A stretch of 64,000 nt of DNA, taken from NCBI RefSeq assembly GCF_000003855.2, contig NW_003101656.1, positions 278,618 through 342,617 of the forward strand, given 5' to 3'. Made by a program: the position numbers and the translations under genes. This DNA comes from Blastomyces gilchristii SLH14081 (lineage: Eukaryota; Ascomycota; Eurotiomycetes; Onygenales; Ajellomycetaceae). The notes beneath the pieces are model-generated. The model saw only the letters and a program-made list of their open reading frames with translations. It was not told the origin of the DNA and searched no databases. Of the stretch, positions 1-64,000 are shown one piece after another; the stretch's first letter is position 1; the number at the start of each line of letters is the position of its first letter.

Positions 1-182
1 TGCGCTGTTGGCTTCGGAGCCGTTTGAATCAATGTTGCGTTTTGACGCTGCAGTGTTCTTCACTGCGACAATCAGCAGCGTTTATCCGACGCCATTGTTG
101 CAGCTATGTGTTCCTCCCACAAGAGCTGAAGGCATGTTTTACATCGTCCCCCGCAGAGGAGGGCTTGCCGTCGTTTTTCAAA
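1..182. other. GC-balanced flank, possibly host sequence
   Basis: This is the only long stretch at the left edge with ordinary composition: many CG, GG and CC dinucleotides, unlike the following 60 kb. An open frame runs through it on the plus strand but is short, is cut by the window edge and shows no motif I recognise. Similarity to the gypsy C element begins at about 183, so the segment abuts a truncated transposon. It could be the end of a host gene, a non-mutated unique region or part of another element; I cannot decide. Confidence 0.4.
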
Positions 183-2640
183 AAACAGAATGAGTAAAGA
201 CAATAATCTCTCACTTGAAGAATGATAAGATATTGAATGATAAGTGTCTTACAAAAGTAGTAGAAGAGATGCTTTCAAACTTCAAGCTAAGAAAATTGAA
301 AAATAATCTTATGCTTTATCTTGATTGAAAATACACAAAAGCTCTCTATCTAGAACATTTGTTTAGACATAACTTAATAGCTCACATGCATAAGCAATTC
401 AGTCACTTAGAAAGCTCTGAACTTATAAGCATACTCAAATCAAGAGTATACTGATCAAGCATGACTGAGAACAGTCAGATGTACACTCATGAGTGCCTGA
501 ATTACCAGGTTATGAAAGAATCTAACAAAGAGTTAAAATGCAGAAAAGTTCAATATCAGATGAAATATACAATATAACTTTTTAAATAATGAGAGATGAA
601 TCTCATAGACATACTACTGTAAACATCAAATGAAAATTATTGAATAATAACTGCTATTGACTACACTACTGACTGATGAGATGTAATAGCAGTTTCAGAC
701 AAGACAGAGAAGATAATGATGAAGTGTCTACATAATAAGATCTATATTAACTATGAAATACTGTGTAAGATTCTAACTGATAACAGTGTGAATCTCATAG
801 AAGAAGCAGTGAGACATTTCATGAGTCAGTTACAGATAAGACATTGTAGAACAATATTGTATTATTCACAGATATATGAGAAGATAAAATACTGGAATGA
901 AGTCTTGAATAACATACTAATGAGATATCTAGTGAATAAGTCTACATAACTATGAAATGAATGTCTTGATCAAGCACTATTAATCACACGAATTCAGCAG
1001 TATGCAGTCTTCAAGTGTTTATTATTCTATCTGTTATATGAATTGCATCTGCACATTTCAGAGAATGCTTTCAAAAAGATGTGAGAGAAAATAGCAGTTA
1101 CAGATGCAGCAGTAGCAGTTACAGACACAGCAGTCGCTAGACTGACCGTGTGACCGTGTCTGGGACCAGGACCAGATTTTTTGATAGTCCCATTACCAAT
1201 TCGACTGATCCCATTACACGGTTTTAACATTAGATAGTAGTCCCATACTGTCCCAGTGGGACTTACTGTCTACTCTTGTCACATTTTCCAAATGGGACCA
1301 TGATTTTCACTTCTCAATTTAAATTATTTTTATTGCTTTAAATGACTTTAAATCTCATTTGAGTGTTACCAAAAAGCGTTACTTTTTAAAAAATTAAAAA
1401 TAGTCTAAAAGAAATCTTAAAATGTCTAAAAATAGTAACTTTATGCTAAGAATGGGACTAAATGAGACCAAATGGGACCACTTTCTCATTTTTTTCAAGT
1501 CATGGTTCCATTTTAAGATCTGATATATAGTCACTTTACATGTTTTTTTGATAGCCAGTCCCAGCGGGATTCACGCCAAGAAATGTATGGGACCAGACCA
1601 AATGGGACCAAATGAGAAATTCATGGTCCCGGCGGCCAGTCTAGCAGTCGCAGACATGAAATCAAGATTGAAAGAGATCAGCCATGCATGTGTAAAAGCT
1701 AATAAGTTACTTCTGAACTGAGTAATTCAAATAAAAAGAATATAAGACTCACTAGTTAAGAAATTGAGTCTCAAGATAAGAATATGATTTCTTATATATA
1801 ATGAGAGTTCTGAGAAGTTTCAATCTAGATGATTTGAGCTCTATAAAATACTTAAATCACATTCTTTGAGAATCTACACATTGAAGAAATCAGAGAGACA
1901 GATCTTATATAACTTGATAAATAATTCACATCTTATACAAGTGAAGATGCAAGATCTGAGTGAATTATAATCATTCACAGCACTATAATCAGCATTGAGA
2001 AAGTAGAAGATTACAATTGAAAAGTCTCACAAAGTAAGGGAAATCATAGATACTTATAAATCAGATAATCTCACTTATTTCAATCTTTTCACAATTATAA
2101 GAAATGAATGGAAAGAAATGAAGAAATCAAACAAATATCACACTTTAATAAGTGATCAGACTGTAGTCAGTTGATAATAATATACTGCAGATAGTAGATA
2201 TAACATGATAAAGAGCAGTCTCAAAGCAGCAGACTACACATCAATCAGATTATAGAAGAAAAACAAATTCAGAGTTAAATTTAACTGTTTACATCAGTTC
2301 AATAACAGAGATAACAGAGAATGAAGTATCTGAAACATTCACAAATATATAAGATCAAGTCATCTCAATCTCTGAAGACACTCAGAGATCAGATAAGATT
2401 AGTTTCAATGAGCTGTTCACTATAGTAGTGTAAGTGAGTGAAGAGAGACAGTATCATATATAAGACAGAATCACAAAAGATGAAAGCTGCTGAATCTAGT
2501 TACTGAATGTTGTATTATATAGAGATCATATAAGAGTAGTAACTAGCAGACAAAGGAAAAAGCATAAGAAAGGAAAAGAGATAATGAATTGATTATCAAC
2601 TGTAAAGATCAGCTGTAACAGATAAAATATTATTATATAC
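183..2640 (+). pseudogene. C1 integrase and C-terminal pol remnant
   Basis: This is decayed polyprotein sequence. The open stretch 716-949 carries the integrase core, with a TDNSVNL block around the second catalytic Asp and the region of the third acidic residue. It matches minus-strand frame 54768-55010 of C2 nearly residue for residue. Upstream, 190-460 matches the region of C2 at 55269-55535 that precedes the integrase zinc finger. Downstream, after MITE1, 1644-2640 matches the C2 pol C-terminus, which is rich in Glu and Lys and has no domain I know. Stops, mostly TGA, occur throughout. It cannot encode a working integrase. Confidence 0.8.
1138..1643 (-). mobile_element. MITE1, 506-bp hAT-type nonautonomous element
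   Basis: Terminal inverted repeats begin TAGACTGNCCG at both ends. The 8-bp TSD GCAGTCGC lies at 1130-1137 and 1644-1651. An 8-bp TSD together with a TAG..CTA end fits the hAT superfamily. There is no ORF. This is one of the least mutated copies: GGGACC/GGTCCC-type repeats cluster near both ends, the kind of subterminal repeat that hAT transposases bind, while the centre is AT-rich. It is inserted in the C1 pol sequence and is less decayed than its host, so it probably arrived later. Confidence 0.9.
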
Positions 2641-2772
2641 ATCTCATTTATTTTCATACATCACACATTTAATCTATTTTCAATGTCATGTCACCTGAAA
2701 ACAAAAACATCAAAAATAAAGAAAATCTCAAAACTCAGGATCTGTAAGGAATTTGAGGGCTGCAAGCCACTC

Positions 2773-4184
2773 TTATAATAATATCATACACATCTTCAAT
2801 TCCTCTACTGCTCTGTGTATGATATTAATATCATTTATCACAAGATTGGCTGAAATACTAATATAGAAATATGTACACATGAAAGTAGAAAAATTGAAGG
2901 AGAGCGCGGAACCCGCAGAATCAGAAGTCAGAACAGAGAGAACAGAGATGAAAGAAATAGAAGAAGAAGGTGCAGAACTGAATGAATGACAGCAGAAGTT
3001 ATCTGAGGTTAAATACTTATAACTCAGAGTGCACACAACCTTACTTACAGAGAAGATGTTGACAGAGAAAATGATAAGACAACCTTGAGAGTGAGAGAGA
3101 GTAGTTTCAGCAGTGTTATCATCTTCAATTAAAATGATCTCTGACACTGAAGTAACTAAGAACTAATAAAACTGTAAAAACAGAGATAATAATGATCAAA
3201 CAAATACTCACTGATCTTAGAATTGTACATATAATTACGACACACATGAGACTTCTCAGAAAGAGAGAGAGAAATGCAGATAAATACAGAAAGTAGAACA
3301 CAGCATACAAACAGCTCATTTTCATAATAACATTTCAGACAAGATATACAAGTCTCACACTCATGAGTGCAAAAGAGTACAATATCTGCATTCTTATTTC
3401 TGAAAACATGAATATCTTTTGCCTGCATCACAAAGTCAGATAACAGACATTAGAGAATAGACTGATATAAATCTGTAATTCTAAAGAAATTCACTATAAT
3501 GAATGTCTCTGCAATGTTGAACATTACAGTTGTAAAAAGTTTCTTAATATCTGTGAATATCATGACTTCATCCATAATAAAACTCATAACAATTTTCTCT
3601 AAGAACAGGAAAATCAGTGTTAGAAAGAGAAGATGAAAAAAGAAAGACTTACAATCTTAACACTAATGACAAGAGAAGTGATTCTTCAGTGCAAATGAAT
3701 GATTGTCTCATTATAAATACTTAAAATAAATATAATAATCAGCATTCATGACTGAGCTTTAGATAGTTATGTCATACACTATCTTTATACAATAAATTAT
3801 TCTAGAAATTGATAAGAAGAGTGAAAGTGTATATACTGAGAAACATGATTTATCAAGTCTATACAACATCTTCTTGAAATGAGAAGAGCTGATAATGAAG
3901 GCAGAAGTAGCAGAGGCAGACAGAGCAGAAGTAGTAGAAGCAGAAGTAAGAATCACAGAGACAGATGTAGAAGATGAAAAGAGAGCAGTAGAAGAGGCAG
4001 AGAAGAATACAGAAGACTCAGTCATATATAATACAGACAATTTCTTCATTATCTCATTCTTCAAGTTCTGAATCAATAATTCAATATTGAGATCACAATC
4101 ATTAGTAGATACAGATCTGTTAATATGTGAAGATTCTATATAAATTACAACAAACATATCAGTATCTGCATTCATACAAAACAT
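2773..4184 (-). pseudogene. C1 copy of the antisense accessory gene, decayed
   Basis: Three minus-strand stretches match the plus-strand gene of C2 at 52030-53518. 4184-3759 corresponds to the first ORF (start MNADTDMF, Ser/Ala-rich middle, FKKMLYRL block). 3431-3156 is the cysteine-rich exon, with CETCISCLKC kept and the fifth Cys changed to Tyr. 3147-2773 is the last exon (SEIILIEDDNTAETTLSHSQ). The intron donor GTGAGT is still present between the last two. The first ORF reads through where C2 has an in-frame TGA, which shows that stop is a C2-specific mutation. Function is unknown. The gene lies between pol and the 3' LTR, opposite to element transcription. Confidence 0.7.
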
Positions 4185-4719
4185 GATCAGAAAACATGAT
4201 TAAGAAACATAATCAGATACATGCTGAGAAAAGAAGATTAAGAGTGTATAAGAAGATGAAGAAGATGTGTTATTTATAATAGTATGTTCTGATAATCATT
4301 AGAAGATAAACAAGTCCTGATCATATTTCACAATGTGTTACACTTACTGCTAATAAACTGTCTGATATAAACACTACAATGACACTTGTTGTCAGAATGA
4401 GAGATAGATTATCACTAGAAATGTGTATAATATAATAGATAAACAGATATAAGATGTTGAACAGAAGAAGAGAGCAGGAATCTTGAAGAAGATAATGATA
4501 TTCAATGATGAGAATGATAAAGAAGATGGTTAAAGAATGAGAAAAGTTAGTGAATACGAGATGTAATATAGTGAAAGTTTCTTTATGAGAGTGTACACAG
4601 AATGCTAGCTGAATCAGAAATAGATTATATAATTCTGACCACTAGTGACATGCTGATCTGCATGAAGCTAGAGTGTATATTATGATTATATGAGTGTGAC
4701 TGAATCTGATGAGAGAGAA

Positions 4720-4901
4720 TGTGATTCAGAAGAATGTATAATTACTGAATAATAACACAGCTGCTTCTGAACTTGCTTACAAATGTAAAGAGGTCATAGC
4801 AGCTACTAATTAATTTAGTGTACTGTATATTAGTGTACTGTAAATAAGAAGCCGGTGTACGCCTGTAATCGTATGCTGGCTCAAGCAACCTTTGAATCAC
4901 A
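4720..4901 (+). repeat. C1 3' LTR
   Basis: This 182-bp sequence starts TGTGATTC and ends ATCACA. It is the reverse complement of the C2 LTRs (51324-51506, 59371-59553). A purine-rich tract, GATGAGAGAGAA, lies immediately before it and is the likely polypurine primer for plus-strand synthesis. Its CGTACG palindromes are mostly decayed; one CGTACG-derived block survives near 4855-4875. Confidence 0.85.
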
Positions 4902-6846
4902 TAGATGAAGAACTTCAATTCAGTATAAACTATCAAGAACTGAACTGATTAATAAAGAAAGATTATCACTCTTTATCTCTTATCATGAAACTCTAGTATT
5001 AATTAGAAAAGCTAATATTCATACAGCTAAATATCATTACTACTTTTCATAAGATTTGTATCATAGAAGAAGATGAGTGACTTACAGTATTTCAAACATG
5101 ATATAATCGCTTTAAATGAGCAGTAACATCTTTTGAATTGATCAACACTCTCAGTATATTTCAGAAGTATATCAACTGAGTACTCTCAGATTTTATTGAT
5201 GAGTGTGTATCTGTATATCTTGATACCATTCTCATCTTTACTGATAGACTTGGAAAAGAATATCAAGAGTATGTATAAAGAGTATTATCATAACTTTAAG
5301 AAGCAGAACTAATGATAGACATAAATAAGTATGATTTTGAAGTCAAGAGTATAAAATATCTGGATTTTATTATAGAAGTGAATATGATAATCTGAATGAA
5401 TTCTAAGAAGCTTTCTGTTATTTTTAAATGAGAGACTCTGTACACTGTGAAAGATGTACAAAGCTTTATCAGATTTGCTAATTTGTATTAATAATTTATA
5501 CAAACTTGTCAGATATTGCTAGATCACTCACAGAACTTATCAAGAAGAATTCAGTATTTCAATAATTAGCAGATACTAGACTAATTGCTGAGATCATGAA
5601 TTTCACATCTGATCTCACTTGATCTGATCTCATACAGTTCATGACATGAATCCCACCGGCACTAATCATTAAAACGCATGCAAAGTGACTATATATCAGA
5701 TGTCAAAATGAAATCACAACTTGAAAAAAATGAGAAAGTCATATCATTTCATTTCATTTAGTCTCATTCTTGACATAAAGTTACTATTTTTAGACATTTT
5801 AAGGTTTTTTTTAGACTATTTTTAATTTTTTAAAATTAACACTTTTTGATAACACTCAAATGAGATTTAAAGTCATTTAAAGGAATAAAAATAATTTAAA
5901 TTGAGAAGTGAAAATCATGGTCTCATTTGAAAAATGTGACAAGAGTAGACAGTAAGTTTCACTGAGACAGTATAAGACTATCATCTAATGTTAGAACCGC
6001 GTAATGAAATCTGTTGAATTGGCAATGAAACTATCAAAAATTCTGGTTCTGATCTCAGATACGGTCACATGATCAGCCTAGCAGATACTGAAGCGACATT
6101 TTCATCTGATAAGAAGATTTCCATTACTACCTCTCTGTTAATAACATTTAAATTCTGCCTGTGAGATAGGTTATTCAAGCTGATGACTCTGACTATATCA
6201 CAGAACAAGCTATATTGCAATATAATAATAAAGATATCTTATAATTATGTACTTTTATATCTAAGAAACTGAGTTCTGCTGAATGCAATTACAAGATCTA
6301 TGATAAGACACTTTTCATAATTATACACTGTCTAGAAGAATGAGACTTTGAACTTCAAAGTATCTTCAAATTTGATATAATGAGAGATTATAAGAATTTC
6401 AAACACTTTACTACTATTTATAAGCTTACTGAATAACAGATCTAATAATCTGAGCTATTAAGTTATTTTCATTTCATAATACACTATCACTCTGACAGTC
6501 AGAACTCAATGACAGATATTCTCTTATAGTAAGAGAAAGATATATCATCTGATATAATAGATACTTACTGAATGAACTGAGTACATCAGCTCTTAAATCT
6601 GAAGATACTAGTTAATTATAATGACATTACTTATAACACTATATACACTTCTCTGATTAAAACTATTACTGATGTTCTGACTTCTCTCAAATCTACACTA
6701 AATGAATTATAACATATAACAGCTCAGACTGATAGACTTCTTCAAATACTTACTAAGACAGTATATCAAGAAGCACTCTAATTTCTCTCAGAACTACACA
6801 TAAGAACTGATATTTCAGAATGCTTAATTAATGATAATAAAAGTCT
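4902..6846 (+). pseudogene. B1 reverse transcriptase / RNase H remnant
   Basis: This aligns with B3 13380-14870. The RT part (4902-5576) includes the ELN and LINETL-like blocks and the palm region, degraded around 5205-5235. MITE2 then interrupts it within a short linker, and RNase H continues to about 6480, with a [16 protein letters not shown] stretch near 6263-6310 typical of Ty3/gypsy RNase H. The 6500-6846 part is the linker to integrase. Stops are abundant, mostly TGA at Trp positions and TAA at Gln. The frame is interrupted at 6846 by gypsy A-. Confidence 0.8.
5577..6080 (+). mobile_element. MITE2, 504-bp hAT-type element
   Basis: The TSD GCAGATAC is perfect at 5569-5576 and 6081-6088. 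The left end is TAGACTAATTG and the right end is CAGCCTA, both decayed forms of the family termini. The body matches the other 506-bp copies, with GGTCCC changed to GATCTC throughout. It is inserted in the B1 sequence; B3 at 14053-14075 is the empty site. Confidence 0.9.
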
Positions 6847-7104
6847 TATAAGAATAAGTGCTCGCAGGCGATTATTCGGGTGTTTGCAGCCTGACATGAT
6901 ATGTACTGTTAACTACTAGAAGTATTCACAGTAGAAAGATAAAATATAGAGATTAAATGTATATTAGCATTCAAGCTAACTTATAAATAGTATTTGTGAA
7001 CTTCAGTCTATATAGTTATGTGTAGTCAAGAGCTGCTAACTCTACTGATTATATAAGAGATAGAAATAGAGATAAAAAATCTATAACAAGTAGAATTTCT
7101 TACA
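6847..7104 (-). repeat. A- 3' LTR
   Basis: This 258-bp LTR has the same length as the other three A LTRs. Its termini read TGTAAGAA..TTCTTACA, here mutated at the low-coordinate end (TATAAGAA). The adjoining purine-rich stretch, read on the minus strand just before it (AGAGAGAGAAGTA), is the likely polypurine tract. Confidence 0.85.
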
Positions 7105-7421
7105 TACTTCTCTCTCTAAGACTTCATCTATGAAGTCTTGCACTGAGTGATTTCATAGAATCAGACTCAGCACTGCAGTGATACTCATCAAAAACTCTTC
7201 CTATGTATAGAAAATCTCAGTGAGGAAATATTTCTCATTACTATAAAGAAAAAAGAGTCTGTCACTCAGTTTCTTATAAAACTCTTTATAATCTGCAGAT
7301 CTTTCTCTGACTATGATATAGATTTGTCTCATATCTTTTATATAGAAGAGTGTTAGTTGACTTTTAATCATTTCTACAAGCTTCTTATATAATTATTATA
7401 CAGATTTATCTCATCTCTTTC
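7105..7421 (-). repeat. A- post-pol tail with about 85-bp tandem repeats
   Basis: This is the last part of A- before its 3' LTR, separated from the rest of A- by A+. It is homologous (reverse complement) to A+ 38340-38656. With 38915-39010 it forms a tandem array of about three units, each containing a variant of CAGATTTATCTCA. A+ has about two such units at 38335-38440. The A+ insertion point, TSD CTTTC at 7417-7421 and 38915-38919, cuts one unit. No coding potential is seen. Confidence 0.6.
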
Positions 7422-7679
7422 TGTAAGAAATCCCGCTCCTCGCGGATTCTTTACCTCTATTCCTACCTCTCGCGTAATCAATAGGGTTAACGGCCCTTGA
7501 CTACACACAACTATATAGACCGGAGTTCGCGAATACTATTCACAACTCAGCTTGAATACTATTATACATTTAATCTATACATTTTATCTTTCTATCATAA
7601 ATACTTCTAGTAGTGAACAGTACATATCATGTCAAGCTGCAAACACTTGAATAATTATCTGCAAGCACTTATTCTTACA
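7422..7679 (+). repeat. A+ 5' LTR
   Basis: This 258-bp LTR reads TGTAAGAAATCCC..ATTCTTACA. It is the best preserved of the A LTRs; GC islands such as CTCCTCGCGG and TTCGCGAA remain. The sequence immediately downstream (TTTCAAGCTCTG) is shared with A- at the same place and would be the primer-binding region. I do not recognise the matching tRNA. Confidence 0.9.
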
Positions 7680-8766
7680 TTTCAAGCTCTGTCAGTCAGC
7701 AACTGTCTGTTATAACTGAAAGAACTAGAAACTTACATGCTTCAATCTCTGTAAACTCTACTGCAGACACTCAGAAGCAGTCATCTGAATCATGAATAAC
7801 TCTTATAGAATAAGTCTCAGAGAACTTATTAAATCACTTATAAGATATTATTCTCTATATCTGTGACAGAGAAACTCTTCAAACTCACAAATGAATCAAT
7901 CTCAGTGAAGAACATTCTTGAGTATCTTTTACAGAATCAAGCTATTTTTCTACAAGAAATGCTTACTGTTTACAAACACTCTTAAACTGAGTCTCTAGAC
8001 ATGATCTTCAGAGATATCTGTGAACTGAAAAGAAACTTTCTTAAGCTATAATTACTTAAGATCAACTACTGAACCACAATTTATAAAAGCTTTTACAAGT
8101 TTGCATTTGAAATTGACTCACAAGCCCGGCTATGTGACATGAAAGATGAAGAAGCTGATACCTGAATTAGTTGCTTCTTCAATGAAAATGCATGCTCGCG
8201 GGGAGAGACCGTACTGCAGAGCTACTATCTTATAAGCATGAAAAGTATTGATGAACTTGAGATCTCAGGTCACTGTAGTGTCTCTAAAACTCACAGAGTG
8301 AATAAGCAGAGTGATGAAAACTGAGAATCTACTTCTGCAGTAAGTGAGACATGAGAACTCAGATCTGAGAGCTGAGAGACTTGTAAGAGTCATCTTTGAA
8401 TTACAAGATCTCTCTTAAATCTGAAGAAAATTTGCAGAAACTGTGATTGTTACAGACATTATAGATAACATGTACTTAAGACTTGTATAACTTCAAAGAT
8501 GCAATCCACACATAGCTGTTCACAAGTCAGGTTTATACTTTCAATCAGTGTTGGCAGATTCACTCATGAAAATAGAATCAGTTGATGCTGTAGAGTTAAT
8601 TAGAGAAGACAAGCTCATCTATATAATAACTTTACAAATGTCTGAGAACTTCACAGTTATGAAAACTGAGCTTCAGATACTAGAGAAATACTAAGATCTC
8701 ACATAGATGTTCAGCTCAGCAAAGACAGCTGAGCTTTTATCTTATTATAAGAAGAATCTGATAATA
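7680..8766 (+). pseudogene. A+ gag remnant
   Basis: This is collinear with A- 44878-44100. One frame gives long stretches of Leu/Lys/Glu-rich sequence with scattered stops. Near 8432-8465 a CRNC..H-type block resembles a retroviral zinc knuckle (CX2CX4HX4C) whose last Cys is no longer visible, which supports a nucleocapsid/gag role. L1 has inserted at 8767, and the element continues at 30669 after the duplicated GAATCTGATAATA. Protease is not recognisable. Confidence 0.55.
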
Positions 8767-9142
8767 ATAATATTATTATTATTCTTCAATTATAGATGTA
8801 TGCAGTCAGACACTATGACATCTACCTGAGAACTAAAAGTTCTCAGAGTTTTTCCGATATCTATAAAGTTAACTATTATACATTCACCAATTTCAGGTAT
8901 GCAAAATCAGAAAATTCCAGCTCAGAATACAAAAACTGTTTATAAATTACAGTATTTTAACATCTTCTGATACTTTAAAAGCATTTGACAGTATAATGAC
9001 AAAAGAAAAGAGAACACAGTCTTAAAGATAGACACATTCAATAGATAGGTAGAAAAGAATAGAAAGAAAAAACTAAAGTAAAGTAAAGAGAGACTGTAAC
9101 AAAACAAATTATTAAAAGAGAGTATATAGCTGTTTTAACAGG

Positions 9143-10790
9143 CTATATCTGATCAATTTCCCCCTCTTCATATTTAGATATTTCTGAATTCAGTCATTTT
9201 CTTGTAGCTGCTTGAGTTTCTGATAGAAAGTCTGTTAAGTATTTAATTCCTGACTCAGTTGAGAATAAGAATCTTATATTTAATTGATTTAGATCATACT
9301 TCTCTTTCAATATGACTCTGAGACTATTGTATAATGCACAGTGAATTACAATATACTCAGAATTCTCATTTGTATTGCAGAATGAGTATTCTATTGAATC
9401 AAATCTATCATCAAATCTTTGTATATAAGATTTGAAATAGCCATGTTCTAGTTTCAGCTGTATTATAAATGAGAATATTTTCTTTTTACATTTAATTGAA
9501 CAAGATTTCCTCTTGAGTTTTGTTTCAAATCTTGAATAATGTATACTCTTCTTTTGTTTCTGCCAGCTTTCATTTCACTTGTCTAAATAAGATTCTTTTA
9601 TTTTTCTCTTTATAAAAGATCAGGGCACAATTTTTTGAATAGATCTGCTTAATTCTGAACCCTTTTTTACAGCTGAATCAGTCAATTCATTGTCATGAAT
9701 ATTCATATAAGCAGGAACTTAGTACAGATGAATTATCAGCTTTGATATTCTTCTCTTTTGAATTTTTAACACAGTGTTTAAGATCAGTTCAAGATTCATT
9801 TGAGCATCATGAATCTGACTATTTCTAAGTCTTTTTAAAGCAGCTTGACTATCAGAGAATATTCATATCTCTTTCAAATTATTTTCTCTTTTATGAGATT
9901 TTATTTCAATGAGTTTGAAAGCTTTCACTATTACACATAGTTCAGCATCAAAGACTTCAGATTCATATTCTAAATTTCAGAAATCTGAGATAAAATTAAT
10001 ATTATCTTCAGTATAAGCAATGTCTGTGTCTAATCTCTTCAAATTCTCATTTTTCAAGTCATCTGAATAAATCAGAATAGAGTCTTCTATATTGATTATA
10101 GAAATTCTCTTTCAATACTGTTCATATTCTTTCTCTTTAGATAGTTCACTTATTTGTAAGTCTATAAGAGATTCAAGCTTTTCTCTTCAGAAAGATATCT
10201 TCTCATGAACAACTTTTTCAATATTTAAAGAAGAAAATTGATTTTTAATCAGAGAGCATAGTCTGTACAGTTAAGAAGACATTTTCTTTGAAGAATTATT
10301 TTCATTTCAATCAAGAAATTTATTTCAATCCAGTTCATTTTCAGAGTTATTGAATGAAAATGAAGAAGAGACTCTTTCTCTGATTATATAATTTAAGGTC
10401 ATCTTTATAACTCTCAGAGCATAGTTCATACAGATCTTTTCAAATCTAATAGTAGAAGAGAGAATTGAAGCTTCAATTTTCATTACTTTAATAGAAGATG
10501 ATTTAATTACTCTCAGAATTCTTCTCAAAGCTCTGTTTTACAGATTTTGAAGAAGTTCAGTGAAATTTCCTTGATTATTTCATCAAACTTGAACTTTATA
10601 ATCAGCTACTAAGATAATACAGACTATATATAACTCTCTCATAGCCTGGAAGAATAGACCTCTCTCTGTATTTGATAGTCTGATTATGTTGTTTAATAGT
10701 CTTTCTGCCTTGACAGTTCTTTGTTGAATATGATATTTAAAATTCAACTTGGAGTTTAACCATACTTCTAATTATTTAACATTTAAACTG
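9143..10790 (-). pseudogene. L1 ORF2, 3' half: end of RT, RNase H, C-terminal zinc motif
   Basis: This continues the minus-strand ORF2 that is broken at the GGTTT target site by B3; the first half is at 24650-27345. The RNase H region lies around 9660-10010, with an SDSQAALKRL block at about 9835-9865 and an HWVP block whose Trp codon is a stop near 9710. The C-terminal CX2C..HC zinc motif is around 9320-9380. The terminal TAG is at 9143-9145. It aligns with L2 21250-22889. Many stops prevent function. Confidence 0.8.
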
Positions 10791-10795
10791 GGTTT

Positions 10796-11104
10796 TGTGG
10801 CGGGCTGCGCCCGATCAATGATATAGACTATTCCGTTACACTTCACAGATTTCAACCACTTCATTCTTGAACGCGTACGCTCCGATTCTCAGCCATTCTC
10901 AATCACCGATCCTCGGCTGCTACAAACACGTATAGATTCTTCCGCCCTGAAGCTCTACTGCATACATCATTACATATGCATATAAATATTCACTCTGATT
11001 GCTGATTTCCACACTTTCTTTTTCTTTCCTTCTCTAATATTTTTCTCTTTGTTATATAAGATCTATCAATATTATACTGATCTATTCAGTGTAGATCTCT
11101 TACA
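10796..11104 (+). repeat. B3 5' LTR
   Basis: This 309-bp LTR starts TGTGGCGGGC and ends CTCTTACA. A TTATATAAG block near 11052 is a plausible TATA element upstream of transcription start. CG-containing islands (GGCGGGCTGCGCCCG, AACGCGTACGC) survive, so it is less mutated than the B1 and B2 LTRs. The sequence after the LTR does not match a tRNA 3' end I recognise. Confidence 0.9.
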
Positions 11105-11388
11105 CTAGAAAAATATTCATCATCTCCTCATTAGAAATGATTACACACTAAGATATCTGAACATGTAAATAATGTGTAAGAAATAGAGAAACAGTCAAAC
11201 AGTTAAGTGAACACTGAGTTCTCAGATAGAAGCTTGCTTGCCAGTCACTCTGACCATGTAATAAGATCTTACAAAGAGAATCTCAGTGAAAGACCTGAGA
11301 GTTCTGACATTCAGATGTTTGAGATATTCATACAATTACACTTCTTCAGATTTCACAGATATTATACATTTGATAAAATAATATAATC

Positions 11389-12498
11389 ATGTCTAATGAT
11401 AATATGAAACTCTTGAACATAAGTATAGATATGATGTCACAGTGACTCTGAGCAATGTTGGAATTACAACAGGAACAGATAGCAGATATGCATGCAACTC
11501 AACAACTTCAACACAAAGAGATTTAACAATTAACTCATGCAATTTCAACATCTACAGAATCAAATACAAAAGCACTGAAGAAACACTTAGATGCTCTCAC
11601 ATATTTCAATACTTCTGATCTCACTCTCTACTTATTATGAAGAATGGAAATGCTTGTGAAACTGAGTATAGATGAAGATATCATCAGTTCATTAATCAAT
11701 CAAGATTAATATATTAATAAATGATTGAAGAATTACATGAAACAGAAGTTTCATTCATGAATAAAAGCATGTGAATCAGTGTTGTGAACATCTGATAATA
11801 TCATCAAACATCTTGATATTCTGTTTTAAGACACTGTTATATAATAGAAAGTGTTTGATTAATTATAGAGCATTTGACAGAGAAACACTTGTCTTACAAC
11901 ATTCATCTCTGACTTTGACATCAAGATTCTAGAAGCAGATGATCAATCTTAAGAGAATCAAATGAAGGTTAGTATACTCAAGAAGACATTAACTTTCAAA
12001 CTCTTACAGCCTCTTGTAAGTGTAGATAAAGATCAGACTTATGAGAGTTTCTGCACACAGCTACAGACATTGAATAACTGTCTTATGAAGCTCAAGAGTA
12101 TACAGAACAGTGACAGAAGATGTTACACTTCAGTCACTCATACACCTGTGCTGAAGAACAGCAATGATGCAGATGCTATAAACTGAATAGATTCAAATGT
12201 CTATGCATAAGCAAGAGTTTCTGCTGTTTGAACAGGCTTTTGAGTCCCTGGGATCACTTCTGAGAAAGTCACTGATTGATGTCAATGTGAAGTATACATT
12301 AACTGTACCTGATTAGAACATATCACTTCTAACTGTCAATTGACCTACATGTCTTCACACTTAAGAGAAAGACTGGGACCTTCTCAATCAAGAGAAAGAT
12401 CAGTGCATTCTCATTCAAAGAATGAATCAGTGCCTGTCCGCGTCAATCACATTGCAGTGAAGAAAGATTCAGAATATAACTACAAGAGGTCTCAATGA
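11389..12498 (+). pseudogene. B3 gag remnant
   Basis: An ATG at 11389 opens a frame beginning MSNDNMKLL that can be followed through a Gln-rich, coiled-coil-like N-terminus (LELQQEQIADMHATQQLQ) and an open stretch at 11962-12186. It reaches a decayed knuckle near 12270-12335, where B4 at 47511-47552 preserves CX2C and the last Cys, with His changed to Tyr. Roughly twenty in-frame stops occur, mostly TGA. The role is capsid/nucleocapsid. An Arg/Ser-rich tail (SHLRERLGPSQSRERSVHSHS) follows the knuckle. Confidence 0.7.
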
Positions 12499-15400
12499 AA
12501 CAGGGGAAAAGAGTAGCTTCTGTTCAAATTTTGTATACTGACAGAGCTGAAGAGGTCAGATGACATATTTGAGAGAAATGACAATGAATGCAATCTTGTA
12601 TCTACTGTGGTGATATATGTATAATATAAAAGCCATGATAGACAGCAGTCTATGCTACTAGGCAATGATAAAATCTTCAGTTGTAAGACATTATAACCTT
12701 CAGTGTATCTCTTTATCAAAACCCTGACTCCTCACAGAATTTGATGATTCAAAAGACATTTGTATCTGTTACATGATGAAGTTGGTCATAGATGTGAGAG
12801 AACATCAATATGAAGATGTCTACATATATGAACTTGATAATCTTGATTATAATCTTATGTTAGAACTTGTCTGACTATCTGAACAAGGCATCTTGTTGAA
12901 CACTTAAAACAGAAGCTTGATATTCTCTAACAATGATAGAATTCATAAAGATAATATTTACAAGGTCATGAACCTGACACAGATCTCTGTCAATGTGTAT
13001 AAAATGCTCTGAAAAGAAAGTCACTGACAGTAGAATCATGTGACAATCTATTCTGTCAGTCTGACTGATATTAAAAATGCTCTAGAAAAGTTATCTCATG
13101 TTACAACAACAGATTCTCATATAAAACTCTCTCAATAATATCATGAATATCTAGATGTCTTCTGATAAGATAATATTATGAATATACTCTCTCTACAAGA
13201 TTCTGAAGTGAATCACAGTATCAAGTTAGAGAAAAAGAATGACAAGAACTCTGAACTGTCATGAGACTCTCTTTATAACATGTTTCAAGATGAACTTCTT
13301 CTTCTTTAAAAGACACTCAATGATCTATTGAATAAAGAATTCATACATGTTAGTAACTCTTTCACTGCAGCCTCTATTGTCTTTACAAAGAAAGCAGATA
13401 AAGAACTCTGATTCTGTGTGAATTATTGAGAATTGAATAGATTAATAAAGAAGAACTGTTATTCTTTATCTCTTATCAATAAAACTCTAGCTCACATTGA
13501 ACAAGCTCAATAGTTTATAAAGTTAAATATCATCACTGTGTTTTATAAGATCTGCATCATCAAAGAAGATGAGTGACTTACAGCATTTTAAACATAATAT
13601 AATCTCTTTGAATGAATAGTCACACTCTTTGAACTGATCAATGATCTTAGTACATTTCAGAAGTATATTAACTGAACACTTTAAGACTTTCTTAATGAAT
13701 TTGTATTCACTTATCTAGATGACATTCTCATCTTCATCAATGAATTCAGAAAGAAATATTAAGAGTATGTGCAAAGAGTATTATAATGACTATAAGAAGC
13801 AGAACTATCAATTGATATTAACAAGTGTAATTTCAAAGTTAAGAGTACTAAATACTTAGGTTTCATCATAGAAGCTGGTAAGAAGATTTGAGTGAATTCT
13901 GAGAAGATCTCTGTCATTCTCAAATGAGAATCTTCACATACTGTGAAAGATGTATAAAGCTTCATTGAATTTACTAACTTCTATCAGCAATTTATACAAA
14001 ACTTCTCAGATATTGCAAGATCACTTACAGAACTTATTAAGAAGAACTTAGTATTTTAATGATCAGCAGACACTGAAGCTGCATTTATATAGATGAAGAA
14101 GATATTCATTAATATCTCTCTACTAATGATATTTAACTCTGATCACAAGACAGTTGTTGAAGCTGATTTCTCTGACTATGTAATAGAAGAAGTAATATTA
14201 CAATATAATAATGAAGATGTTCTATAATTATGTATCTTCATGTCTAAGAAACTGAGTTCTGCTGAATGCAATTACAAGATCTATGACAAGGAACTTCTTG
14301 TAATTATACACTGTTTAGAAGAATGAGACTCTGAACTCTGAAGTGTCTCTGAATTTAAGATAATCACAGATCATAAGAATCTCAAGCACTTCATAACTAT
14401 CTGTAAACTCACTGAATAACAGATGCAATGATCTGAGTTCTTAAGCCACTTTCATTTTACAATACACTACTGTTTCAGTAGCCAGAACTTGATGGCAGAT
14501 GTTCTCTCATAACAAGAGCAAGATATACCTTGCAATGTAACAGACACTTATTGAATGAACTGAGAACACTGACTTCTAGATCTGAAGATATTAGTTGATC
14601 AAGATGAAATAACTTATAACACTATACATACTTCTCTGATTAGAACACTCTCTCTCTGAACTATCACTAACACTGACACTGATACTGACACTGATATCTC
14701 AACTTCTTCCAAATCTACACTGAATAAATTATGACATGTAACAGCTCAAACTGATGAACTTCTTCAAGTACTTATCAAAGCAGTATATCAAGAAGCACTC
14801 TGATTTCTCCCAGAACTATGTATAAGAATCAATATCTCAGAATACTTAATTGATGATAATAATACTCTACAGTTTTACAAACAACATTGAGTCTCTCACT
14901 CTGAACTCTTATACACTCAGATAATATAAGAGATGCATGATTTGCATATAATCAGTTCTTCAGATTGTAAATAACTGTATTAAATGATCTCTCAGAAGTT
15001 TTACTGACTCAAGATATTAAACAGTATCAGACATTTGTCTGAAACTGTAACTGTTGTTCCTCTGTCATCTTGTGAAAGAACTATAGAAAAGGCCTGCTGA
15101 AACTGCTTGATATCTCTAATAGAATCTGATAAAATGTGATAATTGACTTTGCTGTTGATGTCTCTGAGAGTAAGAGCTGTAGAAATGTTCTGATCATTAT
15201 GAACTGATTAAGCAAGAATGTTATATTGAAACTCTGTGATAAGATGAATACTGAACAAGTCACTGAAGCTTTTCTAAAAAGCTCATTCTATCAGATGCAT
15301 AAATTGCTGAGATCTATAGTATCAGATTAAGGCTGTTAATTTGTGAGCACTCTCTGAATAAGAATCTATCAAGTTCTTAAGATTACACACTGTTTATCAA

Positions 15401-15627
15401 CTGTCTATTACTCTGAGATTAATGATGCATCAGAACAGACAATTCAGACTGTAAAGAATTATCTTTATAAGTTCTACAACTATTCATAAGATGATTGATA
15501 TAATCTTCTTCTACATACAGAGATTACTATCAATGATTAAGATGCTATCTTAACAGATGTAAGCCTGTTCTTTCTTACACACAGTTATCACATGAAAGTG
15601 TTGAATCTTCTAGAGATCACACAGTTC
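12499..15627 (+). pseudogene. B3 pol: protease, RT, RNase H, integrase
   Basis: The protease active-site block reads KAMIDSS at about 12628-12650 (family D-S/T-G). RT spans about 13260-13990. Its catalytic YLDD is intact at 13712-13723, followed by ILIF, and the FCVNY-ELNRL block lies at 13410-13440. RNase H is at 14070-14520, with [14 protein letters not shown] and TDHKNLKHF. Integrase runs from about 14880 to the L2 insertion at 15643, with a degraded HHCC finger and DDE core; it resumes at 23257. The pol frame differs from gag by one phase. Tens of stops, chiefly TGA at Trp positions, make it nonfunctional. Confidence 0.85.
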
Positions 15628-15643
15628 ATATCAAACCTTCACA

Positions 15644-17293
15644 AACTATATATCTCTCACCGATCCAACCGCCCCACCACGAACTCGCTCGATTTTTCGA
15701 ATAAGAACCCGCCAATAGATCCATCGAAAAGCCCTCGATCATACGAGCATTTGGACCCCATCGCCGACCGCATACCCCGTGTGGTGGTGGAGATATCCAG
15801 CCAAACGTGAACTAGACGTTGTTCGAAACTCCCGTGTGGGATTATCCCCTGTTCACCCCTACCACACCACAACCCCGGGCCAAAGTGCCATACAAATTGT
15901 AAGGTGAAGAGACCTAGCCATATGCGCCAATCTTCTCGATTTTGGAAGATCCCTGATCTGTAGTTGTGGAGATATCTGAGAAGCGACCTCCGCGAAAACC
16001 CTGTCCACCTTTGATGTTTCAAAATATCAATGCCAAGTCTCACCCTCGTACCGCCCTTCTCAATCTGGCCCATCCCTGGCAGAAAAATACAAAAAGATAC
16101 CTCAGTAATAATATCAAGCATATAATCAATGAACACTTCTGAAGTGTAATCTCCACAGTCTGTCATCAGTGTATCTAGACTTCAACACCAAGTCTCACCC
16201 TTGTACTACCCCTCTCAATCTGGCCCATCCCCAGCAGAACAATACAAAAAGATACCTTGACAACAGTATTTAATACATAATCAGTGAACAATGAGTCAAC
16301 AGCACATCAACAACTATAAAATCAGTATACTTCAAGATCTGACTGAGCCTTTAATCCCTGCACAGTGAGATATATTAAATCTAGTTTTAATATCTCAATA
16401 TTCAATAGATTCTGCAAGAGATTGAGAACAGCAACACTAGATTTCTATTGAATTTGAGAATTAACTCTATATTAATATAATCATTGACAAAGTCTTCTAT
16501 TTTAAGATATAAATAACCAGTTCCTCTACATCCTGCTGACAATATTTATATTATTATATAGAAATAGACTTATATTCTCTATAATATCAAGACTCTGAAG
16601 AGGGAAAGTCTTGATAGAGAATAAACAGTAGTGCATATCTTAGCAGTTTCTATCTCATTCTTCTGCAGCAGTTCATGCAAAAAAAAGATCTTAGAAATAG
16701 TTTTTTACTTCTCTTGAAAAAGTAAGGTGTTTTTCTCTGAATTTTACACAATATTCTTACAAAGAATAAAAAACAGAGCTGTTTTCTGTCATAATTTCAT
16801 ATTCTTTTAAGTAAGAATTACTTTTTCAGTGACTGAAGAGCTTTCATTAATACTTAATTCTTTTTTACACTCTTTATTAACTGATTTGAGTTGCACACTT
16901 GTTGTGTGAGAAGAATTGAATAATTTAGAATAAAATTAAATAGTTTTAATTAATTTCTCTGCAAAAAATTGATTTATTTTTTATCAGTTTTTCTCTCAAA
17001 AACTGTCATATCATCTGATTTATTATTAATTGATATCATACTCTTTCTCACTGTATTTCAAGAAAGAGATTGTAAAGATTTTATTAATTTATCTTAAAAA
17101 TCAATTTTAGTTTATTAGATTCTCTTCAAAAATCTAACCTAGTTACTGAACTAGTGTGAAAAAAATCAGGTGTTTTATACATAAAAGTCTTTTATTCTTC
17201 TTTTGAAACAGTCTGACCAACTTTTCAATTGAAAACAGACTTAGAAATATCTCAATTGAAACAGTCTGATCAACTTTTCATTGAGTGAGAACA
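15644..17293 (+). promoter_or_regulatory. L2 5' UTR with two promoter-like tandem monomers
   Basis: This is a 1.65-kb leader before ORF1. A block containing CCAAGTCTCACCCT and CAATCTGGCCCATCCC recurs at about 16033 and 16198, giving a period near 165 bp. The L1 leader shows the same doubled block around 30040-30290. LINEs with internal promoters often carry such monomers, so a promoter role is likely but inferred. Just before ORF1 (17200-17285) a second short direct repeat, AACAGTCTGA.CAACTTTTCA, occurs twice. The 15657-16166 minus-strand open frame looks like a chance frame. Confidence 0.6.
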
Positions 17294-18898
17294 ATGAGTT
17301 CAAAAATATACTCAGATAATATGAAAAAAGATGCTTTCTCAAATGCTATTTCTGAGATTGAAATTCTGAAGAGAAGAAAGAAAGAAGAAATAGAGAAATA
17401 ACAAGTTCTTGAAATACAGAAACTTGAAAAAGCAAGTAAGATTTCTGAAAAGCAGTGTCTGAGTGAGATGAATGAAGAAGTTCTATTAATTCTTCAGGCT
17501 CAGGCTAGACAACTACAGAAGATGATCAAGTTCAAACTTGAAATCTCAAACACAGTTTAAAAAACATTGAAAATTCCTAGTATAATCACTGACTCTTTAT
17601 CTTGCTCTTCTTCTTCTTTTTTTCCTACTTCTTCTTCTTCTTTGAATTAGAAGAAAATATATGCTCAAGCAGCTGAATCTGCTGTCTCTAAATCTGCTAT
17701 CTCAAAATCTGCTCAAAATCCTGAGAAAACTGAGAAGAATACTGCTCATATCTCTATTCATAGAAAAGTGAAAAAGAAAATGTAAAAAGAGAAAAACTTT
17801 CAAATCTTCAGAAATAGAAGACTTATTCTCAAAGTCTCAAATCAGGACATTCTGCAGAGAAACAAGCTAAACTCAAATCTTATTTTCAGAATTAGAAATG
17901 AAATTAATCAGCAGTTCTTTTCTCAGTTGATAACTGATATTGAAGTTCAAAAATCAGTTATAGCTTTAATTGAGTCATCATTCTTTAAAAACTTCATCAT
18001 TCTGACTACAATGCTTGAATTCAGTGCTGATTTCCTTATTCAGAATAAGAATCTCTGAAAGTCAGCAGTAGAATCTTTGCTAAACACAATAATTCTATCT
18101 GAAAGAGATGAAAAGTGAGACAAATTCATTCTTTATAATATTTCAGTTGAAATTTTTGACTGTGAAGAAGAAATGCTACTTCTCAAAAATGAATTGAAAG
18201 AATATAACTCTATTCAACTGAGAAAGAAGCCTGTATAGCTAAATTCAATTGAGTTCAGATAAAGCAGAAGAAATGTCTCTGTTCTAGTATATATAAAAAC
18301 ACTTGAAGAGTCAAAGATCTGTGAAGTAAGAATAGCAGATTTGAAAATGAGAGTTCATGAATACAAAGACTCAAGAATGAATTTCAAAGCTCAAACACAG
18401 TGTTCAAACTGTCAAAGATATGAACACTTTACAATCTCATGTTTTAGAGACTTAAAATATGCATTCTATACTAGAGATTATAAACCTAGTGAGTATAAAT
18501 ATGAAACATGCTTAAAAAGAGATGAAATATATCAATACACTCTGCTTAAGTGCTCTAATTGTAAAGAAAAACATGCATCTAGCTCAAAAGAATGTATATT
18601 TGCTTCTAGAACTCAAAAGACCTGAAGAAAAGATGAAGCTCAAAGTTAATCTAGAACTGAAGAGAAGAGTCAAGTCAGTAGACTTACAACTGCAAGCTTA
18701 AAAAGAAGAAACTCTCAACTATCTAAATCTTCAAACTTCAATTCTTCAGCTAAATATAAACAGAATTTGAATTCTCAAATCCCTGTTAAGATTAGAGAAT
18801 TGAGAAATAACTCTGATGATAAACTAGATATAATGCAAGCAGTTGAGATCCCTACTTTTCAAAATAGTTATAATCTACTATCTGATGATAGTGACTAA
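17294..18898 (+). pseudogene. L2 ORF1: gag-like RNA-binding protein
   Basis: The ATG at 17294 opens a frame of about 535 codons ending TAA at 18896-18898, with about ten in-frame stops but no frameshift. The N-terminus is Lys/Glu-rich and coiled-coil-like (KRRKKEEIEK), followed by a Ser-rich linker. Near the C-terminus are zinc knuckles: CSNCQRYEHFTISC (CX2CX4HX4C) and CSNCKEKHASSSKEC, preceded by a Cys/Tyr/His-rich segment at 18460-18560, as in ORF1 proteins of fungal Tad/I-type LINEs. Its role is to coat LINE RNA. The clean stretch 18341-18625 covers the knuckles. Confidence 0.85.
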
Positions 18899-18927
18899 AT
18901 TCTACTCTATCTCTACTCTCTTTTAGT

Positions 18928-21900
18928 ATGAATATACAATAACAACAATAAAAAAAGTTTAAAAACTCTTCAAAAATCATATTTATTCAAAATAATGTGA
19001 ATAGAAACTCAAATTGTATTTATTCTTGTCTTCAAATTACATTTGAATAAAAAGTTGATTTTATACTACTTCAGAAACTGAATTTTAATACTGAGTAAAA
19101 TTATATCATTTCTCATTCAAGCTACTACTGCTTTCTATCTCAAAAGTCTGAGATAAAGTCAAGAGTAGTGATCTATGAAAGAAAGAGATCAAGATATCAA
19201 TTTAATCTAAGATTTGATATCATGTCTGACACTGATATGCTGGTGAGTGATATTATAGATAAAGAAAATGAGTTTGATACTATACAGCTTATAAATATCT
19301 ATAATGAAAAGTCATTGAAGAAAAATAACAATATCTGAATAATTGATAGAGAATTTCTGAACATAACTCTATTAAGAAACTCTATAATTGCAGAAGATTT
19401 CAATACACATCATCTCTGATGAAATTCAGAATGCAAGAGAGCAGTGAGAGCTGATAATCTGATTAAATGAACTTTTAAGCATTTAATAGATTTGATTAAT
19501 AAGTCTGATCAACAAACATTCTTTAGAAAAGATATGAAACAGAAATCTATTATAGATCTAATCTTCATATCACAAAATCTAATGAAAAGAAGACTTGTAA
19601 ACTGATTTATTAATTCAAATGAGACATCAGAATCAGATCATGAGATTATTCAATTTAATATTGAACTGAGTGAAAAATAAATGAGTGAAAATCCTCTTCT
19701 CTCTAATCAGTATAACTTTGAAAAAGCTGATTGAAAAGCAGTTGAAGAAAGTATAAAACTGTTAAAATCTGAAAAATAGAATGAGCTATATTGAAATTCT
19801 GATCAAGATATCTCAAATGAAATGCTTGAGAATAGAGTGAAGCTTATTACATCTATTATTCTAACAAGTATTAGAGATAATATTTCAAAGAGAAAATCTT
19901 CTGAGTATTCAAAATCTTGATAAAATGAGAATATCTCATCTAAAAGGAAAGAATTAGCTACTGCTAGAAGAGAGTGAAAGAATGATGTAATATCTGATGA
20001 AGAGATCAAAGCTGTCAGAAATGAATATTTTTCAGATATTAAAAGAGCTAAAAGAGACTGCTGGAATAAATTTCTTGAAGAAGCATAAGAGAAGAAAGTT
20101 TTTAAAGCTTTTAACTATATTAAAACAAGAAGTGTAGCAAAACTTCCAGTCTTAGAATATGAGTTTCAGAATGAATCATATACAGTAAACTTTTTTGAGG
20201 AAAAATGTCAAGCTTTTATAAGAATTCTCTTTCAGAACTCACCAGATTCAGATTCAGATTCAGAGGAAGAGAATATATTACTTCTCAACTACATTGATGA
20301 AAATGACTGAGAATGGCCTGATCTTACACAAGATGAATTAGAGTCAGCTATCTTCTCAAGTTCTGTTAAACTGCTGCAGATCCTGATTCAATTAATCACT
20401 TAATTATTCAAAATACATATTCCTACTTAAAGAATGAATATTTTGAGCTCTTTTTCAATCTCTTGAAAAATGAATATCATTCTGAATGCTGAAGAGAAGC
20501 CACTGGAGTGATTCTTGCAAAATCTAATAGAAAAACTTCAATTTCTAAGTCATATAGAGTAATATCTCTATTGAACTGCCTAGAAAAGGTTTTAGAAAAG
20601 ATAATAGCTACTTAACTATCTTTTATAAGCTTTATAAGTGATTCTCTTTTATTCAGTGAACAAATGAGAGATAGAAAACAGTGTTCTGCAATTGACACTG
20701 TTCTCTCAGTTATTCATGATATTCAAATAGCAAAGTATGAGAGTCTGGTCTCAACTGTAGTTTTTATTGATATAAAAGAAGCATTTAATCATGTTTCAAA
20801 GTCAAAGTTAATTCAGACATTAAAGATATTAAAACTGTCACTTTCTCTAATAAAATGAATTAACTGTTTTATATCTAAAAGAATTATACAACTCTTCTTT
20901 GATGGAATGAAACAAGACAAGACTGAGATAAAAATAGAAGTATCACAGAGATCTTTAATCTCACTCATTTTATTTGCAATATACACTGCATATCTATTCA
21001 AAAATAGAAATATGAGAATAGTGCAATCTCTGAGTTATATAGATGATATTGATCTAGTCTACAGCTCAAAAACTATTAAAGAGAATTTAAAAGTAATTGA
21101 AGAAGCTGTAAAGAAAATCTTTGTTAGAGCAGATATTAATCAAATTCAATTTGATATGAATAAAACTGAGTTAATTCATTTCTTTTCTAGATTCAATGAG
21201 AAAGAACTATCTCTAACTCTTTTAAATAGAGAGATTAAACCCAGTGTAAATATCAAATAATTAGAAGTATGATTAAACTCCAAGTTGAATTTTAAATATC
21301 ACATTCAACAAAGAACTGTCAAGGCAGAAAGACTATTGAACAACATAATCAGACTATTAAATACAGAGAGAGGTCTATTCTTCCAGACTATGAGACAGTT
21401 ATATATAGCCTGTATTACATCAGTAGCTGATTATGAAGTTCAAGTTTGATGAAATAATCAAGAGAATTTCACTGAACTCTTTCAAAGTCTATAAAACAGA
21501 GCCTTGAGAAGAATTCTGAAAGCATTCAAATCATCTTCTATTAAAGCAATGAAAATTGAAGCTTCAATTTCTTCTCCTGCTATTAGATTTGAAAAGACCT
21601 GTATAAACTATGCTCTGAGAGTTGTAAAGATAAGCTCAAATCATATAATCAGAGAAAGAGTCTCTTCTTTATTTTCATTAATTAACTCTGGAAATAAACT
21701 GCATTGAAATAGATTTCTTGATTGAAATGAAAATAATTCTTCAAAGAAAATGTCTTCTCAACTGTACAGACTATACTCTCTGATTAAAAATCAATTTTCT
21801 TCTTTAAATGTTGAAAAAGTTGATTATGAGAAGTTATCTCTCTGGAGAGAAAAGCTTGAATCTCTTATAGACTTATAAATAAGTGAACTATTAAAAGAGA

Positions 21901-22889
21901 AAGACTATGAACAGCATTTGAAGAGAATTTCTACAATCAATATAATAGACTCTATTCTGATTTATTCAGATGACTCAAAAAATGAGAATTTGAATAGATT
22001 AGATGCAGGCATTGCTTATACTGAAGATAATATCAATTTTATCTCAGATTTCTGAAATCTAGGCTGTGAATCTGAAGTCTTTGATGCTGAACTATTTGTA
22101 ATAGTGAAAGCTTTCAAACTCATTGAAATAAAATCTTATAAAAGAGAAAATTGTTTGAAAGAGATATGAATATTCTCTGATAGTCAAGCTGTTTTAAAAA
22201 GACTTAGAAATAGTCAGATTCATAATGATCAAATGAATCATGAACTGATCTTAAACTCTGTTTTGAAAATTCAAAAGAGAAGAATATTAAAGCTGATAAT
22301 TCATCTGCACTGAGTTCCTGCTTATATGAATATTCATGGCAATGAATTGGCTGATTCAGCTGCAAAAAAGAATGCAGAATTAAGCAGATCTATTCACAAA
22401 ATTATGTCCTGATGTTTTATAAAGAGAAAAATAAAAGAATCTTGTTTAGACAAGTGGAATGAAAGCTGACAGAAACAAAAGAAGAGTATACATTATTCAA
22501 GATTTGAAACAAAACCCAAGTGGAAATCTTGTTCAATTAAATATAAAAAGAGAATATTCTCATCTATAATACAGCTGAAACTAGAACATGGCTATTTCAA
22601 ATCTTATATACAAAGATTTGATGATAGATTTGACTCAATAGAATGCTCATTCTGCAATACAAATGAGAACCCTGAGTATATTGTAATGCACTGTGTATTA
22701 TACAATAGTCTCAGAGTCAGATTGAAAGAGAAGTATGATCTAAATCAATTAAATATGAGATTCTTATTCTCAACTGAGACAGGAATTAAATACTTAATAG
22801 ACTTTCTATCAGAAACTCAAGCAGCTACAAGAAAATGGCTAAATTCAGAATTATCTGAATATGAAGAGGAGGAAATCAACCAGATATAG
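18928..22889 (+). pseudogene. L2 ORF2: APE endonuclease, RT, RNase H
   Basis: The ATG at 18928 lies 29 bp after ORF1 and in another phase. The N-terminal apurinic-like endonuclease shows EDFNTHH (family GDFN) at 19393 and ESDHEII near 19631. RT has the catalytic YIDD intact at 21036-21047. RNase H (about 21950-22370) has SDSQAVLKRL and a HWVP block whose Trp is TGA (22311-22313), followed by HGNELADSAAK. A CX2C..HC zinc motif is at 22649-22700. A single base is missing at about 20368-20371 (GTTAAACTG against GTTAAAACTG in L3), shifting the frame between endonuclease and RT. The stop is TAG at 22887. Confidence 0.9.
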
Positions 22890-23256
22890 TCTGTTAAAAC
22901 AGCTATATACTATCTTTTAATAATTTGTTTTGTTACAGTCTTTCTTTACTTTATCTTTTTGTTTCAATTCCTTTCTGTCTATCTATTTAATGTGTCTATC
23001 TTTAAGACTGTATTCTCTTTTCCTTTGTCATGATATTGTCAAATGGTTTCAAAGTATCAGAAGATGTTAAAATACTGCAATTTGTAATCAGTTTTTGTAT
23101 TCTGAGCTGAAATTTTCTGATTTTGCATATCTGAAATTGATGAATGTATAATAGTTAACTTTACAGATATAGGAAAAACTCTGAGAACTAAAAGTTCTCA
23201 GATAGATATCATAGTCTCTGACTGCATACATCTATAATTGAAGAATAATAATAATA
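22890..23256 (+). repeat. L2 3' UTR and (AAT)n tail
   Basis: This 367-bp 3' UTR begins with CTGTTAAAACAGC, a short inverted repeat. It contains a second inverted repeat, GAGAACTAAAAGTTCTC, at about 23181-23197, and ends TATAATTGAAGAATAATAAT. L1 (8767-9142) and L3 (36446-36823) have the same 3' UTR. The terminal 20-25 bases resemble the SINE 3' end, so this is probably the part recognised by the LINE reverse transcriptase. Confidence 0.8.
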
Positions 23257-23826
23257 ATATCAAACCTTCACAGTTCAATTCAGATCACTGATAATATAAT
23301 AATAAAACTCTGAGACACTCATAATTGAGCAGAAGCCTTCATGAGAACTGCTAAACAGAATTAAGAAGATTAAATTAATATTCATCAAGATCTCACTGAA
23401 CAATATAAGATAGAAGATCTGATACAATTGAATCTTAGAAATATACAGATTACACACTCATCTCACACACTGTATTATCATCATGTAAAGTATAAAGTGA
23501 TAGAAGTTCTAGATAGTCATAACTACTATCTTGACACATTATCAGAAATTCATGATGTCTTTTATACAAGCTTGCTTCACTGTACTATCACTGACTCATT
23601 TCTTTCTCAACAGACTTCTGACTAACAGCTGCCAGGCATCATAGATAAAGATAATAAGCTTGAGTGAGAGATTGGAAATATTCTCAATAAGAGACTCTGT
23701 GACTGTGACTAATAATATCTCATGAAATGAGTCAGGTATGATCACTCAACCTGAACTCTGAGTTTCATATTATTCAAAACAGCAGTTCTTGACTGATGAA
23801 AACTGCATCTGAAAAGAGAGGACTAA
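23257..23826 (+). pseudogene. B3 integrase C-terminus and chromodomain
   Basis: B3 resumes here after L2. The stretch 23428-23625 encodes a YKVIEVLDSHNYYL block and an IHDVFYTSLL block; the latter is the hallmark of the Ty3/gypsy integrase C-terminus (family HPVFHVSLL). It is followed at about 23645-23810 by a chromodomain-like frame with NKLE-EIGNILNKR, YLMK-VRY and TLSF. The dashes are TGA codons where Trp is expected. Chromodomains direct such elements to heterochromatin, which fits the nested location. Confidence 0.75.
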
Positions 23827-24649
23827 TGTGATGAGCTACATCTGATCAATGATATAGACTATTCTATTACACTTCACAGATTTCAATCACTTCATTCTTG
23901 AATACATACACTCTGATTCTCAGCCATTCTCAATCACTGATCCTCGGCTAGACTGGCCGCCGGGATCATGAATTTCACGTTTGATCCCATTTGGTCTGGT
24001 CCTATACATTTCTTGGCGTGAATCCCGCTGGGACTAATCATTAAAAAAACATGCAAAGTGACTATATATCAGATCTCAAAATGGGATCATGACTTAGAAA
24101 AAATAAGAAAGTGGTTTCATTTGGTTCCATTTAGTCCCATTCTTGACATAAAGTTACTATTTTTAGACATTTTAAGGTTTTTTTTAGACTATTTTTAATT
24201 TTTTAAAAAGTAACGCTTTTTGATAACACTCAAATGAGATTTAAAGTCATTTAAAGCAATAAAAATAATTTAAATTGAGAAGTGGAAATCATGGTCTCAT
24301 TTGGAAAATGTGACAAGAGTAGACAGTAAGTTTCACTGAGACAGTATGAGACTACTATCTAATGTTAAAACAGTGTAATGAGATCAGTTGAATTGGTAAT
24401 GAAATCATCAAATATTCTGGTCCTGGTCCCAGACACGGTCACACGGTCAGTCTATCCTCGGCTGCTATGAACATGTATAGATTCTTCCACCCCGAAGCTT
24501 CACTGTGTACACCATCACATACAGGTATAAATATTCACTTCAATCACTGATTCTCACACTTTCTCTTTCTTTTCTTCTCTAACATTTTTCTCTTTGTTAT
24601 ATAAGACCTATCAATATTATACTGATCTATTCAGCGTAGGCCTCTTACA
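23827..24649 (+). repeat. B3 3' LTR interrupted by MITE3
   Basis: The LTR parts are 23827-23948 and 24455-24649. Removing MITE3 and one TSD copy gives 309 bp, the same as the 5' LTR. The LTR ends CGTAGGCCTCTTACA, less mutated than the 5' copy at this end. It is flanked by GGTTT at 24650-24654. Confidence 0.9.
23949..24454 (+). mobile_element. MITE3, 506-bp hAT-type element
   Basis: The 8-bp TSD TCCTCGGC is perfect at 23941-23948 and 24455-24462. The termini are TAGACTGGCCGCCGGG and CGGTCACACGGTCAGTCTA, close to the unmutated form. The intact LTR at 10914-10921 is the empty site. There is no ORF. Confidence 0.92.
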
Positions 24650-27345
24650 GGTTTAATCTCTCTATTTAAAAGAGTGAGAGATAGTTCTTTCTCATTGAAT
24701 TTAGAAAAGAAATGAATTTACTCAGTTTTATTTATATTAAACTGAATTTGATTGATATCTACACTGACAAAGATTTCCTTTGCAGCTTTTTCAATCACTT
24801 TCAAATTCTCTTTGATAGTTTTTAAGCTGTAGACTAGATCAATATCATCTATATAACTCAGAGATCACCCTATTTTTATATTTCTATTTTTGACTAGATA
24901 TGCAGTGTATATTGCAAATAAAATGAGTGAGATTGAAGATTCTTGTGATACTTCTATTCTTATCTCAGTCTTGTCTTATTTCATTTCATCAAAGAAAAGT
25001 TGTATGATTCTTTGAGACATAAAACAGTTAAGTCATTTTATTATAGAAAGTGATAGTTTTAACATCTTCAAAGTCTGAATTAACTTTGACTTTGAAACAT
25101 GATTAAATACTTCTTTTATATTAATAAAAACTGCAGTTGAGATCAGATCTTCATGCTTTGCTATTTAAATATCATGAACAATGGAGAGAACAGTGTCAAT
25201 TGTAGAACATTGGTTTCTATCTTTCATTTATTCACTGAATAAAAGAGAGTTATTAATAGACCTTATAAAAGATAGTTAAGTAGCTATTATCTTTTTTAAA
25301 AACTTTCCTAGACAGTTCAATAGAGATATGCCCCGGTGGCCGAATAGTTAATGCGGCCAGTAGTGCCTTGGCGTGGGAAACCAAGGCGCGTGGGTTCGAC
25401 ACCCGCAAGGAATACATTAAATCCGGAACTCAAGCACCTCAGGATTCTAATAAATACAGAGATGTACAAATCACTTCAATGAATCACTCTATGTTCCTGA
25501 GCTGGGAAGTTATTATTGCATGTATCTAATTATCACTTCTTTGTATTTTTCTATGTTCTTGTTATCTTGGCGTGGTCTCAACACCTGTATTTCCTTCTGT
25601 ATAATCAACACTTGACCTGTATTTAACATCACGCAAGGACTCATCATAAGCTCCGCTTGCATATGAGTATAATGAAAGAATAATAATAATAATAATAATA
25701 ATCAATAGAGATATTACTCTATATAACTTCGAAATTGAAATTTTTCTATTAGATTTTATAAGAATCACTTCAATGACTTCTCTTCAGCATTCAAGATGAT
25801 ATTCATTTTTCAAGATATTGAAAAAGAGCTCAAAATATTCAGTCTTTAAGTAGAAGTATGTATTTTAAATAATCAAGTGATTAATTGAATCAGGCCCTGT
25901 AGCAGTTTTAACTGAACTTGAGAAGATAGCTGACTCTAATTCATCTTGTGTAAGATCAGGTCATTCTCAGTCATTTTCATTAATATAGTTAAGAAGTGAT
26001 ATATTCTCTTTCTCTGAATCTAAATCTGATAAGTTTTGAAAGAGAATTCTTATAAAAGCTTAACATTTTTTCTTAAAAGAGTTTGCTGTATATAATTCAT
26101 TCTGAAACTGATATTCTAAGACTGGAAGTTTTAATACACTTCTTATTTTAGTATAGTTAAAAGCTTTAAACACTTTCTTTTCTTATACTTCTTCAAGAAA
26201 TTTATTTCAGCAGTCTGTTTTAGCTCTTTTAATATCTTAAAAATATTTATTTCTGACAGTTTTAAACTCTTTATCAGATATTATATCATTCTTTCAATCT
26301 CTTCTAGCAGTAGATAATTCTTTTCTTTTAGATGAGATATTCTCATTTCATCAAGGTTTTCAATACTTAGAAGATTTTCTCTTTGAAATGTTATCTCTAA
26401 TACTTATTAGAATAATAGATGTAATGAGCTTCACTCTATTCTCAAGCATTTCATTTGAAATATCTTGATCAGAATTTCAATATAGCTTACTCTGTCTTTC
26501 AGATTTTAACAGCTGTATACTTTCTTCAACTGCTTTTCAATCAGCTTTTTCAAAGTTAAACTGATTAGAGAGAAGAGGATTTTCACTCATTTATTTTTCA
26601 CTCAGTTCAATATCAAATTGAATACTCTCATGATCTGATTCTGATATCTCATTTGAATCAATATATCAGTTTATAAGTCTTTTTTTCATTAGATTTTGTG
26701 ACATGAAGATTAGATCTATAGTAGATTTCTGTTTCATATCTTTTCTAAAGAATGTTTGTTGATCAGACTTGTTAACTAAATCTATTGAATATTTAAAGAT
26801 TTATTCAATCAGATTATCAGCTCTTACTACCCTTTTATATTCTGAATTTCATCAGAGATGATGTGTATTGAAATCTTCTATAATTATAGAGTTTCTTAAT
26901 GAAGTTATGTTCAGAAATCCTCTATTAATTTTTCAGATATTAATATTTTTCTTCAATGACTTTTCATTATAGATATTTATAAGCTGTATAGTATTAAACT
27001 CATTCTCTTCATCTATAATATCACTCATCAGAATATCAGAGTCAGATATGATATTAAATCTGAGATTAAATTAATATCTTAATCTCTTTCTTTCATAGAT
27101 CACTACTCTTGACTTTATCTCAGAGTTTTGAGATAGAAAGCAGTAGTAGCTTGAATGAGAAATGATATATTTTTACTCAGCATTAGAATTCAGTTTCTGA
27201 AGTAGTATAAAATCAACTTTTTATTCAAATATAATTTAAAGACAGGAATAAATACAATTTGAGTTTCTATTCACATTATTTTAATTAAATGTGATTTTTG
27301 AAGAGTTTTTAAACTTTTTTTATTATTTTTATTGTATATTAATAC
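24650..27345 (-). pseudogene. L1 ORF2, 5' half: APE endonuclease and RT
   Basis: This is the minus-strand homologue of L2 18928-21243; the start ATG is mutated to ATT near 27343. The RT YIDD box reads on the minus strand around 24845-24870 and the endonuclease EDFN block around 26865-26885. SINE1 is inserted at 25330-25701 with a 13-bp TSD in the RT fingers region. Where L2 lacks one base near 20370, L1 has the full GTTAAAACTG, so that deletion is specific to L2. Stops are numerous. Confidence 0.82.
25330..25701 (+). mobile_element. SINE1: tRNA-derived SINE with (AAT)n tail
   Basis: The tRNA-like head (25330-25415) contains an A box, TGGCCGAATAGT, at 25337-25348 and a B box, GGTTCGACACC, at 25393-25403. 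A stem-loop, GCCTTGG...CCAAGGC, sits between them. The acceptor stem is only partly pairable, so it is not a functional tRNA. A body of about 250 bp and an (AAT)n tail follow. The 13-bp TSD TCAATAGAGATAT is perfect at 25317-25329 and 25702-25714, and the empty site is visible in L2 (20563-20580, reverse complement). It is transcribed by RNA polymerase III if active. Confidence 0.92.
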
Positions 27346-27372
27346 TAAAAGAGAGTAGAGATAGAGTAGAAT

Positions 27373-28945
27373 CTAATTACTATCATTCAATAGTAGATTA
27401 TAACTATTTTGAAAAGTAGAAATCTCAACTGCTTGTATTATATCTAGTTTAGTATCATAGTTATTTCTCAATTCTCTACTCTTATCAGAAGTTTGAGAAT
27501 TCAAATTCTGCTTATATTTAGCTGAAGAATTGAAGTTAGAAGATTTAAATAGTTAAGAGTTTCTTCTTTTTAAGCTTACAGTTGTGAGTTTACTGACTTG
27601 ACTCTTCTCTTCAGTTCTAGATTAACTTTGACCTTCAACTTTTCTTCAGTCCTTTTGAGTTCTTGAAGTAAATATACATTGTTTTGAGCTAGATGCATGT
27701 TTTTCTTTACAATTAGAGCACTTCAGCAGAGTGTATTAATATATTTTATCTCTTTTTAAGCATATTTCATATTTATACTTACTAGTTTTATAATCTCTAG
27801 CATAGAATGCATATTTTAAGTCTCTAAAATAAGAGATTACAAATTGTTTATATCTTTGATAGTTTGAACACTGTGTTTAAGCTTTGAGATTCATTCTTAA
27901 GTCTTTGTATTTATGAACTCTCATTTTCAAATCTGCTACTCTTACTTCAGAGATCTTTGACAATTCAAGTATCTTTATATATACTAGAATAGAGACATTT
28001 ATTCTGCTTTGTCTGAACTCAATTGAATTTAGTTATACAGACTCTTTTCTTATTGAATAGAGTTATATTCTTCTAATTCATTTTTAAGAAGTAGCATTTC
28101 TTCTTCACAGTCAAAAATTTCAACTGAAATATTATGAAGAATGAATTTGTCTCACTTTTCATCTCTCTCAGATAGAATTATTATGTTTAATAAAGATTCT
28201 ACTGCTGATTTTCAGAGATTGTCATTCTGAATAAGGAATTTCACACTGAATTCAGGCATTGTAGTCAGAATGATGAAGTTTTTAAAGAAGAATGACTCAA
28301 TTAAAGCTATAACTAGTTTTTAAATATTAATATCAGTGATTAACTGAGAAAAGAACTGCTGATTAATTTCATTTCTAATTCTGAAAATAAGATTTGAATT
28401 TAGCTTATTTTTTTGCAAGATATTCTGATTTGAGACTTTCAGAATAAGTCTTCTATTTCTGAAGATTTGAAAGTTTTTCTCTTTTTGCATTTTTTTCTTT
28501 ACTTTTCTATGAATAGAAGTATAAGCAGTATTCTTCTCAGTTTTCTCAGAATTTGAGCAGATTTTGAGACAGTAGGTTTAGAGACAGCAGATTCAGCTCC
28601 TTAAGCATATATTTTTCTCTAATTCAAAGAAGAAGAAGTAGTAGAAAAAAAAGAAGAAGAGTAAGATAAAGAGTCAGTGATTGTACTAGGAATTTTCAAT
28701 ATTTTTTGAACTGTGTTTGAAATTCCAAGTTTGATCTTGATCATCTTCTGTAGTTATCTAGTCTGAGTATGAAGAATTAACAGAACTTTTTCATTCATCT
28801 CACTCAGACACTGCTTTTCAAGAATCTTACGAACTTGTTATTTCTCTATTTCTTCTTTCTTTCTTCTCTTCAGAATTTCAATCTCAGAAATAGTATTTAA
28901 GAAAGTATCTTTTTTCATATGAACTAAGTGTATTTTTGAACTCAT
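27373..28945 (-). pseudogene. L1 ORF1 remnant
   Basis: This is the minus-strand counterpart of L2 ORF1. The ATG is at 28945-28943, the Lys/Glu-rich N-terminus follows, then the Ser-rich linker, and the zinc knuckles lie around 27640-27900. The length is not a multiple of three against L2, so small indels exist. Several stops occur. The product was a gag-like RNA-binding protein. Confidence 0.75.
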
Positions 28946-30668
28946 TATTCTCACTCAATGAAAAGCTCATCAGACTGTTTTAATTGAGATATTTATTAAA
29001 CTCTTTTAAAAAGTTGATCAGACTGTTTCAATTAAGAGATTTCTAAGTCTGTTTTCAATTAAAAAGTTGATCAGACTGTTTCAACAGAAGAATAATAGAC
29101 TTTTATATATAAAATACCTGATTCTTTTCACACTAGTTCAGTAACTAGATTAGATTTTTGAAGAGAATCTAATAAACTAAAATTGATTTTTAAGATAAAT
29201 TAATAAAATCTTTACAATCTCTTTCTTGAGATACAGTGAGAAAAAGTATAATATTAATTAATAATAAATCAGATAATATGACAGTTTTTCAGAGAGAAAC
29301 TGATAAACAATAAATAAATTTTTTACAGAGAAATTAATTAAAACTATTTAATTTTATTCTATATCATTTAATTCTTCTCACATAATAAGTATGCAACTTA
29401 AATCAGTTAATAAACAGTATAAAACAGAATTAACTATTAATAAAAGCTCTTCAGTCACTGAAAAAGTAATTATTACTTAAAAGAATATAAAATTATAATA
29501 GAAAACAACTCTGTTTTTAATTCTTTGTAAGAATATTATATAAAACTCAGATAAAAAGACTTACTTTTTCAAGAGAAGTAAAAAACTATTTCTAAAATTC
29601 TTTTTTGTATTAATTGCTGTAGAAGAATAAGATAGAAACTGCTAAGCTATACACTACTATATATTCTTTATCAAGACTTTCTCTCTTCAGAGTCTTGATA
29701 TTATAGAGAATATAAGCCTGTTTCTATATAATAATATAAATCTTATCAGTGAGATGTAGAGAAACTGATTATTTATATCTTAAAATAGAAGACTTTGTCA
29801 ATAATTATATTAATATAGATTTAATTCTTAAATTCAATAGAAATCTAGTATTGCTGTTCTCAATTACTTACAGAATCTATTGAATATTGAGATATTAAAA
29901 CTAGATTTAATATATCTCACTATGCAGAGATTAAAGACTCAGTCAGATTCTGAATTATATTGAATTTATAGTTATTGATATGCTGTTAACTTGTTCTATT
30001 AACTTGTTATTCACTGATTATATATTAAATACTGTTATCAAGGTATCTTTTTATATTATTCTGCTGAGAATGAGCCAGATTGAGAGAGGTGATATGAGAG
30101 TGAGACTTAGTAATAATGTCTAGATACACTGAAGACAGATAGAGTATTCACAGAGATTGCACTTCAGAAGTGTCTGTTGATTATGTGCTTAGTATTATTA
30201 CTGAGGTATCTTTTTGTATTTTTCTGCTGAGGATGGGCCAGATTGGAAAGAGCGGTAACTTACAAGGGTGGGACTTGGCGTTGATGTTTTGGAACATCAA
30301 AGATGAACAGGGTTTTCATGAAGATCACTCCTCAGATATCTTCACAATTACAGTTTGAGAATATTTCACAATCAAGAAGATTGGAGCATATGGCTAGGTC
30401 TCTTCACCTGACAATTTGTATGACAATTTGGCCTGGGGTTGTGGTGTGATAGGGGAGAATGGGGGATAATCCTACACAGGAGTTTTGAACAATATCTGGT
30501 CCATGTTTGGCTGGATAACTCCACCACCACACGGGGTATGCGGTCGGCGATGGGGTCAAAATGCTTGTATGATCAAGGGCTTTTTGATGGATCTATTGTC
30601 GGGTTCTTATTCGAAAAATCGAGCGCGTTCATGGTGGAGCGGTTGAATGTATGCTTGTATAGTCTTGA

Positions 30669-33600
30669 GAATCTGATAATAAATTTAATAGAAGAGCAGA
30701 AACTCTTCTGAGAATCAATCTATAAGCTCTTTCATCACAAGACATAGATCTTGCAGGGTTATATGAAGAAGAATCTGAAGAATGACTTCATTCAATCTTC
30801 ACAGGTCTCTGCAGAAGCCTCTGTGATATTTATGAAGAAGAAGAATGAAGATCTCAGATTATGTATAGACTATCACAATCTGAACTCTAAGATAATAAAG
30901 AGTTACTATTCTCTGTCTCTGATTGAGAATGTAATCAACTGTCTTACAAGAGCTATCATATTCATATAACTAAATGTAATTAATATATATACACAGCTGT
31001 GAATACAGTCTGAGAATAAATGAAAGACTGTCTTTACAACTGAACTGAAATTATTTGAATATCTAGTAATGTCTTTTAGTTTGACTAATACTCTCACAGT
31101 ATTTCAGTCTTTTATCAATAAAACACTTCATATATATCTGAATATCTTTGTGATAATATATCTGAATGCTGTGATGATGTACTCTGTAAAGAATAAAAAA
31201 CACACTTAGTATGTATGAAGTGTGTTAAAGATCTTAGAGAAGACAGAACTGTATATTAAGCTTATAAAGTGCAACTTCAGTGACTATTAGATTAATTTTC
31301 TAGAATATGTAATTACTGCAGATGATATTCAGATAAAATCTTTGTAAATTAAGACTATTCTATCATGATCAGAGCTAACTAGTATTCATGAGATTCAGAT
31401 CTTTGTGAGCTTTGTGAATTTCTATAGACAGTGTATCTTTGTATTTATAAGAATCTTCTTAACTCTTACAGACATTTCAAAGAGTGAAAATAAGAAGAAG
31501 TCATGCTGTGAATAAAGAATGAAAAGATTATTAAGAAGAAATAACTATGAGAACTTTCTTATTTCAGAAGCTCATGAGATCTTTATAAGATTTAAACAGA
31601 TATTCATAGATGTAGTAATACTGTTTCACTTTGATCTCTTACTCTTAATCAGATTGAAGACAGATATCTTCTTCTTTATAATTTCAGAAATACTCTTATA
31701 ACTACAGTTAAATAAGAACTGAGTTTCAATAATCTTTTTCTCATAGAAGATGCAATCTGCAGAGATCAACTATGACATTTATAAGTAGAAGTTTCTTATA
31801 GATGTGAAATTCTTTCATCACTAATATTACTACTTTGAGAGCCTCACAACAGTGATTACTATTAGAACTGATTATAACAGCTTATAATAGTTTACTTCAA
31901 TCAAGAAACTCTTGCAGTGACAGATTTACTGAGCTCAGAGACTGAGTGAGTTCTGATTTAAGATAGAGTATATTAAGAGCACTCAGAACTCAGTAGACAG
32001 ATTCTCTCACAGACTTGACTATATTAGAAAGATCAGAATAACAGACATAGAGAGACTAGAGAAGACAGAAAAGCTTTATAAAATGCTTAAACTGAGTATT
32101 ATAAAGAGATTAACTAAAGAGTCTCTCAATTCTCTGTGAGAGAAGAGAGAGAAGAGAGAGAAGAAGTCTGTATAACTACTCTCTATAACACTGAGAGTTA
32201 ACACTCTGAGAATCTCTGTGAGAATTCTTGAAGAGAGAATCTATAATTTAAAGAGTTTACAGACTTTGAGAAGCACTGTGAAAGACCTGATGTAAGAGAA
32301 AACACAGTATAAGTCTTTATAAGATCTTCTATTCAGATTGACTGAACTGAAACTAAAGAATAAATATACTCAGTATATTTAGAAACTTCTTACAGCAGAG
32401 ATCAACTCTGCAGAAATAAAGAATTAAAGAGACTTAAATAATCTCTTATAAAGAGAGAACTGAATTTATATACTAATAAATGAGTTTCTATATATAGAAC
32501 TTATTAAAAGATATCATGACTCTTCTCTAGCAGATCATTTTACAGATACTAGAATATATGAGTTACTTATAAGAAAATACTTCTGACTGAAGATATAAGA
32601 ACTTATAAAGAAGATAGTGAATTCTTATACTATTTATCAGAATTCATGAGTAGTGTAGTTCAGATTATATGAAGAACTTATTTTTCTATTCATCTCACAG
32701 AAATCTTGAGAACAGCTAGAAATAAATACTATTATAAGTCTCTCTGAAAGTAATAACATATATAATACCTATATTAACAGTGTGCTGATGATAGTAGATC
32801 ACTTTATAAAGATAGCACACTTTATACTCACTCACATGAACTTAAAGTTACAGAATTTAACTCACATCTTCATCTGTGATGTGATTGAGTTGTATGAGTT
32901 GCTTATAAACATTATCTCAGATAGAGAATCAATCTTTATAAGAAAGTTCTGATCTAATCTGATAATTATACTCAAGATCTCATGAGATTGAAGCATAACT
33001 TTTCATCAACAGATAGATGATCAGATAGAATATCTGATAAGTATATTGAAACAGTATCTACAGTACTTTGTTAATTATAATCAGAATAACTGAGTGCATT
33101 GATTATCACTCACAGACTTTATATATAACAACTTAAAGCATGTCAGCACAGATAAAACTCTCTTTAAGATACTTACTAAGACTCATCTGCAGATAATCTT
33201 GATAAACCTGTAAGAGTACACTATAGAGTGTAATAATGTCTGTGAATGAGCTGAGAGAATTCAGAATATTTCAGAGAAAGTCTGTAAATTCTTAAGAAAG
33301 ACTCAAGAGTATCACTGTATCAGAAGAGATACGATAACTTTAAGTATATTATAAAGAGTTTCAAGAAAGATGATAAAGTCTAACTAAGTCTAGAAAATAT
33401 CATTATACAGAGATCTAGTAAGAAGCTGAATCTCTTATAAATAGAGTCTTATAAGATTGTGATAAAAGTTAGTTTATAATTCTACAGATTGAAACTGTTA
33501 TCTGAGTTATAAATATACAATGTTTTTCTTATCTCTTTACTCTATAAATACAAGAAATTCTCAGAAGAGAACTCTGTGACTTATCATTCTATTTATAAAG

Positions 33601-33829
33601 TACTAGAGAGTGAAAGAGAATATCAGATCAAAGAGATTATTAACTCAGAAAGGTGAGATTATAAGCTCTGATTTAAAATTCAGTAATAAGAGTATTCTGA
33701 CAAGATGAATAAGTTCACTTAAGAATCATTCAGACAGATAAGATATCTGTGAAAGTTGAGACATGACTTTCATACTATGAATTCTAATAAGTTAGAATGA
33801 TACAGTCTTCACTAAAAACCTGATAATAA
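30669..33829 (+). pseudogene. A+ pol: RT, RNase H, integrase, chromodomain-like end
   Basis: RT begins around 30750 (NDFIQSSQVSAEASVIFMKKK, LCIDYHNLN). The catalytic box at 31159-31170 reads YLNA where YLDD is expected. RNase H spans about 31720-32000. Integrase runs from about 32480: a degraded zinc finger, then the core, with IVDHF (first Asp) near 32788, ISDRESIF (second Asp) near 32914 and DQIEYL (third, acidic Glu) near 33018. Near 33615-33655 the EYQIKEIINSER segment resembles the start of a chromodomain. Catalytic substitutions and many stops make it dead. Confidence 0.8.
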
Positions 33830-36823
33830 TATATCACTTCTCAACTACATTGATGAAAATGACTGGGAATGGCCTGATCTTACACAAGATGAATTAGAGT
33901 CAGCTATCATCTCAAGTTCTGTTAAAACTGCTGCAGGGCCTGATTCAATTAATCACTTGATTATTCAAAATACATATTCCTACTTAAAGAATGAATATTT
34001 TGAGCTCTTTTTCAATCTCTTGAAAAATGAATATCATTCTGAATGCTGGAGAGAAGCCACTGGAGTGATTCTTGAAAAACCTAATAGAAAAACTTCAATT
34101 CATAAGTCATATAGAGTAATATCTCTATTAAACTGTCTAGGAAAGGTTTTGAAAAAGGTAATAGCTACTCAACTATCTTTTATAAGCTCTATTAATAACT
34201 CTCTTTTATTCAGTGAATAAATGAAAGGTAGAAAACAATGTTCTGCAATTGACACTGTTCTCTCAGTTGTTCATGATATTCAAATAGCAAAGCATGAAGA
34301 TCTGGTCTCAATTGCAGTTTTTATTGATATAAAAGAAGCATTTGATCATGTTTCAAAGTCAAAGTTAATTCAGACTTTGAAGATGTTAAAACTGCCACTT
34401 TCCCTAATAAAATGAGTTAACTGTTTTATATATAAAAGAATCATACAACTTTTCTTTGATGAAATGAAACAAGATAAGACTGAGATAAAAATAGAAGTGC
34501 TGCAAGAATCTTCAATCTCACTCATTTTATTTACAATATACAGTGCATATCTATTCAAAGATAGAAATATGAAAATAGTGCAATCTCCAAGTTATGTAGA
34601 TGATATTGATCTAGACTACAGCTCAAAAACTATCAAAGAGAATTTGAAAGTGATTGAAAAAGCTGTAAAGGAAATCTTTATCAGAGCAGATATCAATCAA
34701 ATTCAATTTGATATGAATAAAACTGAGTTAATTCATTTCTTTTCTAGATTCAATGAGAAAGAACTATCTCTAACTCTTTTAAATAAAGAGATTAAACCCA
34801 GTGTAAATGTCAAATGATTAGAAGTATGGTTAAACTCCAAGTTGAATTTTAAATATCATATTCAACAAAGAACTGTCAAGACAGAGAGACTATTAAACAA
34901 CATTATCAGACTATCAAATGCAGAGAGAGGTCTATTCTTCCAGGCTATGAGACAGTTATATATAGCCTGTATTATCTCAGTAGCTGATTATGAAGTTCAA
35001 GTTTGATGAAATAATCAAGACAATTTCACTGAACTCTTTCAAAGTCTGTAAAACAGAGCTTTGAGAAGAATTCTGAGAGCATTCAAATCATCTCCTATTA
35101 AAGCAATGAAAATTGAAGCTTCAATTCCTTCTTCTGCTATTAGATTTGAAAAGACCTGTATAAACTATGCTCTGAGACTTATAAAGATGAGCTTAAATCA
35201 TATAATCAGAGAAAGAGTCTCTTCTTCATTTTCATCAATTAACTCTGGAAATGAACTGGATTGAAATAGATTTCTTGATTGAAATGAAAATAATTCTTCA
35301 AAGAAAATGTCTTCTCAACTGTACAGACTATGCTCACTGATTAAAAATCAATTTTCTTCTTTAAATGTTGAAAAAGTTGATTATGAGAAGATATCTTTCT
35401 GAAGAGAAAAGCTTGAATCTCTTATAGACTTGTAAATAAGTGAACTATCTAAAAAGAAAGAATATGAACAGCATTTGAAGAGAATTTCTATAATCAATAT
35501 AAAAGACTCTATTCTGATTAATCCAGATGACTCAAAAATGAGAATTTGAATAGATTAGGCACAGGCATTGCTTATACTGAAGATAATATTAATTTTATCA
35601 CAGATTTCTGAAATTTTGGCTGTGAATCTGAAGTCTTTGATGCTGAACTATTTACAATAGTGAAAGCTTTCAAACTTATTGAAATAAAATCTCATAAAAG
35701 AGAAAATAGTTTGAAAGAGATATAGATATTCTCTGATAGTCAAGCTGCTTTAAAAAGACTTAGAAATAGTCAGATTCATAATAATCAAATGCATCTTGAA
35801 CTGATCTTAAACTTCATTTTAAAAATTCAAAAGAGAAGAATATCAAAGCGGATAATTCATCTGTACTGAGTTCCTGCTCATATGAATATTCATGGCAATG
35901 AATTGGCTGATTCAGCTGCAAAAAAAGGTTCAGAATTAAGCAGATCTATTTAAAAAATTGTGTCCTGGTCTTTCATAAAGAGAAAAATAAAAGAATCTTG
36001 TTTAGAGAAGTGAAATAAAAGCTGGCAGAAATAAAAGAAGAGTATATATTATTCAAGATTTGAAACAAAACCCAAGTGGAAATCTTGTTCAATTAAATGT
36101 AAAAAGAAAATATTCTCATCTATAATACAGCTGAAATTAGAACATGGCTATTTCAAATCTTATATACAAAGATTTGATGATAGATTTGATTCAATAGAAT
36201 GCTCATTCTGCAATGTAAATGAGAATTCTGAGTATATTGTAATGCACTGTGCATTATACAATAGTCTCAGAGTCAGATTGAAAGAGAAGTATGATCTAAA
36301 TCAATTAAATATAAGATTCTTATTCTCAACTGAGACAGGAATTAAATACTTAATAGACTTTCTATCAGAAACTCAAGCAGCTACAAGAAAATGACTAAAT
36401 TCAGAAATATCTGAATATAAAGAGGAGAAAATTGATCAGATATAGTCTGTTAAAACAGCTATATACTATCTATTAATAATTTGTTTCATTACAGTCTCTC
36501 TTTATTTTACTTTACTTTTTCTTTCTATTCTTTTCTATCTATCTATTTAATGTGTCTATCTTTAAGACTGTGTTCTCTTTTCTTTTGTCATGATATTGTC
36601 CAATGATTTCAAAGTATCAGAAGATGTTAAACTACTGTAATTTGTAAACAGTTTTTGTATTCTGAGCTGCAATTTTCTGATTTTGCATATCTGAAATTGA
36701 TGAATGTATAATAGTTAACATTATAGATATAGGAAAAACCCTGTGAACTTTTAGTTCTCAGGTAGATGTCATAGTGTCTGACTGCATACATCTATAATTG
36801 AAGAATAATAATAATAATAATAA
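33830..36823 (+). mobile_element. LINE L3: 5'-truncated LINE copy
   Basis: This 2994-bp element begins inside ORF2, equivalent to about 20269 of L2, and runs through the 3' UTR to an (AAT)n tail. The 17-bp TSD TAAAAACCTGATAATAA lies at 33813-33829 and 36824-36840. 5' truncation is typical of incomplete target-primed reverse transcription. It sits near the 3' end of A+ pol. It is close to L2 in sequence but carries different mutations. Confidence 0.93.
33831..36445 (+). pseudogene. L3 ORF2 fragment: RT and RNase H
   Basis: This starts upstream of the RT. It keeps the base missing from L2 (GTTAAAACTG near 33920) and has open blocks at 33957-34220, 34221-34415, 34464-34817 and 35061-35264, all in one phase. 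The RT box YVDD is present near 34590-34605. A run of five A at 35534-35538, against six in L2, shifts the frame before RNase H, and the TAG at 36443-36445 is reached in the shifted phase. The HWVP Trp is again TGA. Confidence 0.87.
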
Positions 36824-36840
36824 TAAAAACCTGATAATAA

Positions 36841-38656
36841 CAAAGATATTAACACTGTCATTTGCAAATTCTAATCTATAAAATGATGAGTTTCTACTAA
36901 GATGAACAGTTCACAGTCTATGCAAAGAGAAGAAGAAATTATGTTCTTATTAAAGCTAAAAAATAAAGAAAATAAAAACAGAGCTGTGAACACAATTTAG
37001 AGATCAATAAAGAAAAAATAAAGAAAATTCATATTTAAATTCTTAATATCTGTGACACTTAACTCTCTCACAATGATTAATTTTCTTCTTCAAAGAAGTA
37101 GAGAGTATTATGTCTGTGATACAGACAATTGTTATATTTGATATGAAGACTATCAGAAAGGCACAGACTTCAGAGAATCTGAATATCAGAGTATACACAG
37201 TTATAGAAGAATCTTGAGAGCTGATTATCTGTATGTGTAATTAGATATCTCTTATAAAACTGTGTTCACTGTCTCAGTTATACTGAAGTATTCAGTCTGA
37301 CAATAATTGAGATGCAGAGAGAGAGCTTATCTGTTCAGATTAACTTCTGTTACAAATTCATGACATTTGCATTGTCTTAAATACTCAGATTTTGCAGATA
37401 TCTGAAAACTCATCTCTTATTAACAATGAGATTGCAGAAATGTGCTGTGATGTAAGAACTGTTAATAGAGAATCTAGACATATTTGCATATATCTGATCA
37501 GAGATTGTACAGATAGAAGAGAGATAATCATGAATCTGCAGAGTAGCAGAGAGCACTGACAGTACTGAAAGATTTCTAGAAACTGTCAGCTAGAGTCTGT
37601 AAGAAATTACTTATAAAGAGACTTACAGTAAAGAGTGAAGACTACACTACTTAAAGTTTGAAGTTGATCTGAGAAAGATATGAGATTGACTGCTGATCTG
37701 AAGATCAGATGTAGTGACAGAGCTGAGAGAGATAAAGATACTGTTATAAGTAATGATATCTCTGCTTCATCAGCTGATAAAAAGTAATCAGAGAAGTTAA
37801 AGAGACATCTATAAGAAGCTCAGCAGTAATCAGACATTGTTTATAAAGATATTGAAAATGAAAATGATTTTTATTCTTGAGAAGTTCTTGAATTAATATA
37901 TAAATATTATCAGAAACACTCTCTCTCTATCATCTAAGTGATAACACTTTATGAATAAATGAGAATACTCACAGTTTATAAAGATGAGAGCTGTTACAGA
38001 AAAAGAAAAAAGAAGATAAGATTCTTCAGACAGATCTGAGATATTTATACTACTTTAAAGAGATTTATTTACACTATAAGTTCTTTCACAGAACAGTCAG
38101 ATTACTCTAATAAATAAAGAGTGATTATAAATTACAGATCTGAATCTTTCTATATAACTATAAAGAGTAATTATAGACTGTGAACATCTTGATTCTATAA
38201 TTCTACAGAATTGATAAAAGAGTGGAAAATTTCTCACAATTCTACAGTGTTAAAGAATGATGATTTGTAAGAATAAGTAAAAGATTAACTCATGAATACT
38301 TCTCTTTCATGAGAGTTATCTTACAGAGAGTAATTTATCTGTAAAATAAATCTATATAATGACTACAGAAGAATCTTATAAAAATAATTGAGAGTTAACT
38401 GAAACTCTTCTATATGAAAGATGTGAGATAAATCTGTATAATAGTCAGAGAAAGATCTGCAGGTTATAAAAAACCTTGTGAAATAACAAACTAAGTGACA
38501 GACTCTTTTCTCTTCATAGTAACAAGGAATTTTTCCTTACTGAGATTTTTTATAAATGTGAAGTAATTTTAGTGAGTATCACTGCAGTGCTGAGCTGATT
38601 CTATGAAATCACTCAGTCATAGACTTCATGAATAAAGTCTTAGTGAGAGAAGAATA
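36841..38656 (+). other. A+ segment between pol and 3' LTR, function unknown
   Basis: About 1.8 kb lies between the end of A+ pol and the 3' LTR and is also present in A- (38915-41050 plus 7105-7421). No sense-strand domain is visible. The minus strand carries longer readable blocks: a segment at about 37510-37740 aligns with the plus-strand open frame 40102-40320 of A- (shared LSF/IF-SAVN-IS-SDQ pattern). That hints at an antisense gene here too, as in element C, but the frames are too broken to define it. Tandem repeats of about 85 bp lie at 38335-38440. Confidence 0.45.
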
Positions 38657-38914
38657 TGTAAGAAATTCTGCTTCTTACAGGTTCTTTATCTCTATTTCTA
38701 TCTCTTATATAATCAATAGAATTAGCAGCCCTTGTCTACACACAATTATATAGACTGAAGTTCATGAATACTATATATAACTCAGCTTAAATGCTATTAT
38801 ACATTTGATCTCTACATTTTATCTTTCTACTGTGAATACTTCTAGTAGTTATCAGTATATATCACGCCAAGCTGCAAACACCCGAATAATCGCCTGCGAG
38901 CACTTATTCTTACA
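38657..38914 (+). repeat. A+ 3' LTR
   Basis: This 258-bp LTR reads TGTAAGAA..TTCTTACA and is followed by the TSD CTTTC (38915-38919). A purine-rich tract, GTGAGAGAAGAATA, lies immediately before it. Its right end (CCCGAATAATCGCCTGCGAG) is unmutated, whereas the same place in the 5' LTR is decayed. Confidence 0.9.
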
Positions 38915-41090
38915 CTTTCAATCTGAAGTGTTTCAGTTAATCTTCAATTATTCTTTCATGAGATTCTTATGTAATCATTACACAGATTTATCTCACAGAT
39001 GAATCACTTTCTATGAGATTACTCTTATCAAAGAGAAGTATTTATAAGTTAATCTTTCACTCATTCTTATAAATCATCATTCTTTAACACTGTAGAGTTG
39101 TAAGAAATTTTTCCCTTTTTCATTAACTCTGTAAAATTGTAGAATCAAGATATCTACAGTTTACAATCACTTTTAATATTTATATGAAAAGATTCAGATC
39201 TGTAATACATTATTACTCTTCATTTACTAGAGTGATCTGACTGTTCTATGAGATTAGATTAGCCGCTGGAATCATGAATTTTACATTTAATTTCATTTGA
39301 TCTCGTCTCATACAATTCTTGATGTGAATCTCACTGAGACTAGTCATTAAAAAAACATGCAAAGTGACTATATATCAAATCTCAAAATGAAACCATGACT
39401 TGAAAAAAATCAGAAAGTGATCTCATTTAATCTCATTTAGTCTCATTCTTAGCATTAAGTTATTAGTTTTAGACATTTTAAGGCTTTCTTTAGACTATTT
39501 TTAATTTTTTAAAAAGTAACACTTTTTGATAACACTCAAATAAGATTTAATGTCATTTAAATCAATAAAAATAATTTAAATTGAGAAGTGAAAATCATGA
39601 TCTTATTTAAAACATGTGATAAGAGTAGACAGTAAGTCTCACTGAGACAGTATAAGACTACTATCTAATGTTAAAACTGTGTAATGAAATCAGTTGAATT
39701 GATAATAAGACTATTAAAAATTCTGATTCTGATCTCAGACACGGTCACACGGTCAATCTATATAAGATTACTTATAGTATAAATAAATCTCTTTAGAGTA
39801 GTATAAATACTTCAGATCTGTCTGTGAAATCTCATCTTCTGTTCTCTTATTATATAATAGCTTTTATTCTTATAAACTGTGAGTATCTTCATTCATCTGT
39901 AAAGTGTTTTTCTTCAGATAATAAAGAGAGAGTGTTTCTCATCATATCTATATATTAATTCAAGAACTTTTCAAGAATAAAAATTTTTTAATTTTAATAT
40001 CTTTATAAATAATATCTGATCACTGCTGAGCTTCTTATAACTATTTCTTTAACATCTCTGATTACTTTCTACTGACTGATAATATAGAGATATTATTATC
40101 TTTGACAGTGTTTTTACTTTTCTTAACTCTATCAATATATCTGAGCTTTAAGTCAGCAGTTAACTTCATATCTCTTTCAGATCAATCTCTGACTCTCAGC
40201 AGTATAGTCTTACTCTTTACTATAAGTCTCTCTGTAAGTAATTTCTTACAGATTCTATCTAAAAGTTTTTATAAAGCTCTCAGTACTCTTAGTGCTCTCT
40301 GCAGTCTCACAGATCTATGACTATCTCTTCTCTACTTATATAATCTCTTATTAGATGTATATAAATATATCTAGATTCTCTATTGACAGCTCTCACACTG
40401 CAGTGAATTTCTGCAATCTCATTATTAGTAAGAGATAAGTTTTCAGATACTTATAAATTTCAGATAATTAAAGTAATATGAATATTATAAATTTGTGATA
40501 AGAGTTAATCTGAGTAGATGAGCTCTCTCTCTACATCTTAATTATTTCTGAGCTGAATACTTCAGTACAACTGAGAGAGTGAATACAGCTTTATAAGAGA
40601 TATCTGATAATATGTATAAATAATCAGTTCTCAAGACTCTGCTGTTACTATATATATTCTGATATCTTACTCTCTTGAAGTCTACACATTTCTTATAGTC
40701 TTTATATTAAATGTAATAATTATCTGTATCACAGATATAATACTCTCTGCTTCTTTAAGAGAAAGAATTAATAGTTGTGAAGAGATTGAGTATCACAGAT
40801 ATTAAGAACATAAGTATAAGTTTTCTTTATTTTTTTTTTGTTAATCTCTAAATTGTGTTCACAGTTCTGTTTTTATTTTCTTTATTTTTTAGCTTTTAAT
40901 AAGAATATGATTTCTTCTTCTCTTTATATACACTGCAGACTGTTCATTTCAGTAGAAACTTATCATCTTTATAAACTGGAGTTTATAAATAACAGTGTTA
41001 ATATCTTTATTATAATCAGATTCTTAGCAAAGACTGCACTATTCTAACTTATCAGAATTCACAGTATAAAAGTTATGTCTCAGCTTTCAC
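38915..41090 (-). other. A- post-pol segment, interrupted by MITE4
   Basis: This is homologous in reverse to A+ 36841-38430. With A+ it forms a 2-kb inverted repeat around the shared LTR, produced by one A element inserting into another. An open frame on the plus strand (40102-40320), antisense to the element, is hydrophobic and Ser-rich (FLLFLTLSIYLSFKSAVNFI); whether it was ever a gene is unclear. A short unmutated patch, GGCCGAAGACCCC, lies near 41103, just outside. Confidence 0.45.
39255..39760 (+). mobile_element. MITE4, 506-bp hAT-type element
   Basis: The termini are TAGATTAGCCGC and GGTCAATCTA. The TSD TATGAGAT (39247-39254) and TATAAGAT (39761-39768) differ by one transition. The body is strongly mutated. 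The empty site is A+ around 38101-38140, read on the other strand. Confidence 0.88.
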
Positions 41091-44000
41091 AGATATCTTA
41101 AATGGCCGAAGACCCCTATGTGAACTTATTTATCTTATCAGAATACTCTTAGCACTAAACTTTTAATCAGAGCTTATAATCTCATTTCTCTGAGTTAATA
41201 ATGTCTTTAATCTGATATTCTCTTCCACTCTCTAATACTTTGTAAATAGAGTGATAAGTCATAGAATTCTCTTCTGAGAATTTCATGTATTTATAAACTA
41301 AAGAAATATGAAAAACATTATATATCTATAACTTATATTGTAGTTTCAATCTATAGAACTGTGAGTTAACTTTCTTTATAATCTTATAAGACTCTGTCTA
41401 TAAGAGATTTAGTATCTTACTAGATTTCTGCATAGTAATGTTTTTCAGACTTAGTCAGACTCTATCATCTTTCTTGAAACTCTTTATAATATACTTAGAG
41501 TCATAGGAAATCTTTTAATACTCTTAAGTCTTTCTTCAGAATTCACAGACTTTCTTCTGAATATTCTGAATTCTCTCAGTCTGTTCATGAATATCATCAT
41601 ACTCTATAGTATACTCTTAAAGCTTTATCAAGATTATTCATAAGTAAGTCTTAGTAAGTATCTCAAAGAGAGTGTTATTTATACTAACATACTTTAAGTT
41701 ATTATATATGAACTCTGTAAGTGATAATTAATACACTCAGTTATTCTGATTGTAATTAATAAAGCACTGTAGATACTATTTTAATATACTTATCAGACAT
41801 TCTTTGAGATTATCTGTCTGTTAATGAAAAGCTGTGCTTAAATCTTATAAGATCTTGAGTACAGTTATCAGATCAGATCAGAACTTCTCTATAAAGATTA
41901 ATTCTCTATATAAGATAATATTTATAGATAACTTATGCAATCAGATTATATCACAGATAAAGATCTAAGTTAAATTCCTTGAATTTAAGTTCTTATGAGT
42001 GAGTATAAAGTGTGCTATCTTGATAAAGTAATCTACTATCAGTAGCACACTATTAAAGCAGGTATTATATATATTCTTGCTTTCAGAGAGACTTATAAGA
42101 GTGTTTATTTCGAGCTGTTCTCAAGGTTTCTGTGAGATGAGTAGAGAAGGAAGTGCTTTATATAATCTGAATCACATTATCTATGAATGCTGATAAATAG
42201 TATAGAAATTCACTCTCTTCTTTACAACCTCTTATATCTTTGACTAGAAGTATTTTCTTATAAGTAACTTATAAGTTCTAGTATCTGTAAAATAACCTGC
42301 TTAAGAAGAGTTATAATATCTTTTAATAAGTTCTATATATAGAAACTCATGTACAGATATATAAATTCAGCACTCTCTTTATAAGAGATTATTTAAGTCT
42401 CTTTAATTCTTTATTTCCGTAGAGTTTATCTCTGCTGTACGCAGTTTTTAAATATACTAAGTATATTCATTCTTCAGTTGTACTTCTAACAATCTGAACA
42501 GAAGATCTTGTAAAGACTTATACTCTGTTTCTTCTTATATCAGATCTTTCACAGTGCTTCTTAAAGTCTGCAAACTGTTTAGATTATAGATATTTCTTTC
42601 AGAATTTTTCAAGAATTCTCAGAGTGTTGACTCTCAGTGTTATAAAGAGTAGTTACTCTTCTCTCTCTTCTCTTATAACAAATTGAGAGACTTTTCAGTC
42701 AATCTATTTTTAATACTCAGTCTGAGCATTGTGTAAAGCTTTTCAATCTTATCTAATCTCTCTATATCTGTCACTCTGATCTTCTTAATATAGTCAAATC
42801 TGTGAGAGAATTTATCTGCTGAGTTCTTAGTTCTCTTGATATACTTTATCTTAAATCAGAACTCACTTAGTCTCTGAGCTCAGTAAATCTACTACTGTAA
42901 GAGTTTCTTGATTGAAGTAAACTATCATAAACTGTCATGATCAGTTGTAATAGTAATCACTGTTATAAGACTCTTGAAACAGTAATATCAGTGATTGAAG
43001 AATTTCACTATTATAAGAAGTTTCTGATTATAAATATTATAATTAATCTCTGTGAGTTATATCTTTTATAAGAAAAAGATGACTAAAACTCAGTTCTTAT
43101 TTAACTCTAGTTATAAGACTATTTATAAAATTATAAAGAAGAAGACATCTGTCTTCAATTTAATTAGAAGTAATAGATTAAGATGAAACACTATCACTAT
43201 ATTTATAAATATCTGTTTTAATCTAGTAAAGACTCTGTGAGTTTCTGAAATAAGAAAGTTCTTACAGTTTTCTCTTCTTAACAATCTTTTCATTCTTTAT
43301 TTATAGAATGACTTCTTCTTATTTTCATTCTTCAGCATGTCTGTAAGAGTTAAGAAGATTCTTATAAATACAAAGATAAATTATGTATAGAAATTCACAA
43401 AGCTCAGAAAGATCTGAATCTTATAAATACTAATTAACTCTAATTGTAATAGAATAGTTTCAATCTGTAAGAGTTTCATTTGAATATTATCTGAAATAAT
43501 TATATATTCTAGAAAATTAATCTGATGAGTACTGAAGTTATACTTTATAAGCTTAATATATAGTTATGTCTCATCTAAGATGATTAACACAGTTTATATA
43601 TACTTAGTATATTCTTTCTTCTGCATAAAGTACATTATAACATTATTCAGATATACATGAAGCATTTTATTAATAAAAGACTGAAAAACTATAAGAGTAT
43701 TAATTCAATTAAAAGACATCACTAGATATTCAAATAATCTCGGTGTAAGTTTAAAGACAGTCTTTTATTCATTCTTAGACTGTATTTACATCTATGTATA
43801 TACATTAATTATATTCAGTTCTATAAGTATAACAGCTTCTGTAAGACAGTTGGTTACATTCTTAATCAAAGATAGAGAATAGTGACTCTTTATAGTCTTA
43901 GAGTTTAAATTATAATAGTTTATATACAATCTGAGATCTTTATTCTTCTTATTTATAAATATCACAGAGACTCTTACGGAGATCTGCAAAAATTGAATAA

Positions 44001-44100
44001 AGTCATTCTTTAGATTCTTCTTTATATAGATCTGCAAGAACTGTGTCTTGTAATGAAAGAGCTTATAAATTAATTCTCAGAAGAGTTTCTATTCTTCTAT
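41090..44100 (-). pseudogene. A- pol: integrase, RNase H, RT
   Basis: This is the minus-strand copy of A+ pol. The open frame 44037-43792 carries the RT N-terminus (NDFIQFLQISVRVSVIF, LYINYYNLNSKTIKSHYSLSLI). The catalytic box near 43640-43660 reads YLNN for YLDD. RNase H lies around 43100-42870 and integrase around 42480-41580. The chromodomain-like end falls near 41200-41250. Like A+, it is full of stops, and the two copies carry different mutations, so they decayed independently. Confidence 0.75.
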
Positions 44101-44878
44101 TAAATCTATTATCAGATTCTTCTTCTAATGAGATAAAAGCTTAGCTGTCTTAGCTGAACTGAATATTTCTGTGAGATCTTGATATTTCTCTAGTATCTAA
44201 AGCTCAGTTTGTATGACTGTAAAGTTCTTGAATATTTACAAAGATATTATATAATTAAGCTTGTCTTCTCTAATCAACTCTGCAGTATCAGCTGATTCTA
44301 TCTCTATAAGTAAGTCTGCTAACACTGATCAGAAGTATAAATCTAAGTTGTGAACAGTTATATACAGATTATGGTTTTAAAGTTATATAAATTTCAAGTT
44401 TATATTATCTGTGATATCTGTGATAATCACAGTTTCTGCAAATTTTCTTCAAGTTTCAGAGAGATCTTGCAATTCAAAGATTACTTTTATAACTCTAAGT
44501 AACTCTAACTCTAACTTGTGAGTCAATTTAAATACAAACTTATAAAANNNNNNNNNNNNNNNNNNNNNNNNNNNNNNNNNNNNNNNNNNNNNNNNNNNNN
44601 NNNNNNNNNNNNNNNNNNNNNNNNNNNNNNNNNNNNNNNNNNNNNNNTCTTTACTAAGATTAATTTATTCATGAGTTCAGAGAGTTTCTCTGTTATAGAT
44701 ATAGAGAATGATGTTTTATAAGTAATTAATAAGTTCTCTGAGACTTCTTTTTTAAAAGTTATTCATAATTTAGATAACTGCTTCTGAGTGGCTGGAGTAG
44801 AGTTTACCAAGATTAAAGTATATAAGTTTCTAATTTTTTCAGTTATAATAAGCAGTTGCTGACTGACAGAGCTTGAAA
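44101..44878 (-). pseudogene. A- gag remnant with assembly gap
   Basis: This is collinear with A+ 7680-8766. It starts right after the 5' LTR with the same leader (CTTTCAAGCTCTGTCAGTCA) and contains the N gap. No open frame of note survives. Compared with A+, it is shorter in the 44101-44547 part. Confidence 0.55.
44548..44647. other. Assembly gap of 100 N
   Basis: Exactly 100 N, a placeholder length. The flanks align with A+ at 7911 and 8091, so the missing piece should be about 180 bp of A gag sequence. Confidence 0.98.
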
Positions 44879-45136
44879 GCTAAGAATAAGTACTTGTAGA
44901 TGATTATTCAGATGTTCATAGCTTGATATGATATACACTGGTAACTACTAAAAGTATTCACAGTAGAAAAGTAAAATGTAGAGATTAAATATATATTAAT
45001 ATTTAAGCTGAGTTATGAATAGTATTCATGAACTTCAGTCTATATAGTTGTATGTAGTCAAGAGCCACTAACTCTATTAATTATATAAGAGATAGAAATA
45101 TAGATAAAGAATTCGCAAGAACCGGGATTTCTTACA
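44879..45136 (-). repeat. A- 5' LTR
   Basis: This 258-bp LTR reads (minus strand) TGTAAGAAATCCCGG and ends near TTCTTAGC, where two terminal bases differ from the family CA end. It is flanked on the right by ACTCT, the partner of AGTCT at 6842-6846. Confidence 0.87.
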
Positions 45137-45175
45137 ACTCTGTAGTTTTATAAATAACTCTGAGTTTCTCACTCT

Positions 45176-45681
45176 TAGACTGGCCGCTGAGATCATGAAT
45201 TTCACATTTGATTCTATTTGATCTGATTTCATACATTTCTTGACGTGAATCCCGCTAGGACTAATTATTAAAAAAACATGCAAAGTGACTATATATCAGA
45301 TCTTAAAATAGAATCATGCCTTGAAAAAAATGAGAAAGTGATCTTATTTGGTCTCATTTAGTCTCATTCTTGACATAAAGGTACTATTTTTAGACATTTT
45401 AAGGTTTTTTTTAGACTATTTTTAATTTTTTAAAAAGTAACACTTTTTGATAACACTCAAATGATATTTAAAGTCATTTAAAGCAATAAAAATAATTTAA
45501 ATTGAGAAGTGAAAATCATGATCTCATTTGAAAAATGTGATAAGAGTAGACAGTAAGTCTCACTAAGACAGTATGAAACTACTATGTAATGTTAGAACTG
45601 TGTAATGAGATCTGTCAAATTCACAATGAGACTATCAAAAATTCTGGTTCTGGTTTCAGACACGGTCACACGGTCAGTCTA
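45176..45681 (+). mobile_element. MITE5, 506-bp hAT-type element
   Basis: The 8-bp TSD CTCACTCT is perfect at 45168-45175 and 45682-45689. The termini are TAGACTGGCCGC and CGGTCAGTCTA. It is inserted in B1 only 39 bp from the A- insertion; B3 at 14896-14903 is the empty site. Confidence 0.92.
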
Positions 45682-46756
45682 CTCACTCTGACATCTTATA
45701 TACTAGAATAATGCAGGAGATTCATAATTCATATATAATCAGTCACTCAGATTATGAGTAATTATATTGAATAATCTCTTAAAAATTCCACTGATCTGAG
45801 ATATTAAGAAGTATCAGATACTTTGTCTAAAACTTTAAGTATTATTTCTCTATTATCTTATGAAAAAATTGCAGAAAAGATCTTCTGAAATCACTTAATA
45901 TCTCTAATAGAATCTGATAAGATGTAGAAATTAACTTCACTGTTAATCTCTTCAAGATTAAGAGTTATACAAACATTGTGATCATAATTGATTAATTAAG
46001 CAAAGATGTAATATTTAAATCTTGTAATAAGATAAATACTGAATAAGTCACTGAAGAGTTCTTATAAAGTTTATTCTATCAGATATGTGAGTTACTGAGA
46101 TCTATTATATCTGATTAAAACTGTTAATTTGTAAGCGATGTCTGAATAAGAATCTGATAAGTTCTTAAGATTATATATCACTTATTCACTAGTTATCACT
46201 CTGACTCTGAAACTGATAATACATCAGAATGAACAATTCAGATACTGAAGAATTATCTTTATAAGTTCTGTAACTATTTATAACATGACTCATATGATCT
46301 TCTTCTACACACTGAAGTCATTATTAATAACTGATTTCCTGTTTTAACAGAGATAAGCTCATTGTTTCTTATATACAGTTATCACATAAAGATGTTAAAT
46401 CTTCTAGAGATCATATATTTCACACTGAATCTCTGGAGTTTAATTCAGATCACTGATAATATAGTAATAAAGCTTTAAGATACTTGTAACTGAGTAGAGA
46501 TCTTTATGACAAGTACTAAACAATATTAGAACAACTGAATTAATATTTATCAAGATCTTATTAAATAATATAAGAGAGAGAATCTGATGTGATTGAATCT
46601 TAAGAATATACAGATTATATACTTATCTCATATACTGAATTACTGCTATGTTAAATATAATGTAATAGAAGTTCTAGATAGTTATAACTTCTATCTTAAT
46701 ATATCATCAGAGATTTATAATATCTTTTATATACGCTTACTCTACTATGCTGTCAC
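45682..46756 (+). pseudogene. B1 integrase
   Basis: B1 resumes after MITE5 and aligns with B3 14896-15643 and 23257-23590. It contains the degraded zinc finger and DDE core. At 46593-46756 it has the C-terminal NIQI..YCYVKYNVIEVLDSYNFYL and IYNIFYIRLL blocks (family HPVFHVSLL). Nearly every Trp is a stop. It ends at the target site GCTGTCAC (46749-46756) and continues at 59997. Confidence 0.8.
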
Positions 46757-46954
46757 TAGACTGCCCGCTGAGATCATGAATTTCATGTTTTATTTTATTT
46801 GATCTGGTCTCATACATTTCTTGATGTGAATCCCGCTGAGACTAGTCATTTAAAAAACCTGTAAAGTGACTATATATTAAATCTCCAAATGAAATCATGA
46901 CTTGAAAAAAATAAGAAAGTGGTCTCATTTAATTCTATTTAGTCTCATTCTTAA
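46757..46954 (+). mobile_element. MITE6 left fragment
   Basis: This is the first ~198 bp of the 506-bp MITE, in plus orientation, starting TAGACTGCCCGCTGAG. It ends within TCATTCTTAACAT and is joined directly to gypsy B gag sequence. No TSD lies at the inner junction, so a deletion or recombination made it. Confidence 0.85.
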
Positions 46955-49900
46955 CATGTTTCATTCATGAATGAAAGCATACAAACCAGCATTGTGAATG
47001 CCTGATAACATTATGAAACATCTTGATATTCTGTTTCAAGACACTATCATACAACAGAAGATGTTAGATTGATTACAAAGTGTCTGACAGAGAAATACTT
47101 CTCTTACAACATTTATTCCTGACTTCAATATCAAGATTCTAGAAGCAGATGATTAATCTTGAAAGAATTAAATAAAGATTAGCATGCTTAAGAAGACATT
47201 AACTTTTGAACTCTTACAGACTCTTGTAAATGTAGATGAAGACCAGACTTATGAAGACTTCTGCACACAGCTCTGAACATTGAATGATCATCTTATCAAG
47301 CTCAAGAGTATACAGAACAGTGACAGAAGATGTTACATCTCAGTCACTTATACACCTGTGCTAAAGAGGAGTAACAGCAATGATGCAGATGTCATGAACT
47401 GAATAGAGTCAAATGTCTATATACAAGCAAGAGTTTCTGTCATTCAAACAGGCTTTCAAGTCCCTGAAATCACTTCTGAACAAGTCACTGATCAATGTCA
47501 ACATAAAGTGTGCATTAACTGTAACTGATCAGAGTATATTGCTTTCAACTGCTGATCAGTCTATGTGTCTTCTCACTTGAAGAATGAATCAATGTCTGTC
47601 CACGCCAATCACATTGCATTGAAAGAAAATTCAGAGAATAACTATGAGAATACTCTGATGAAACAGGAAAAGAATTAGCTTCTGTTCAAATTCACAAACA
47701 GAAGCTTGAAGAGATTGAATGACAATCATTTAAAGAGAAAATGATAATAAATGTGATTCTTGTATCTACTGTGATTAATAACATGTATAATATAAAAGCT
47801 ATGATAGACAGCAGTCTATATTACTATGCAATGATTAAATCTTCAGTTATAAGATGTTATAATCTTCAGTATATTCTCTTATCAAAACCTTAACTCCTTG
47901 CAGAATTTGATGATTTAAAAGATATTTGCATCTATTACATAATGAAACTAAACATAGATGTCAGAGAGTATCAGTGTGAAGACATCTATGTATATGAAGT
48001 TGATAATCTTGATTATGCTTTTATATTAGAACTTGCCTGGCTATCTGAATAAGACATCTTATTAAATGCTTGAAACAGGAGCTTGATATTCCCTAATAAT
48101 AATAGAGTTCATGAGAATGACATTCACAAGACTATGAATCTGACACAGATTTCTGTCAACATCTACAAAATACTTAGAAAAAGAAGTCACTGAAAGAATT
48201 ACTGATAGCAGAATTATATATCATTGTATTCTATCAGTCTGACTAATATTAAAAAGACTCTAGAAAAGTTATTCTGTGTTACAATAATAGATTCTGATAC
48301 AAAACTCTCTCAATAATATCATGAATATCTAGATGTCTTCTGATAAGATAATAATGCTACAAATCCACCTCTCTTACAAGGTTCAGAAGTGAATCACAGT
48401 ATCAAGTGAAAAAAGAAGAATAGTAAGAACTCTGAATTATCATAAGATTCTCTTTATAATATGTTCTGAGATGAACTTCTTCTTCTTTGAAAGACACTCA
48501 ATGATCTGTTGAATAAAGAATTTATATATATTAGTAACTCTTTCATCACAGCCTCTATTCTCTTTGCAAAGAAACCAGGTGAAGAACTCTGATTCTGTGT
48601 AGATTATCAAGAATGGAATAGATTAATGAAGAAGAACTGTTATTCTTTATCTCTTATCAATGAAACTCTAGCTTGTATTGAACAAGCTCAATGATTTATA
48701 AAGTTAGATATCATCACTGCATTTTATAAGATCTGCATCACTGAAGAAGATAAGTAACTTACAGCATTCTGAACATGATATAATCTCTTTGAATGAGTAG
48801 TCACATTCTTTGAACTGACTAACATCTTCAGTACATTTCAGAAGTATATCAACTGAGCACTCTGAGATTTCCTTAATGAATTCATATCTGTATATCTTGA
48901 TAACATTCTTATCTTCACTGATAAATTCAGAAAAGAATATCAAGAACATGTGTGAAAGATATTACAATGACTACAGAAAGTAGAACTGCTGATAAACATA
49001 GACAAGTATGATTTTAAGATTAAAAGTATAAAATATCTAGACTTTATCATAGAAGCTGACAAGAGAATTCAAATGACTTCTGAGAAGATCTCTGCTATTC
49101 TTGAATAAGAGGCTTCACACACTGTGAAAGATGTATGAAGCTTCATCAGATTAACTAACTTCTATTAACAATTTATATAAAACTTCTCAGATATTATCAC
49201 ATCACTTTCAGAACTTACTAAGAAGAACTTAGTATTTCAATAATCAGTAGACATGAAAGCTGTATTTACACAGATAAAGAAAATGTTCATCAATATCTCT
49301 CTACTTATAATATTTAATTCTGATTATAAAATAGTTATTGAAGCTAATTTCTCTGATTATATCATAGAAGAAGCTATATTATAATATGATGATGAAGATA
49401 TCTTACAATCATGCATTTTCATATCTAAGAAACTGAGTCCTGCTGAATATAACTATGAGATCTATGATAAGAAACTTCTTATGATTATACACTGTCTAGA
49501 AGAATGAGACTCTGAACTCTGAAGTATCTCTGAATTTGAGATAATCACAGATTATAAGAATCTCAAGTACTTCATAATCATCTGTAAACTCACTGAATGA
49601 CAGATGCAATGATCTGAATTTCTAAGTCACTTTCCTTTTACAATACACTACTGCCTCAGTAGTTAGAACTCAATGACAGATGCTCTCTTACAATGAGAAC
49701 AAGATATACTGTCTGATATAACAGATATATACTGAATGAACTGAGAGCACCGGCTCTTAGATCTGAAGATATTGATTAATCAAGATAGAACAACTTATAA
49801 CACTATACATACTTCTCTGATTAGAACACTTTCTCTCTGAACTGACTCTGACATTGATATCTTCACTTTCTCTACACTGAATGAACTGTGGCATACAGCA

Positions 49901-51323
49901 GCTCTGACTAATGAACTTCTTCAGACTCTCACTGAAGCAGTATATTAAGAAGCACCTTGATTTTTCTCAGAACTATGTATAAGAACTGATATCTCAGAAT
50001 ATTCAATTGATAACAATACCACTCTATGATTCTGTAAACAATACTGAGTCTTTCACTCTGAACTCTTACACATCTGAATAATGTTATAGATGCATGATTT
50101 GTACATGACTGACTATTCAGACTATGAATAACTGTATAGAATGAGCTTCTGAGAGTTCTACTGATCTGAGATATTAAATAGCATCAGATACTTTGTCTGA
50201 AACTGTAATTACTATTATTCTGTTATCTCATGAAAGAGCTGTAGAAAAGATCTATTAAAATCACTTAATATCTTTAATAAAATCTGATAAGATGTAGTAA
50301 TTGACTTTGATATTAATCTATCTAAGAGTAAGAATTATAAAAACATTCTGATCATCATGAATCAATTAAGTAAAGATATAATATTGAAATCTTGTAATAA
50401 GATGAATATTAAACAAGTTACTGAAGCTTTTCTACAGATCTTATTCTATCAGATATATGAATTACTGAGATCTATAGTATTAGATCAGAGTTATTAATTT
50501 ATAAGTACTCTCTAAATAAGAATCTGTTAAGTTCTTAAGATTATATACTATCTATTAACTATCTATCACTCTGAGACTGATAATATATCAGAACAGATAA
50601 TTCAGACTGTAAAGAATTATCTCTGTAAGTTCTGTAATCACTTATAAAATGATTGACATGATCTACTTCTACACACAGAGATTACTATTAATAAATGAGA
50701 TATTATTTTAACAGATATAAGTCTGTTCTTTCTTACACACAGTTATTACATGAAGATGTTGAATCTTTCAGAGATTACACTGTTCATATCAGATCTCTGC
50801 AGTTCAATTCAGATCACTAATAATATAGTAATAAATCTCTGAGATACTCATAACTGAGTAGAGATCTTCATAGTAACTATAAAACAAGATTAAGAGAATT
50901 AAATCAATGTTCACTGAGACTCTGCTGAATAATATAAGATAGAAGACTTGATATAATTAAATCTTAAGAATATACAGATCATATGTTCATCTTGTATACT
51001 GAATTACTATTATATCAAGTATAAACTGATAGAAGTTCTAGATAGTTATAACTACTGTCTTAACATATTATCAGAGATTTATAATATCTTTTATACAAGC
51101 TTACTCTGCTGTGTTGTTACTGATCTGTTCTCTTCTCAACTGACTTCTAACTGACAGCTGTCAGATATCATAGAAGAAGATAATAAGCTTGAGTGAGAGA
51201 TTGAGAATATTCTTGATAAGAGATTCTGTGACTGCAGCTGATAATATTTTATGAAACAAGTTAGTTATAATCAACTGATCTGAACTCTGAGTTCTATGTT
51301 ATCTGAAACAGCAGTTCTTGACT
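46955..51323 (+). mobile_element. Gypsy B4: 5'-truncated chromovirus, 3' part beyond C2
   Basis: This aligns with B3 from 11745 on, so the LTR and start of gag are missing. The gag knuckle at 47511-47552 preserves CINC and the final Cys. Protease is near 47800, RT at about 48430-49190 (YLDNILIF near 48890, second catalytic Asp changed to Asn) and RNase H at 49240-49690. Integrase is at 50030-51120, and the chromodomain starts at 51179. C2 interrupts the chromodomain at 51323 (target GACT), and B4 continues at 59554-59895 with the end of the domain and the 3' LTR. Stops abound. Confidence 0.85.
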
Positions 51324-51506
51324 TGTGATTCAAAGGTTGCTTCAGCCAGCGTACGATTACAGGCGTACGCCGGCTTCTTATATATTGAATCTCGTACGCT
51401 AATTTAATTAGCGGCCGCTATGGCCCCTTTACACTTGTATGTGTACACTAGTAGTTCGGAAGTGGCCGCGGTATTATCCGATGGTCGTACATTCTTCTGA
51501 ACCACA
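51324..51506 (-). repeat. C2 3' LTR
   Basis: This 183-bp LTR reads TGTGATTC..GAACCACA on the plus strand. It carries several CGTACG palindromes and GCGGCCGC. Against the 5' LTR it differs at 14 positions, all transitions inside CpG; eight of the mutated states are in this copy. Confidence 0.93.
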
Positions 51507-51518
51507 TTCTCCCTCACC
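51507..51518 (-). promoter_or_regulatory. C2 polypurine tract
   Basis: Read on the minus strand, GGTGAGGGAGAA directly precedes the 3' LTR (TGTGG), the expected place and composition for the plus-strand primer. C1 has GATGAGAGAGAA at the same place. Confidence 0.75.
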
Positions 51519-51809
51519 AGATTCAGTCACACTCATGTGACCATGTTGTACGCCCTAGCTTCATGTGAATTAGCTTGTCACTAGCATTTCACAATTGTGT
51601 GACCTATCCCTGATTCGGCTAGTGTTCTGCATACACCCTCACAAAGAAACTTTCACTATATTACATCACTCATTCACTAACTTTTCTCATTCTTCAATCA
51701 TCTTCTTCATTCCATCATCATCAAACACCACTATCATTCAAGATTCCTACTCCTTCTCCTGTTCAACTCTTTCTATCTGTTCATCTATCACATTGTACAT
51801 GTTCCTGGC

Positions 51810-53518
51810 AATGGCCCCTCATTCTCACAACAAGCGTCATTGTAGTGCCCATACCAGGCAGTTTGTTAGCAGTAAGTGTAACATGTTGTGAAACATGATC
51901 AGGGCTTGTTTATCTTCTAATGATTGTCAGAACAATGTATTATCATGAATGATGACACACCTTCTTGTACACCCTCAATCATTTCTCTTCTCAGTGGGTT
52001 CCTGATTGTGTTTTCTGGCATGATTTTGCATGAATGCAGATGCTGATATGTTTGTTTTTATTTGTATAGAATTATCATGTGTTGACAGATTCACATCCAC
52101 TGATGATAGTAAACCCAATGTTGAATCATTGATTGAGAACTTAGAGGATGTGATAATGAAGAAATTGTCTGTGTCATGTGTGGCTGAGTCTTCTGCATTC
52201 TCTTCTCTTCTCTCTGTTCCTTTCTCTGCTGCTCCCCTTCAATCTCCTACACCTGCCCCTGTGTCTGGTTCTCCCGCTCCCGCTACCCCTGTTCCTGCGA
52301 CCCCCACTTCTGCCACTCCTGGTTTTGCCACCTCTGCTTTTGTTACCAGCTCTCCCTGATTCAAGGAGATGTTGCATAGGCTTAATGAACCATGTCTCTC
52401 AGTGTGTACACTTCTGCTCTTCTTGCCAACTCCCAGAACAATTTATTGTATGAAGACTGTGTACAACACAACTATCTGAAGCTCAGTTGCAGACACTGAT
52501 TATTACATTTGTTTTAAATATTTATAATGAGACAATTATTCATTCATATCAGAGAATCACCCCTCTTCTCAACAGTGTTGAGATCATGAGTCTTTTTCTT
52601 TTCATCTTTTCAATCTGACACTGATTTTCCTGTTCTTAGAAGAAATTGTTATGAGTTTTACTGTGTATGAAGTTGTGACATTCACAGATATCAAGAAGCT
52701 TTTTACAATTGTAAAGTTCAATATTGCAGAGATATCTGCTCTGATGAATTTCTTTAGAATGATTGATCTGTATCAGCCTATTCTCTGATGTCTGTCATCT
52801 GACTTTGTAGTGCAGGTGAAAGATATCCGTGTTTTCAGAAATGAGAACACAGATGTCATACTCTTTTACACTCACAGGTGTGAGGCTTGTATGTCTTGTC
52901 TGAGATGTCATTGTGAGAATGAGTCATTTGCATACTGTGTTCTGCTTTCTGCATTTCTCTGTGTCTCTCTCTCTCTTTCTGAGAAGCCTTGTGTGTGTTG
53001 TAATTGCATGTACAATTCTAAGACCAGTGAGTGTTTATTCAGTAACTGTTCCCATCTCTGATTTTGTGATTTTCATATGCTAACAATAATTCTTAGTTGC
53101 TTCAGTGTCAGAGACCATTCTGATTGAAGATGATAACACTGCTGAGACTACTCTCTCTCACTCTCAAGCTTCTTCTGTCACTTTCTCTTCCTTCTCTGCA
53201 GGGAAGGTTGTGCACACACTGAGTTATAAGCATTCAGCTCTGAGTGACTTCTGTCATTCATCTGATCCTGTGTCTTCTTCTTCTTCTATTTCTTTCACCT
53301 TCACTTCCTCTGCCCTGACTCCTGGTCCTGCAGGTCCTGTGCTCTCCTTCAATTTCTCTATACATACATGTGCACATTTCTATATTAGTATTCCAGTCAA
53401 TCTTGCAATCAATGACATTAATGTTGTACACAGAGTGATAGAGAAATCAGAGACATGCATGATGTTATTACAAGAGCAGCTTGTAACTCTTGAATTTCTT
53501 ACAGACCTTGAGTTTTGA
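51810..53518 (+). CDS. Antisense accessory gene in gypsy C2, cysteine-rich product
   Basis: Runs opposite to C2 transcription between pol and the 3' LTR. Parts visible: a possible first exon, MAPHSHNKRHC, at 51810 followed by GTAAGT at 51870. An ORF at 52030-52479 has a Pro/Ala/Ser-rich middle (52200-52350) and one in-frame TGA at 52357 that C1 lacks. A second coding block from about 52642 to 53026 has one Trp-type TGA at 52786. The last exon is 53097-53518. The second block holds a CX2CX2CX2CXC cluster (52879-52914) and CVCCNC (52987-53004), suggesting metal binding. The intron 53027-53096 joins the last two in phase. I recognise no family. Some fungal gypsy elements are reported to carry extra antisense ORFs (from memory: Boty of Botrytis); relatedness is untested. 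Confidence 0.6.
53027..53096 (+). other. 70-bp spliceosomal intron in the antisense gene
   Basis: Donor GTGAGT at 53027, branch-like GCTAACA at 53079-53085 and acceptor TTAG ending at 53096, at a typical fungal size. Splicing joins the cysteine-rich frame (codon starting at 53026) to the frame SVSETILIEDD without a shift. The donor is kept in C1 (reverse complement near 3205-3215). A sense-strand retroelement RNA would not show plus-strand splice signals, so this supports a real antisense gene. Confidence 0.7.
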
Positions 53519-53629
53519 GATTTCCTTTGTTTTTGATGTTTTTCAGATGACATGGTGTTGGAAATAGATTAAATGTGTAGTGTATGAAAATGAATGAAGT
53601 GTGTATGATAATATTTGTCTTTTACAGTT

Positions 53630-56600
53630 GACTCTTACAGTTGATGATCAATTCATCATCTCTTTTCTTACACTTTTTCTCTATCTGCTAGTCACTACTC
53701 TTATACAATCTCTATATGATACAGCATTCAGTGACTAGGTTCAGCAGCTTCTAACTTTTTATAATTCTGTCTCATGCATTATACTGTCTCTCTTCACCTG
53801 CTCAGATCACTATAGTGAACAGCTCATCAAAACTAACCTCATCTGATCTCTGAGTGTTCTCAGAGGTCAAGATGGCTTGATCTCACATGTCTGTGAATGT
53901 TTCAGATAGTTCATCCTCTGTAGTCTTCATGATTGAACTGGTGTAAACAGTTGAATTCAACTCTGAATTTCTTTTTCTTCTGTGACCTGACTCATGTGCA
54001 AGTCTGCTGCTTTGAGATCACTCTTTGCTGTGTTGCACTCACTGTCTGTGATGTGTTATTGTATGATCAGCTACAGTCTCATCACTTATTAAAGTATGAC
54101 ATTCACCTGATTTCTTCATTTCTTCCCATTCTTTCCTTATAATTGTGAAAAGATCAGAATAAGTGAGATCATCTGATTCATAAGTATCTATGATTTCTCT
54201 TACTTCATGAGACTTTTCAATTGTAAGTCTCTTCTTTTTCAATGCTGACAATAGTGCTGTGAATGATCATAATCTGCTCAGGTCTTGCATCTTTGCTTTC
54301 ACAAGTTATGAATCATTGATTAAGTTGTGTAAGATCTGTTCCCCTGATTCTTTCAATGTGTACATTCTCAGAGAATGTGATTTGAGTATTTTATATGACT
54401 TAAATTATCTAGGTTGGAACTTCTCAGGACTCTCATTGTGTATAAGAACTCACATTCTCATCTTGAGACTCAATTCCTTAACAAGTGAGTCTTGTATTCT
54501 TTTCAATTGAATTGCTCAGTTCAGGAGTAACTCATTAGCTTTTGTGCATGCATGGCTGATCTCTTTCAATCTTGATTCTGCATCTGTGACTGTTGCATCT
54601 GCAACTGCTGTTTCTACTGCATCTGCAACTGCTCTCTCTCTCATCTTTTCTAAAACATTCTCCAGAATGCGCGGATGCAATTCATACAACAGGTAGAATG
54701 ATGAACACTTGAAGACTGCATGCTGTTGAATCCGCATGGCCAATAGTGCCTGTCTGAGATATTCATCTCATAGTCTCATAGGCTTACTCACTAGATATTT
54801 CATCAGCATGTTACTCAAGATTTCATTCAAGTGTTCCATCTTTCTGTTTATCTGTAGATGATATGATGTTGTTCTACAATGTCTTGTCTGTAACTGGCCT
54901 ATGAAATATCTCACTGCTTCTTCTACAAGATTCACACTGTTATCAGTTAGAATCTTGCGCGGTATTTCATAGTTGACATAGATCTCATCATGTAGAAACT
55001 TCATCATCATCTTCTCTGTTGTCTCTGGAACTGCTCTTGCAACTGGCCAGTCAGTAGTGTAATCAATAGCAGTGATTATTCATTGATTTTCATTTGATGT
55101 TTGCAGCAATATGTCTATGAGATCCATCTCTCATCATTTGAATGATTGTATTGTACACTCTACCTGATGTTGTGCTTTCTCACATTCTAATCCTTTCTTA
55201 GATTCTTTCATAACCTGGCAATTCAGGCACTTGTGAGTGTACATCTGAATGTCCTCAGCCATGCTTAGTCAGTATACTCTTGGTTTGAGTATACTCATGA
55301 GTTCAGGGCTTTCTAAGTGATCAAATTCCTTGTGTATGTAAGTCATCAAGTTACATCTAAATGAAGATTCTAGATAGGGAGCTTCTGTGTATTCTAGATT
55401 GCAGTAAAGCACAACATTATTTTCATTTCTCAATTTTCCCAGCTTGAAGTTCAGAAGCATCTCTTCTACTACTCTTGTGAGACACTTGTTATCTGACATC
55501 TTACCATTCTCTAAGTGAGAGATTATAATGTTCACTCATTCTGATTTCTTGCATTCTCTCAGTGTGTTTAACATGAACATCTCTTGTGCCTGGTTTGCAG
55601 AACTCTCACTCATGAAATTGAGTCTGTGACTGATTGCATCCAGCACCACTGTGTTCAATCTCTTTTAGTATTTGATATGAAGATCATACACTTGGAACTC
55701 TGAGATTCAATGTGCTAAGCATTTGAAAGGTTTTGTCATTGATTGTAGATAGATGAGGCTTTTGTGATCTGTGATCACTGTTGTTGTATGCTCATTGTTG
55801 ATATATCTATCTCACAACACCAGCATGTGCTTGATCACTAGCAATTCCTTTTCATGCACTGAGTAATTGAGCTCAGCGCCTGATAGTTTCCTACCATCAT
55901 ACATCACCAGGTGCAGCTTGTCATCCTTGCTCATCTGTAGAAGAGTGCCTCTGATAGCTCATTTGAATGCATCTGTCTTGATGTAGAAAGGTTTATCATG
56001 ATCTGATTGAATAAGCACTGAGAATGTTATTACACATTCTCTCAGTGTGAGAAAAGCCTCTTTGCACACAGCATTTCAGATGATTGAATAAAACTTCTTC
56101 TTTTGCAGATTTGTATCTGTTTCTCTTAAGAGATCTGAGAGTGATGCAGATATTCATGCAAAATCCTTGATGAACCTGCAGTAGTATGAGACCAACTCAA
56201 GAAACTGTCATACATGGTGTACATTTCTCAGCCATGGCTAATTTGCTATGACATTCAATTTCTTCAGGATGAGGTGTATACAGCCATCACTTACTATATG
56301 TCTCATGAACTTCAACTCTTCTGTTCCAAATACACACTTGATTGATTTGATATAGAGCTTATGCTCTGTCAGAGTTGTAAGCACTTCATCAAGATGCTTC
56401 AGATGTTCATTGTATGAGTTTGAAAAGACTAGGATGTCATTGAGATATATAAGGCATGAGGTTTCATTCTGTTTATAAAGAATTGTATTCATTATTGTTT
56501 GAAAGATGACAGATGCATTTGTCAGACTGAATGATATTGCTAGGAATTCGAACTTCTCTCATTGTATATTAAATGCAGTTCACAGAACTGACAGTTCATC

Positions 56601-57560
56601 TATGCAGATCTGCCAGTATTCTGAGAGAAGATTGATCTTCAATAGATATCAGGTGTTTTCAACTGTATCCAACTGTTGTTGAATCTGTGACAGTGAATAT
56701 TCATTCTTGATCATTAGCTTGTTGAGTGCTTGATAATTGATACACATCTGTCACTCTTCACCTGTCTTTTTCACAAATAGAACTGGAAAGCCTCACGCGC
56801 TTGATGAGAGTTGTATGAGACCACATTCTAGAAGGTCTGTGATCTGATGCTTCTGTTCTTTGAGGTGTGTTTGTGACAGAGAGTACACATTCTGGTTGAC
56901 TGGTTTTGCATCCCCTGTGTCAATCTCATGTATGAATCCTCATTCCAGCGACAATTCTGATGGAAGATCTGTTCAGAAGACCTTCCCATGCTTCTCCAGA
57001 AGCTTCTTCATATGCTTATCCTCCCACATATCTTTTATCTTAGTTTCCTCCACTTCCAGGTCTCATATGACATACAGAATGCTTTCAGATGAGGTCTTGC
57101 AAATCATTCTCTTTGCTTGTTGATGTGTAAGCAGATTTAATCCTTCTATATCAGAGATGTGGAATGTCCTTCTCATATCAGTTGATAGAATTGTATGAAC
57201 CATTTTCTTCCTATTGATCAACTGCATATAGCATGTACATCATTGAATCTGCGGATTGAACCTTTAAAATCAATCAAGTTCAAGAATAAGATTGTATTCC
57301 ACATTCTGCAGCTCTCACGCCCAAATATAGCAAGACCATTCTCTGAAGTGCAAGAGAACTCTTACTTTTGCAGGTGATATCAAATATCAGTTATTAAGTA
57401 ATCTTATGTGTTGAGAATCCTTCACTCAGCAGACCTCTTTCAATCTTTGAATTATATAATCATCAATATATTGTGTCAAAGCTCCTGTGTCTGCTAACAC
57501 TTTTGCAGCCATCTCTCAATTCTTATTCAAGTGTCTCTTATACATTAACATTTCAGGCCT
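53630..57560 (-). pseudogene. C2 pol: RT, RNase H, integrase, long C-terminal extension
   Basis: The open stretches 56492-56238, 55535-55269, 55010-54768, 54743-54516 and 54251-54039 are all in one phase, so pol has stops but no net frameshift across 2.4 kb. The RT box YLNDILVFS (first Asp changed to Asn) is near 56445. RNase H has TDAF near 55970 and TDHKSL near 55770. In integrase, the first Asp lies in AIDYTTDW near 55055, the second in TDNSVNL near 54945 and the Glu in MEHLNEIL near 54835. A charged tail (KEWEEMKKSGE, Ala/Val/Asp repeats) extends to about 53630. I see no chromodomain. Confidence 0.85.
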
Positions 57561-57599
57561 CAAGGCATTGAGATGAGCATTCACTTCATCCTCGCCTGC

Positions 57600-59361
57600 A
57601 CCTTAGTCAGGAGCCTGCTTCTTCTTTGCATTCACAGAATTCAGAGAGTCATCTAACACAGACATCTCTTTCACTTTGAAGGCTTTTCATAGAATATCAG
57701 TGAGTGCCTCTGAGCTCACTGATTCTGCTAGTTTTTTGACTGTGCATGCTGAGTGCAATCTTTTGTATCATGATTTTGACATCTGCAGTTGAAACAAGCT
57801 TGATACTCATAACATCAAGATTTTCACTCAGAGGATCTCTTTTTCAGAGAATTCAGCACTTTAGTGATGACATTCAGATCTAGATTCATTGTGTCTAAGT
57901 GTGTGACTTGTGTTATAGAAGTCTGATTATCTGTTCTCTGCTAAGACATACTTGATTACAGTATTTTCTGTTACAATTGACTCACTTGTTTCTGTACAAT
58001 GAGAATGTTGTATACTTCTTTCACTGTGTCTGATTATGAGGTTAAGCATTTCCATTCTGCTCTCAACTCAGGCATAAGATTATGAATGAAGATCTGTAAA
58101 CAGAAAGATATTGAAAGCTCTTCATTCAATGCAAGATAGTGTAAACTGAAGTGTGTGAAGTATGATGTAAGATCACTCACTTATCTACACTCAGTGAAGT
58201 ATTTGTAACACTTGTCTCATGTGTTCACTTTCTCAAAGTTATGCAAGATTCATTTGAAAAACTCATTCCATATTCATGGGAATGAATATTGCTCCAGGTC
58301 TGTGAGGTTCATCTTTTCATCAGTCATTCATAATGACTTCACTTTTTCATGTAGAAACACAGCAGATCTTAAGACTTGTTGAAATTCTGTTAACTGTCTG
58401 CCTGTGAGTTCATGTTCAATCTGATAATATGATCACATCTGACTTAGCCAGCTGATTGCAGCATCATTTTTTCAGTCATCATTGAAGCTTGATAGCTTCA
58501 GCAGATCTCCTGACTTGATATATTCCATGCTTGAATTCTCATCCTGCACAGCAGTCTCTGATGATGTGTATGCTTCTGAAGAGGTTGTGAATGATCATGA
58601 TGAGATCTCCAGGTTCAGTGTAGTTGCCTGTCTGTGTAAACATTTGATCTCCTGCTGCAGGCCTAAGATCTGGTTTTCTCTATTCTTATTGATGATGATG
58701 ATTGTGTCAGTGAAGCTCTTCATAGTGAATGCTTGATCTGCAGTGAATGTCAATTGTTGTTTGACTTCTGTCTCAGCCTGTCACTGTGTATGCAAGACCT
58801 CAATCTCATTTAGAATCCTCATATGTGTACAGAGCTTCAATTCCAGTTTAACAGTCTCAGTCACTTTTCTTACTGCTTCAAGTAAACTCTCTGAGAGGTT
58901 CTGCATATCTTCTGATTCAGGTAGCAGAGAAGAGTGTTATTCATATTAGCTAGAGAAGATATTCATTTCAGTGATTGATTTCTGGTTGATTGTACAATGT
59001 CTATCATTATATCACTATATCATTATATGATTTCTGTTATCATTGTATGACTCTGGTAGTGGCCATCCCTCTCTTTTATCCTTCTTTTGAGTAGGGAGTG
59101 AACTTCTTTGAATCTGGTTCACCACTTTCATCTCTTTTCTCACACCCCATTCATTCGCATACATGGCATTCACCTGGGCATGGAGTTTTCCCTCAACAAG
59201 TGAAGCAGCAGCATCAATTGAATGCTCTTCCACTCACTGCTCTTCATACACTATCTTTTGAGATGTTCTAGGATCACACTGACATGATAACTATGAATCA
59301 CTTCATAGACAGAATTATCATGTCCTGGAGGAGCCTGCGCTTCTCACCAGTTTTTAGACAT
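57600..59361 (-). pseudogene. C2 gag
   Basis: An ATG at 59361, only 10 bp inside the 5' LTR, starts MSKNW. A phase change occurs before the open stretch 59233-59015 (ASLVEGKLHAQVNAMYANEWGV). The middle (58950-58000) is helical and charged, with an ISWLSQ-type capsid segment near 58450. A zinc knuckle ACFNCRCQNHDTKDC (CX2CX4HX4C) lies at about 57750-57800. Protease should follow near 57300-57560, but I do not see its D-S/T-G box. The Gln/Glu-rich helices and knuckle fit a Ty3/gypsy gag. Stops and at least one frameshift inactivate it. Confidence 0.75.
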
Positions 59362-59370
59362 GCTATCAGA

Positions 59371-59553
59371 TGTGATTCAAAGGTTGCTTCAGCCAGCATA
59401 TGATTACAGGTGTATGCCGGCTTCTTATATATTGAATCTCATACACTAATTTAATTAGCGGCCGCTATGGCCCCTTTACACTCGTACGCGTACGCTAGTA
59501 GTTCGGAAGCGGCCGCGGTATTATCCGACGGTCGTACGTTCTTCCGAACCACA
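59371..59553 (-). repeat. C2 5' LTR
   Basis: This 183-bp partner of 51324-51506 has CpG sites mutated at six positions. It contains CGTACGCGTACG at about 59483-59494 and two GCGGCCGC sites. The flank GACT (59554-59557) is the TSD. Confidence 0.93.
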
Positions 59554-59589
59554 GACTGATGAGAACTGCTTCTGAAAGAGAGAGACTAA

Positions 59590-59895
59590 TGTAACAGACT
59601 GTGTCTGATCAATTATATAGACTATTCTGTTACATTTCACAGATTCTTTCACTTTATTCTTGAATGTATACACTCTGATTCTCAGTCATTCTTGATCACT
59701 GATTCTCGGCTGCTATGAACATGTATAGATTCTTCCACTCTGAAGCTTCACTGTATACATCATTACATACATGTATAAATATTCACTTTGATTGCTGATT
59801 CTCACATCTCTTTCTTTGTCTTCTCTAATATTTTTCTCTTTGTTATATAAGACCTATCAATATCATATCAATCAATTCGGCGTAGGCCCCTTACA
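59590..59895 (+). repeat. B4 3' LTR
   Basis: This 306-bp LTR starts TGTAACAGAC and ends GGCGTAGGCCCCTTACA, the least mutated B LTR end. It is followed directly by MITE sequence (GTCTCAGCGGG), so B4 had inserted into a MITE. 59558-59589 before it is the end of the B4 chromodomain region. Confidence 0.88.
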
Positions 59896-59996
59896 GTCTC
59901 AGCGGGATTCACGCTAAGAAATGTATGAGATCAGATCAAATGAGATCAGATCAAATGAGATCAAATGTACAATTTATAATCCCGGCGGCCAGTCTA
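59896..59996 (-). mobile_element. MITE6 right fragment
   Basis: This is about 101 bp of the same MITE terminus in minus orientation, ending GGCGGCCAGTCTA. It contains a local triplication of the GATCAGATCAAATGA motif at 59930-59965, not present in other copies. The outer flank is GCTGTCAC. Confidence 0.85.
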
Positions 59997-60004
59997 GCTG
60001 TCAC

Positions 60005-60244
60005 TGACTCATTTTCTTCTCAACTGACAGCCAGCTGCCAGGAATCATAGAAGGAGATAATAAACTGAAATAAGAGATTGAAGATATTCTTAATAAGAGA
60101 CTTCACAGCAGTAGTTAATAATATTTTATAAAATGAGTTAATTATAATTATCTAATCTAAACTCTGAGTTCTGTATTATCTGAGACCACGGTTCTTGACT
60201 GATAGAAACTACACATAATCTCACTTCAGAAAGAAAGAGGTTAA
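60005..60244 (+). pseudogene. B1 integrase end and chromodomain
   Basis: B1 continues after the 13-kb block. The DSFSSQLT-like stretch near 60008-60035 is followed by a decayed chromodomain (NKLK-EIEDILNKR near 60060-60095, then a TLSSVL block near 60160). The 3' LTR follows at 60245. Matches B3 23593-23826. Confidence 0.75.
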
Positions 60245-60531
60245 TGTGACCGACTGCGTTTGATCAATTATATAGACTGTTTTATTACACTTCATAGATT
60301 CTCACTGAAAGTTCCAATTCTCAGTTATTAATTCTCAGCTGAAAAACTCACAGAATTTCTATTCTTCTGTCTTGAAGCTTCACTGTGTATATTATTATAT
60401 ATGTGTATAAATCTTTACTCTGATTACTTATTCTCATACTTTCTCTTTCTTTTTCTTCTCTAACATTTATAACTTTTGTAATATAAGATCTATAAATATC
60501 ATACTAATCTATTCAGTGTAGATCTCTTACA
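60245..60531 (+). repeat. B1 3' LTR
   Basis: This 287-bp LTR starts TGTGACCGACTGCG and ends TCTCTTACA. It is followed by CTTTATCAGATTTGC, which is B RNase H sequence of another copy (B2). The 5' partner lies outside the window. Confidence 0.85.
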
Positions 60532-61809
60532 CTTTATCAGATTTGCTAGCTTTTATCAGCAATTTATATGAAACTTCTCAAATATTGCAAGATCACTTAC
60601 AGAACTTATTAAGAATAACTTAGAATTTCAATAATTAATACATACTGAAGATGTATTTACACTGATGAAGATAATGTTCATTAATATCTCTCTACTAATA
60701 ATATTTAACTCTGATTATAAAACTGGTTATTGAAGCTAAATTCTCTGACTATGTTATAAGAGAAGCTATATTACAATATAAAAATAAAAATATCTTATAA
60801 TTATACATCTTTTATATCGAAGAAACTCAGCTTTGCTAAATATAATTATGAGATCTGTGATAAAGAACTTCTTGAAATAGTATACTATCTAAAAGAATAA
60901 GACTCGGAACTTCAAAGTATCTTCAAATTTGAGATAATCACAGATTATGAGACTCTTAAGTATTTCATCAGCACTTAGAGGCTTACTGAATGACAGATGT
61001 AATAATTTAAGCTATTAAGTTATTTTTATTTCATAATACACTATCATCTCAGTAGTCAGAACTTGATAGTAAATACTCTCTTATAATAAGAGTAAGATAT
61101 CTCTTCTGATATAACAGATACTCACTGAATAAACTAAGAGCACTGACTATTAAATGTGAAAATACTAGTTGATTATAATGACACTTGTTGTGACATTATA
61201 TACACCTCTTTAATTAGAATACTTTCTCTTTGAACTGATACTGATAACTTAACTTCTCTCAAATCTACACTAAATGAACTGTAGCATATAACAGTCTAAA
61301 CTGATGAACTTCTTCAAACACTCACTGAAGCAGTATATCAAGAAGTACTCTTATTTCTCTCAGAACTATATATAAGAACTGATATCTTAGAATACTTAAT
61401 TGATGATAATAACACTTTGTAATTTTATAAATATTACTGAGTCTCTCACTGAGAACTCTTACATATCAGAATAATACAGAAGATGTATGATTTACATATA
61501 CTCAGTTACATATATTATAAGTAATTATATTAAATAATTTCTCAAGAGTTCTACTGATCTGAGATATTAAACAGCATCAGATACTTTGTCTGAAACTGTA
61601 ACTATTATTTCTCTATCATCTTATAAAAAGATTATAGAAAAGATCTACTGAAATTACTTAATATTTCTAATAGAATCTGATAAGATGTAGTAATTAACTT
61701 CACTGTCAATCTCTCTGAGAGTAAGAGTTATAAGAATGTTGTGATTATTATTAACTGATTAAGTAAAGATGTAATATTAAAACCTTATTATAAAATAAAT
61801 GCTGAACAG

Positions 61810-61810
61810 A

Positions 61811-61844
<34 letters not shown>

Positions 61845-62195
61845 TTTCATTATACTTATATACAAGCGGAGCTTATAATGAGTTCTTGCATGATGTTAAA
61901 TACAGATTAAGTGTTAATTATACAGAAGGAAATACAGGTGTTGAGATCATGTCAAGATAACAAGAATATAGAAAATATAAAGAAGTGACAATTAAATACA
62001 TGCAATAATAACTTTTCATCTCAGAAACATAGAGTGATTTATTGAAGTGATTTGTACATCTCTGTATTTATTAGAAACCTGAGATGCTTGAGTTCTGAAT
62101 TTAATGTATTCCCTGCGGGTTTCGAACTCACACACCTTGGTTTCCCATGCCAAGGCACTACCGGGTGGCCGCATTAACCATTCAGTCACCAGGGC
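61810..62195 (-). mobile_element. SINE3: tRNA-derived SINE, minus strand
   Basis: The head is at 62195-62110 (GCCCTGGTGACTGAATGG; B box GAGTTCGAAACCC) and the (ATT)n run at 61813-61845. The 10-bp TSD TGCTGAACAG lies at 61800-61809 and 62196-62205. A short GC-rich patch (GGGGGCTGACGC) follows on the right. 386 bp. Confidence 0.88.
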
Positions 62196-62657
62196 TGCTG
62201 AACAGGGGGCTGACGCTTTCTTATAAAGTATATTATATTAGATGCATGCCTTGCTGAGATCTATAGTATCTGACTAAGACTGTTAACTTATAAGTACTCT
62301 CTGAACAAGAATCTGTCAAGTTCTTAAGATTATATATTATTAATCAACTACTTATCACTCTGAAACTGATAATATATTAGAATGAAAAATTCAGACTGTA
62401 AAGAATTATCTTTATAAGTTCTGTATTTACTTATAAAATGATTAATATAATCTTCTTCTATATATAGAGATTATTATCAATGACTGAGATACTGTTTTAA
62501 CACATTTAAGACTGTTCTTTCTTATATGCAGATATTATATGAAGAAATTAGATCTTGTAAAGATTACACAGTTTAAACTGAATTGTCACAGTTCAATTCA
62601 GATCACTAATAATATAGTAATAAAGCTCTGAGATGTCCGTGACTGAGCAGAAGTCTT

Positions 62658-63035
62658 GCCCCAGTTGCTGAATAATTAATGCGGCCATCTGATAGCATCT
62701 TGGCATGGGAAACCAAGGTGTGTGGGTTTGAAACCTGCAGGGGATACATTAAATCTGAAACTCAAGCACCTCAAGTTTCTAATAAATACAGAGATGTACA
62801 AATTGCTTCAATAAATCACTCTATGTTCCTGGGCTGCAAAGTTATTATCACATGTATCTAATTGTCACTTCTTTGTATTTTTCTATATTCTTGTTATCTT
62901 GCTGCGGTCTCAACACCTGTATTTTCTCCTGTATAATTAACACTTGACCTGTATTTAACATCACACAAGAACTCATCATAAGCTTCACTTGCATAGAACT
63001 ATAATGAAAGAATAATAATAATAATAATATTAATA
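62658..63035 (+). mobile_element. SINE2: tRNA-derived SINE
   Basis: The head starts GCCCCAGTTGCTGAATAATTAA, with a B box GGTTTGAAACC near 62725, and the (AAT)n tail ends at 63035. The 12-bp TSD AGCAGAAGTCTT is perfect at 62646-62657 and 63036-63047. B3 at 23328-23340 is the empty site. 378 bp. Confidence 0.9.
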
Positions 63036-63572
63036 AGCAGAAGTCTTCATAGCAAGTACTAAATAAAATCAGAAAGATCAAATCAATATTCACTGAGATA
63101 TTAGTAAATAATATAAGATAGAAGATCTAATGTAATTAAATCTTAAGAATATACAGATTATACACTTATCTTATATACTGAATTACTGTTATATTAAATA
63201 CAAAGTGATAGAAGTTCTAAACAGTCACAATTACTATCTTAATATATTATCAAAAATTTATAATAATTTCTATATAAGTTTACTTTACTGTATTATCACT
63301 GACTCATTCTTTTGTTAACTGACTTCTGACAGACAGCTGTCAGAGATTATAGAAGAAGATAATAAACTTGAATAAGAGATTAAAGATATCTTTAATAAAA
63401 GATCTCACAGCTATGATTAATAATATCTTATGAAATAAGTTAGTTATAATTATTTAATCTGAACTCTAAGCTCTGTATTATTCAAAACAGCAGCTCTTAA
63501 CTGATAAGAACTATATACTTATGACTCTATTACTCAAATCTCACTTTTGAGAAGAGAGAACTAATGTAGTAC

Positions 63573-64000
63573 TAAACTAACTGTCAGAATCATGAATTTC
63601 ATGTTTGATTTCATTTGATCTGATCTCATACATTTCTTGATGTGAATTCTGCTGAGACTAGTCATTTAAATAACCTGCAAAGTGACTATATATCAAATCT
63701 CAAAATGAAATCATGACTTGAAAAAAATGAGAAAGTAATCTCATTTGAGTTCATTTAGTCTTATTCTTAGCATAAAGTTACTATTCTTAGACATTTTAAG
63801 GTTTTTTTTAGACTATTTTTAAATTTTTAAAAAGTATCACTTTTTGATAACACTCAAATGAGATTTAAAGTCATCTAAAGCAATAAAAATAATTTAAATT
63901 GAGAAGTGAAAATCATGGTTCTATTTGGAAAATGTGATAAGATTAGATAGTAAGTCTCACTGAAACAGTATAAGACTACTATCTAATGATGAAACTGTGT
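63573..64000 (+). mobile_element. MITE7, cut by the window end
   Basis: A decayed terminus, TAAACTAACTGTCAGAATCATG, followed by 428 bp of the MITE body. It is inserted at the first bases of the B2 3' LTR (left TSD candidate TGTAGTAC, 63565-63572). The right end is outside the window. Confidence 0.8.

Follow-up and report, generated by a model that had tools for sequence, protein, structure and literature searches.

The question raised by this locus is whether a reading frame on the strand opposite to the reverse transcriptase and integrase of a gypsy retrotransposon is a gene and, if so, to which family it belongs and what it may do for the element. The locus lies in a stretch of 64,000 nucleotides (the window; contig C26:278618-342617) of the 74.8-Mb genome of Blastomyces gilchristii SLH14081. 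Blastomyces is a human-pathogenic fungus with GC-poor tracts rich in gypsy elements, as described in the available part of PMC4595289, and the element concerned, gypsy C, is repeated many times in the genome.

Gypsy C2 and its surroundings

The following features were identified in the copy called gypsy C2:

51324..59553, minus strand: gypsy C2, complete element of 8230 bp (LTR pair and flanks)
51320-51323 and 59554-59557: target duplication GACT of gypsy C2 (flank comparison)
51324..51506, minus strand: 3' LTR, 183 bp (LTR pair)
59371..59553, minus strand: 5' LTR, 183 bp, 92% identity to the 3' LTR (169/183)
54408..55664, minus strand: integrase, zinc-binding and core domains (PF17921, PF00665; Pfam match)
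56241..57263, minus strand: reverse transcriptase (PF00078; Pfam match)

The reverse transcriptase and integrase were detected with TGA read as W. With an LTR pair, a reverse transcriptase, an integrase carrying both the H2C2 and the core domain, and a target duplication, C2 is a gypsy LTR retrotransposon. Four further copies with long flanks were inspected, and in three of them (L031, L032 and L034) LTR pairs are found ∼8.05-8.06 kb apart, measured from start to start. In the fourth (L033) no direct LTR pair was found within the fetched stretch, whose start falls inside the element; an inverted partial copy is present there.

As proposed in the preliminary description, an antisense gene could be located inside C2. 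It occupies 51811-53518 on the plus strand, between the integrase and the 3' LTR and opposite to both pol domains, and thus lies between the two GACT-flanked LTRs. In other gypsy elements this is the place of env, which would suit a structural or envelope-like particle protein. The opposite strand and the failure of Pfam scans to return any envelope or coat family make such a protein very unlikely.

CpG is depleted in the window (0.16 of expectation), as are CpC and GpG (0.44 and 0.37), and between the LTRs of C2 CpG is at 0.00-0.14 of expectation. The LTRs retain CpG, with 14 and 16 sites per 184 bases (1.43 and 1.56 times the expected number); their 14 differences are by eye all of the CpG type, and they seem to be spared by the decay. 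The decay affects CpC/GpG as well as CpG, and copies have TG or CA at one and the same site, which differs from the CpA pattern usual in fungi. Elsewhere in the window, the longest open frame (15657-16166, minus strand, 169 aa) has no Pfam match and lies outermost in one of the two 4.6-kb arms of an inverted repeat (about 15663-20265 and 26006-30648).

Exon model and coding evidence across copies

NCBI gene models of the antisense gene exist in two Blastomyces species (BDBG_17024, BDCG_06430). The exon model combines 31 copies (L031 and 30 other loci) with BDBG_17024 mapped on its own locus, by which intron 2 was placed. The revised model has four predicted exons and 1392 coding bases, a multiple of three:

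51811..51871, plus strand: predicted exon 1 (ATG in 26 of 31 copies, ATA in 5)
51872..52069, plus strand: predicted intron 1 (donor GT in 31/31 copies, acceptor AG in 31/31)
52070..52576, plus strand: predicted exon 2, rich in Pro/Ala/Ser/Thr (a single frameshift among 31 copies, in L009)
52577..52639, plus strand: predicted intron 2 (donor GT in only 17/31 copies, AT in 14; acceptor AG in 30/31)
52640..53041, plus strand: predicted exon 3, carrying DUF3716 (length constant in 31 copies)
53042..53096, plus strand: predicted intron 3, revised (donor GT in 24/31 copies, AT in 7; acceptor AG in 30/31)
53097..53518, plus strand: predicted exon 4, stop TGA (ILIEDD in the NCBI models, predicted C-terminal helix)
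2731..4172, minus strand: antisense gene in the older copy C1 (protein match at 4172-3240 and 3162-2731)

A single intron with donor 53027 and acceptor 53096 had been described before. The gene is indeed predicted to contain introns and the acceptor was retained, but three introns are predicted instead of one and the donor had to be replaced. Three GT-type candidates compete for the donor of intron 3, at 53000 (NCBI models), 53027 and 53042. GT is present at 53000 in all 31 copies, at 53042 in 24, and at 53027 in 23, the other 8 having GC. As all three share the same phase, frame alone cannot choose between them. The candidate at 53042 reads GTAACT, and a CTAAC branch-like site lies within the intron that it opens. 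In less decayed copies the match to DUF3716 crosses both 53000 and 53027 and reaches profile position 58 of 59; in a piece of the L003 copy ending at 53025 it extends only to position 52. Donors 53000 and 53027 were rejected since each cuts the domain. Judged by the extent of the domain, the predicted donor at 53042 fits better than 53027.

C1 had been said to keep the same exons. The same protein could be read there in the two blocks listed above, with an exon 1 that is 4 bases longer. Loss of an intron was observed in none of the 31 copies. Because the genomic RNA is antisense to the gene, the introns would not be spliced out of it and would survive RNA copying.

Among the 31 copies, the net length change is a multiple of three in 30 for the coding and in 21 for the noncoding sequence. 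When distinct gaps were counted, 8 of 9 in coding but only 10 of 38 in noncoding sequence are multiples of three (p 0.001; 0.0014 without L030). The noncoding control ends at 53780. A control that included 53801-54300 (Fisher p 3.3e-4 for gaps, 4.7e-33 for transversions) was discarded, since L030 does not align in that part and L019 aligns only partly.

As the decay seen here makes transitions, transversions are the cleaner coding test. They are distributed 17/10/29 over codon positions 1/2/3 (p 0.007), or 9/9/28 when the low-complexity stretch 52190-52345 is left out (p 0.0004), and are flat in the noncoding control (15/14/11, p 0.72). Alignment columns with transversions are also rarer in exons (56/1392) than in introns and 5' flank (40/607, p 0.017). 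The comparison of synonymous and nonsynonymous transversions is not significant by itself (43/56 nonsynonymous, 0.833 expected, p 0.13). Internal stops occur in 30 of the 31 copies, including C2, which has 6 under the revised model; L031 alone has an uninterrupted frame through all four exons. The antisense gene of gypsy C is coding, and the C2 copy itself is dead. Looking at the window copy only, with its 6 stops and lack of a Pfam match of its own, one might suppose that both the open stretch and its splice signals arose by chance. Given the frame statistics, a curated domain scoring above its threshold and a copy open over all four exons, this is hardly credible, and the assignment of gene, strand and domain is held with high confidence.

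The DUF3716 domain and its distribution

The earlier statement that no matching family was known does not hold. DUF3716 (PF12511) could be identified: less decayed copies score above the Pfam cut-off of 22 bits, as do both NCBI models. A 79-residue native piece of L003 matched with E 9.7e-7 and 29.1 bits, and in the whole-genome scan the L003 and L031 copies reached 37.8 and 34.1 bits, respectively. BDBG_17024 (23.0 bits) and BDCG_06430 (30.3 bits) match profile positions 2-31 only; BDBG_17024 matches only the first half of the domain because its exon 3 ends early. For the same exon-3 piece of C2 no Pfam match was obtained.

A CX2CX2CX2CXC cluster had been reported for the gene. Two of its cysteines, at 52897 and 52906, are the CX2C of DUF3716 and are Cys in 26 and 23 of 31 copies, otherwise Tyr. 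The remaining three vary among 31 copies (30 loci and C1), with C/H/Y/L counts of 23/5/3/0 at 52879, 20/6/4/1 at 52888 and 17/5/9/0 at 52912, and all are Arg in BDCG_06430 when compared by eye. As the cluster is mostly a decay artefact, the argument based on it mostly fails. The Pro/Ala-rich region was recovered, with 47% P+A in residues 71-130 of BDCG_06430.

Profile and structure searches with the predicted protein had been recommended; the former yielded DUF3716, the latter no match. A Foldseek search with the structure model gave 95 matches in the PDB at E values up to 10 and none at E 0.001, and a single PDB sequence match (E 0.31) was taken as chance. A C-terminal helix is predicted at residues 424-459 of BDCG_06430, in a structure model that is otherwise poor and has a mean pLDDT of 40.6. 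BDCG_06430 contains a basic pattern resembling a nuclear signal, which was not found in BDBG_17024. ILIEDD resembles a SUMO-interaction motif. Rfam at gathering scores gave no match. Among the candidates scored, a part of the total in the first two of three protein searches by shared 5-residue words, only Blastomyces entries matched (at least 39, at least 6 and 3 proteins).

The gene was found at no fewer than 43 places in the genome with C2 as query and at least 44 with L003, with 40 of 848 and 836 candidates scored, respectively. For 24 of the best 40 integrase hits, a listed gene place is found on the expected strand and side at a distance of at most 3 kb. The distances between integrase and gene at these 24 places are 888-889 bases in 10 cases, 886-893 in 5, 1360-1415 in 7 and 1827-1829 in 2; most of the longer distances come from matches to the DUF3716 domain alone. 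The integrase hits were compared with 61 gene places, a part of all matches, so that for the other 16 of the 40 hits the absence of the gene may be real or may reflect the incomplete list of places.

DUF3716 itself has at least 74 matches over the cut-off in the genome (150 of 189 candidates scored). It is also present in two further repeat families, of which the L040 family was found at 23 places and the L044 family at 44. When the 74 matches were sorted against 25 gypsy C places, 28 of the 44 L044-family places and 22 of the 23 L040-family places, at least 14 fell to gypsy C, at least 8 to the L044 family and at least 7 to the L040 family, these counts being lower bounds; 45 fell to none of them. 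A survey of related gypsy elements for the gene had been suggested, and it revealed a second family. L056, a member of the L040 family for which DNA comparison with the window gave no match at E 1e-10, has RNase H and the integrase zinc domain on the plus strand and DUF3716 downstream on the minus strand. Its layout is that of gypsy C, with DUF3716 antisense and downstream of integrase. In L055, a member of the L044 family, a Pif1 2B helicase frame lies on the plus strand and DUF3716 on the minus strand (3247-5631); its flanks match the window at 16545-20172 and 26099-29740, and its first 2.5 kb are without G or C and are probably N.

DUF3716 was also found in DNA of host-like composition, at least in L035 (56.6 bits, GC 0.49) and L038 (GC 0.47). 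The L035 match (1501-1686; contig C1:270009-270194) is the best in the genome and lies in an open frame of 218 codons in DNA of normal composition, which is likely a host gene; the CX2C...C...CX2C...C pattern of the domain could be read there too. These occurrences, and the fact that almost every gypsy C copy inspected is dead, could be explained if an ancestor of gypsy C had captured a host DUF3716 gene that is of no use to the element. Such a passenger would not account for the constraint on frame and codons over the copies, nor for the recurrence of this layout in another gypsy family, and this explanation is considered rather unlikely.

Known antisense genes and a possible role in element regulation

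The preliminary description regarded antisense genes as rare in LTR elements, which needs a caveat. In the plant gypsy element Retand, antisense ORFs between pol and the 3' LTR are usual, and for their TRP28 (PF04195) protein, whose function is unknown, DNA binding and element regulation have been proposed (available part of PMC11963269). HTLV carries at its 3' end a spliced antisense gene, HBZ/APH, with a nuclear product that represses sense transcription (PMC3185765, in the part available). Gypsy C shares with Retand the element class and the antisense coding region between pol and the 3' LTR, but its host is a fungus and not a plant, its domain is DUF3716 and not TRP28, and it has three predicted introns; the word intron is not mentioned in the accessible main text of PMC11963269. 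A Pfam scan at E 1 gave no match to TRP28 in the NCBI models P0005 and P0006. With HBZ/APH it shares the position at the 3' end of a retroelement, its own splicing being predicted from splice signals. It differs in that the start codon lies ∼300 bases inside the 3' LTR border and not within the LTR. No bZIP family match was obtained by Pfam scan of P0005 and P0006, only the predicted C-terminal helix.

No fungal element of this kind was found in the titles and abstract openings surveyed. DUF3716 was not found by name and PF12511 only in a passing mention; here the domain is found inside retrotransposons. The Blastomyces gypsy families of PMC4595289 and PMC11540331 are from the same genome and of the same element class, and their names were not matched to gypsy C; in the parts available, DUF3716 is not mentioned in PMC4595289, nor antisense in the main text of PMC11540331. 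The latter word is also not mentioned in the main text of PMC3248453. The place of the gene is thus of a known kind, and its domain, predicted introns and fungal host were found in no paper.

That the gene is an accessory gene and possibly a regulator of the element, as suggested before, is the best reading of its anatomy; the role we infer. As a whole, we tentatively describe a gypsy element with an antisense DUF3716 gene of four predicted exons, the product of which is likely a nuclear regulator of the element, a description to which we give close to, though short of, an even chance. The antisense transcript would start from a promoter that lies within the 3' LTR or adjoins it, and three introns would be spliced out of it. 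The protein would enter the nucleus and might pair via its predicted C-terminal helix. Its DUF3716 domain would bind zinc, and nucleic acid or chromatin, and act on the DNA or chromatin of the element, with feedback on gag-pol expression like that of HBZ of HTLV-1 or that proposed for Retand TRP28. Such feedback is our first choice because HTLV antisense products repress sense transcription and Retand ones are proposed regulators (available parts of PMC3185765 and PMC11963269). Drawn by analogy, it is a possible role to which we would give somewhat less than an even chance.

Instead of regulating its own promoter, the element might use the protein as a shield against a host methylation or mutation system. 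CpG and CpC are strongly lost in the repeats of this genome, so such a defence is likely, and the likeness of ILIEDD to a SUMO-interaction motif would suit this function. The internal regions of the element are heavily decayed all the same, and counter-defence appears distinctly unlikely.

Beyond gypsy C, DUF3716 might be a mobile regulatory module. Two gypsy families, with the gene antisense and downstream of integrase, and the repeat family in which it lies beside a Pif1 helicase would each have taken it up, to run their own expression or to block the host's CpG/CpC mutation defence. This broader proposal is unlikely on present evidence.

With these results, DUF3716, a Pfam domain without known function, gains a place and a testable idea. 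Antisense accessory genes with predicted introns are placed in fungal retrotransposons, which gives a hint how introns persist through an RNA stage, and CpG decay can create false cysteine clusters. According to the available part of PMC11540331, gypsy elements make up about half of the Blastomyces genome; a protein controlling gypsy would therefore bear on genome growth in this pathogen. If the proposal of a DUF3716 module is true, HBZ and Retand TRP28 have their counterpart in fungi, and DUF3716 proteins of the host may belong to a silencing or counter-silencing system.
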